DNA of 37,446 nucleotides from Deltaproteobacteria bacterium. Lineage in GTDB: Bacteria > Desulfobacterota > GWC2-55-46. The stretch lies in contig JACRCM010000089.1 in the NCBI GenBank assembly GCA_016219025.1, positions 1-37,446 on the forward strand, written 5' to 3'. How positions within the stretch are numbered: the first letter of the stretch is position 1; each line of letters opens with the position of its first letter. Positions 1 to 37,446 of this stretch are shown here, piece after piece. The position numbers and the translations under genes were made by a program. The notes under the pieces were generated by a model. That model saw only the letters and a list, made by a program, of their open reading frames with translations. It did no database searches and was not told where the DNA came from.

Positions 1-541
1 CCTCGGCGACCCTCTTGGGTATGATAGGCAATGCGATGAGCTGCGAATGGCTGTGCTCGAGGGTCGCGCCGGCGGCCTCCCCGTGGTTCTTGAAGATGAG
101 TATGTAGCGCAGGCGCGTGTCCTTCTTGAGGTCTATTATCCTGTCCCTGTAGGCCCAGAGCACCTCCTCGAACTGCCGCGTGGCGATGCTGGAGAGGCTC
201 TCCCCGTGGTTGGGGGATTCGATGATGACCTCGTGCGCGCCTATCCCGTTCATCTTGTCGTATACGCCGTCGCCCTCCCTTGAGAGGTCGCCCTCGACCT
301 TGAGCGCCGGGAACTTGTTCGGCACGACCCTGATGTGCCACCCCGCCGAGTTGGCCCCGCCGCCGTCCTTGCGGTAGGCGAGCACCTCGCCGGGCGTCTT
401 CGGTTCGTTGCCCGGACAGAACGGACAGAAGCCGGTCTTGGCCGGCGTCTGGTTGAACTCGAACTCCGAGGGGCGCTTCCCCCGTTCCGTGGATATTATC
501 ACCCATCTGCCGATGATGGGGTCTTTGCGTAATTCCGGCAT
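1..541 (-). CDS. galT: Galactose-1-phosphate uridylyltransferase (5' part only)
   Basis: The gene enters from its start codon at 541 and runs off the left edge, leaving 180 codons. It matches the N-terminal half of GalT, which exchanges UMP between UDP-glucose and galactose-1-phosphate in the Leloir pathway. The first residues ([17 protein letters not shown]) are typical. A CPFC pair at residues 39 and 42 and H112 fit the structural metal site. HSHSQ at residues 163-167 holds the nucleophilic histidine (H165), in the deep-branching HSH form rather than HPH. AGGTGA lies just upstream of the ATG. It follows dksA on the same strand after a 163-bp gap that shows no clear signal. In this type of genome GalT often serves UDP-sugar or glycogen-linked metabolism; that role is inference. 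Confidence 0.93.
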
Positions 542-704
542 ATCTCACCTTCCCGGTTTTGCAGCCGGCCTCTACGCCGCGCCGCATTGTCATAATGCGC
601 GGGCGCGGGCGCGTAAGCGGACTCGTTATGAACTTAATTATAATACAGATTTGCGTCTTTGGCGGGATTGCTCGCGTGCGTTCGTTCCGGGAGGGTCCGG
701 CGGG

Positions 705-1070
705 CTATGCGCCCCGGCCCTTTTCCTGCTCTTCTTCTTCCTTCTTGCACTCTATGCAGCACGTGGTGACGGGACGCGCTATGAGCCTCTTTTCCGATAT
801 CTCCTCGCCGCAAAGCTCGCAGACGCCGTAAGTGCCGTCGTCTATCCGCTTGAGCGCTTCGCTTATCTTCGTAATCAGCTTGCGCTCCCTGTCCTTGACG
901 CGCAGGAGAAAGTTCCTGTCCGTCTCAAGCGAGGCCCTGTCCGTGGGGTCCGGGAAGTTCTCCTCCTTGGCGCCGCTCATGTCCACGACCGTCTTGCCGG
1001 CCTCGTTCAACAGTTCATCGAGCTTGCCGTGGAGCAGTTCCCTGAACTTTTCGCTTCTCTCTCTGTCCAT
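705..1070 (-). CDS. dksA: DksA/TraR-family zinc-finger transcription regulator
   Basis: This 121-aa protein fits the DksA family, which enters the RNA polymerase secondary channel and works with ppGpp to modulate initiation. Residues 10-75 form the predicted coiled coil. Its tip carries the DxxDxA signature (D41, D44, A46). The C-terminal zinc finger has C84, C87, C105 and C108, with an extra C104 beside the third ligand. A short Glu/Lys-rich tail follows. There is no Shine-Dalgarno before the ATG. A TATAAT box ends 8 nt upstream of the start, so the message is probably leaderless or nearly so. The protein is shorter than E. coli DksA (151 aa), as is common outside gammaproteobacteria. Confidence 0.92.
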   Translation of the reverse strand: MDRERSEKFRELLHGKLDELLNEAGKTVVDMSGAKEENFPDPTDRASLETDRNFLLRVKDRERKLITKISEALKRIDDGTYGVCELCGEEISEKRLIARPVTTCCIECKKEEEEQEKGRGA

Positions 1071-1078
1071 AATCTAAA

Positions 1079-1108
1079 ATTATAACCGAAACGCGCCCCT
1101 CTTGTAAA
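1079..1108 (-). promoter_or_regulatory. Promoter of dksA
   Basis: Read on the minus strand, TTTACA (1108-1103) and TATAAT (1084-1079) are separated by 18 nt. The -10 box ends 8 nt before the dksA ATG, placing the expected transcription start at or within a few bases of the start codon. Confidence 0.55.
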
Positions 1109-1132
1109 CAGCAAATTTATCCGGCCCGCATG

Positions 1133-1174
1133 AATAAAAAAACCGTCCCATTCCGCCGGGACGGAATGGGACGG
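1133..1174 (-). terminator. Rho-independent terminator of the carbonic anhydrase gene
   Basis: A perfect 13-bp inverted repeat (1143-1155 with 1162-1174) has a 6-nt loop. On the minus strand it is followed by seven T residues (1142-1136). It lies 57 bp after the stop of the carbonic anhydrase gene and upstream of the dksA promoter, so it separates the two transcripts. Confidence 0.85.
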
Positions 1175-1230
1175 GCATCCGCAAACGAGCCGCCGTCCCG
1201 ATACAAATCAGCGGCAGCCGAGCCTTGCGC

Positions 1231-2016
1231 TTAATGAGTTGCCGCCGCCTTTGAACGCACCTTGCGGCCTTCAAGGGGCTGAACCGGCCTCGCGTTCCCG
1301 TCGATGACGGACCTGAAGGCGTCTACCTGCGCCTTGGACATCTCTATCGGTTCCTTGAGCACCAACCACGTCACGCCTTCGGAGCACGGCGGCGTGGTGA
1401 GAGAACCCGCGTAGCGGTAATATGCCCGGTCTTTGGGGAGGAGGTCTTCCGCGTTGATCTGCGCGTCAAGGGTCGTCTTATCGTCGGCCTTCTTAGGCAG
1501 GTCTTTCCACATCCTGGCGAACGCGGCGTTCTCCTTGCCCTCGCCTATGAGCACGCCCACCACCGCAAGGCCGCCCTTCGCGTTCTTGTGCACGAGGTGA
1601 AGCTCCATGGCGTAACTCTTGCCGCCAACCGTGTGCTCGCTCGGATCGTGGAAGTGGAACTGCGCGAGGCTGTAATCGGCGCCGTCCACCTTGATGGAAC
1701 TGCCGGCGTCGTAGTTGACCTGCACGGTGTGGCCGTTGTTCAGGATGTTTATCTTCGATGGTTTATACGAAAAACCGATGTCAGGCATCGGCTCTTCCTG
1801 CGCGCCTCCGATGTCGATGGGTGACTGCGTCTTGCCCTCGCCGCACGCGGCGTAATCATGGGATATGGCGGCCCAGTGCTCAGGCCCGTGTTCGCCTTCG
1901 TACGTCCAGTGCGGGTGAGCGGCCTCGCCCGCCATTGCGCCGCCCGCAATGCCCAGCGCGAACGTCAAAGCGGCGGCTGCGGCCATACCCTTCAACGCAA
2001 CCCTCTTGATGAACAT
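1231..2016 (-). CDS. Periplasmic alpha-class carbonic anhydrase
   Basis: This 261-aa exported alpha-carbonic anhydrase interconverts CO2 and bicarbonate. Residues 1-29 are a classic Sec signal peptide (KR n-region, Ala-rich core, cleavage after AMA). The zinc ligands are H121 and H123 in QFHFHDPSEH, and H140 in ELHLVH. GSLTTPPCSEGVTW near residue 210 carries the conserved substrate-pocket threonine. C58 and C211 match the disulfide of bacterial periplasmic members. H96 in NNGH sits where the proton-shuttle region begins. An AGGGGGG stretch precedes the ATG. The gene lies 58 bp downstream of a broken TauE/SafE permease on the same strand and ends in a strong terminator. Members of this class usually supply or scavenge bicarbonate at the cell surface. 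Confidence 0.95.
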   Translation of the reverse strand: MFIKRVALKGMAAAAALTFALGIAGGAMAGEAAHPHWTYEGEHGPEHWAAISHDYAACGEGKTQSPIDIGGAQEEPMPDIGFSYKPSKINILNNGHTVQVNYDAGSSIKVDGADYSLAQFHFHDPSEHTVGGKSYAMELHLVHKNAKGGLAVVGVLIGEGKENAAFARMWKDLPKKADDKTTLDAQINAEDLLPKDRAYYRYAGSLTTPPCSEGVTWLVLKEPIEMSKAQVDAFRSVIDGNARPVQPLEGRKVRSKAAATH

Positions 2017-2074
2017 TTTTCTTTACCCCCCTTCGGCGTTTTTGGTTGACGCAAGGGCGCTGCCGCGCCCCTTC

Positions 2075-2432
2075 TTACTTCCCGATTATCATCTTGACAG
2101 CGGCTATAAGTAACACAAAACCGAATATCTTTTCAAGCGCCGCGTTCGAGAGCGAGTTGGAGAGCCTCCCGCCTATGAGGCCGCCTGCAAGAAATCCGGC
2201 GCACAATATCGCCGCGACCCTGATATCGACGTGGCCATTCCTGTAATACTGCCACGCCGCGAGGATGCCGATGGGCGGCACCATCATGGCCAGAAGTGCC
2301 CTGGGCCTGATGCTGCGTGAAGCCGAGGATGAAGACGAGCGCCGGGACTATCAATATGCCGCCGCCGATGCCGATGAGGCCGGAGAGCGTGCCCGCGGCA
2401 AGGCCGAGCGCAAGTATGGTCACAAACTGCAT
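2075..2432 (-). pseudogene. Half-size TauE/SafE (TSUP) permease, frameshifted
   Basis: Two overlapping frames together encode one TSUP-type membrane protein of about 119 residues. The first part (ATG at 2432, weak GAGGT upstream) gives MQFVTILALGLAAGTLSG, then the glycine-rich GLIGIGGG motif, and ends at QAQGTS. The second part resumes at MMVPPIGILAAW and ends with a final helix and MIIGK. The frames join cleanly if two bases are restored near 2292-2295, rebuilding GTSLAMMVPP, which is the usual TSUP sequence. The likely event is loss of one CT from a CTCT run. Short TSUP proteins of about 120 residues with four helices exist, so the gene need not have been truncated as well. Related proteins export sulfite or other organosulfur anions; the substrate here is unknown. 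A sequencing error would restore the gene. Confidence 0.75.
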
Positions 2433-2531
2433 GACGTTATACCTCAGTGATTGATAACGAGGGCGCAGGACCGTGGATGCCGTCTTGCCCGTCAAGCAAG
2501 GCCGGGGCGCGTGAACGATAAAGCGAAGGCC

Positions 2532-3113
2532 CTACCCCCCCTCCGTGTCCTTGGCCGTATCCCCGCCTCCTATGGCCCCGTCGTCAAGCGCGCCCGCGCC
2601 TTCAGGGGCGTCCGTGTCCGCCCCGGGCGCGGCGCACACCCTCTCAACGGCCGGCGTAACGGCCGCTCCCTTTAACTCGATCTCAAGCCTTCTGGCCGCC
2701 TCGGTCTCGGCTATCCTGAACCCCTCGGTCTTTACGGACAGGACGTTTTCCTTGTACTCGGCGTACCGGGCCACGCCGTCCCTGTCGAGCCAGACGCCGG
2801 AGCATTGGGCGCATCTTTTTATGCCGGCGTCTTTCGGGAGCATCGGGTCAAGGTAAGGGACGAGCGCCACGCCGCACCTCGGACACTGTCCGGAGCCGGC
2901 CCGGGCCGGGCCCGGCGCCGCGCCGTCCTCCAGAAGACCGCGAAGCGCCCAGCCGGTGAGCGAATAAAGCTCCCACCTGTCGAACCAGACGCCGCCGCAC
3001 CCCGGGCACCTGTCGATGACGACGACCCTGCCGTAATGCGCCTCGAGCCTTCCCGCGGCCATAGCCGCGCCGCAGGCCGGGCAGATAAGTTCGATGGAGG
3101 CGGGGGCGGTCAT
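2532..3113 (-). CDS. Protein with two zf-TFIIB-type zinc ribbons
   Basis: This 193-aa protein carries two copies of the zf-TFIIB-like zinc ribbon. The first has C11, C14, C36 and C39 followed by GGVWFDRWEL. The second has C77, C80, C101 and C104 followed by SGVWLDRDGV. The GVW(F/L)D segment after the second knuckle is the family hallmark. The last 55 residues are a low-complexity Ala/Gly/Asp-rich tail that is probably disordered. A CGGAGA sequence precedes the ATG. The family is common but its function is poorly known; nucleic-acid or protein binding is inferred. It is a separate unit between greA and the permease pseudogene on the same strand. Confidence 0.8.
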   Translation of the reverse strand: MTAPASIELICPACGAAMAAGRLEAHYGRVVVIDRCPGCGGVWFDRWELYSLTGWALRGLLEDGAAPGPARAGSGQCPRCGVALVPYLDPMLPKDAGIKRCAQCSGVWLDRDGVARYAEYKENVLSVKTEGFRIAETEAARRLEIELKGAAVTPAVERVCAAPGADTDAPEGAGALDDGAIGGGDTAKDTEGG

Positions 3114-3207
3114 TGCATTGTCTCCGGGCTGGATGACGCGGCTCAGATACGGAATCCGCTATCTTTGCAGGCGGGGAACGGGGCGGAATTATCCTTAATG
3201 CGGCCCG

Positions 3208-3699
3208 TTACCTGTCGGCCTTTCTGAAGAGGAGGTCGTGGAGCGTGTGAACCTCGGTGACGGTATACTGTTTCGTGCCGCCCGGCAGATTGATGGTGAT
3301 GTCGTCGCCCTCGGCCTTGTTAAGGAGCGCCCTGCCTATGGGGGACGAGACCGATATCTTGCCGTTCCTCGCGTCCACCTCTTCGGGCGTGACAAGCTCG
3401 TAGACCACGGCGTCGCCGGTATTGACGTCGTCGAGATGGACGCGCGAGCCGAAGCCGATGGCGTCCTTGGGGATGTTGTCGAGATTGAGGGAGACGAGCA
3501 TGTTTATCCTGGCGGTAAGGTGCGCCACGCGCGCCTGCAGGAAGGACTGGCGTTGCTTGGCCGCCTCATACTCGGAGTTCTCGCGGAAGTCGCCGTGCGC
3601 CGCGGCCTTCTTGAGTTCCTTGGGCACGTCTATGCGCAGTTCCTTGTCTACCTTCTGGAGCTCGTCCTTCAGTTGTTTTATTATGGGTAATTCGTGCAT
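3208..3699 (-). CDS. greA: GreA/GreB-family transcription elongation factor
   Basis: This 163-aa protein rescues backtracked RNA polymerase by stimulating transcript cleavage. The N-terminal coiled coil includes GDFRENSEYEAAKQR (residues 36-50); D37 and E40 are the acidic tip pair that places the catalytic metal in the secondary channel. The C-terminal FKBP-like domain contains SPIGRALLNKAEGD, the strongest family signature. I chose the ATG at 3699 rather than an upstream start at 3738 because it is preceded by GGAGA and begins at the conserved helix. It lies 45 bp downstream of the RlmD-type gene and is probably cotranscribed with it. It would act on the same polymerase channel as DksA, encoded 2 kb away. 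Confidence 0.93.
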   Translation of the reverse strand: MHELPIIKQLKDELQKVDKELRIDVPKELKKAAAHGDFRENSEYEAAKQRQSFLQARVAHLTARINMLVSLNLDNIPKDAIGFGSRVHLDDVNTGDAVVYELVTPEEVDARNGKISVSSPIGRALLNKAEGDDITINLPGGTKQYTVTEVHTLHDLLFRKADR

Positions 3700-3744
3700 A
3701 TTAATACGTCTCCGGTTGAAAACCGGACGTCCCGGCAACGGGCG

Positions 3745-5049
3745 TCAGGCCAGATCGAATCTTGCGATGGATTCTATATGATATGTCTGGGGGAACATGT
3801 CGATGAGGCCGGCCCTTGACAGCCTGTAACCGCTTCGAGCCAGCAGCCTCGCGTCCCTTGCGAGCGCCGGGGGATTGCATGAGACGTATACGATGCGCGG
3901 TATACGCGACTCTCCGAGCAGCCTTGCGGCTCCACCCTCTCCGTCGCGCGGAGGGTCTAATATTACCACGTCAGGCCCGCCCCTTTCAAGGATTTTTACA
4001 TTTTCACGGATCTCCTTGTCCTCGTTCTTAAACGGCCTCGCGCCCCTTCTGAGCCACCCGGCCGCGTCCGAGGCGTGGAATGCCGCGTTTACGATATTGT
4101 TCAGACCGGCGTTGCGGCCTGCCTGCTTGACGGCCTCCCGGTCGGCCTCGACGCCGGTGACGCGCCCGGCCCGCAGGGCAAGCGGCAGGCTCAGATTCCC
4201 GGCCCCGCAGTAGAGGTCGAGGACGCGCTCCGCGCCGGTAAGCCCGGCATACTCCACGGCCTTTGCGGCCATGACCTCGTTTTGCGCCCGGTTGACCTGC
4301 GAGAACCCCGAGACCCCGGCGGCGATTGCCATGCCCATCACGCCTCCGGCAAGGAGCGTCTCCCCTTGCGACCAGACCCGCCTTCCATTCGCGGCGTTTA
4401 TTATCTCGAACCCGGCGATGACGGCCGCGCGGCCAATCGTCTTTATGAACCCGTTGTCCGGCCTGCCCCTGACGTGGAACGCGGCGGCCGTCTTGCCGTC
4501 CGCTCCGGCGGCTATCTCAACCTCATCAAACGGGGCCTTCCCGTTCAACGCCTTGCGCAGTTCCCGGAACGCCTCGTTCACCGGAGGTTCGAGCAAGGGG
4601 CACTCGTCCACGTCCACGAGCCTGCGGCTCCCGGCCTCATAGAAGCCCATGCGGCCGCCTCTTGAATGAAGGCGCGCCCTGCCGCGGTAATGGAACGGCG
4701 ACCTGGACAGCGCGGGTTCGTCGAATGCAACGTCCTTTATGCCGCCGATCCTCTCAAGCGCGTCGCCGAGTATCCTCTGCTTCCACGCGGCCTGCGTCTC
4801 ATAAGACAGATGCTGCCACGAACAACCTCCGCACAGGCCGTAGTAACGGCATAGAGGCTCCGCGCGTCCGGCTGAAGATTTTAACAGGCCGGTAATGACC
4901 GCCTCGGAATACCCCTTCTTCTCCGAGACTATCTCGACCTCGGCCTCGTCCCCAGGGGCCGCATAGGGGACGAAGACGGCCTTGCCGTTTATCCGGCCTA
5001 CGCCCCTGCCGCCGAATGCAAGGCCGGTTATCGTGATGACGCGTGACAT
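3745..5049 (-). CDS. rlmD: RlmD-type 23S rRNA (uracil-C5) methyltransferase with Fe-S cluster
   Basis: This 434-aa protein belongs to the TrmA/RlmC/RlmD family of SAM-dependent RNA m5U methyltransferases. An N-terminal TRAM domain (about 1-58) is followed by cysteines C67, C73, C76 and C150, which match the 4Fe-4S ligands. The SAM-binding motif is VLDLYCGAGNLSLPLA (about 296-311). Later come DPPRDG, the catalytic cysteine in YVSCNPPALARD, and the C-terminal MFPQTYHIE motif with the general base. RlmD modifies U1939 in E. coli; whether this enzyme targets that site, the RlmC site or both cannot be read from sequence. A TATAAT box ends 6 nt before the ATG and no Shine-Dalgarno is present. It heads a two-gene unit with greA. 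Confidence 0.9.
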   Translation of the reverse strand: MSRVITITGLAFGGRGVGRINGKAVFVPYAAPGDEAEVEIVSEKKGYSEAVITGLLKSSAGRAEPLCRYYGLCGGCSWQHLSYETQAAWKQRILGDALERIGGIKDVAFDEPALSRSPFHYRGRARLHSRGGRMGFYEAGSRRLVDVDECPLLEPPVNEAFRELRKALNGKAPFDEVEIAAGADGKTAAAFHVRGRPDNGFIKTIGRAAVIAGFEIINAANGRRVWSQGETLLAGGVMGMAIAAGVSGFSQVNRAQNEVMAAKAVEYAGLTGAERVLDLYCGAGNLSLPLALRAGRVTGVEADREAVKQAGRNAGLNNIVNAAFHASDAAGWLRRGARPFKNEDKEIRENVKILERGGPDVVILDPPRDGEGGAARLLGESRIPRIVYVSCNPPALARDARLLARSGYRLSRAGLIDMFPQTYHIESIARFDLA

Positions 5050-5055
5050 CGGCCT

Positions 5056-5061
5056 ATTATA
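5056..5061 (-). promoter_or_regulatory. -10 box of the rlmD-greA unit
   Basis: On the minus strand TATAAT (5061-5056) ends 6 nt before the rlmD ATG. No convincing -35 box is visible. If used, it would give a leaderless transcript. Confidence 0.4.
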
Positions 5062-5087
5062 ACATATCGACGCCGGGGCCGCGGTTC

Positions 5088-5117
5088 TTGAATGATATTT
5101 GCGTTATCTGCTATAAT
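5088..5117 (+). promoter_or_regulatory. Promoter of the ferritin-like/receiver gene
   Basis: TTGAAT (5088-5093), an 18-nt spacer and a perfect TATAAT (5112-5117) lie 23 bp before the start codon at 5141. A GCGGAGG ribosome binding site sits between them, so this gene has a normal short leader. It is divergent from the rlmD promoter. Confidence 0.6.
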
Positions 5118-5140
5118 GGAACGTCTGCGCGGAGGCCGCT

Positions 5141-5998
5141 ATGAAGGACATTGCAGGCTGGATTATGGGCATAGAGGAGAGGGCCGCGAAGCTATACCGC
5201 GAGGCCGCGTCTGCACTGGGCGGCGACGTTGAGATGAGCGCGCTCCTCGCAACGCTGGCCCGCGACGAAGATAGCCATCTCGACGGGATGAGGAGGGCCG
5301 TCCCGCTGATGGGCGGACATGCCGGGGCATGGTCGGTGGTGGACCTCAGCGCCGAGACCATGCGGGCCGTGGAGGCGCGCTTTGCCTCGTGCGAAGGGAG
5401 CATCGCGCGCGGGGAGCTTACGGCCGGGGTCATGGCCGAGTTCATCGCCGACACGGAGTCCTCGGAGTGGAACGACGTATTCCTCTTCATCGTCAACACG
5501 CTCAAGCGCGGCCACAAAGAGTTCACGCCCCTTGCCGTGGGAATGCAGAGGCACAAGAGGAGGATAGAGCGGTTCTTCGAGGGACGCAAGGCCATGAAGG
5601 CGCAGTTGGAGCGCATGAAGGCGCTCCAGGCGTTGTGGCGCGAGAGTTTCCTCGTGGTTGACGACGAGCCGGTTATCGTTGACGTGCTCCGGGCGATCCT
5701 CGAAAACGAAGGCGCGGTGGACGAGGCGCACAGCGGCGCCGAGGGCCTGAAGAAGCTGAAGGCGCGCTACTACGCGGCCATCGTGAGCGACGTGGACATG
5801 CCAGGCATGAACGGCCTGGAGTTCTATGAAAAGGCCGTGGCCATGTATCCCGGCTGCAAGGACAGGTTCCTCTTTTTTACGGGGTCCATGGACGGCAAAC
5901 GTATGGAGTTTTTCAAGCGGCGCAATATAAGGTATCTTGTGAAACCGGCCAATATCTCATCCATAAGAGAGGCCGTAGCCCGGATTATCGGAGGCTGA
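5141..5998 (+). CDS. Ferritin-like (rubrerythrin-type) domain fused to a response-regulator receiver
   Basis: This 285-aa protein has two domains. Residues 1-150 look like a four-helix ferritin-like bundle: acidic residues in helix 1 (E12, E13), an EDSH motif (E43, H46) in helix 2, E106/E109 in helix 3 and H125/E127 in helix 4 could supply a diiron-type site. Residues 168-285 are a complete CheY-like receiver: acidic pocket D174/D175, phosphoacceptor D217 in SDVDMPGMNG, T247 and K268 in YLVKPA. There is no DNA-binding or enzymatic output. GCGGAGG precedes the ATG. The arrangement suggests that metal, oxygen or peroxide status is coupled to phosphorelay signalling; this is inference, and the N-terminal domain may not bind metal. 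No partner kinase is adjacent; the nearest is at 14.3 kb. Confidence 0.75.
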   Translation: MKDIAGWIMGIEERAAKLYREAASALGGDVEMSALLATLARDEDSHLDGMRRAVPLMGGHAGAWSVVDLSAETMRAVEARFASCEGSIARGELTAGVMAEFIADTESSEWNDVFLFIVNTLKRGHKEFTPLAVGMQRHKRRIERFFEGRKAMKAQLERMKALQALWRESFLVVDDEPVIVDVLRAILENEGAVDEAHSGAEGLKKLKARYYAAIVSDVDMPGMNGLEFYEKAVAMYPGCKDRFLFFTGSMDGKRMEFFKRRNIRYLVKPANISSIREAVARIIGG

Positions 5999-6050
5999 GG
6001 CCATGCGGCCATGTTGAAAGGAAAAACCCCTTGTTTTTTAAAGAGATTAG

Positions 6051-6566
6051 ATGTATCATCCTGACGTGACGCCACCGGATAAAGATACGTTCTGGCAGGA
6101 GTTTACATCTCCGACCTTCGGGGTGGTCTCTTTCGACTCCATGTTCGCAATGGTGGCCGAATATATCTCCGAGGAGCCTGCCCAAACCTACAACCTGATT
6201 ATAGGAACGGATTCGTTTCTCAATACCGGCACCCTCTTCGTAAGCGCCGTCATCATACACCGCGTGGGCCACGGCGGCAGATATTTTTATAAGAAGATGC
6301 GCCGGAGAAAGATCGACAACATGCGCCAGCGCATCTTCCACGAGACCACGCTCTCCATCGAACTCGCCTCTCTGATCAGGGAAAAATTGAACGGCAACGG
6401 ATTCAGGAAACTGCCCGTGGAGATACACCTCGACGTGGGGACGAACGGCGGCACGAGGGAGATAATCAAAGAGGTCGTGGGCATGGTGACCGGCTCCGGG
6501 TACGCCGCGATAACCAAGCCCGCCTCCTACGGCGCAAGCAAGGTCGCGGACCGGCACTCGAAGTAG
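6051..6566 (+). CDS. YkuK-like (DUF458) RNase H-fold protein
   Basis: This 171-aa protein resembles the YkuK/DUF458 family, predicted to adopt a ribonuclease H-like fold. Characteristic stretches are TFGVVSFDSM near residue 25, IIGTDSFLNTG at 50-60 with an acidic residue at the first core strand, HLDVGTNGGTREI at 125-137 and GYAAITKPASYGASKVAD near the C-terminus. The aspartates in GTDS and HLDVG fit a metal-binding RNase H-type site. A purine-rich AAAGAGA precedes the ATG. The biological role of this family is not established; it occurs in spore-formers and in many deep-branching bacteria. It stands between the ferritin/receiver gene and mtnP without obvious coupling to either. Confidence 0.75.
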   Translation: MYHPDVTPPDKDTFWQEFTSPTFGVVSFDSMFAMVAEYISEEPAQTYNLIIGTDSFLNTGTLFVSAVIIHRVGHGGRYFYKKMRRRKIDNMRQRIFHETTLSIELASLIREKLNGNGFRKLPVEIHLDVGTNGGTREIIKEVVGMVTGSGYAAITKPASYGASKVADRHSK

Positions 6567-6658
6567 GGCGCGAGAAAATTGTTGACCGCGCTGCCGCGTA
6601 ATGATAAAAAATACCGTTGCGTCCGGCACGAAAATAAACACGCAAAGGAGACGATCCC

Positions 6659-7546
6659 ATGAAGGTTGTAGGCGTCATAGGCGGAAGCGGCCTCTACGAG
6701 ATGGAGGGCATGACCAAGGTCAAGGAGGTCAGGGTCAAGACTCCGTTCGGAGCCCCATCCGACGCCTATATAACCGGAGAACTCGGAGACGTGAAGATGA
6801 TCTTCTTGCCGAGGCACGGGCGCGGCCACAGGTTCACGCCCTCCGAGGTCAACTACCGCGCCAACGTCTACGGCATGAAAAAGCTCGGCGCGGAGTGGAT
6901 AATCTCGGTCTCGGCCGTAGGCTCGATGAAAGAGGAAATAAAGCCCGGGCATATAGTCATAGTGGATCAATTCTTCGACAGGACAAAGGGACGCCCGTCC
7001 ACCTTCTACGGCAACGGCATAGCGGGCCACGTCGAGTTCGCGAACCCGGTCTGCGGCTCCCTTAGCGGCGCGCTGCGCGGGGCGGCGGCAAAGGCGGGCG
7101 CTACGACGCACATGGGCGGGACATACGTCTGCATAGAAGGCCCCCAGTTCTCCACGCGGGCCGAATCCCGGATATACAGGTCGTGGGGCGTTGACGTGAT
7201 AGGCATGACCAACATCCCGGAGGCGAAGCTCGCGCGGGAGGCCGAGATATGCTACGCCACGCTCGCCCTTGCGACCGACTACGACTGCTGGCACGTGACC
7301 GAGGAGTCCGTGACCGTCGAGGCGATAATCGCCACGCTCAAGGCCAACGTGGCCCTGGCCAAGGAGATAATCCGGCTGGCGGTCCCCGAAATAAATCCAG
7401 CCCGTTCGTGCAGGTGCCCGGAGGCGCTCAAGTACGCGACCATCACCGATAAGAAGAAGATCCCGGCGAAGACCAGGGCCGCGCTCGGCCTGCTCATCGG
7501 CAAGTATCTCGTTGAGAAGAGGGGAAAGACGGGCGGAAGGAAGTAA
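6659..7546 (+). CDS. mtnP: S-methyl-5'-thioadenosine phosphorylase
   Basis: This 295-aa enzyme cleaves methylthioadenosine with phosphate to adenine and 5-methylthioribose-1-phosphate, the first step of methionine salvage. It shows all MTAP signatures: GGSGLY (8-13), the phosphate-binding RHGRGH (52-57), SAVGS (85-89), EGPQFSTRAES, and GMTNIPEAKLAREAE followed by ATDYDCWH. The TNIPEAKLARE stretch separates MTAPs from purine nucleoside phosphorylases. AAAGGAG precedes the ATG at good spacing. A PfkB-family kinase follows 58 bp downstream on the same strand, a pairing that suggests a linked salvage role. No mtnA or other salvage genes are in the window. Confidence 0.95.
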   Translation: MKVVGVIGGSGLYEMEGMTKVKEVRVKTPFGAPSDAYITGELGDVKMIFLPRHGRGHRFTPSEVNYRANVYGMKKLGAEWIISVSAVGSMKEEIKPGHIVIVDQFFDRTKGRPSTFYGNGIAGHVEFANPVCGSLSGALRGAAAKAGATTHMGGTYVCIEGPQFSTRAESRIYRSWGVDVIGMTNIPEAKLAREAEICYATLALATDYDCWHVTEESVTVEAIIATLKANVALAKEIIRLAVPEINPARSCRCPEALKYATITDKKKIPAKTRAALGLLIGKYLVEKRGKTGGRK

Positions 7547-7604
7547 CGCCGATAGTAACGACGCCGATGGCGCCCTACAACATACAAGGGAGAAGACAAG
7601 CAAC

Positions 7605-8513
7605 ATGGGCATTCTCGTGGTGGGTTCGGTCGCGTTCGATTCCGTGCAGACGCCGTTCGGCAGGGCCGATGAGGCGCTCGGCGGCTCGGCGACGTATTTT
7701 TCCACGTCGGCGAGTTTCTTTACCGACGTGCGGCTCGTGGCCGTGGTGGGCGAGGATTTTCCCGACGAGCACATCGACGGACTCAAGGGCCGCGGCATAG
7801 ACGTCGAGGGCCTCAAAAAGGCGCCGGGCAAGACCTTCAGGTGGAAGGGGCGCTACGACTACGACCTCAACCAGGCGCATACGCTGGAGACGCACCTCAA
7901 CGTTTTTTCGTCCTTTGACCCGCATCTGCCTGAGGCATACAAGGACACGCCTTACGTCTTCCTCGCCAACATCGACCCGGGGCTTCAGCTCAAGGTGCTC
8001 GATCAGGTCAAGAAGCCCAAGTTCGTCGCGTGCGACACCATGAACTTCTGGATAGAGGGCAAGCCCGACGCCCTCCGGAAACTCTTGAAGCGCGTCGACC
8101 TCTTCGTGATAAACGAGGGCGAGGCCAGGCAGCTCGCCAACGAGGCGTCGCTCGTGCGCGCCGCGCGCAAGATTCAAAAGGACGGGCCGCGCATCCTGAT
8201 AATCAAGCGCGGCGAATACGGCTCGGTCATGTTCAGCGGCGGCTCCTACTTCTGCGCGCCCGCGTATCCGCTCGAAGAGGTCTTCGACCCGACCGGGGCC
8301 GGAGACACCTTCGCCGGCGGGGTCATGGGGTATCTCGCCAACACCGGCGACGCGGTCGAGGCGAACTTAAGGAAGGCGATAATCTTCGGCAGCGTCATGG
8401 CGTCGTTCAACGTCGAGGCGTTCAGCCTCGAACGCCTCAACGCGCTGCGCCTTGAGGAGATACGGGCAAGATACTCGGAGTTTAAGCGGTTGACCCACTT
8501 CGACGACCTGTGA
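7605..8513 (+). CDS. PfkB-family sugar/nucleoside kinase
   Basis: This 302-aa protein is a PfkB (ribokinase) family kinase. The N-terminus has a glycine pair after the first substrate-lid strands (GGSATYFSTSASFF), and the C-terminus carries the catalytic/anion-hole motif DPTGAGDTFAGGVMGYL near residue 225, whose GAGD aspartate is the general base. ATP-site residues follow in VFDPTG and the final helices. The ATG at 7605 was chosen over an upstream start at 7512 because GGGAG precedes it and the family begins with a ILVVGSVAFD-type strand. Its substrate is unknown. Adjacent mtnP makes a nucleoside or methylthioribose-related substrate plausible, but this is context only. A 439-bp palindromic repeat follows its stop. 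Confidence 0.85.
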   Translation: MGILVVGSVAFDSVQTPFGRADEALGGSATYFSTSASFFTDVRLVAVVGEDFPDEHIDGLKGRGIDVEGLKKAPGKTFRWKGRYDYDLNQAHTLETHLNVFSSFDPHLPEAYKDTPYVFLANIDPGLQLKVLDQVKKPKFVACDTMNFWIEGKPDALRKLLKRVDLFVINEGEARQLANEASLVRAARKIQKDGPRILIIKRGEYGSVMFSGGSYFCAPAYPLEEVFDPTGAGDTFAGGVMGYLANTGDAVEANLRKAIIFGSVMASFNVEAFSLERLNALRLEEIRARYSEFKRLTHFDDL

Positions 8514-8565
8514 TAGTCTGTAGCCTGACCCGAAGCGCCGAACGCCGTTGAAGACCAAGGCATTC

Positions 8566-9004
8566 TAACAGGTTGCTGAAAAACTCAAAATTTGGACGGG
8601 CTGCTCTCTGGCCGCTCGCCAAAGGCGAGCAATATAAAAGGATAACTTCCTTACCAGCCTGACGCAGTCATCAATCTTCCCATAGAGCTACTTTGTAAAT
8701 CGCAATGATAAAGACGCAATGGGAACCCTGCCAGATGCGAGGCCCCCATTAAATAGGGGAGCGACGAATGGCGCACGATTTACAAAGTAGCTCTATTTGT
8801 TGTGCGCCGCAGTGAGGAGCGCGGATTTACAGATAGGGCTACGATTTACAAAGTAGCCCTATCTGTAAATCGTAGCTCTATGACAACGAAGCAGGATTTA
8901 CAAAGTAGCTTCATCGGGCGTTTTGAAGAGCTTCGCTCTGGCTGGTAAGGAAGCGCTCATTTAATGTGTCCGCCTTTGGCGGACTGCCAGACAGCAGCCT
9001 GTTA
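8566..9004 (+). repeat. Palindromic MITE-like repeat, long copy
   Basis: The 505-bp gap between the PfkB kinase gene and the next gene is almost entirely this element. It is bounded by near-inverted ends TAACAGGTTGCTG (8566-8578) and CAGCAGCCTGTTA (8992-9004). A shorter copy lies at 18488-18695. The two share the first ~110 bp, a block containing GCGAGGCCCCCATTAAATAG, a block with the 20-mer GATTTACAAAGTAGCTTCAT and the right end. This copy has three extra segments rich in hairpins: an inverted copy of the 20-mer at 8682-8701, direct copies at 8777-8796, 8843-8862 and 8895-8914, and the CTTCCTTACCAGC / GCTGGTAAGGAAG pair. No coding sequence is present. A non-autonomous mobile element is the best explanation. 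Confidence 0.8.
8824..8871 (+). repeat. Perfect 19-bp inverted repeat with 10-nt loop
   Basis: GATTTACAGATAGGGCTAC (8824-8842) pairs exactly with 8853-8871. The loop repeats the first bases of the family 20-mer (GATTTACAAA). It lies inside the extra part of the long repeat copy and is absent from the short copy at 18.5 kb. There is no T-run after it, so it is not a standard terminator. Confidence 0.9.
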
Positions 9005-9018
9005 AGGAGCGTTGCGAT

Positions 9019-9780
9019 ATGCGTAAGACCCTGATGTCCCTCTTGCTGCTCGCCGCCCTTATCCCCATCGTTACCGCGTGCGAAACCGCCGAGGCGCAGA
9101 AGAAAAAGAAGGACGAGGCGGCCATCCATTACCGGATGGGGGTAATACACTTGAACGACAGGGAGTACGTTGACGCCCTCAAGGAACTCACCCTGGCCGC
9201 CGAGCAGAACCCGGAAGACCCGTCCTACCACAACGCCCTGGGTCTGGCGTATTTCGCAAGGGGACTCTATGCCGAGGCCGAGCGCGAGGAGAAACGGGCC
9301 ATAGAGATAGACCCCAAGTTCTCAGAGGCGCACGTCAACCTTGCCGCCGTATATCTCAACGAGCGGAGGTTCGACGACGCGATCGCCGCGTCGAGGGAGG
9401 CGTTGAAAAACGTCTTCTACGGCACCCCGGAGCTGGCCCACGCGAACATAGGCTGGGCAAGCTACTACAAGGGCGAATACGAGGCCGCGGGTGCGGCGTT
9501 TAAAAAGACCGTCGAGGCGAACGGCTATTACTATCCGGGTTTCTACGGCATGGGAAGCGCGCTTGAGAAGAAGGGAGACGTCAAGGCCGCGCTCGAGGCG
9601 TATCAGCAGGCCGTAAAGCTCGCCCCGGATTATCTGGACGCCGAGCTTGCCCTTGGGCTCGCGCTCATAAAGCTCAAGGACAACCCCGGCGCCGTAAAGG
9701 CGCTTGAGAAGTTGATAGCGGCGGCCCCGGACAGCGCTCAGGCCAAGTCGGCCAAGGAATACCTCAACCTTATAAAATGA
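9019..9780 (+). CDS. TPR lipoprotein, PilW/PilF/Tgl-like pilotin
   Basis: This 253-aa protein is a predicted outer-membrane lipoprotein built from TPR repeats. Residues 1-20 form a lipoprotein signal with the lipobox VTAC (C21). About six TPR motifs fill residues 33-250. The segment YGTPELAHANIGWASYYKG (from about residue 134) closely matches PilF/PilW/Tgl proteins, which help assemble the PilQ secretin for type IV pili. The next gene is rodZ-like, an order seen near tgl-like genes in deltaproteobacteria. Its ribosome binding site AAGGAG (9004-9009, 9 nt spacing) is formed at the very right end of the upstream mobile repeat. No other pilus gene is in the window, so the pilotin role is inferred from family resemblance. 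Confidence 0.75.
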   Translation: MRKTLMSLLLLAALIPIVTACETAEAQKKKKDEAAIHYRMGVIHLNDREYVDALKELTLAAEQNPEDPSYHNALGLAYFARGLYAEAEREEKRAIEIDPKFSEAHVNLAAVYLNERRFDDAIAASREALKNVFYGTPELAHANIGWASYYKGEYEAAGAAFKKTVEANGYYYPGFYGMGSALEKKGDVKAALEAYQQAVKLAPDYLDAELALGLALIKLKDNPGAVKALEKLIAAAPDSAQAKSAKEYLNLIK

Positions 9781-9798
9781 CGGACGGGAGTTGGGCGG

Positions 9799-10686
9799 GT
9801 GGAGAGTCCCGGAGAGCATCTAAAGAGGGAGCGGGAGCAGCGCGGCATCAGCCTCAGGAAGGTCTTTGAGGCCACGAGGGTGCCGCTCAAGTTTCTTGAG
9901 GCTATCGAGTCCGACGACTTCGAGAGTCTCCCCCACCCTACCTTTGTAAAAGGGTACATAAAGTCGTATTGCAAGCTCCTGGGCATCGACGAGAACGACT
10001 CGGCGCTCAGGTATGACCTGTTCCTGCGCGAGAAGAACAGCAAGGCATACGACCTCGCCCCGCTGCCGGAGACCAAAGACCGTAAAAAGAGCCTTCTGCT
10101 TGCCTCCAGCAGGAGCAGGATGATCGCGGCGGCCGTCGCCTCCGTCGTCATTATCGTCATAGTCATGGCGTATCAGCGCAGGCGCGGCGGCGCGGCTCAT
10201 TTGGCGAGGCCGGAGGCCACGACCGGCGTCAAGACCGGGGCCGAGCCGGCCAAGCCGGAATCAGCGCCGCCGACGGCAGAGCAGAAGCCCTCCTTGGCAC
10301 CCGCGCAGGCCGCGCGGGCCGCCAAGGAGGCGAGGCCATCCGTCAAATCCGAAAGGCCCGCGCCGCGCGCCGCGGCCGAGACGCGCAAAGAGACCGCTAA
10401 GGAAGCGGCGCATGGCGCGCCTGCCGTCCCAGCGGGACATACGCTCTTCGTGCGCGCGAAAGAAAACGTCTGGATGAAGGTGCGGGTGGACGGGGCCGAG
10501 CCTATCGACGTGCTGTTGCGCTCAGGCGAGGCCGTCACGTGGAAGGCGTCGGACAACTTCTCAGTCCTTATAGGCAACGCGGGCGGGGTCGAGGCGTCAT
10601 TCGACGGGACGCCGCTCGGCGCCATCGGCAAGAGCGGCGAGGTCGTGAACTTCAGACTCCCGGCCGCGTCCGGGGTAACGCGGTAA
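9799..10686 (+). CDS. rodZ: RodZ-like helix-turn-helix membrane protein
   Basis: This 295-aa protein has the RodZ layout. Residues 4-75 form the cytoplasmic HTH_25 domain (GEHLKREREQRGISLRKV, then the VKGYIKSYCKLLGID signature). A basic segment precedes one transmembrane helix at 108-125. A long Ala/Pro/Lys-rich periplasmic linker spans about 130-215, and residues 217-290 form the C-terminal RodZ-type beta domain (DUF4115; VWMKVRVDGAEP). RodZ links MreB to the cell-wall elongation machinery. The start is GTG at 9799, just after GGGAG, 18 bp downstream of the TPR lipoprotein, so the two are likely cotranscribed. The linker is low complexity and will vary between strains. Confidence 0.85.
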   Translation: MESPGEHLKREREQRGISLRKVFEATRVPLKFLEAIESDDFESLPHPTFVKGYIKSYCKLLGIDENDSALRYDLFLREKNSKAYDLAPLPETKDRKKSLLLASSRSRMIAAAVASVVIIVIVMAYQRRRGGAAHLARPEATTGVKTGAEPAKPESAPPTAEQKPSLAPAQAARAAKEARPSVKSERPAPRAAAETRKETAKEAAHGAPAVPAGHTLFVRAKENVWMKVRVDGAEPIDVLLRSGEAVTWKASDNFSVLIGNAGGVEASFDGTPLGAIGKSGEVVNFRLPAASGVTR

Positions 10687-10727
10687 CCGCCGGGGTGGAG
10701 CGCGTCATCGCAACGAACGGAGAGTTT

Positions 10728-11441
10728 ATGGATTCGGTCATCAGGTGCAGGAAGTGCGGCAAGAAGATGAAGTCCAGCCGCGTCGACGACTACAAGGTCA
10801 AGTTCACGTGCGAGTGCGGCTTCTCCGAGTACAGGACCGCGCCCTCCACGAGCAAGGCCATCAACCCGCATTTCTCAAGGGCGTCTCTCCTACCCCTGGC
10901 CATGGACGACGCGGGCAGGTTCTACGTCGAGGCCGAACGCGCCGACAGGGAACGCAAGGAGATAATCACCCTTGAGGAGATAAGCATGCTCGCCTCCTCG
11001 GACTATGACCTCAACGAGGTCTTGAAGGCCGTGGCGGAGAAGACCGCCCGGCGGCTCGGGGTGGACGTATGCTCGATATACCTCTGGGACGGCACCCATC
11101 TGGTGCTTCGCGCCACGCACGGGCTCGCGCAGGAGGCCGTGGGCAAGGCGCGCCTCAAGCTCGGCGAAGGCATAACCGGCTCGGCCGCGGCCGAGCGCAA
11201 GCCGCTCCTCGTGGAGGACATCTCGAAGGACCCGCGCTACAGGTATTTTCAGGAGACGAAGGAGGAGCAGTACAGGATCAAGACCATGTACTCTTACCCG
11301 ATATTCTCAGGGGACGAGCCCTTCGGCGTGCTGAACGCGCAGACCGTCATAGCCAGAGAGTTCAAGGAGGACGAACTCGCGTTCGTATCCGTCATAGCGA
11401 ACCTCATCCTCGGCGCGATCAAGATGAGGAGAAAGGCGTAG
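10728..11441 (+). CDS. Zinc-ribbon and GAF-domain protein
   Basis: This 237-aa soluble protein begins with a small zinc-binding segment (C7, C10, C28, C30) and continues with a GAF domain at about 75-233. The GAF part starts with EEISMLASSDYDLNEVLKA and includes the common motifs GLAQEAVG, LGEGITGSAAAERKPLLVEDISKDPRY and PIFSGDEPFGVLNAQT, like the GAF modules of PtsP and NreA-type sensors. No output domain is fused. The ATG at 10728 follows ACGGAGAG; a longer in-frame extension back to 10539 overlaps rodZ and was rejected. It is probably cotranscribed with rodZ (41 bp gap). GAF domains bind small ligands or act in dimer signalling; the ligand and partner here are unknown. Confidence 0.75.
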   Translation: MDSVIRCRKCGKKMKSSRVDDYKVKFTCECGFSEYRTAPSTSKAINPHFSRASLLPLAMDDAGRFYVEAERADRERKEIITLEEISMLASSDYDLNEVLKAVAEKTARRLGVDVCSIYLWDGTHLVLRATHGLAQEAVGKARLKLGEGITGSAAAERKPLLVEDISKDPRYRYFQETKEEQYRIKTMYSYPIFSGDEPFGVLNAQTVIAREFKEDELAFVSVIANLILGAIKMRRKA

Positions 11442-11479
11442 ACGGTTACCGGTGAATGGTAAAAAACATGTTTTTATCC

Positions 11480-11703
11480 TTAAGGAACCTCTGATTTATA
11501 CAAATGTACTTTGTCATGCCCGAATGCTTCCGCCGGGCATCCAGCGTCTTTTGCCGTAGAACAGAAGATTTTAAAGACACTGGATTTGCGCCCCTCGACT
11601 AAAGCATTCGAGGGCAGGCCCCGCGATATACAGATAGAGCTGCTTTGTAAATCGCAGCTCTATGCGGGAATGATGAATTGTGAATAAATCAGAGTTTCCT
11701 TAA
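11480..11703 (+). repeat. MITE-like element with 20-bp terminal inverted repeats
   Basis: The 321-bp gap between the GAF gene and the zinc peptidase gene holds this 224-bp element. Its ends TTAAGGAACCTCTGATTTAT (11480-11499) and 11684-11703 are inverted repeats matching at 19 of 20 positions. Inside is an imperfect REP-like palindrome (CATGCCCGAATGCTT... with ...AAAGCATTCGAGGGCAGG; CATCCAG with CTGGAT) and one inverted copy of the 20-mer family (ATAGAGCTGCTTTGTAAATC, 11634-11653). It carries no gene. It sits next to a 31-nt sequence (11451-11481) that recurs, inverted, at 31368-31399. Confidence 0.75.
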
Positions 11704-11762
11704 CCGATAACGTCACATCCCCATGCAACCGTCTTCGCCGTTCACCGGTAACCGCGGCTAAT

Positions 11763-13196
11763 ATGAAAGACCCCGTCCAAAGGCGCAGGCCCATCAATCC
11801 GCTTAACGCCTCAACGGGCGGCGCCGCGCTCGCCGTCGTATTCATCCTCCTCCTGATAGCCGCCGGGATCCTCTACTATTTCAGAAGCGTCGAAGCCCCC
11901 GCGCCGAAAAATGCCGCGACCGCCTCTGGGCATGCAAAGGCTGGATTCACGGTCCCGGCCGCGAGGCCCGCCTTCGACGCCCCGCGGGAGCTGGAATTGG
12001 CTCCAACGGCATCGGCTGGAGGCCGGGCGGGCGCGGCGTTGGCAACGGCGGCTAAGGCATACAACGCGGGCGAATACGCCAAGGCCGGGGAGATACTGAG
12101 GGCGGCGCTCAAGGAAGAGCCTGACTCCGCCGAGGTCAAGGACGCACTTGCCAGGGCGCTCAACAAGGACGCCATAACGAGATACAACGCGGGCAGGTTC
12201 GCCGAGGCGAGAGACATCCTGACCGAGGCGGTGGAGGTCTCGAAGAGCGATGCGCTCGTGAGAAACCTCGCCAACGCCCAGATACGGCTCGATGATTATA
12301 AAGGCGCGGCTGAGACGCTTGAGCCGCTCTCCGGCGACCCGATGGTCAGGACGGAGCTTGTGAACCTCTACCTCCGCCTCGCCAACGACGCGTACAAGGG
12401 CAACCGCATGGCCGAGGCCGCGGACTATTATGAAAAGGCGCTCGCCCTCGCCCCGGGCGACTCCGACCTCCGGAAGGCCGCCGTAAAGGTCCGGGCCGAG
12501 GCTGAGGCCGAAGCCCGCATGACCAGGACCGAGGTCTCGCACTTCACGGTCAAATACGAGGGCGGAGAGAACGCCGTCGCCGGCCACCTCATCGGCCTCG
12601 TGCTCGAGGAGGCGTATCACAAGGTCGGCTCAGACCTCGACTTCTATCCGGACGACAGGATCGAGGCGCTCCTCTATTCCAAAGAAATGTTCCGCGACGT
12701 TACCGGGTCCCCGTCATGGGCCGGGGCGCTATTCGACGGCAGGATAAAGGCGCCCGCCGGAGGCGTAACCGAGAAGACCGATCTCCTGGAGAAGGTGATA
12801 TTCCACGAGTACACCCACGCGGTCATACACAGGATCGGCGGGGAGAGGGTGCCCACGTGGCTCCACGAGGGGCTGGCGCAATACGAGGAGGGCAAGGACG
12901 ACGCACCCTACAGGGCGCAGCTCAAGGAATTCGCCGCGGGCGTCAATAACAGTCCGGTGCTCCGCAGGCTCGAAGGCTCCTTCATGGGCATGAGCGGCCA
13001 GGACGCGCAGGCCGCGTACATCCTCTCCCTCTCGGCCACCAGATACATCATAAGGGAGTTCGGCATATTTTCGGCGCGCAGGATACTTGAGGGACTCAAA
13101 GAAGGCAAGTCCATTGACGCCGCCGTGGACTCGGCGCTGTTCATGTCTTACGACGACCTGCAAAAGAGCTGGCTCGACTCGCTGAAGAACGGCTGA
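11763..13196 (+). CDS. Membrane-anchored TPR protein with peptidase-MA (HExxH) domain
   Basis: This 477-aa protein has a cytoplasmic N-terminus, one transmembrane helix (about 20-41), a linker, TPR repeats over about 90-250 and a C-terminal zinc metallopeptidase domain of the peptidase MA/gluzincin type. The active site is HEYTH (H348, E349, H352) with the downstream glutamate in WLHEGLAQYEEG (E369) as the third zinc ligand. The protease domain therefore faces the periplasm. No Shine-Dalgarno is evident before the ATG. This TPR plus peptidase-MA arrangement is common in Desulfobacterota and Nitrospirota; its substrate is not known. The gene is preceded by the MITE-like element, so its promoter may overlap or be influenced by it. 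Confidence 0.82.
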   Translation: MKDPVQRRRPINPLNASTGGAALAVVFILLLIAAGILYYFRSVEAPAPKNAATASGHAKAGFTVPAARPAFDAPRELELAPTASAGGRAGAALATAAKAYNAGEYAKAGEILRAALKEEPDSAEVKDALARALNKDAITRYNAGRFAEARDILTEAVEVSKSDALVRNLANAQIRLDDYKGAAETLEPLSGDPMVRTELVNLYLRLANDAYKGNRMAEAADYYEKALALAPGDSDLRKAAVKVRAEAEAEARMTRTEVSHFTVKYEGGENAVAGHLIGLVLEEAYHKVGSDLDFYPDDRIEALLYSKEMFRDVTGSPSWAGALFDGRIKAPAGGVTEKTDLLEKVIFHEYTHAVIHRIGGERVPTWLHEGLAQYEEGKDDAPYRAQLKEFAAGVNNSPVLRRLEGSFMGMSGQDAQAAYILSLSATRYIIREFGIFSARRILEGLKEGKSIDAAVDSALFMSYDDLQKSWLDSLKNG

Positions 13197-13415
13197 GGCG
13201 GCCATTCACAAAGACACGTCCCGGCGGCAACCACACTCCGCGTCAAACACACAAAACCCTTTTCTTTTGAAAACAAGGGTGATATGCTTTAATGGTATCC
13301 CCGCTGTAACGTAACGGCGACGCCCGCCGCGAAGCGGGTATATCCATTTAGCATTCTTCTCAACTCATCACGAAACTCATCCAACGGCGTTCACAACGCA
13401 AACCTTGCGAGGTCT

Positions 13416-14288
13416 ATGTCCCTTCGAGGCACCATAGCGGCCCTGCTTGGCGCGGTCTCCATCCTTGTCCTGGCCATGCTTTACCTTGGGCTTACGAATG
13501 CCGCGGGCTGGCATAGTCATATCATCATCATCGGCCTGGGCGTCCTTGCGATCCTATCGGCGTGGGCCGCATTCGCGTTCATGGCAGGTAGGGCGTTATC
13601 CCCAATGGCCGAGGTCTCGGACGCGCTTGCCCGGCTCGCCGCAGGAGATCCCGCAAGCCGCATAGACGCCGCGCCGTGGCGCGGCGCCGAGGCCCTTGTC
13701 ATGGCGGAGCGCCTGAATAGACTCATCGCGGCCACGGAGGAAGAGGCCCTCCACTGCCGGGCGTTCGTCAGGACGATGCCCGATCCGGTATTCGAGATAG
13801 ACGGGGCCGGGGCGCTTGTCTACGTCAACGAGGCGGCCAGGGCCGTAACCGGATATGACGGCGCGGGTGCGGCCCCTCAGGCGTTCGACGCGCTCCTCCC
13901 GCCTGAATACCGCCGCGTATTCGGCGAAGCCGTCCAGGACATCCTCATGGGCGAAGACTTAACCGGCGTCGAGTTGCCGGTCATATTGAAAGACGGTAGG
14001 CATAACTGGTTTGAGTTCACGTGCGCGCCGGTATGGAAGGACGGCAAGGTCTCGGCCATGCGGTGCGTGGGGCGCGACATAGAGGAACGCAGAAGGATGA
14101 TGGATGAGCTCGTGGCCGCCAAGAAGGAGGCCGAAGAGACCTCCTTGAAACTACAGGCCACGGTGCGCGACCTCGAGGAGTTCGCCCTCCTCGCGGTGCG
14201 CCGCGAATCGAAGATGCAGGAGATAAGGGAAAGGCTCCAGAGCGTCAAGCGGGCCGGGGAAGCCGGCAACGGCGCGGAAAATAACTGA
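13416..14288 (+). CDS. Membrane HAMP-PAS sensor protein without a kinase domain
   Basis: This 290-aa protein has two transmembrane helices (about 7-27 and 35-57) joined by a loop of only about eight residues, so it lacks a periplasmic sensor domain. A HAMP-like segment follows (58-110), then a PAS domain (about 112-230; RTMPDPVFEIDGAGALVYVNEAARAV opening and the CVGRDIEERRR exit) and a coiled coil to the end. No HisKA, HATPase, GGDEF or other output is present. The next gene, 37 bp downstream, encodes a soluble histidine kinase with its own N-terminal coiled coil. The pair may work as a split sensor kinase. The 219-bp region before the gene shows no clear promoter. Confidence 0.75.
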   Translation: MSLRGTIAALLGAVSILVLAMLYLGLTNAAGWHSHIIIIGLGVLAILSAWAAFAFMAGRALSPMAEVSDALARLAAGDPASRIDAAPWRGAEALVMAERLNRLIAATEEEALHCRAFVRTMPDPVFEIDGAGALVYVNEAARAVTGYDGAGAAPQAFDALLPPEYRRVFGEAVQDILMGEDLTGVELPVILKDGRHNWFEFTCAPVWKDGKVSAMRCVGRDIEERRRMMDELVAAKKEAEETSLKLQATVRDLEEFALLAVRRESKMQEIRERLQSVKRAGEAGNGAENN

Positions 14289-14325
14289 ACCGTCCCCTTG
14301 CCGGGACAGCGGGGTGAACTGAACG

Positions 14326-15216
14326 ATGCCGGAGCGGACAGCGGCGGCGCAGACGTATAACGCGGGACTCGCCGCCGAACTTGAGGCGGCAAGGGACGAG
14401 TTGGCGAGGAGGGACGCCTATCTCGAAGAGTTCAGGTCCGGGGTCTTCCGAATGATCCGCGAACTCGACGCAAGCGAGACCGAACTCGCCGAAAAATGCC
14501 GGGGCTTGCAGGAGGCGCAGGAGCAACTGGCTCACACGAGCAAGCTCACGGCCCTGGGCGAGCTTTCCGCGGCCCTCGCCCACGAACTCAATCAGCCCTT
14601 GACGGTCATCAAGGGCCTCTCGCAGCATCTCCTGCGCGGCGCGGCTCCCGACGCGCCGGAATACGAAAAACTCAAACTCATAACCGACGCCTCCGCCAAG
14701 ATGGAGGTCGTCATAAAGCACCTGCGGGTCTTCGCGCGCGGCGACGGCGTAAAGCAGGGTCTGGTGGACCTTAACGCCGTCATCGAGGACGCGCTCCTTA
14801 TCGTCAGGGAACTCCTCACCAGCCGCGCCATCGAGATATCCCTGAACCTTGCCCCCCTGCCTGTGGTCATGGGCTGCGCGGGCAGGCTTGAACAGGTGAT
14901 ACTGAACATCGCAAGCAACGCGCGGGACGCCATGCACGCTAACGGCGGCGTCTTCAGGATAGCCACGAAGACGGTCGAGCGCGGTGGGAAGCCGTTCGCC
15001 GTGATGAGTTTTTCCGACACCGGCGGCGGCATCCCGCCGGACGCCGTCCCCAGGATATTCGACCCGTTCTTCACGACGAAAGAGCCCGGCAAGGGCACGG
15101 GTCTCGGCCTGTCCATAAGTTACGGCATAGTCAAGGAGCACAGGGGAGTCCTGACAGTCGAGAACGACCCGGGGCGTGGATGCGCCTTTCACATAACCCT
15201 GCCCGCCGCGCCGTAG
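14326..15216 (+). CDS. Soluble sensor histidine kinase (HisKA-HATPase)
   Basis: This 296-aa protein has an N-terminal coiled coil (about 14-70), a HisKA dimerisation domain with phosphoacceptor H86 in [13 protein letters not shown], and a complete HATPase_c domain: N box ([11 protein letters not shown]), G1 (DTGGGIP), F box (FDPFFTTK) and G2 (GTGLGLSIS). It resembles the PAS-fused kinases of the NtrB/HPK4 group. It has no transmembrane segment or sensor domain, so signal input probably comes from the HAMP-PAS protein encoded immediately upstream. No response regulator lies beside it; the only receiver in the window is the ferritin-like fusion at 5.1 kb, and a link between them is speculative. 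Confidence 0.88.
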
Positions 15217-15243
15217 CGGCGCAAGCGGCAAAGGCCGCCTGAG

Positions 15244-15948
15244 ATGCTGAACTCCTTTACGAACCTCTTCTTTCCTCCCGTGTGCGGCCTGTGCGAAAAG
15301 GCGGTCGGACGGGACGCCCTGTGCGCCGCGTGCGCGGACGCCATCGGCCGCTCGCGCATCCTGGGGCCGTCATGCGGCGTCTGCGGCGTCCCGTTCGCGT
15401 CAACGGCCTCTGGCCCTCATACGTGCGGCGAGTGCCTTCTTGAGCCGCCGCCCTACGTCCAGGCCATAAGCGCCTGCATATACGAGGGCGCGGCGCTCGA
15501 CGCCATACATTCGTTCAAATACGGCGGCAACACGCGGCTTGCGGCCGGACTCGGCGCGCTGCTCCGGGACGCCGCCGTCTTCAGGGACGCGCCCGGCGTG
15601 GCCGTCCCGGTGCCGCTTCACGTCGAGCGGCTCAGACAGCGCGGCTTCAACCAGTCGCTCCTCCTCGCCCGCGAGGCCGCGCGCGCCCTCTCCATCAAGG
15701 TGGATTATACGTCCCTGCGGCGCGTGCGGCCGACCGCGGCGCAAACCGGCCTCGCGGCCAGGGATAGGCGCAGGAACGTCGCGGCCGCCTTCGCGGTGAG
15801 AAGGCCGGATGCACTTCGCGGGAGAAGGGTGCTCCTCGTTGACGACGTCCTGACGACCGGCGCGACGGTCCGCGAATGTTCCAAGGCCATGCGGGCCGCT
15901 GGCGCCGAGGTCTACGTCCTCACCCTTGCGAGGGCCGTGAGATTGTGA
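15244..15948 (+). CDS. comF: ComF-family phosphoribosyltransferase-like protein
   Basis: This 234-aa protein has the ComF architecture. The N-terminus (residues 1-65) is a double zinc ribbon with CxxC pairs (CGLC at 14-17, CAAC, CGVC and CGEC). The C-terminal half is a phosphoribosyltransferase fold with the PRPP loop VLLVDDVLTTGATV near residue 200 and the family motif RQRGFNQSLLLAR near residue 130. ComF proteins take part in DNA uptake during natural transformation in Bacillus and Haemophilus, but homologues are widespread in non-competent bacteria. It is 27 bp after the histidine kinase gene and 15 bp before rfaE2, so all may be one operon. Confidence 0.92.
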   Translation: MLNSFTNLFFPPVCGLCEKAVGRDALCAACADAIGRSRILGPSCGVCGVPFASTASGPHTCGECLLEPPPYVQAISACIYEGAALDAIHSFKYGGNTRLAAGLGALLRDAAVFRDAPGVAVPVPLHVERLRQRGFNQSLLLAREAARALSIKVDYTSLRRVRPTAAQTGLAARDRRRNVAAAFAVRRPDALRGRRVLLVDDVLTTGATVRECSKAMRAAGAEVYVLTLARAVRL

Positions 15949-15963
15949 TAAATTTTTAACCTT

Positions 15964-16452
15964 ATGGCCGTCAAAAAGATAAAATCCCGGCGCTCGCTCA
16001 AGGCGGAGCTCGGACGCATCCGCGCCAGGGGCGGCAAGGTCGTCTTCACCAACGGATGCTTCGACATCATACACGCCGGCCACGTCAGGTACCTCAGGCG
16101 GGCCAGGGCCTGCGGCGATTGCCTCGTGGTGGGACTCAACAGCGACGCCTCGGTGCGCGCGATAAAGGGGGAGAGGCGCCCGATAGTGCATGAAAATGAG
16201 CGCGCCGAGGTGCTCTCGGCGCTCGAATGCGTCGACTACGTGGTCGTCTTCGACGACGAGACCCCGCTCAGGCTCATCACATACATAAAGCCGGACGTGC
16301 TTGTAAAGGGCGCGGATTGGGCGGCCAGGGACATCGTCGGCGCGAACGCGGTCAGAAGAAACGGCGGACGCATCCGCCGGGTCGCTCTGGTAAAAGGCAG
16401 ATCGACCACCAACATAATCAAGCGCATACTCGAACTCCACAAGCGCCGCTGA
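15964..16452 (+). CDS. rfaE2: D-glycero-beta-D-manno-heptose 1-phosphate adenylyltransferase
   Basis: This 162-aa protein corresponds to the C-terminal adenylyltransferase domain of HldE/RfaE, here as a stand-alone enzyme. It makes ADP-heptose for the lipopolysaccharide inner core. Signatures are VVFTNGCFDIIHAGHVRYL (cytidylyltransferase-like HxGH), GLNSDASVRAIKGERRPI and the C-terminal GRSTTNIIKRI. The first domain (heptose-7-phosphate kinase) is absent, so a separate rfaE1 should exist elsewhere. It follows comF by 15 bp. The ATG has no visible Shine-Dalgarno, so translation may depend on coupling. Its presence supports a Gram-negative envelope. Confidence 0.95.
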   Translation: MAVKKIKSRRSLKAELGRIRARGGKVVFTNGCFDIIHAGHVRYLRRARACGDCLVVGLNSDASVRAIKGERRPIVHENERAEVLSALECVDYVVVFDDETPLRLITYIKPDVLVKGADWAARDIVGANAVRRNGGRIRRVALVKGRSTTNIIKRILELHKRR

Positions 16453-16482
16453 ACGCGCGCCGTTTCACCTGGGAGAACCCCC

Positions 16483-18459
16483 GTGTCAAAAATCACCAGT
16501 GATAGCGGCTTGTCCATCCGGCGCATTAACGCGGCATCGAGCGCGGGCCGCGCCGGCCTCGCGGGCCGCGCCGGCCTCGCGGGCCGCGCTGTCCTCGCGG
16601 GCCGCGCTGTCCTCGCGCTCTTTATCCTTATAATGCTCATCGCGCCGGGCTGCTCGGAAAGGCCGCGCATGAAGCGCGCCGAGAGGGCGAAGAGGCTATC
16701 CGGCCTGCGCGCACAGGGCAAAAAATATTTCGGAGAGAAGAACTACGCCGGGGCGATCAAGGCGTGGAAGGAAGGCGTAGGCATCGACCCCGGCGAGCCG
16801 GACGCCTCAGCCATGAACGACATCGGAACGGCATACAGGCTCTCAGGCGACCCTGAAAACGCCGCGGCATACTTCAAGAGGGCGGCGGCGCTGGGCCGGG
16901 ACAACGGGCAGGCATATTACAACCTCGGACTCGCCTATGAAGACCTCAAGGACTTCAACGGCGCGGCAGAGGCCTTTCATAAGGCGGTAGACCTCAAGCG
17001 CATCGACGCGGACGCCTATAACAGCCTCGGCCGCGCGGAGTGGATGCGGAAAAACTACGGCCAGGCCGCGGACGCCTTCAAAAAGACGATCCAGCGCGAC
17101 CCCCGCCGTCCCGGGGCGCACCTCTACCTCGGACTCTGTTATCTCGACGCGCTCGACCTCGCCGCCGCCGAGGAGGAGTTCCGCAAAGAGCTTGACGTCA
17201 ATCCTTCCGCGAGACCCTCCGTCGATCTTTTTCTGCTCGAATTGAAATCCAAGACCATGCCCGACGACGCCGATACGCTCTACAGGCTCGGCTCCGGGTA
17301 TATGTGCTGTTTTCAGGAGGGCGATTATCAGCGCGCCAAGTCAAGGGCCGCATTCGGAAAATTGATCGCCATCGCGCCGACATACCCAGGGGCGCACCTT
17401 GGGCGAGGGGCGCTTTTTGAACGTGAAGGCAGGTTCATGGAGGCAAGGGACGAATACCGCCTCGAACTCCGCTACCACCCAGGCAATGCGGCGGCAACGG
17501 CGGCCGCCGCCGCGGTCTCCGCTAAGATAGAGACGCCCGTGGACTTGAAGGCGGCGCTCTCGCAGGAGCCGTTTAAGGACATCGCCTTTCCACAACGCGC
17601 CGTGGCGGCCGCGCCGAGGGCCTATATCTATGACGCGGCCTTCAATAAAAAGTCGGCCCTTGCGCCGGGCGCAGAGGTCACGCTCAAGGGCCTCCACGGC
17701 ATGACGCTGAAAAGAGACGCTAAGGCGTCCGTTATCTCTTCGGAAGGCCGGTACCACGAGGTATTTTACACGCTTGCCAACGGGCCTGGCATAGTGGCGG
17801 CCCGCGACGTGGTGCCGGCGGCGAGGCTCGACGCGCCCGCATACGTCTCGGCGTCCCGCAAGATCGCCGTAGTGGAGAGTCCGTTCACCCTGCCGGGTAC
17901 GGAGGGCACGGCGCCCGCCACGGTGTATCACCACCACCACCACCATCATCTTATGCAATTGTGGCTCCTAAGAGGCGGCCACGGCTTCGTCCCGCTTGGG
18001 ACGCGGTCGGCACCGCCGGGAGTCCCGCCGCCGCAATGGGTGAGTTTTTCCCCTGATGAGCGGTTCATATTCGTGCAAGGGCCGCCCAGGGTGTTTACCT
18101 CGGACGGCGCACCCGTGTGGGAGGGCAACCACGGGTTTGGCGCGCCCGCGTGGGACGGCAACGCGCTTTATCTCAGGGGCCAGGGGGCTGACGACGCCGT
18201 CTACGGTGTAGACCTGAAGACCGGGGAGGAGAAGCGGTTCATGGACTTATCGGACGGAGGCCGCGTCTCTTCAACCACTGCGCCGGTCAGAAAGGACGGG
18301 GAGCAGTTCAAGGCGGAGTTCATCCGAAAGATGAAAGACGGCCACTGCGCCGTCATCGAGGCCGCGGCTGACGCCAAGGGCAGGATCCTGCGCAAGAAGA
18401 CCGTCCGCAGCGAGCCTTGTCCCGGCCCGGACAAGGCCGCGCGCGGGAAGCAGGGTTGA
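16483..18459 (+). CDS. TPR lipoprotein with repeat-built signal region and His7 tract
   Basis: This 658-aa protein starts at GTG and has an unusual N-terminus: residues 21-44 are four AGRAGL/AGRAVL units encoded by an 18-nt tandem repeat, directly followed by a hydrophobic core (LALFILIMLI) and the lipobox IAPGC (C57). Residues 60-340 form about seven TPR motifs. A central region of unclear fold follows, then seven consecutive histidines (483-489), and a C-terminal stretch that resembles WD/PQQ beta-propeller blades (WVSFSPDERFIFVQG, then APVWEGNHGFGAPAWDGNALYL). It is probably anchored to the inner or outer membrane as a scaffold. The His tract could bind metal. It follows rfaE2 by 30 bp; whether it belongs to envelope assembly is unknown. 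Confidence 0.7.
   Translation: MSKITSDSGLSIRRINAASSAGRAGLAGRAGLAGRAVLAGRAVLALFILIMLIAPGCSERPRMKRAERAKRLSGLRAQGKKYFGEKNYAGAIKAWKEGVGIDPGEPDASAMNDIGTAYRLSGDPENAAAYFKRAAALGRDNGQAYYNLGLAYEDLKDFNGAAEAFHKAVDLKRIDADAYNSLGRAEWMRKNYGQAADAFKKTIQRDPRRPGAHLYLGLCYLDALDLAAAEEEFRKELDVNPSARPSVDLFLLELKSKTMPDDADTLYRLGSGYMCCFQEGDYQRAKSRAAFGKLIAIAPTYPGAHLGRGALFEREGRFMEARDEYRLELRYHPGNAAATAAAAAVSAKIETPVDLKAALSQEPFKDIAFPQRAVAAAPRAYIYDAAFNKKSALAPGAEVTLKGLHGMTLKRDAKASVISSEGRYHEVFYTLANGPGIVAARDVVPAARLDAPAYVSASRKIAVVESPFTLPGTEGTAPATVYHHHHHHHLMQLWLLRGGHGFVPLGTRSAPPGVPPPQWVSFSPDERFIFVQGPPRVFTSDGAPVWEGNHGFGAPAWDGNALYLRGQGADDAVYGVDLKTGEEKRFMDLSDGGRVSSTTAPVRKDGEQFKAEFIRKMKDGHCAVIEAAADAKGRILRKKTVRSEPCPGPDKAARGKQG
16543..16614 (+). 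repeat. Four tandem copies of an 18-nt unit
   Basis: Four head-to-tail copies of GCGGGCCGCGCCGGCCTC, the last two with CTGTCC in place of CCGGCC (identical to each other). They encode six residues per unit within the signal region of the TPR lipoprotein. Because the unit is a multiple of three, gain or loss would lengthen or shorten the n-region without shifting the frame. Confidence 0.95.
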
Positions 18460-18487
18460 ACGTGCGGCGGCAAACGCGGGGATGCCA

Positions 18488-18695
18488 TAACAGGTTATTG
18501 AAAAACTCGAAATTTGAGTAGGCTGCTCTCTGGCCGCTCGCCAAAGGCGAGCAATATAAAAGGATAACTTCCTTGCCAGCCTGACGCAGTCATCAAAACG
18601 TTCAGATGCGAGGCCCCCATTAAATAGGGGAGCGACGAAGACAACGAGCAGGATTTACAAAGTAGCTTCATCGGACGTTTTTGGGCAGCCTGCTA
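18488..18695 (+). repeat. Palindromic MITE-like repeat, short copy
   Basis: This 208-bp element fills most of the 301-bp gap between the TPR lipoprotein and the small zinc ribbon gene. It starts TAACAGGTTATTG and ends CAGCCTGCTA, followed by AGGAGC as in the long copy at 8566-9004. It shares a hairpin (GCTCGCC AAA GGCGAGC), the CTTCCTTGCCAGCCTGACGC block, GCGAGGCCCCCATTAAATAG and one 20-mer (18652-18671). It lacks the three hairpin-rich insertions of the long copy, so it may be the ancestral form or a deletion derivative. Confidence 0.8.
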
Positions 18696-18760
18696 AGGAG
18701 CCGTGAATCCGCGGCCATGATGTGTTATGGTATTATAATCAAGCGAAAAGGGGTGTCGTC

Positions 18761-18946
18761 ATGAAAGACGTCGTCATAACAATCACCTGTCCGGCCTGCA
18801 ACCATGACTTCCATAAAAAGGCCAGGGAGATGCCGGATGGCACGGTCATCAAGTGCCCCAAGTGCGGGGAGAAGACCACCATCAAGGGGGACATGTTCAC
18901 CAAGATGGCCGAGAGCACGAAGGGAGAAAAGCCGGAAGGGTGGTAA
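18761..18946 (+). CDS. Small zinc-ribbon protein
   Basis: This 61-aa protein has two CxxC knuckles, CPAC (C10, C13) and CPKC (C32, C35), a spacing typical of small zinc ribbons. The remainder is short and charged (KMAESTKGEKPEGW at the end). The ATG at 18761 follows AAAAGGGG, and a TATAAT box lies at 18734-18739, giving a leader of about 15 nt; no clear -35 is visible. I do not recognise a named family. It is a stand-alone unit downstream of the short mobile repeat. Confidence 0.65.
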   Translation: MKDVVITITCPACNHDFHKKAREMPDGTVIKCPKCGEKTTIKGDMFTKMAESTKGEKPEGW

Positions 18947-18983
18947 GCCCCTATCGGCATCAGTGGGCGGTTGTCTTTTCACC

Positions 18984-19040
18984 TTCACCGATAACCGTCC
19001 AACTAAAACCCCTTATCAGATAACCGTCCACCGATAATCG
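18984..19040 (+). repeat. GATAACC-type dispersed repeat
   Basis: TTCACCGATAACCGTCC and GATAACCGTCCACCGATAATCG occur here between the zinc-ribbon and EamA genes. Related sequence is found at about 11446-11475 and 11703-11714, 27635-27672 and 31350-31427, always between genes. Confidence 0.5.
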
Positions 19041-19114
19041 CAACACGCCGCGGCCGCAACTTTTTTTCACACGGCTCACGGTCACGGTTCACGGTCTTTA
19101 AAAGGATAGCCGAT

Positions 19115-19981
19115 TTGACGCACTGGCTCCCATTGGCGCTCCTCACGGCGTTGGCGCTTTCGGTCGCGGACGTTCTGAGCAAGAAGGCGCTTGCGCGCTC
19201 CGATGACGAGGTCATCGCATGGGTGCGGGAAGGATACGCGCTGCCGTTTCTGGCCGCGGGCCTCCTCTTCATACCCGCGCCCGCGCTAGACTGGGTATTC
19301 TGGAAGACCGTCGCGGTCCTGCTGCCGCTTGAGGTAATCGGCCTTATACTATACGTCAAGGCCATAAGGCTCTCCCCCCTGTCGCTCTCCGTGCCTTTCA
19401 TGGCGTTGAGCCCGGTCTTCATCATATTCTTCGCGTTCGTCTTCCTTGGCGAATGGCCGTCGCGCGCCGGGGTCGCCGGGATCATTATGATAGCGGCGGG
19501 CGCGTATCTCCTGAACGCGAGCGCCGCCAGGACAGAAAGCGGCCTCTGGGGGCCGGTCAAGGCCGCGTTCAAGGAGCCGGGTTCCCTCCTTATGATGGCC
19601 GTGGCCGTAATCTACGGCGTCACCTCCACGCTCGGCAAGGTCGCGGTCCAGCATTCCTCCCCGGTATTCTTCGGGTTCTTCTATCCGTTCCTGCTCGCGC
19701 TCGTGATGACCGCGTACCTGACATGGCGCGCAAAGATCCGTCTCGTCGTGAGCAGACCCGGCGTCTTCCTCCCCATCGGCCTTTGCAGCGCGGTCATGGT
19801 GATGACGCATTTTCTCGCGATAAACCTCACGCAGGTCGCGTATATGATTTCGGTAAAGAGGACCTCTCTTGTCTGGAGCGTCATATTCGGGGCCGTCTTC
19901 TTCAAGGAGGTTAATATCCGGGAGCGCCTCCTCGGCGCCGCCGTGATGCTTGCCGGGGTCGCGCTCATAGCCCTTTTTTAA
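19115..19981 (+). CDS. EamA-family (DMT superfamily) transporter
   Basis: This 288-aa inner-membrane protein has about ten predicted transmembrane helices arranged as two EamA repeats (about 5-135 and 155-287). Each repeat ends in the characteristic final helix pair, for example PSRAGVAGIIMIAAGAYLL in the first and IRERLLGAAVMLAGVALIAL in the second. The start is TTG at 19115, preceded by AAAGGAT at good spacing; no nearby ATG fits. DMT transporters move small metabolites such as amino acids, but the substrate cannot be assigned here. The gap before it contains GATAACC-type repeats and short CACGG-rich direct repeats (about 19070-19098). Confidence 0.85.
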   Translation: MTHWLPLALLTALALSVADVLSKKALARSDDEVIAWVREGYALPFLAAGLLFIPAPALDWVFWKTVAVLLPLEVIGLILYVKAIRLSPLSLSVPFMALSPVFIIFFAFVFLGEWPSRAGVAGIIMIAAGAYLLNASAARTESGLWGPVKAAFKEPGSLLMMAVAVIYGVTSTLGKVAVQHSSPVFFGFFYPFLLALVMTAYLTWRAKIRLVVSRPGVFLPIGLCSAVMVMTHFLAINLTQVAYMISVKRTSLVWSVIFGAVFFKEVNIRERLLGAAVMLAGVALIALF

Positions 19982-20064
19982 GGCGTCTCACCCAAGAAAA
20001 AAGATGCTTTATCCCCGCGGTTGTTGTATAGTCAGCAATTGAATTCGATTAACCAGAAAAGACC

Positions 20065-20691
20065 ATGAACGTCGCCGGACAATTCAAGGACTCCGTGGCC
20101 GCGCTCGGCCGCCGCAGGAATCTCATATTCTTCTTCGCCCTGGCGCAGGCGGTCTTCTTCGTCTTCGGCCAATGGACGGTCTCGCAGGAGATACCGCTTG
20201 TGATGGAGATGCGAGAGCGCGCGCTCGGCGACGCGCAAAATCTCGCGTATCTCAAGCCCCTCACCGGCTTTCTGGCCGGAAGCATCGCGCTACAGGTGCT
20301 ATATACGTTCGCCTTCAACCTCATCTTCGGCGCGTTCCTCTCGACCACCCTGACCGGCGTGGTCTTCTTCCTGCCCTACATGGTGGCCGTATGGAGGGGC
20401 TTTCTCATAGGCATCCTTACCTACGGGTTCATAAAGTCCCCGGGCATGTATGCGGCCTTCTACGGCACGTTCATATTGGAGTTTGCCGGGTACAGCCTCT
20501 CGTCCGCCGTGGGCACGGATATCGGCCTTGCGCTCTTATGGCCGGCACGGAAAAGGCGTCCTACGCGCAAGGAGGCCGTGGCCGAGGCCATAAGGGACGG
20601 CTCGAACATATACTTCGCGGTCATAGCGTTGCTCTTTCTGGCGGCTATCTGGGAAATAGCGTCGTTCCACATAGTCGGGCCTCTTTTTTAG
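20065..20691 (+). CDS. SpoIIM/DUF95-family membrane protein
   Basis: This 208-aa protein has about five hydrophobic helices and matches the stage II sporulation protein M family. The helix containing YGTFILEFAGYSLSSAVGTDIG (about 135-156) corresponds to the conserved HGxxE-type segment, with the glutamate kept and tyrosine replacing histidine. The rest of the protein (FFFALAQAVFFVFGQ, LIFGAFLSTTLTGVVFFLPY and a C-terminal helix) fits. In Bacillus SpoIIM acts with SpoIID/SpoIIP in peptidoglycan remodelling during engulfment; many non-sporulating bacteria carry homologues of unknown role. No other spore gene is nearby, so sporulation is not implied. Confidence 0.75.
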   Translation: MNVAGQFKDSVAALGRRRNLIFFFALAQAVFFVFGQWTVSQEIPLVMEMRERALGDAQNLAYLKPLTGFLAGSIALQVLYTFAFNLIFGAFLSTTLTGVVFFLPYMVAVWRGFLIGILTYGFIKSPGMYAAFYGTFILEFAGYSLSSAVGTDIGLALLWPARKRRPTRKEAVAEAIRDGSNIYFAVIALLFLAAIWEIASFHIVGPLF

Positions 20692-20801
20692 CCGCGCCGC
20701 GGCCTGAACCCTGCAACGGCGCGGAAAATGTGCTAAAATCTTGCAAGTTGCCGTCCCCGTCGCCGGTCTACGCGCAAAAATTAAAAAACTTAAGATTTCT
20801 C

Positions 20802-20830
20802 TTGGAAGAAAGGCGAAGTTGTGCTATAAG
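20802..20830 (+). promoter_or_regulatory. Candidate promoter of the yggS-proC-yggT cluster
   Basis: TTGGAA (20802-20807), a 17-nt spacer and TATAAG (20825-20830) lie about 195 bp before yggS. The 333-bp gap between the SpoIIM-like gene and yggS otherwise holds only the palindromic repeat at 20914-20995, which would fall in the 5' leader if this promoter is used. Confidence 0.35.
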
Positions 20831-20913
20831 GAGAGGCAATAACGGGGCAATGCGCGCGATTATGCACGCTGACGTAAATCCTCTTATTATTCAAAGAGAT
20901 AGGCAAACAGCGG

Positions 20914-20995
20914 GTAGGTTGGGTTAGCGCATCGTAACCCAACAATTGTGCGGTCATCGCGCATGTGTTGGGTTGAAAAGCGCAACCCAACCTGC
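20914..20995 (+). repeat. REP-like double hairpin (GTTGGGTT family)
   Basis: Two consecutive hairpins share the same arm: GTTGGGTTA/TAACCCAAC (about 20918-20943) and GTTGGGTTG/CAACCCAAC (about 20967-20992). The outer ends GTAGGTTGGGTT and AACCCAACCTGC also pair. Sequences of this GTAGGTTGGGTT...AACCCAACCTAC type are widespread dispersed palindromes in bacterial genomes. It lies 30 bp upstream of yggS. Confidence 0.75.
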
Positions 20996-21024
20996 AACTG
21001 ACGGTGTTTATAGGAAGGGGTTTG

Positions 21025-21717
21025 ATGGCGTCTACGATATCCGATAATATCACTGACGTGATGGAGCGTATAAAAAGGGCGGCCCGCAAGGCGGGGCGCG
21101 ACCCCGGCGAGGTTACGCTCGTGGCCGTCACTAAGACGGTCGAGATAAAGAAGATAAAAGAGGCGGTCTCCGCCGGGATCAGGGTCTTCGGCGAAAATTA
21201 CGTCCAAGAGGCCGGGGAAAAAGTAAAGAAGATAAAGGACGGCTCGGTAAAGTGGCACTTCATCGGGCATCTGCAAAAGAACAAGGCGAAGACCGCGGTT
21301 GAAATCTTCGACGTTATCGAGTCGGTCGACACGATAGAGCTTGCCGTCGACTTGAACAAACGCGCGAAAGAGCCGGTGGAGGTGCTCCTCGAGGTGAACA
21401 TTGCGAAGGAGAAGACCAAATCCGGCTGCGCGCCCGACGGCGTATTGAAGTTCGCAAAGGCGGTCGCCGAACTCCCCATGCTCCGTCTTACCGGCCTTAT
21501 GAGCATTCCGCCCGCCGGTCCCGACCCGGAGGCGTCGAGGCCATACTTCATCACGTTAAGACGCATGGCCGAACGCATAAATAAGGAACAGGCGCCCGGC
21601 GTCTTCCTCCGCAACCTCTCGATGGGCACCTCCGGCGACTTCGAGGTGGCCGTGGAAGAGGGCGCAACCATCGTCAGGGTCGGCACCGCGATATTCGGCC
21701 CCAGACCCCCCCGTTAG
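21025..21717 (+). CDS. yggS: YggS-family pyridoxal phosphate homeostasis protein
   Basis: This 230-aa protein is a PLP-binding YggS/PLPBP protein. It is a single TIM-barrel with no known catalytic activity that buffers free PLP. The PLP lysine is in VAVTKTV near residue 36, followed by GENYVQEAGEK and the hallmark WHFIGHLQKNKAK. The phosphate-binding end has SMGTSGDFEVAVEEGATIVRVGTAIFG. I chose the ATG at 21025 over a GTG at 21004 because AGGAAGG sits right before it. It is followed by proC, yggT and a DivIVA-domain gene, the usual order in many Gram-negative and Gram-positive genomes. Confidence 0.95.
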   Translation: MASTISDNITDVMERIKRAARKAGRDPGEVTLVAVTKTVEIKKIKEAVSAGIRVFGENYVQEAGEKVKKIKDGSVKWHFIGHLQKNKAKTAVEIFDVIESVDTIELAVDLNKRAKEPVEVLLEVNIAKEKTKSGCAPDGVLKFAKAVAELPMLRLTGLMSIPPAGPDPEASRPYFITLRRMAERINKEQAPGVFLRNLSMGTSGDFEVAVEEGATIVRVGTAIFGPRPPR

Positions 21718-21753
21718 CGCGCGCATCATGGCGTTGCACTCCGATTGGCGGAT

Positions 21754-22590
21754 ATGCTCACGAAAAAGACCATAGGCTTTATCGGCGCGGGGAATCTGGC
21801 CGAGGCGCTGATCAAGGGGCTGCTCTCATCCGGCGGCGTCAACGCCGGACAGTTGTCCGCGAGCGACACGGCGAGCGGGCGGCTCGCGTACATGGCCGGT
21901 CAATATGAGATAAAGGTCTACAGCGGCAACGCCGAGGTAGTGCGGAACTCGGACGTAATCCTCCTTGCCGTAAAGCCCAAGGACATTGGACAGGCCCTTG
22001 CAGACACCGCCGTCGAGATAACGGCGGACAAGCTCGTCGTCTCCGCCGCCGCCGGCATAACCACCGGCGCCATACTCGAACTCCTCCGCTCCTCCGGCCT
22101 GCGCTACGTCGTGCCCATCGTCCGCGCCATGCCCAATACGCCCGCCCTCGTGCGGGAAGGCGCGACCGCCCTGTGCGCGGGCGCGGGCGCGAACAAGCCG
22201 GACGTCAAGCTCGCCTCTGCCATATTCGAGGCCGTGGGCAAGGTCGTAGTCATGGACGATGAGCGGCTCATGGATGCGGTGACGGGACTCTCAGGAAGCG
22301 GCCCTGCCTACGTTTTTTTGTTCATGGAGGCGCTCATAGAGGCCGGGGTCGAGGCAGGCATACGGAAAGAAGACGCGCGGCTCCTTGCGATGCAGACGAC
22401 CCTCGGAGCCGCCGCGCTCGCCCTCGAAAGCCCGCTCGACCTTACGGAATTGAGACGCATGGTCACCTCCCCCGGAGGCACCACCATCGAAGGGCTTAAA
22501 AAGCTGGAGAAGGGGCGGTTCAAGGAGACGGTGATAAAGGCCGTCGAGGCGGCCGCGAAGAGGGCCGGCGAAATAGCTAAGGGGAACTGA
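21754..22590 (+). CDS. proC: Pyrroline-5-carboxylate reductase
   Basis: This 278-aa enzyme reduces pyrroline-5-carboxylate to proline using NAD(P)H. The N-terminal Rossmann fold begins KTIGFIGAGNLAEALIKGL. The central motif VRAMPNTPALVREGATAL and the C-terminal signature GLSGSGPAYVFLFMEAL, then VTSPGGTTIEGLKKLE, are diagnostic. The start is uncertain: a TTG at 21745 and an ATG at 21754 are both in frame. I prefer the ATG, since it places the Rossmann strand near the N-terminus. Neither has a strong Shine-Dalgarno. It follows yggS by 36 bp. Confidence 0.95.
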   Translation: MLTKKTIGFIGAGNLAEALIKGLLSSGGVNAGQLSASDTASGRLAYMAGQYEIKVYSGNAEVVRNSDVILLAVKPKDIGQALADTAVEITADKLVVSAAAGITTGAILELLRSSGLRYVVPIVRAMPNTPALVREGATALCAGAGANKPDVKLASAIFEAVGKVVVMDDERLMDAVTGLSGSGPAYVFLFMEALIEAGVEAGIRKEDARLLAMQTTLGAAALALESPLDLTELRRMVTSPGGTTIEGLKKLEKGRFKETVIKAVEAAAKRAGEIAKGN

Positions 22591-22640
22591 GCGCCGCGTC
22601 ATGCGGCATATAATGGAATAGAACGTAAAAGGATATCTCG

Positions 22641-22952
22641 ATGTTCGCCCTCTCAAACCTTCTTGTCACGCTGGCGAGGCTTCTTGACCTCGTGCTCGAC
22701 GTGTATTTCTACGTCATCATCGCCCGCGCGCTCATATCGTGGGTGAACCCCGACCCATACAACCCGATAGTCCGGTTCCTCTACCAGGCGACCGAGCCGG
22801 TGCTCGGCAGGATAAGGCGGCATCTCCCGGATATGGGCGGCCTGGACGTATCTCCCATAATAGTGATATTCGCAATAAAGTTTCTGCAGTGGTTCGTCAT
22901 TGCCACGCTCATAGACATGGCATTCCGTCTCAAGACAGGAGGCGCAATATGA
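22641..22952 (+). CDS. yggT: YggT-family membrane protein
   Basis: This 103-aa protein has two transmembrane regions separated by an amphipathic segment, typical of a one-domain YggT protein. The conserved stretch ARALISWVNPDPYNPIVRFLYQATEPVLGRIRR lies at about 28-60. AAAAGGAT precedes the ATG. YggT proteins are involved in osmotic shock resistance and cell-division-related functions in some bacteria and in thylakoid organisation in plastids (YlmG). Its stop overlaps the start of the DivIVA-domain gene in ATGA, indicating translational coupling. Confidence 0.92.
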   Translation: MFALSNLLVTLARLLDLVLDVYFYVIIARALISWVNPDPYNPIVRFLYQATEPVLGRIRRHLPDMGGLDVSPIIVIFAIKFLQWFVIATLIDMAFRLKTGGAI

Positions 22953-23452
22953 AAGTAACCCCGATGGACATACGCGCTTATCAGTTCAAAAAGACCATGA
23001 GGGGCTTCGACCCGCGCGAGGTGGAGTCCGTGCGCGACCTCGCGGCCGACGCCCTCGAGGACGCGCTCAGGGAGATCGCCGGACTTGAGGAGAGGCTCAA
23101 GGAGGCCATGAGAAGGCTCGAAGGCCACCAGGCCGGCGAGGCCGCGCTCAGGGATACCCTCACGACAGCCCAGCGCATGACGGAAGACCTCAAGGCGGGC
23201 GCGGCCAGGGAATCCGAGCTTATCATAGCCGAGGCGAGGCTCAGGGCCGAGGAGATAATAAGACAGGCGCAGACCAGACTCCACGAACTGCAAGAGGAGA
23301 TATTCAGACTCAGGAAACAGAGAAAAGAACTGGAGATATCGCTCAAGGCGGTTATCGACTACCACTCCTCAAGCCTCATGCTCGAAGAGGAAGAGTCGAA
23401 GCGCTCCGGCGAGATGGCGGAGAAGGTCAGGCCGTTCGGCAGGAAGGAGTAG
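22949..23452 (+). CDS. DivIVA-domain coiled-coil protein
   Basis: This 167-aa protein starts with a DivIVA-type N-terminal motif (TPMDIRAYQFKKTMRGFDPREVESV, residues 4-28), including the pattern of the lipid-binding and dimer region. A long coiled coil follows (about 30-140). DivIVA/GpsB-like proteins recognise curved membranes and scaffold cell-wall synthesis or division. In Gram-negative lineages these proteins have not been well studied. Its ATG overlaps the yggT TGA (22949-22952). A strong terminator follows at 23489-23534, closing the yggS cluster. Confidence 0.88.
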   Translation: MKVTPMDIRAYQFKKTMRGFDPREVESVRDLAADALEDALREIAGLEERLKEAMRRLEGHQAGEAALRDTLTTAQRMTEDLKAGAARESELIIAEARLRAEEIIRQAQTRLHELQEEIFRLRKQRKELEISLKAVIDYHSSSLMLEEEESKRSGEMAEKVRPFGRKE

Positions 23453-23488
23453 ACGCGGCGGGTCTGACCCGCTTCATTCAAGATTCAA

Positions 23489-23534
23489 GGCCGTTATCAG
23501 GGCACAGGCCCCTGATGGCGGCCCTTCTTTTTTT
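23489..23534 (+). terminator. Terminator after the yggS-DivIVA cluster
   Basis: The arms GGCCGTTATCAGGG (23489-23502) and the complementary CCCTGATGGCGGCC (23510-23523) form a hairpin with a few unpaired bases, followed by TTCTTTTTTT (23524-23533). It is 36 bp after the DivIVA-domain stop. Confidence 0.78.
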
Positions 23535-23625
23535 ACGCTTGACAGGAAGGGCGATACGAGGGAAGATACGATAATCCGCGACAGAATACGCCGCCGTCCC
23601 AGAGAGGATGGAGCGGCTGACTTCT

Positions 23626-23652
23626 CCAGCCAGCATGATGGCTGGATTTTTT
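23626..23652 (+). terminator. Second terminator-like hairpin before yggU
   Basis: CCAGCCA (23626-23632) and TGGCTGG (23639-23645) form a 7-bp stem with a 6-nt loop, followed by a run of six T (23647-23652). A consensus -35 TTGACA lies at 23538-23543 between the two terminators, without a clear -10. It may end a small transcript or attenuate yggU. Confidence 0.55.
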
Positions 23653-23716
23653 ACATTCGCGGCGCTATATTAGACAATCGCCGGTGCCGTCCTTTGCAAG
23701 GAGTATGCGTCTTAAC

Positions 23717-24052
23717 ATGCCCACCCCTCGTGAGACCCATGAAGACGAATCGTCAGCGCCCACCGTCATAAGCGAGGCCCCCGGCGGCGTATCCATACGG
23801 GTTCGCGTCCAGCCGCGTTCATCGAGGAATCAGACCGAGGGCGTCCACAACGGCGCCATCAGGATACGCCTCACCTCGCCGCCCGTCGAAGGCGCGGCGA
23901 ACGAGGCGCTCATAGGATTCTTCTCTAAACTCCTCGGAGTAAGGAAGGGCGCCATACATATCGAGGCCGGGACAAAATCCCGCGACAAACGGGTCTTCGT
24001 GGAAGGGCTGTCTAAGACGGAGGCGGCGGAGGCGCTGGGGGTGGGGCCGTAG
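23717..24052 (+). CDS. yggU: YggU-family (DUF167) protein
   Basis: This 111-aa protein has the YggU/DUF167 fold: SIRVRVQPRSSRNQ near residue 25, then RIRLTSPPVEGAANEALIGFF and a C-terminal GTKSRDKRVFVEGLS. These are the standard family signatures. The function is not known; family members occur from bacteria to humans. The start is uncertain. GTG (23684), ATG (23705) and ATG (23717) are in frame; AAGGAG at 23698-23703 is too close to 23705 and rather far (13 nt) from 23717, which I used. In E. coli yggU sits next to yggT; here two terminators separate them. Confidence 0.88.
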   Translation: MPTPRETHEDESSAPTVISEAPGGVSIRVRVQPRSSRNQTEGVHNGAIRIRLTSPPVEGAANEALIGFFSKLLGVRKGAIHIEAGTKSRDKRVFVEGLSKTEAAEALGVGP

Positions 24053-24113
24053 AGATTTCAGGCCGTGCATGGCCTTTTCGATTTTCGACCGGACAATGGC
24101 GTCCAAACGCTAT

Positions 24114-24144
24114 AAAAAAGGGCCGTTTAGGCGCCTGGCCCTTT
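24114..24144 (-). terminator. Terminator after dgt and the lysozyme-like ORF
   Basis: AAAGGGCC (24117-24124) and GGCCCTTT (24137-24144) form an 8-bp stem with a 12-nt loop. On the minus strand the stem ends in a T-run. The stop codon of the upstream lysozyme-like ORF (24127-24129) falls inside the loop. Confidence 0.7.
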
Positions 24145-24477
24145 ATCCTGACGTAAAACGTAGGTTCGGAGATGAGCACGGCACGCAACAGGATAGTATT
24201 TCGGCTTCGGGTTCGTAAGCTGCATCAGCCCGAACCCGCCGTCGCTATCGTATGTGCCGTCATCATGCTTTATAGCATTCTCTATCGGGTAGACCACGCC
24301 TTTCGGGTCGCCCCAACTCGATTTTGCAAAGTGGTTCATATTCGTTTCAACGCACGCAAGGGCAACCAAGACCTCTGTGCTCCCAAGCCGGTTGGCTATG
24401 GTGCCAACCGTTGCTAGGGCAATTCCGGGGACACCATACGTAATTGTCCCCATTCGCTCTTTTATCCCCCCCGTCAC
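24127..24477 (-). CDS. Lysozyme/transglycosylase-like small protein, possibly a fragment
   Basis: This 116-aa ORF starts at GTG overlapping the dgt stop in GTGA, a sign of translational coupling. Residues 36-44 (VLVALACVE) followed by GGFGLMQLTNP (80-90) resemble the catalytic glutamate (E44) and the GLMQL signature of the SLT/lysozyme-like fold. The interval between them (about 40 residues, including WGDPKG and NAIKHDDGTYDSDGG) is longer than usual. Only about 27 residues follow GLMQL, much less than a full domain, and the last eight are encoded by the terminator hairpin. No signal peptide is present. It may be the truncated remainder of a larger cell-wall enzyme or a small cytoplasmic relative. 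Confidence 0.45.
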   Translation of the reverse strand: MTGGIKERMGTITYGVPGIALATVGTIANRLGSTEVLVALACVETNMNHFAKSSWGDPKGVVYPIENAIKHDDGTYDSDGGFGLMQLTNPKPKYYPVACRAHLRTYVLRQDKGPGA

Positions 24478-25634
24478 ACCCTCTCATACGGGTCGAAGAG
24501 TTTTTTGTATTCGTCGAGCGCGAAGCGGTCGGTCATGCCGGCTATGTAGTCGCATATCACGCGGTGGGCCGGGAGTTTGCCCTCGTCTATCAGCGCGAAG
24601 ACTTTGGGGGGCAGGAGCCGCGGGGCGCGGGCGTAGGCCTTCCAGAGTTCCTTCAATATCCGGTCGGCCTTGTCGGCCATCCTTATCACCCGGTGGTGGC
24701 GGTAGAGGTTGGTGTAGAGGAACTTCTTGAGCCGCTTGTTCTTCTCCTCCATCTCCTTTGAGAAACGCGCGACGTTCTTCTTCCTCGACCTGACGTCCTC
24801 AAGCGAATCTATCCCTTCCTCCTCTATCGTCTTCGATACCGTTTCGACGAGGTCGGTCACCTGCGCGTTTATGATGCGGATTATCGTGGAGCACTTGAGC
24901 GTCTTCCAGCCGGCCCCCGGAAACTCCCTCTCGACCGCCTCTATGTTATCCTGCCAGATGGCCACGTCCCGGAGGTCATCCGGGCCTATCATCTCGGATG
25001 AGAGGCCGTCGTCTATGTCGTGGTTGTTGTAGGCTATTTCGTCGGCTACGTCGGCTATCTGCGCCTCGAGGCAGGCGCATTTGGCGCTCTCGTACTCGTC
25101 GTTGCCGACCGGCCGGTCGTGCTCGGATTTGTGCTTGACTATGCCCTCCCTCACCTCCCACGTGAGGTTCAGCCCCTTGAACGCCGGGTATCTCGTCTCC
25201 AGCTCCTCGACTATCCTGAGGCCGTGCGCGTTGTGCTCGAAGCCGCCGTGCTCGGATAGGAGTTTGTTGAGCGCCTCCTCGCCCGAATGTCCGAACGGCG
25301 GGTGTCCGAGGTCGTGCGCCAGGGCTATGGCCTCGGAGAGGTCTTCGTTGAGGCCCAGGGCGCGGGCTATGGTGCGCGTTATCTGCGCGACCTCTATGGT
25401 GTGGGTGAGGCGCGTCCTGTAGTGGTCTCCCTCGTGGAAGACGAAGACCTGGGTCTTGTATTCGAGCCTGCGGAAGGCGTTGCAGTGGATGACCCTGTCG
25501 CGGTCGCGCTGAAAGGGCGTCCTGAACGGGTGTTCAGGCTCAGGGTGGCGTCTGCCCCGCGTCTCGCCGCTCTTTACGGCGTAAGGCGCGAGCCTCGCGT
25601 ATTCGAGTTCCTGAAAGGACCTCTTTTTAACCAT
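24474..25634 (-). CDS. dgt: dGTP triphosphohydrolase-family protein (HD domain)
   Basis: This 386-aa protein hydrolyses dNTPs to deoxynucleosides and triphosphate. The HD-domain metal ligands are H78 (RLTHTIEVA), H107 and D108 (ALAHDLGHPPFGHSGE) and the later aspartate in DVADEIAYNNHDIDDG. The N-terminus (RTPFQRDRDRVIHCNAFRRLEYKTQVF) is typical of the bacterial dGTPase-like group. I used the ATG at 25634; a TTG at 25640 is two codons upstream. No strong Shine-Dalgarno precedes it. The dgt start codon overlaps the -35 box of the divergent slp gene. dNTP control and phage defence have been reported for this family, but its role here is not known. Confidence 0.93.
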   Translation of the reverse strand: MVKKRSFQELEYARLAPYAVKSGETRGRRHPEPEHPFRTPFQRDRDRVIHCNAFRRLEYKTQVFVFHEGDHYRTRLTHTIEVAQITRTIARALGLNEDLSEAIALAHDLGHPPFGHSGEEALNKLLSEHGGFEHNAHGLRIVEELETRYPAFKGLNLTWEVREGIVKHKSEHDRPVGNDEYESAKCACLEAQIADVADEIAYNNHDIDDGLSSEMIGPDDLRDVAIWQDNIEAVEREFPGAGWKTLKCSTIIRIINAQVTDLVETVSKTIEEEGIDSLEDVRSRKKNVARFSKEMEEKNKRLKKFLYTNLYRHHRVIRMADKADRILKELWKAYARAPRLLPPKVFALIDEGKLPAHRVICDYIAGMTDRFALDEYKKLFDPYERV

Positions 25635-25661
25635 TGACAAATCCGCGTGAAGTTATAATAT
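25634..25661 (+). promoter_or_regulatory. Promoter of slp
   Basis: TTGACA (25634-25639) overlaps the dgt start codon. TATAAT at 25654-25659, or TAATAT at 25656-25661 with a 16-nt spacer, is the -10. It ends 6-8 nt before the slp ATG, so the transcript is expected to be leaderless. Confidence 0.5.
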
Positions 25662-25667
25662 CTATAT

Positions 25668-26249
25668 ATGAGGAAGACGTCCCAGATAATCGCCGTATGC
25701 GTCCTCTTTGGCCTGAGCGGTTGCGCCTCGGTCATATCAAAGGGCGCATTGGTAGGCGTCGACCGCTCGGTCGAACTGCCTATGGCGCAGGCCAATCCCG
25801 CGCTCTATGCAGGGCGCAAGATCGTCTGGGCCGGGGTCATCATCTCAACTGACAACCTTGAGGCAACCTCCGAGATAGAGGTGTTGGAGGCCCCCCTTGG
25901 GTATGACGACGGCCCGGAACAGGGCGCGTCAAAAGGCCGGTTTCTCGTGGAGTCCAAGGGCTTCCTCGACCCGAACGTCTACAAGCCCGGTAAAGGCATA
26001 ACCGTTGCCGGGGCGATAGCCGGCGCAAAGACGCGGAAGATAGGCAAGATGGACTACCTCTACCCGGTCGTAACGCCCGTCGAGATCAAGCTATTCGATA
26101 TGACAAAGACTGAGACCCAGCCTTATCCCTACCCGCAGCCGTGGATGTATGACCCCTTCTACACGGGGCCGTGGGGATACCCCTGGGGACGGCCGTACGA
26201 CCCTTTCTACGACCCTTACTACCCGTACCGGTATCCGCCGCCTCCATAA
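25668..26249 (+). CDS. Slp-family outer membrane lipoprotein
   Basis: This 193-aa protein has a lipoprotein signal (residues 1-18) with the lipobox LSGC (C19). The body matches the Slp family (starvation-inducible outer membrane lipoproteins): VELPMAQANPALYAGRKIVWAGVII, then SKGFLDPNVYKPGKGITVAG and PVVTPVEIKLF. The last 40 residues are a Tyr/Pro/Trp/Gly-rich low-complexity tail (PQPWMYDPFYTGPWGYPWG). In E. coli Slp responds to starvation and acid. The gene has no Shine-Dalgarno before its ATG and lies close to its promoter, divergent from dgt. Confidence 0.85.
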   Translation: MRKTSQIIAVCVLFGLSGCASVISKGALVGVDRSVELPMAQANPALYAGRKIVWAGVIISTDNLEATSEIEVLEAPLGYDDGPEQGASKGRFLVESKGFLDPNVYKPGKGITVAGAIAGAKTRKIGKMDYLYPVVTPVEIKLFDMTKTETQPYPYPQPWMYDPFYTGPWGYPWGRPYDPFYDPYYPYRYPPPP

Positions 26250-26261
26250 GGATAAGACCGC

Positions 26262-26399
26262 CTACTTCGTGCCGCACCCGTCCTTGGTCCCCTTGAGGAA
26301 GAGGAGGTATTCGTCGTAATAGTCGTCCATGAACTCGAATACGTTCTTGCCGTCGGTGTTGATGCCTTTTTTAATCTTGAGCCATTCCAGAAAACTCAT
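26262..26399 (-). CDS. Hypothetical 45-aa protein
   Basis: A short ORF with ATG at 26399 preceded by GGGGGA at 5 nt. It encodes MSFLEWLKIKKGINTDGK, then an acidic aromatic run (FMDDYYDEYLLFLK) and a short Cys-containing end. It is convergent with slp, 12 bp away. The composition looks like a folded helical peptide, but I recognise no family. It follows the hicA remnant on the same strand. Confidence 0.4.
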   Translation of the reverse strand: MSFLEWLKIKKGINTDGKNVFEFMDDYYDEYLLFLKGTKDGCGTK

Positions 26400-26433
26400 G
26401 AATTCCCCCGCGCTGAAATAACCGTTGCAGCGG

Positions 26434-26665
26434 CTATAAGCCGTCAAGTAATCCGTCGTATTCCTCGACCGTCAATTCAATCTCTCTTAATATCTCGCGT
26501 CAGTGGACGGGAGAGCATCCTGCCTTTATGATGCGGAACTGTAGTTGTTCTGCCGTCGGGATGCCTGTAGAAGACGTGACTTCCCTTCTGGCGCGTCTTT
26601 GTGAAGCCGAGGGAAAAGAGGAGTTTTTACATCAAGACGGCGTCAATAAGCCGGAGCCTGCTCAA
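26434..26665 (-). pseudogene. hicA: hicA toxin remnant (nonsense codon plus 2-nt deletion)
   Basis: Downstream of hicB on the same strand, read in three segments, this region rebuilds a HicA mRNA interferase of about 76 residues. It starts at TTG overlapping the hicB stop in TTGA and reads MSRLRLIDAVLM, then a TAA at 26627-26629 where family members usually carry a glutamate codon. The frame continues KLLFSLGFTKTRQKGSHVF and YRHPDGRTTTVPHHKGR, which includes the HicA catalytic histidine motif KGSH. Near 26493-26496 the frame shifts by 2 nt (AGAG reduced to AG), then EILREIELTVEEYDGLLDGL and TAG. Both lesions would inactivate the toxin. One could be a sequencing error; two together argue for a real pseudogene. 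Confidence 0.85.
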
Positions 26666-26883
26666 CCGGCCACCTCTATCTGCTGGATGCCTATGAATTC
26701 CGGGAGACGCTCTTTGGTTTCCGAGTCCATCTCCTCAAGGCATAACTCGACGACCTCCTTGAGGTTTCTTTGAAGTTCATCGAGCGTCTCGGCCTGCGTG
26801 TGCGCCCCGGGTATGCCGGGGACGATGGCCACGTAAAATCCCGTCTCCTGATCCCTTTCGATATATGCGGTTATCTTATGCAT
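26662..26883 (-). CDS. hicB: HicB-family antitoxin
   Basis: This 73-aa protein matches the HicB RNase H-like partial fold: MHKITAYIERDQETGFYVAIV, PGIPGAHTQAETLDELQRNL and KEVVELCLEE. A strong GGAGG precedes the ATG at 26883. There is no C-terminal DNA-binding domain (no HTH or RHH), so any autoregulation would need another protein. The start overlaps the last 8 nt of queC. HicB proteins neutralise HicA; here the toxin gene immediately downstream is broken, so this is an orphan antitoxin that may protect against HicA toxins elsewhere or be a relic. Confidence 0.88.
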   Translation of the reverse strand: MHKITAYIERDQETGFYVAIVPGIPGAHTQAETLDELQRNLKEVVELCLEEMDSETKERLPEFIGIQQIEVAG

Positions 26884-27574
26884 CTTTCCTCCATTTAGCG
26901 GATGCGCCCTGACGGTAACGTATCGGGTCGGCCGTCCCGGCCTCCTTGAACCCGCGCAGGCGAAGGAGGCACGAGTCGCACCCGCCGCAGGCAACGGACG
27001 AAGACTTGTAGCATGACCACGTAAGATGGAGCGGCGCGTTGAGCCGGACGCCTTTTTTTACTATCTCAGACTTATGGAGCGCGATGAGCGGGGTCTTTAT
27101 CCTTATGTTCGGCCTCTTTGCGGTGCCGAGCGCCACGGTCTTCTCGAAATTTTTAAAGAACGCGGCCCTGCAATCCGGGTACCCGGAGCCGTCTTCCTCC
27201 ACCGCGCCTATGTAGACCTCGCGGGCTGATAGCGCCTCGGCCCATGAGACCGCGATGGAAAGCAGGTGCGCGTTCCTGAAAGGCACGTAAGTGACAGGCA
27301 CGCCCTTTCTCGCCAAATCCCCTTTTGGCACGGACATGCGCCTGTCCGTGAGCGCAGAGCCTCCGATATCTTTCAGATACGAGATGTCGGCCACGAGCCG
27401 TTGCTCGACCCCGTAGTAATCGGCTATAGCGTTGAACGCCTCAAGCTCGCGGCCCTCCGTCCTCTGGCCGTAGTTCACGTGGACAAAGGCGATTGCGCCC
27501 TTCCTTGCGGCTATGGCCGCGGTGACGGCGCTGTCCATGCCCCCGCTTACCAAGACTACCGAAGAGACCATCAT
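26876..27574 (-). CDS. queC: 7-cyano-7-deazaguanine synthase
   Basis: This 232-aa ATP-dependent enzyme converts 7-carboxy-7-deazaguanine to preQ0 in the queuosine pathway. The PP-loop is SGGMDS (10-15). The C-terminal zinc site is C188, C196, C199 and C202 in SCYKSSSVACGGCDSC. VPFRNAHLLSIAVSWAEAL and GAVEEDGSGYPDCR are also family motifs. Two consecutive ATGs (27574, 27571) are possible starts. No Shine-Dalgarno precedes either, and a candidate -10 TTTAAT ends 6 nt before the second, so the message may be leaderless. The stop overlaps hicB. No other queuosine gene is in the window. Confidence 0.93.
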   Translation of the reverse strand: MMVSSVVLVSGGMDSAVTAAIAARKGAIAFVHVNYGQRTEGRELEAFNAIADYYGVEQRLVADISYLKDIGGSALTDRRMSVPKGDLARKGVPVTYVPFRNAHLLSIAVSWAEALSAREVYIGAVEEDGSGYPDCRAAFFKNFEKTVALGTAKRPNIRIKTPLIALHKSEIVKKGVRLNAPLHLTWSCYKSSSVACGGCDSCLLRLRGFKEAGTADPIRYRQGASAKWRKDA

Positions 27575-27577
27575 GTA

Positions 27578-27606
27578 ATTAAAACACAACGGGGCCGGAC
27601 GCTCAA
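27578..27606 (-). promoter_or_regulatory. Candidate promoter of queC
   Basis: On the minus strand TTGAGC (27606-27601), a 17-nt spacer and TTTAAT (27583-27578). The -10 ends 3 nt before the first ATG and 6 nt before the second. Confidence 0.4.
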
Positions 27607-27634
27607 ATGAAAATTTTCCCGCGCGCGCATCGCG

Positions 27635-27672
27635 GTTTTTTACCGATAACCGATAATTGAGAACCGATAACC
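27635..27672 (+). repeat. GATAACC-type dispersed repeat
   Basis: GTTTTTTACCGATAACCGATAA and GAACCGATAACC occupy the gap between queC and the kinase fusion gene. They match the family seen at 31350-31427, including the T-run before ACCGATAACC. Confidence 0.55.
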
Positions 27673-27674
27673 TC

Positions 27675-29225
27675 TCAGACCTTGAATATCCCCTCAAGCG
27701 CGGCCTGAAGGTTCAACTCAAGCGGCTCCTCCGCGTTTACGGCAATGTGCGGCTCGGTTATGGCCTCGAAACCGCTCTTGTGCCGCAGGTATACCTCGTA
27801 CCCCGCGTCCGAGACGCTGGTCCCGGTCTTGCGGCGGGCCATGTTCCGCATGACCGTTTCATCAGAGGCCCTGCACTCGATGACACATGCGTCCGCCCCC
27901 GCGACGGCCGCCGCGCCGAGCGCGGCGTCAAGGTATCTGCGCCTCGCAAAAGACGCATCCATTATCACCGGACGGCCTTGGCGCAGATACGCCTTGGCCT
28001 GCTCGACTATCGTCTGATAGGTCTTGGCCGTCCACTCCTCCGTATATATGCCCTGGCCGTACCCGAAGCCCCGGTCTTCGTCCGGCCTTATGCCGGCGAG
28101 CCCTTTTCTTACAAGGTCGCTTGAGACTACCGGCATCCCGGCGGCCTCTGAGACGGCCTTCGCAAGCGTCGTCTTGCCCGCGCCCGGAAGCCCGCATATT
28201 ATCACGAGCAACGGCCTGTATCCCCCATGCGCGTAGAGCGAGGCGAGGCGGAAGTGGCGCATGGCGTCTATCCCGGCGGCGCGCCTCTCCTCCCCGCCGA
28301 CCTCTTCCTCCATGGACTTGAGGCCCGCCACCTTCGCCCTCACGTAAGCGCGGTAGCACTTGTAAAATCCCACGAGCGGCGCGCCCTCGCGGTCGTCCGT
28401 TGCTAGGAGATACGCCTCTTCAAATACGCGGCCAAGGTCGTGGCGTCCGAGATAGTCCAAATCCATCGATAGAAAGGCCGCGTCTGATATCATGTCCGAG
28501 AACCTGAACCGCTCGTTGAATTCGACGCAGTCGATTATCTCGATGCCATCCGTTATGGCGATGTGCTCGGTGTGGATGTCGCCGTGGCAGTCGCGTATGA
28601 AGCCGCCTTCGACGCGTCTTGAAAAAAGCGGCGCGTTTTCTTTCAGAAACCCTTCGGCATACGCCTTTATTCCGGCGTAGCCGTCAGGCGATATCAACCG
28701 GCCTATGAACCCGGCGGTCTGAGCGAAGTTCTCAGAGGCGTTTATCCTTATTACTTCGATGGAGCCGCACTCGGAGATATGTCCGTCCGACGCGGCAGTC
28801 TTGTGGAACGCGGCGATCCGTTCCGCCACCCTCCTTATCGTCTCAGGCGTTGCCGCGCCCCTCCTTATGGCCGAGAGGAGCAGGTCATCATCCGGTATCC
28901 TCCTCATCCTGACTGCATACTCGACCGGCTCCCCGCGCCCGCCCACCACGGCCCGGCCCTGTTCCACCGTTATCGGAACCACGCCGAGGTATGCGTCCGG
29001 GGCAAGACGCCTGTTAAGGCGCACTTCCTCTTCGCAGAAATGGCGGCGAAGCGCAAGCGTCGTAAAGTCGAGAAATCCGAAGTCAACCGGCTTTTTTATC
29101 TTGTAGACGGTATCGGCAACCATGAATACGTAAGAGATGTGGGTCTGGACGAGCCTTACCTCCGCCGTTCTTTCGGGGTAAGCGCCGGGTTCGAGGAGCG
29201 AGGCTATGAGGGCCGGGAGGGTCAC
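27675..29225 (-). CDS. APH-like domain fused to a P-loop kinase
   Basis: This 516-aa protein has two domains. The first (1-335) resembles aminoglycoside/choline phosphotransferases: a Lys in the VYKIKKPV strand (41-47), the catalytic CHGDIH loop (H214, D216) and a metal aspartate in IDCVEFN (D232). The second (about 338-516) is an AAA_33-type P-loop kinase with the Walker A GLPGAGKT (345-352), preceded by hydrophobic LLVIIC. Such fusions are annotated widely as bifunctional APH/ATP-binding proteins; their substrate is not established, and antibiotic resistance should not be inferred. The GTG start is 1 bp after the hpt stop, so the two are cotranscribed. Confidence 0.85.
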   Translation of the reverse strand: MTLPALIASLLEPGAYPERTAEVRLVQTHISYVFMVADTVYKIKKPVDFGFLDFTTLALRRHFCEEEVRLNRRLAPDAYLGVVPITVEQGRAVVGGRGEPVEYAVRMRRIPDDDLLLSAIRRGAATPETIRRVAERIAAFHKTAASDGHISECGSIEVIRINASENFAQTAGFIGRLISPDGYAGIKAYAEGFLKENAPLFSRRVEGGFIRDCHGDIHTEHIAITDGIEIIDCVEFNERFRFSDMISDAAFLSMDLDYLGRHDLGRVFEEAYLLATDDREGAPLVGFYKCYRAYVRAKVAGLKSMEEEVGGEERRAAGIDAMRHFRLASLYAHGGYRPLLVIICGLPGAGKTTLAKAVSEAAGMPVVSSDLVRKGLAGIRPDEDRGFGYGQGIYTEEWTAKTYQTIVEQAKAYLRQGRPVIMDASFARRRYLDAALGAAAVAGADACVIECRASDETVMRNMARRKTGTSVSDAGYEVYLRHKSGFEAITEPHIAVNAEEPLELNLQAALEGIFKV

Positions 29226-29226
29226 G

Positions 29227-29751
29227 TCATTTACCGGTCTCTATCACGTATATGCCGGGCAGGTGGCGGAAGCGCTCCTTGTAGTCCATGCCGTAGCCAA
29301 CGATGAACCCCGGCTCCACGTATGCGCCTGCGTAGTCCACGGTTACATCTCTTTTTACCCCGGAGCGCGCGAGGAGCGAGCAGAGCCTGAGCGAGGCGGG
29401 TTCCTTGGCCGAGAGATAATCCATTATCGCCTTGGCAGTGTGCCCGCGGTCGGTTATGCCCTCTACTATGATAACGTCCCGGTCCCGTATGGACGCGGTT
29501 ATGTCCCGCGTTATCAAGACCTCGGTCGAGGGTGAGTCCCGCTTGCCGTAGGAGGCCGACTGTATGAAGTCCACCCCGCAATCCATCTCCAGCGCCCTCG
29601 CAAGGTCGGCCATGAAGACGAACGCGGCCTTGAGCGCGCCTATGAGGAGAGGCGGGTGCGATGGAAAATCAAGGCGTATCGCCTTTGCGATGTCTCCCAC
29701 CATCCGGCGTATATCCTCCGGTGTATAAATGAGTTTTAATTGTCCGTCCAT
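29227..29751 (-). CDS. hpt: Hypoxanthine phosphoribosyltransferase
   Basis: This 174-aa purine salvage enzyme transfers ribose-5-phosphate from PRPP to hypoxanthine or guanine. The PRPP-binding loop is VIIVEGITDRGHTAKA (about 94-109), with EG instead of the usual ED; the flexible loop region contains SASYGKR, and the base-binding end has GFIVGYGMDYKERFRHLPGIYVI. The ATG at 29751 follows AAGG closely; an upstream start at 29814 lacks support. It is the first gene of a two-gene unit with the APH/P-loop fusion. The E-to-G change next to the acidic pair is worth noting, but the rest is canonical. Confidence 0.92.
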   Translation of the reverse strand: MDGQLKLIYTPEDIRRMVGDIAKAIRLDFPSHPPLLIGALKAAFVFMADLARALEMDCGVDFIQSASYGKRDSPSTEVLITRDITASIRDRDVIIVEGITDRGHTAKAIMDYLSAKEPASLRLCSLLARSGVKRDVTVDYAGAYVEPGFIVGYGMDYKERFRHLPGIYVIETGK

Positions 29752-29835
29752 GCCCCTTGCCTGTGGATGTATTCGTCTATCTGAGAGCATACAGGTGGGG
29801 CGCGGGCGTGTCAAGGCTTTCCGTGGGGCACGGTG

Positions 29836-29863
29836 TTGAACAGGCGGTTTTTTCTGTTAGACT
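29836..29863 (+). promoter_or_regulatory. Candidate promoter of the disulfide oxidoreductase gene
   Basis: TTGAAC (29836-29841), a 16-nt spacer and TAGACT (29858-29863). The -10 ends 7 nt before the ATG at 29871, which has no Shine-Dalgarno. Confidence 0.4.
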
Positions 29864-29870
29864 TGCCATA

Positions 29871-31298
29871 ATGGACAAGTTTGATATCGTGATAATCGGC
29901 GGCGGAGTCGCCGGGCTTGTCGCGGCGAGCGGGGCCGCGCAACTTGGGGCAAGGGTCGCGCTCATTGACAAAAATGGACTTGGAGGCGATTGTCTCCGCT
30001 CAGGCTGCGTGCCCACGAAGCGGCTCGTAAGGAGCGCCTCCGTGGCGTCACTTGCAAGGAAGGCCGCCGCGTTCGGCGTGTTGACCGGCGAGGTGCGGGT
30101 GGACTTCGCCTCGGTCATGGCCGGGGTAAGGGCGGCGCAGGCCGAGATAGGCAGGCGCGACTCTCCTGAGCGGTTTCAAGAGATGGGCGTGGAGGTGGTC
30201 TTTGGCAACGGCAGGTTCGTAAGCCCCGACGCATTCGAGGTTGACGGCAAACGATACTCAGGCAGGGTCTTTCTCATAGCCACCGGCTCCTCTCCCGTCA
30301 TGCCGTTCATACCGGGCCTCAGGGACGCCGGGGCGCAGACCAACGAAGGCATATTGGAGGTCGGCGCGCTCCCGTCATCTCTGGCCGTGCTCGGGGCCGG
30401 GCCCATAGGCATCGAGTTCGGCCAGGCGTTCGGGCGTCTCGGCTCCCGCGTAACCGTCGTCGAGAAGGCCGGCTCCATCCTGCCGCGCGAGGACGCGGAG
30501 CTCGCCGCCATGCTCAAGTCCATACTCGAAGACGAGGGCATGACCATAGACGTATCGACCGGGATAAAGGGCGTAAGGGTGGTCTCCGGCCAGAAGGTCA
30601 TGGAGGGGATTTCGGGAGGCAATGAAAAGTTGTATAATACGGAGGAGATATTGGCCGCCGTGGGGCGCGGCCCCAACGTGGACGGATTAGACCTCCAGCA
30701 GGCCGGGGTCGAGTATGACAGGGGAGGGATAAAGACCGACTCGCGCCTGCGAACCTCGGCAAGACACATATTCGCGGCTGGCGACTGCGCGGGCGGCCCG
30801 GCCTTTACGCATGTGGCCGAATATCAGGCGGGCGTGGCCCTGGCCAACGCGCTCTTTCCGTTCGCGTTGCGCAGCGTCGATTACACGGTTGTGCCGCGCG
30901 TCACGTTCACCGACCCGGAACTTGCGGCGGTGGGCCTGACCGAGGCCGAGGCAAGGGAGAGGCACGGCTCGGTCAGGGTCTACCGTTATGACTTCAAGGA
31001 CGTTGACAGGGCGGTGATAGACGGGAATGCAAAGGGCATGGTAAAGGTCGTTTGCGGCAGACGGGAGCGCATCCTCGGGGCGCACATACTCGGGCCTCAT
31101 GCTGGCGAACTCATCCATGAGTACGCGCTCGCCATGAGGGCCGGGATACCGGCCACGGAGATATCAAAGACCATCCACGCCTATCCGACGCTTGCCCAGT
31201 CCGTAAAACGCGCCTGCGACGAGCACTACAGGAAGAGGCTCTTTTCCGGGCGGTTCAAGAGGGCCGCGCAATGGTTCATACGGCGCTCCGGCGATTAA
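29871..31298 (+). CDS. FAD-dependent disulfide oxidoreductase (mercuric reductase-like)
   Basis: This 475-aa protein is a class I pyridine nucleotide-disulfide oxidoreductase. The FAD motif is IVIIGGGVAGLVAA (7-20); the redox pair is C41 and C46 in GGDCLRSGCVPTK; the NAD(P)H motif is LAVLGAGPIGIEFGQ; FAAGDCAGGPAFTHVAEYQA is the second FAD motif; and the C-terminal active-site histidine is in HAYPTLAQS. It lacks the N-terminal HMA domain and the C-terminal vicinal cysteines of MerA, so mercury reduction is unlikely. Next to it is a TVP38-type membrane protein, a frequent pairing of unknown purpose. The ATG at 29871 begins at the conserved FAD strand; an upstream in-frame extension was rejected. 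Confidence 0.9.
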   Translation: MDKFDIVIIGGGVAGLVAASGAAQLGARVALIDKNGLGGDCLRSGCVPTKRLVRSASVASLARKAAAFGVLTGEVRVDFASVMAGVRAAQAEIGRRDSPERFQEMGVEVVFGNGRFVSPDAFEVDGKRYSGRVFLIATGSSPVMPFIPGLRDAGAQTNEGILEVGALPSSLAVLGAGPIGIEFGQAFGRLGSRVTVVEKAGSILPREDAELAAMLKSILEDEGMTIDVSTGIKGVRVVSGQKVMEGISGGNEKLYNTEEILAAVGRGPNVDGLDLQQAGVEYDRGGIKTDSRLRTSARHIFAAGDCAGGPAFTHVAEYQAGVALANALFPFALRSVDYTVVPRVTFTDPELAAVGLTEAEARERHGSVRVYRYDFKDVDRAVIDGNAKGMVKVVCGRRERILGAHILGPHAGELIHEYALAMRAGIPATEISKTIHAYPTLAQSVKRACDEHYRKRLFSGRFKRAAQWFIRRSGD

Positions 31299-31349
31299 CC
31301 CACCCGCTTACAGGGCGCTGAAAATGCCTTTTTGCGCCGTTGCATGGGT

Positions 31350-31427
31350 GGTTATCGGTTATCAGTAAAGGATAAAGACATGTTTTTTTACCATTCACCG
31401 ATAACCGATAACGGATAACCGATAACC
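31350..31427 (+). repeat. GATAACC-type palindromic repeat
   Basis: GGTTATCGGTTATC (31350-31363) pairs exactly with GATAACCGATAACC (31414-31427). The centre (31368-31399) is an inverted copy of the 31-nt sequence at 11451-11481 (about 29 matching positions with one extra base). It fills most of the gap before the TVP38-like gene. Confidence 0.75.
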
Positions 31428-31431
31428 GCTA

Positions 31432-32094
31432 ATGAAGAGACGCGGCGTCATCAAGTTCGTCATCCTCGTAGCGCTCATCGCGGCGGCCATAGCAACGGTC
31501 AGGCTCTGGGGCGCAAGCGGATATCTGAGCGAAGAGCGCCTGCGGCTCTGGATAAGCGGCTTTGGCGTCTGGGGGCCGCTCGTCTATATCGCCGTCTATT
31601 CCATTGCCCCGGCCCTCATGGTGCCCGGCCTTCCGCTGACCGTCATTGGCGGGGTCCTTTTCGGCCCGGTCCGGGGCAGCGTTTATGTGATTACCGGCGC
31701 GACCATCGGGGCGGCGCTCGCATTTCTCGTTGCCAGATACCTTGGCCGGGATTGGGTGGCCGCCATGATAAAGGGCACCCGGCTTGAGCGGCTCGACGCA
31801 GAGGCCGCTAGACGCGGCTGGCGGATAGTCGCCATAACCAGGCTCATACCGCTATTCCCCTTCAATCTCCTCAACTACGCCTTCGGCCTGACCTCCATAG
31901 GATTTATCCCGTATCTAATCGCCTCTTTTGTCTTCATGGCCCCCGGGGCGATAGCCTACGTCCTCCTCGGCAGTTCCATCCCCGGCCTCCTGCAAGGCCG
32001 TTTTTCAACAAGCCTCGCCATCGGGGTCTTCTTCGTCGTGATAATAGCGCTTGGCCCGGTCATATACGGGAGGGTCAGGAATAAAGGGGATTAG
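31432..32094 (+). CDS. TVP38/TMEM64-family (DedA-like) membrane protein
   Basis: This 220-aa protein has about five to six transmembrane helices and matches the VTT/TVP38 domain: YSIAPALMVPGLPLTVIGGVLFGPVRGSVYV, then a GATIGAALAFLVARYLGR helix and RLIPLFPFNLLNYAFGLTSIGF, all diagnostic. The family is related to DedA and to eukaryotic TMEM41B/VMP1 lipid scramblases. Function in bacteria is unclear, possibly lipid or small-molecule translocation. It follows the disulfide oxidoreductase; the gap between them holds the GATAACC palindrome. No Shine-Dalgarno is visible before its ATG. Confidence 0.88.
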   Translation: MKRRGVIKFVILVALIAAAIATVRLWGASGYLSEERLRLWISGFGVWGPLVYIAVYSIAPALMVPGLPLTVIGGVLFGPVRGSVYVITGATIGAALAFLVARYLGRDWVAAMIKGTRLERLDAEAARRGWRIVAITRLIPLFPFNLLNYAFGLTSIGFIPYLIASFVFMAPGAIAYVLLGSSIPGLLQGRFSTSLAIGVFFVVIIALGPVIYGRVRNKGD

Positions 32095-32130
32095 CCGCCT
32101 TTTCCACTGTAATCCCAAAAGGACATCGTT

Positions 32131-32409
32131 ATGCTGGGTCTGGAGGAGTTGAGGCGGCTGCATGTAATCCGCAAGGCGTTGGCGCGGGAGTTGAGACAGG
32201 CGGATGTGGCTGGCATGTTGTCATTGAGCGCGCCTCAGGTAAGGCGTCCGGCAAGGCGCGTAACGGAGGAGGGCGTTACGCGGCGCACAGGCGCCGGGCC
32301 ATACATTGGAGCCATGGACGAAACAACACGCCACGCCGGAATAGGACATTTCTATTTTGGCTGGACAAATCTTGAAAAACCAGTTGACAGCCTTTGCAAA
32401 CCGTGCTAA
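32131..32409 (+). pseudogene. Transposase N-terminal remnant (ISNCY-like)
   Basis: This 92-codon ORF opens with LEELRRLHVIRKALARELRQ, then ADVAGMLSLSAPQVRRPARRV, which resembles the N-terminal helix-turn-helix of ISNCY-type transposases (ELxRLxVVRKxL...VEAAxxLGLSxRQVRRL). After about residue 48 the resemblance stops and the sequence is unrelated. The DDE catalytic part is missing. AAGGA lies 8-9 nt before the ATG. It marks a past IS insertion upstream of rho. The 674-bp gap between the TVP38-like gene and rho otherwise contains the palindrome at about 32465-32610 and the rho leader. Confidence 0.55.
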
Positions 32410-32412
32410 GTT
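32384..32412 (+). promoter_or_regulatory. Candidate promoter upstream of rho
   Basis: A consensus TTGACA (32384-32389) is followed after 17 nt by TAAGTT (32407-32412), a weak -10. It lies about 360 bp upstream of rho, so a promoter closer to rho may exist. Confidence 0.28.
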
Positions 32413-32464
32413 TAGAATACCTATCCAATCGTAACCAAGAGTAAATACCCATACCTTATTGAGG

Positions 32465-32610
32465 GTGCCTCTAAAATCAGCTATCTTCCCCGAGACCGAT
32501 TCATGAGAAGGACGAAAATAAAAAGCGCGGCATATATGGATATGTGAGCATTTTTATTTTCGGCCTGACGCGGAGATCGGGGAAAAGAGCGATTTTTGGA
32601 GTCAGCCTTG
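32465..32610 (+). repeat. MITE-like palindrome with ~65-bp imperfect arms
   Basis: The arms pair over about 65 nt with roughly two thirds identity. The best parts are CGAAAATAAAAA (32513-32524) with 32551-32562, and CTTCCCCGA with TCGGGGAAAAG. The centre (GGCATATATGGATATGTG) is itself nearly palindromic. No ORF is present. It lies between the transposase remnant and rho. Confidence 0.65.
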
Positions 32611-32768
32611 AGCTACTCTGCCTTATTGTTGCATGGTCTTAGCCCTGAGGATTGAACCCTATAAAACCCGTTAAAGTGAACCAAACCCTCTACATCCAAT
32701 AACGCACCCCGCGGACAGCACCGCCATCGCGCAACTGCGTCCGTAACCCCACCACAGGAGTATCATAA

Positions 32769-34019
32769 ATGAACCTCAAGGAACTGAAGGAAAAGAAGAT
32801 AAACGAACTCACGACGCTGGCGAAGAAATATAATATCGAAAGCGCCTCAAGCATGAGGAAGCAGGACCTCATATTCGCCCTCCTCCAGTCGCAAAGCGAC
32901 CAGAACGGGCTTATATACGGAGAAGGCGTCCTTGAGACCCTGCCGGACGGCTTCGGGTTTCTCCGCGCCCCGGACTACAACTACCTGCCCGGGCCCGACG
33001 ACATATACGTCTCGCCCTCGCAGATAAGGCGCTTCAACCTCCGCACCTGCGACATCGTATCCGGCCAGATAAGGCCGCCCAAGGAAGGCGAGAGATACTT
33101 CGCGCTCCTCAAGGTCGAGAAGGTGAACTACGAAGACCCTGAGGTCGCCCGCGAAAAGATACTCTTCGACAACCTGACGCCCTTATATCCGCAGGAAAAA
33201 CTCAACCTCGAATCAGCCACCGGCGGCGACATCTCCATGAGGATAATGGACCTCTTCACGCCCATAGGCAAGGGGCAAAGGGGCCTTATCGTCTCCCCGC
33301 CGCGCGCGGGCAAGACCATACTCCTCCAGAAGGTCGCCAACTCGATTACCGCCAACAACCCTGAGGTCGTGCTCCTCGTCCTCCTCATAGACGAGCGTCC
33401 CGAAGAGGTCACTGACATGCAGCGCTCGGTCAAGGGCGAGGTCATAAGTTCCACCTTCGACGAGCCTGCCCAGAGGCACGTGCAGGTCTCGGAGATGGTC
33501 ATAGAGAAGGCAAAGCGTCTCGTCGAGCACCAAAAGGACGTCGTGATACTCCTCGACTCCATCACGCGGCTCGCCCGCGCCTACAACACGGTCGTGCCGC
33601 CCTCAGGCAAGGTCTTGTCCGGCGGCGTGGACTCCAACGCCCTCCACAAGCCCAAGAGGTTCTTCGGCGCCGCGAGGAATATCGAGGAAGGCGGCAGTCT
33701 CACCATCATCGCAACCGCCCTGATAGAGACCGGCTCCCGCATGGACGAGGTTATATTTGAAGAGTTCAAGGGCACCGGCAACATGGAAATCGTCCTCGAC
33801 AGGAAGCTCTCCGAGCGCAGGGTCTTCCCGGCCATAGACCTCAACAAGAGCGGCACCAGAAAGGAGGAACTCCTCCTTACGAAGGAGGCGCTCAACAGGA
33901 TCTGGATACTCCGCAAGGTGCTCCAGCCGCTCAACCCGGTCGAGTCGATGGAGTTCCTCCTCGACAAGATAGCCCACACCCCGTCCAACAAGACGTTTTT
34001 AGATTCGATGGGCAAGTAG
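32769..34019 (+). CDS. rho: Transcription termination factor Rho
   Basis: This 416-aa protein is a complete Rho hexameric RNA helicase. The N-terminal helix bundle ([21 protein letters not shown]) and the cold-shock-like RNA-binding domain ([44 protein letters not shown]-type stretch) are followed by the ATPase core with Walker A PPRAGKT (K182), Walker [17 protein letters not shown], the Q-loop [13 protein letters not shown] and the R-loop region [17 protein letters not shown] lies 9 nt before the ATG. It heads the rho-rpmE-thyX-prfA-murA run. It has no large acidic or asparagine-rich insertion. Rho would act on many transcripts here that lack intrinsic terminators. Confidence 0.98.
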
Positions 34020-34227
34020 GGGTGGGGCGCAGTTGCCGATTCATCGGCGTCTTGTCTTTGGAATGGGCAACCGCGATATGCAAGGCCGTGGGCTTTTCGC
34101 GCATATCGGAGATATGCCGCACGCAGGCGCGTTTTTTCCTTGCCTTGAACCCTCATAATTGTTAATATCTAATATTCCCCTGCAACGTACCCAGGCGGAA
34201 GCGAAGATAAAGCCAAGGAGAACGACG

Positions 34228-34434
34228 ATGAAGGAAGGCATCCACCCGGTATACGAGACCACCAAGATACACTGCGTCTGCGGCAACATCATCGAGACGC
34301 GCTCGACGAAGAAGGCCATCGCGGTCGAGATATGCTCCAAGTGCCACCCGTTTTTCACCGGGGAGCAGAGATTCATGGACACCGCCGGCAAGATAGAGAA
34401 GTTCAACAAGAAATACGGCAAGATGAAAATCTGA
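34228..34434 (+). CDS. rpmE: 50S ribosomal protein L31 (zinc-binding form)
   Basis: This 68-aa protein is the C+ form of L31, with zinc ligands C16, C18, C36 and C39. The start [20 protein letters not shown] and the end [20 protein letters not shown] are canonical. AAGGAG is placed 7 nt before the ATG at 34228; an upstream extension to 34159 is not part of the gene. It follows rho by 208 bp, which contain short hairpins but no clear intrinsic terminator. In many bacteria the zinc form is replaced under zinc limitation. Confidence 0.97.
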
Positions 34435-34452
34435 TTCGTCCCGGGGGCTACA

Positions 34453-35145
34453 GTGCATGTAGAGCTGCTCAATTCAACCCCGGAGCCTGAAAAGACCGTA
34501 GCCCTTGCCGCGAAGCTCTGCTACTCCGATGCGTCCATACGGGAGCTCGAGGCCAAGACCACGTCCATATCTTACGAAAAATTCCTCGGCAAGATACTCA
34601 AGATGGGACACCTCTCGGTGCTTGAGCACGCCTCGTTCACCTTCGGGATAGAGGGCATATCGAGGGCGGCGTCCCATCAGCTTGTCCGCCACCGCCTCGC
34701 CTCCTACTCCCAGCAGAGCCAGCGATACGTAAAGGTAAAGACGCCGGAGCGCGTCACGCCCCCGTCCATCGCGGCCGCGCCGGAGGCGCGCAAGCGCTTT
34801 GAAGACGCGCTGGAGGCGGCTTACGCGGCTTACGGCGGACTCCTCGAGGCGGGCATCCCGGCTGAGGACGCGAGGTTCGTCCTGCCTAACGCCGCGGCCA
34901 CGAAGATAATCGTCACGATGAACGCGCGGGAACTCCTCCATTTTTTCCGGCTCCGCTGCTGCGAGCGGGCGCAGTGGGAGATACGCGGCATGGCCACGCT
35001 GATGCTTGCCCTTGCAAAGCGGAAGGCCCCGTTCATATTCAAGGACGCCGGGCCGTCGTGCGTGGCCGGCCGGTGCGGTGAGGGCGAGCTGACCTGCGGA
35101 CACCCGAAAGAGATACGCGAGAGGTTCAAAAAACTCAGGACGTGA
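34453..35145 (+). CDS. thyX: Flavin-dependent thymidylate synthase
   Basis: This 230-aa enzyme makes dTMP from dUMP using FAD, NADPH and methylene-tetrahydrofolate. The ThyX signature RHRxxSxxxxSxR is complete: RHR at 79-81, S84, S89 and R91 (RHRLASYSQQSQR). Conserved HLSVLEHASFTF and the ANAAATKI-like NAAATKIIVTMNARELLHFF helix follow. The C-terminal 30 residues carry three cysteines (CVAGRCGEGELTC) of unknown role, as in some other ThyX proteins. The start is GTG at 34453, 18 bp after rpmE. No thyA is present in the window. Confidence 0.97.
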   Translation: MHVELLNSTPEPEKTVALAAKLCYSDASIRELEAKTTSISYEKFLGKILKMGHLSVLEHASFTFGIEGISRAASHQLVRHRLASYSQQSQRYVKVKTPERVTPPSIAAAPEARKRFEDALEAAYAAYGGLLEAGIPAEDARFVLPNAAATKIIVTMNARELLHFFRLRCCERAQWEIRGMATLMLALAKRKAPFIFKDAGPSCVAGRCGEGELTCGHPKEIRERFKKLRT

Positions 35146-35156
35146 CGGACGGATAG

Positions 35157-36239
35157 ATGCTTGAGAGAAGACTCGAAGACGTGGAGAAGCGGTACCACGA
35201 GTTGTCTGAACTGTTGGCCCGCCACGAGATAGCGACCGGCCAGGAGCAGTACCAGAGGTTCGCCAAGGAACGCTCCGGTCTGCACGACATCGTCGAGGTC
35301 TTCACCGAATTCAAGAAGACCGACGCGGAGATTGCGGAGTATAAGGCTATCCTCGAAGGCAAGGACGCGGAACTGCGCGAGCTTGCCAAGGAGGAACTGC
35401 CCGGCCTTCAGAAGAAGAAGGACGAACTCGGCACGCGCCTCAAATTCATGCTCCTGCCGAAAGACCCTAACGACGACAAGAACGTCATCGTCGAGATACG
35501 CGCGGGCGCGGGCGGGGACGAATCCGCGCTCTTCGCCGCCGAGATATTCAGGATGTATTCGAGATACGCGGAGCGACGGGGCTGGAAGATAGAAGTCATG
35601 AACTCCAACCCGACCGGGATCAACGGCATGAAGGAGGTCATCGCCTCCATAGAGGGCAAGGGCGCGTACTCGCGCCTCAAGTACGAAAGCGGCGTCCACC
35701 GCGTCCAACGCGTGCCGGAGACCGAGGCGTCCGGGAGACGCCACACCTCCACGGTCACGGTGGCCGTAATGCCTGAGGCCGACTCGGTCGAGGTCGACGT
35801 CCGCATGGACGACATCCGCGTCGACACCTACCGTTCAGGCGGCCACGGCGGCCAGAACGTCAACAAGGTCGAGACGGCCGTCCGCATGACCCACGTCCCC
35901 ACGGGCGTGGTCGTGGCCTGCCAGGAGGAGAAGAGCCAGCACAAGAACCGCGCCAAGGCCCTCAGGATGCTCATGGCCAGGATACTCGACGCGAAGATAC
36001 AGGAGCAGCAGAAGAAGATCGCGCTTGAGAGAAAGACGCAGGTCGGCACCGGCGACAGGAGCGAGAAGATAAGGACTTATAACTTCCCGCAAAACCGCGT
36101 CACCGACCACAGGATAGGGCTTACGCTCCACAGGCTCTCCGAGGTCATGGACGGAGACCTGACGGAGTTGACGGATTCGATTATCACCTATTATCAGACG
36201 GAGGCGTTGAAGGGGACGGAGACGCCGGAGCCCGCGTAA
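35157..36239 (+). CDS. prfA: Peptide chain release factor 1
   Basis: This 360-aa protein is RF1, which reads UAA and UAG. It has the codon-recognition tripeptide P187-E-T189 (in VPETEASGR), which is the RF1 type, and the GGQ catalytic loop at 231-233 (HGGQNVNK). The N-terminal coiled-coil domain ([24 protein letters not shown]) and the C-terminal [24 protein letters not shown]-type motif are standard. It starts at ATG 35157, 11 bp after thyX. The PrmC methyltransferase that usually follows prfA is absent; murA starts 3 bp after the stop. Confidence 0.98.
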
Positions 36240-36242
36240 GAG

Positions 36243-37446
36243 ATGGATAAGATCATCATCGAAGGCGGCAACAGGCTCGTGGGCGAGGCGCGGGTGAGCG
36301 GGGCCAAGAACGCGGTCCTGCCACTCATGGCGGCCTCGCTCCTCGTGGACGGGTGGAACACGATAACGAACGTCCCTGATCTGCGGGACATCGACACGTT
36401 CAAGGCGCTCCTCAAACATCTCGGCTCGGACGTCGAGACCGATGACAACGGAGCCACGCTCAGGATAAGGACGCGGGACGTGGCCGAGCCGGTCGCGCCG
36501 TACGAGCTGGTAAAGACGATGCGCGCCTCGGTGCTGGCGCTGGGGCCTCTTGCCGCAAGATTCAAGCGCGCGCGCGTCTCCCTGCCCGGCGGCTGCGCCA
36601 TCGGCGCGCGTCCGGTGAACATACACCTCGCGGGCTTGAAGCAGATGGGCGCCGAGGTCTCCATAGACCACGGGTACGTGACCGTCGCGGCGCAACGCCT
36701 TCGCGGCGCGAAGATATACATGGACACCTCCACGGTCACGGGCACGGAAAACCTTATGCTCGCGGCCACTCAGGCCGAGGGCGCGACCATACTGGAGAAC
36801 GCGGCGCTTGAGCCGGAGGTCGTCTGTCTGGCCGAGGCCCTTAAAAAGATGGGCGCGGTCATACGCGGGGCGGGCACCGACACCATACACGTAGAGGGCG
36901 GGCACCAGTTAAAGCCCGCCGAGATCGCCGTGATACCGGACAGGATAGAGGCCGGCACCTTCATGGTGGCGGCGGCCATGACCAGGGGCAACGTCTTTTT
37001 GAAGGATTGTCCGCTTGAGCTTCTCGACGCCCTCGCGCAGAAACTCCGCGAGGCGGGCGCGACGGTTACCGCCGAGGACGGCGGCTGCCGCGTGGTCGGC
37101 GGCTGGCCCATCGGAAGCGTGGACGTAAAGACGCTCCCGTATCCCGGCTTCCCTACCGACATGCAGGCGCAGATAATGGCGATGATGACCGTTGCCAACG
37201 GCCTCTCCGTCATAACCGAGACGGTCTTCGAGAACAGGTTCATGCACGTCGGCGAGTTGCGCAGGATGGGCGCGGACATAAACGTGGACGGCAGATGCGC
37301 CGTTGTGCGCGGCGTGCGCGGACTCTCCGGCGCGCCCCTCATGGCCACTGACTTGAGGGCGAGCGCGTCCTTGATACTCGCCGGAGTCGTGGCGGACGGC
37401 GTGACCGAGGTCTCAAGGATATACCACCTCGACCGCGGGTACGAGC
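36243..37446 (+). CDS. murA: UDP-N-acetylglucosamine 1-carboxyvinyltransferase (3' end missing)
   Basis: The gene starts at ATG 36243, 3 bp after prfA, and runs off the right edge after 401 codons. MurA adds enolpyruvate to UDP-GlcNAc, the first committed step of peptidoglycan synthesis. The N-terminus ([15 protein letters not shown]) and the active-site loop [24 protein letters not shown] are canonical, with the catalytic cysteine at C118. Phosphomycin-sensitive MurAs use this Cys. [35 protein letters not shown] and YHLDRGYE near the end place the break about 15-20 residues before the expected C-terminus. Confidence 0.97.

Follow-up and report, generated by a model that had tools for sequence, protein, structure and literature searches.

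The window analyzed here is a 37,446-nucleotide stretch of contig JACRCM010000089.1 (positions 1 to 37,446; GenBank assembly GCA_016219025.1) from a Deltaproteobacteria bacterium of the lineage GWC2-55-46 in Desulfobacterota. Its forward strand carries an open reading frame (ORF) for a 285-residue protein in which a predicted ferritin-like domain is followed by a receiver domain, with the following features (fractions are counts in a 75-member family alignment).

5088-5117, + strand: promoter-like site TTGAAT-18-TATAAT, sigma-70-like consensus at 10/12 positions
5131-5135, + strand: Shine-Dalgarno-like GGAGG upstream of the fusion ORF
5141..5998, + strand: ferritin-like/receiver fusion gene, ATG start, ORF of 285 aa; full-length relatives known
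5141..5620, + strand: predicted ferritin-like four-helix domain, residues 1-160 (AlphaFold2 model, VIA-align, hhalign)
5174..5176, + strand: E12 on helix A, predicted ligand (67/75)
5195..5197, + strand: Y19, seven residues past E12 as in stand-alone relatives (74/75)
5267..5278, + strand: E43xxH46 on helix B, predicted ligands (E43 74/75, H46 67/75), aligning to the ExxH of relatives
5456..5467, + strand: E106xxE109 on helix C, predicted ligands (E106 75/75, E109 70/75)
5552..5554, + strand: H138 on helix D, predicted ligand (74/75)
5621..5650, + strand: linker, residues 161-170, preceding the receiver
5651..5977, + strand: receiver domain, residues 171-279 (PF00072 match; Foldseek)

A scan of 1.2 kb returned two promoter-like sites of this quality versus 0.4 expected from shuffles; the site and the GGAGG together (5088..5135) suggest that the fusion gene is its own transcription unit. 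Genes around the window copy are of the housekeeping kind (GreA, an RNA methyltransferase, an RNaseH-like protein, a phosphorylase, and pfkB). Elsewhere in the window, a gene for an alpha (eukaryotic-type) carbonic anhydrase (PF00194) lies at 1231-2016 on the reverse strand.

Residues 171-279 belong to the receiver family PF00072, matching its profile at 56.1 bits (curated cut-off, 30.2). The window protein keeps the acidic pair D174/D175, the phospho-acceptor D217, T247, and K268, and all five positions are intact in 56/75 family members. CheY-like receivers were also the best Foldseek matches for this part of the model. The linker ahead of the receiver follows the family consensus L-P-x-V/L-W-x-E, with conservation of L162 in 51, P163 in 52, W166 in 41, and E168 in 44 of the 75 members; the window protein has Q163 for the proline. 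Helix D reaches residue 165 in the full-length model, where residues 158-167 have a pLDDT of <50.

The N-terminal domain was modeled with AlphaFold2 from a two-sequence alignment (the window protein and L001), giving a pLDDT of 77 and pTM of 0.52 for the whole protein and a pLDDT of 84 and pTM of 0.80 for residues 1-160. Modeled helices span residues 4-25 (A), 30-57 (B), 71-89 (an extra helix), 95-106/109-124 (C), and 126-159 (D), forming a bundle of two antiparallel helix pairs. VIA-align 2 placed ferritin-like chains at Z 10-13 against this model, a range that unrelated helical bundles can also reach (Z up to 13). These included YciF (Z 13.0, rmsd 3.5, 140 aligned), TM1526 (Z 12.7, rmsd 2.9, 141 aligned), and rubrerythrin 1b71 (Z 10.8, rmsd 4.4, 135 aligned; model residues 3-160 on chain residues 11-153), along with Dps, CopM, and bacterioferritin. 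A Foldseek search of the N-terminal model against the PDB gave 219 matches at E ≤ 10 and none at E ≤ 0.001; the best was 4rc5 (E = 0.22), and the second was TenA, a non-ferritin. Since a Z of 13 can arise without kinship and the Foldseek matches are weak, the argument for ferritin kinship rests on the sequence link.

That link is strongest in the helix A/B half, which aligned with the class's stand-alone ferritin-like proteins (hhalign E = 2.9e-9), pairing E12, Y19, E43, and H46 with E19, Y26, E49, and H52 of those proteins (Y26 in L214). The stand-alone proteins in turn match PDB entry 1vjx at 9e-15; this is TM1526, labeled a putative ferritin-like diiron-carboxylate protein. For the helix C/D half, the alignment with the stand-alone proteins was not significant (hhalign E = 0.24). 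The rubrerythrin profile PF02915 scored below its curated cut-off of 22.8 bits with the window protein (13.9 bits, E = 0.072 for the whole protein; 15.1 bits, E = 0.03 for residues 1-166) and matched 14/31 family members at E ≤ 0.1, at best 7.5e-8. Residues 1-166 had no match in NCBIfam, and the best E value of a single-sequence PDB search was only 0.077. Considering the model together with the helix A/B kinship, the predicted fold of the N-terminal domain is ferritin-like.

Conservation was counted in L084 and 74 ORFs of the loci fetched; L185_1, whose receiver is its own ORF, and L211_2, whose domain start is incomplete, were excluded, no ORF was called in L117, L212, and L213, and weaker or unfetched class matches such as G400, G420:C40, and G404:C40 fall outside the counts. 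Six residues on four helices, E12, E43, H46, E106, E109, and H138, occur together in 64/75 members, where L198, with unknown letters at position 12, was scored as lacking E12. Other conserved positions are N111 (71/75) and W7 (70/75). At position 135, the Glu slot of a helix-D ExxH such as that of rubrerythrin, every one of the 75 members has A, F, I, L, M, S, T, or V (Met in the window protein), and none has Glu. The candidate set is therefore four Glu and two His, the ligand count of classical diiron sites, with a second Glu on helix C and none on helix D. Ferritin-like proteins are described in a passage of PMC5114695 as binding a di-iron centre via at least six conserved residues. Conservation supports a putative dinuclear metal site made up of E12, E43, H46, E106, E109, and H138; because the C/D half has no significant sequence match, the placement of E106, E109, and H138 rests on conservation and the model.

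These results bear on the original prediction, which had described a rubrerythrin-type bundle with candidate ligands ahead of a complete receiver. The complete receiver is borne out by the profile score and the key residues, and the model, the structural alignments, and the helix A/B alignment favor a ferritin-like fold over an unrelated helical bundle. The term rubrerythrin-type, taken strictly, is not supported, as the helix-D Glu is missing in every member and there is no rubredoxin domain. Among the ligands named, E12, E43, H46, and E109 stand; H125 (His in 8/75) and E127 (Glu in 33/75) were rejected as ligands for poor conservation, and E13 is Glu in 23 and Asp in 16 of the 75. E106 and H138, nearly or fully invariant, were absent from that list.

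The N-terminal domain had strong matches (E ≤ 1.6e-9) in 41/63 genomes of the class, a count that takes in G400 (a 161-aa frame), G436 (an in-frame stop), and G439 (a split match). At E ≤ 0.001, the total was 49/63; the remaining eight were weak matches, mostly to short frames, and the loci fetched from these genomes encode stand-alone ferritin-like proteins. In a sample of the phylum, residues 1-166 as the query matched 20/395 genomes, including that of the window, and a profile search at E ≤ 1e-10 again found 20/395, of which 13 belong to the order of the window and 7 to other parts of the phylum. The loci fetched contain 76 domain ORFs (E < 1e-8), and in 75 of these the ORF continues into a receiver, which makes fusion the rule for the family in these loci; in the sole exception, L185_1, the receiver is the next ORF, 184 bases on. 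The survey for the same fusion in other genomes, proposed with the original prediction, hence found it to recur, and this recurrence rules out a one-off gene fusion or an assembly artifact. A phage or plasmid gene was also rejected, as tblastn with residues 1-166 was empty in plasmids and phages and a scan for viral contigs was likewise empty.

Family members are divergent, with 26 to 45% identity to the window protein in a 31-member set. A scan of named genomes, which relies on short exact peptides and is insensitive, yielded one full-length relative in a Desulfobacterales MAG (L001; 35% identity over 285 residues). Genomes of the class have up to five strong copies. The genome of the window has three, on contigs C48 (the window), C54, and C21, and the tree pairs each copy with one from the same-genus genome G416 (window-L180, 100/97; L111-L191, 100/98; L112-L186, 100/100). 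The window copy and L180 share flanking methyltransferase and zinc-ribbon genes and, by eye, MTAP-like and pfkB genes. The copy on C21 (L112:8905-9990) has a shift of reading frame near its C terminus, either genuine or an assembly error, which makes its K268 count as lost.

No neighborhood conserved across the family was found when neighbor genes were compared across loci. In 5/72 copies, the immediately preceding same-strand gene, no more than 250 bases upstream, encodes a hybrid kinase or an MCP, compared to 1/354 other genes taken from these loci as controls (P = 6e-4). Because L111/L191 and L115/L184 are orthologous pairs, these five cases (with L001) amount to three independent ones; the kinase or MCP was identified by Pfam in L001, L111, and L115 and by custom profiles in L191 and L184. 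The survey of linked kinases proposed with the original prediction thus turned up a few copies that immediately follow a hybrid histidine kinase or MCP gene; most copies, including the window copy, have no kinase beside them. A fixed partner kinase is ruled out, since a kinase or MCP adjoins only 8/76 copies (9 adjacencies, counting either side and strand).

The C54 copy of the window's own genome is preceded by genes for a receiver-HD protein and for a kinase-receiver-GGDEF protein with GAF/PAS domains and followed by that for a HEAT-repeat protein, and L191 has the same kinase and HEAT neighbors. In L114, a receiver-HD protein is encoded two genes downstream of the fusion, and in L199, a hybrid kinase two genes downstream. 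Oxygen-linked neighbors, chosen post hoc and without a control set, include a hemerythrin gene 25 bases upstream of the fusion in L126, another nearby on the opposite strand in L130, and COX1, UbiA, and SCO1 genes just upstream in L199. Some neighbors hint at phosphorelays, chemotaxis, c-di-GMP, or oxygen, and most copies have no such neighbor. Two further observations concern neighboring genes themselves. The kinase-receiver-GGDEF protein was located at L111:9789-13106 and L191:514-3825, and its N terminus in L111 is weakly DapB-like (DapB_N, 26.5 bits), an odd partner for a sensor. In one subclade (L114:8081-8641, L164, L166, L168, L174, L199, and L200), a conserved protein of ~177 to 198 aa is encoded after the fusion gene; all seven compared are alike, with a signal-like N terminus and no Pfam match.

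Both residue sets are complete in 52/75 members, the metal set only in 12, the receiver set only in 4, and neither in 7. The modules are thus not strictly tied, given the members that keep one set without the other in either direction. Losses of the two sets coincide beyond expectation (Fisher P = 0.004), in a test that ignores the tree and in which four of the seven double losses are one orthologous group. That group, L207-L210 (four orthologues in one genus), retains the gene with E12, H46, and E109 replaced and D217 changed to Glu, as if the phospho-acceptor position were locked and both modules had decayed together. In the tandem pair at L125, one copy (L125:10916-11788) retains a single one of the six ligands together with an intact receiver, and the adjoining copy is the reverse, a possible division of labor.

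The best reading, held with a little less than even confidence, is that the N-terminal domain is a dimetal, probably diiron, redox or oxygen sensor that conditions the attached receiver or its phosphorelay. The protein would be a cytosolic response regulator with its C-terminal receiver behind a ferritin-like dimetal domain, in which the six-residue set would bind two metal ions. This site may change in response to O2, peroxide, or iron loading, and that change could travel to the receiver via helix D, which bears H138 and runs toward the conserved linker. The receiver would thereby be altered in taking or keeping a phosphoryl group from hybrid kinases. As there is no other output domain, the protein may switch protein-protein interactions or serve as a phosphate branch conditioned by redox state.

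Receivers usually serve as inputs, and the reverse direction, in which phosphorylation of D217 acts on the ferritin-like domain (as a peroxidase, a scaffold, or an iron-handling module), switching its activity or its binding of partners in the manner of PhyR and CheV, is ranked nearly as likely as the sensor reading, a serious though distinctly tentative alternative. The full receiver in most members and the hybrid kinases upstream in three lineages look like an ordinary phospho-input. However, the 12 members with the metal set and an incomplete receiver suggest that the bundle is retained where phospho-control has probably been lost, and a peroxidase would need an electron-donor domain such as rubredoxin, which is not attached here. 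A site of different metal content, dimanganese or mixed, with catalase-like or oxidase chemistry and the receiver as a regulator or phosphate sink, appears unlikely. The helix-D ligand His lacking its Glu is reminiscent of manganese catalases, and Fe and Mn are indistinguishable by sequence alone; yet the nearest detectable sequence relatives are ferritin-like proteins of the COG1633/TM1526 type, and manganese catalase is absent among the matches listed, which does not exclude kinship. It is similarly improbable that the metal-site residues only stabilize the bundle, with the bundle serving for dimerization in a protein that is a plain adaptor or phosphate sink. L207-L210 do keep the gene after losing ligands and receiver residues, which implies some function independent of metal, but packing alone would favor hydrophobic replacements of buried Glu and His, and the six polar residues are complete in 64/75 divergent members.

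We tentatively propose, at well under even confidence, that this is a previously undescribed diiron response-regulator family, spread and multiplied within one class, with a modified site (a second helix-C Glu for the helix-D Glu) and with mutual control, inside a single polypeptide, between O2, peroxide, or iron loading and phosphorylation of D217. No description of a ferritin-like/receiver fusion was found in the literature searched, which does not imply its absence from print. The relevant parts of PMC10599522 and PMC9100948 carry ferritin-like, rubrerythrin, or response-regulator genes only as separate expression-table entries, and the list of oxygen-sensing domains in a passage of PMC9665402 omits ferritin-like domains. 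The novelty lies in the combination: the receiver is of a known kind and the fold is known, though represented here by a diverged form, and we found no prior description of the two together. If the sensor reading is true, ferritin-like dimetal domains would extend the list of redox or oxygen sensors (heme, Fe-S, hemerythrin, and ODP), with sensing wired directly into a receiver instead of a kinase, and the family may inform cell signaling circuits of the status of oxygen, peroxide, or iron. Members of the family are compact, at ~285 aa, and seem to be soluble, and several of the genomes that carry them are closed or near-complete, so that metal content, redox behavior, and phosphotransfer are directly testable.

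Compared to known systems, the fusion family is nearest in sequence to the stand-alone COG1633/TM1526-type proteins (1vjx), with which it shares the helix-A Glu and the Tyr seven residues later, the helix-B ExxH, and the predicted fold. In contrast, those proteins have a helix-D ExxH, a single helix-C Glu, and no receiver, whereas the fusion family has a helix-C ExxE and only the His on helix D. An ExxE on helix C is also found in rubrerythrin (1b71, 1ryt), which is alike in its four-helix bundle and helix-B ExxH, but classical rubrerythrin has a C-terminal rubredoxin-like domain where the fusion protein has its receiver. YciF-type stress proteins (2gs4, 4eru, and 7tmv) gave the top structural alignments (Z ~13, rmsd 3.3-3.5) but have just 9 to 12% identity and no receiver. 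PhyR and CheV likewise place their effector ahead of the receiver, although their N-terminal module is sigma-like or CheW-like rather than ferritin-like. Hemerythrin and ODP belong to folds and families other than ferritin-like. The redox state of hemerythrin diiron domains controls a diguanylate cyclase and a HD-GYP phosphodiesterase, according to a passage of PMC8846402, and the diiron protein ODP is described in part of PMC7666581 as a chemotaxis oxygen sensor. The hemerythrin-linked Bhr-DGC and Bhr-HD-GYP and ODP thus resemble the putative sensor family in coupling a diiron domain to bacterial signaling, but with partners other than its C-terminal receiver.
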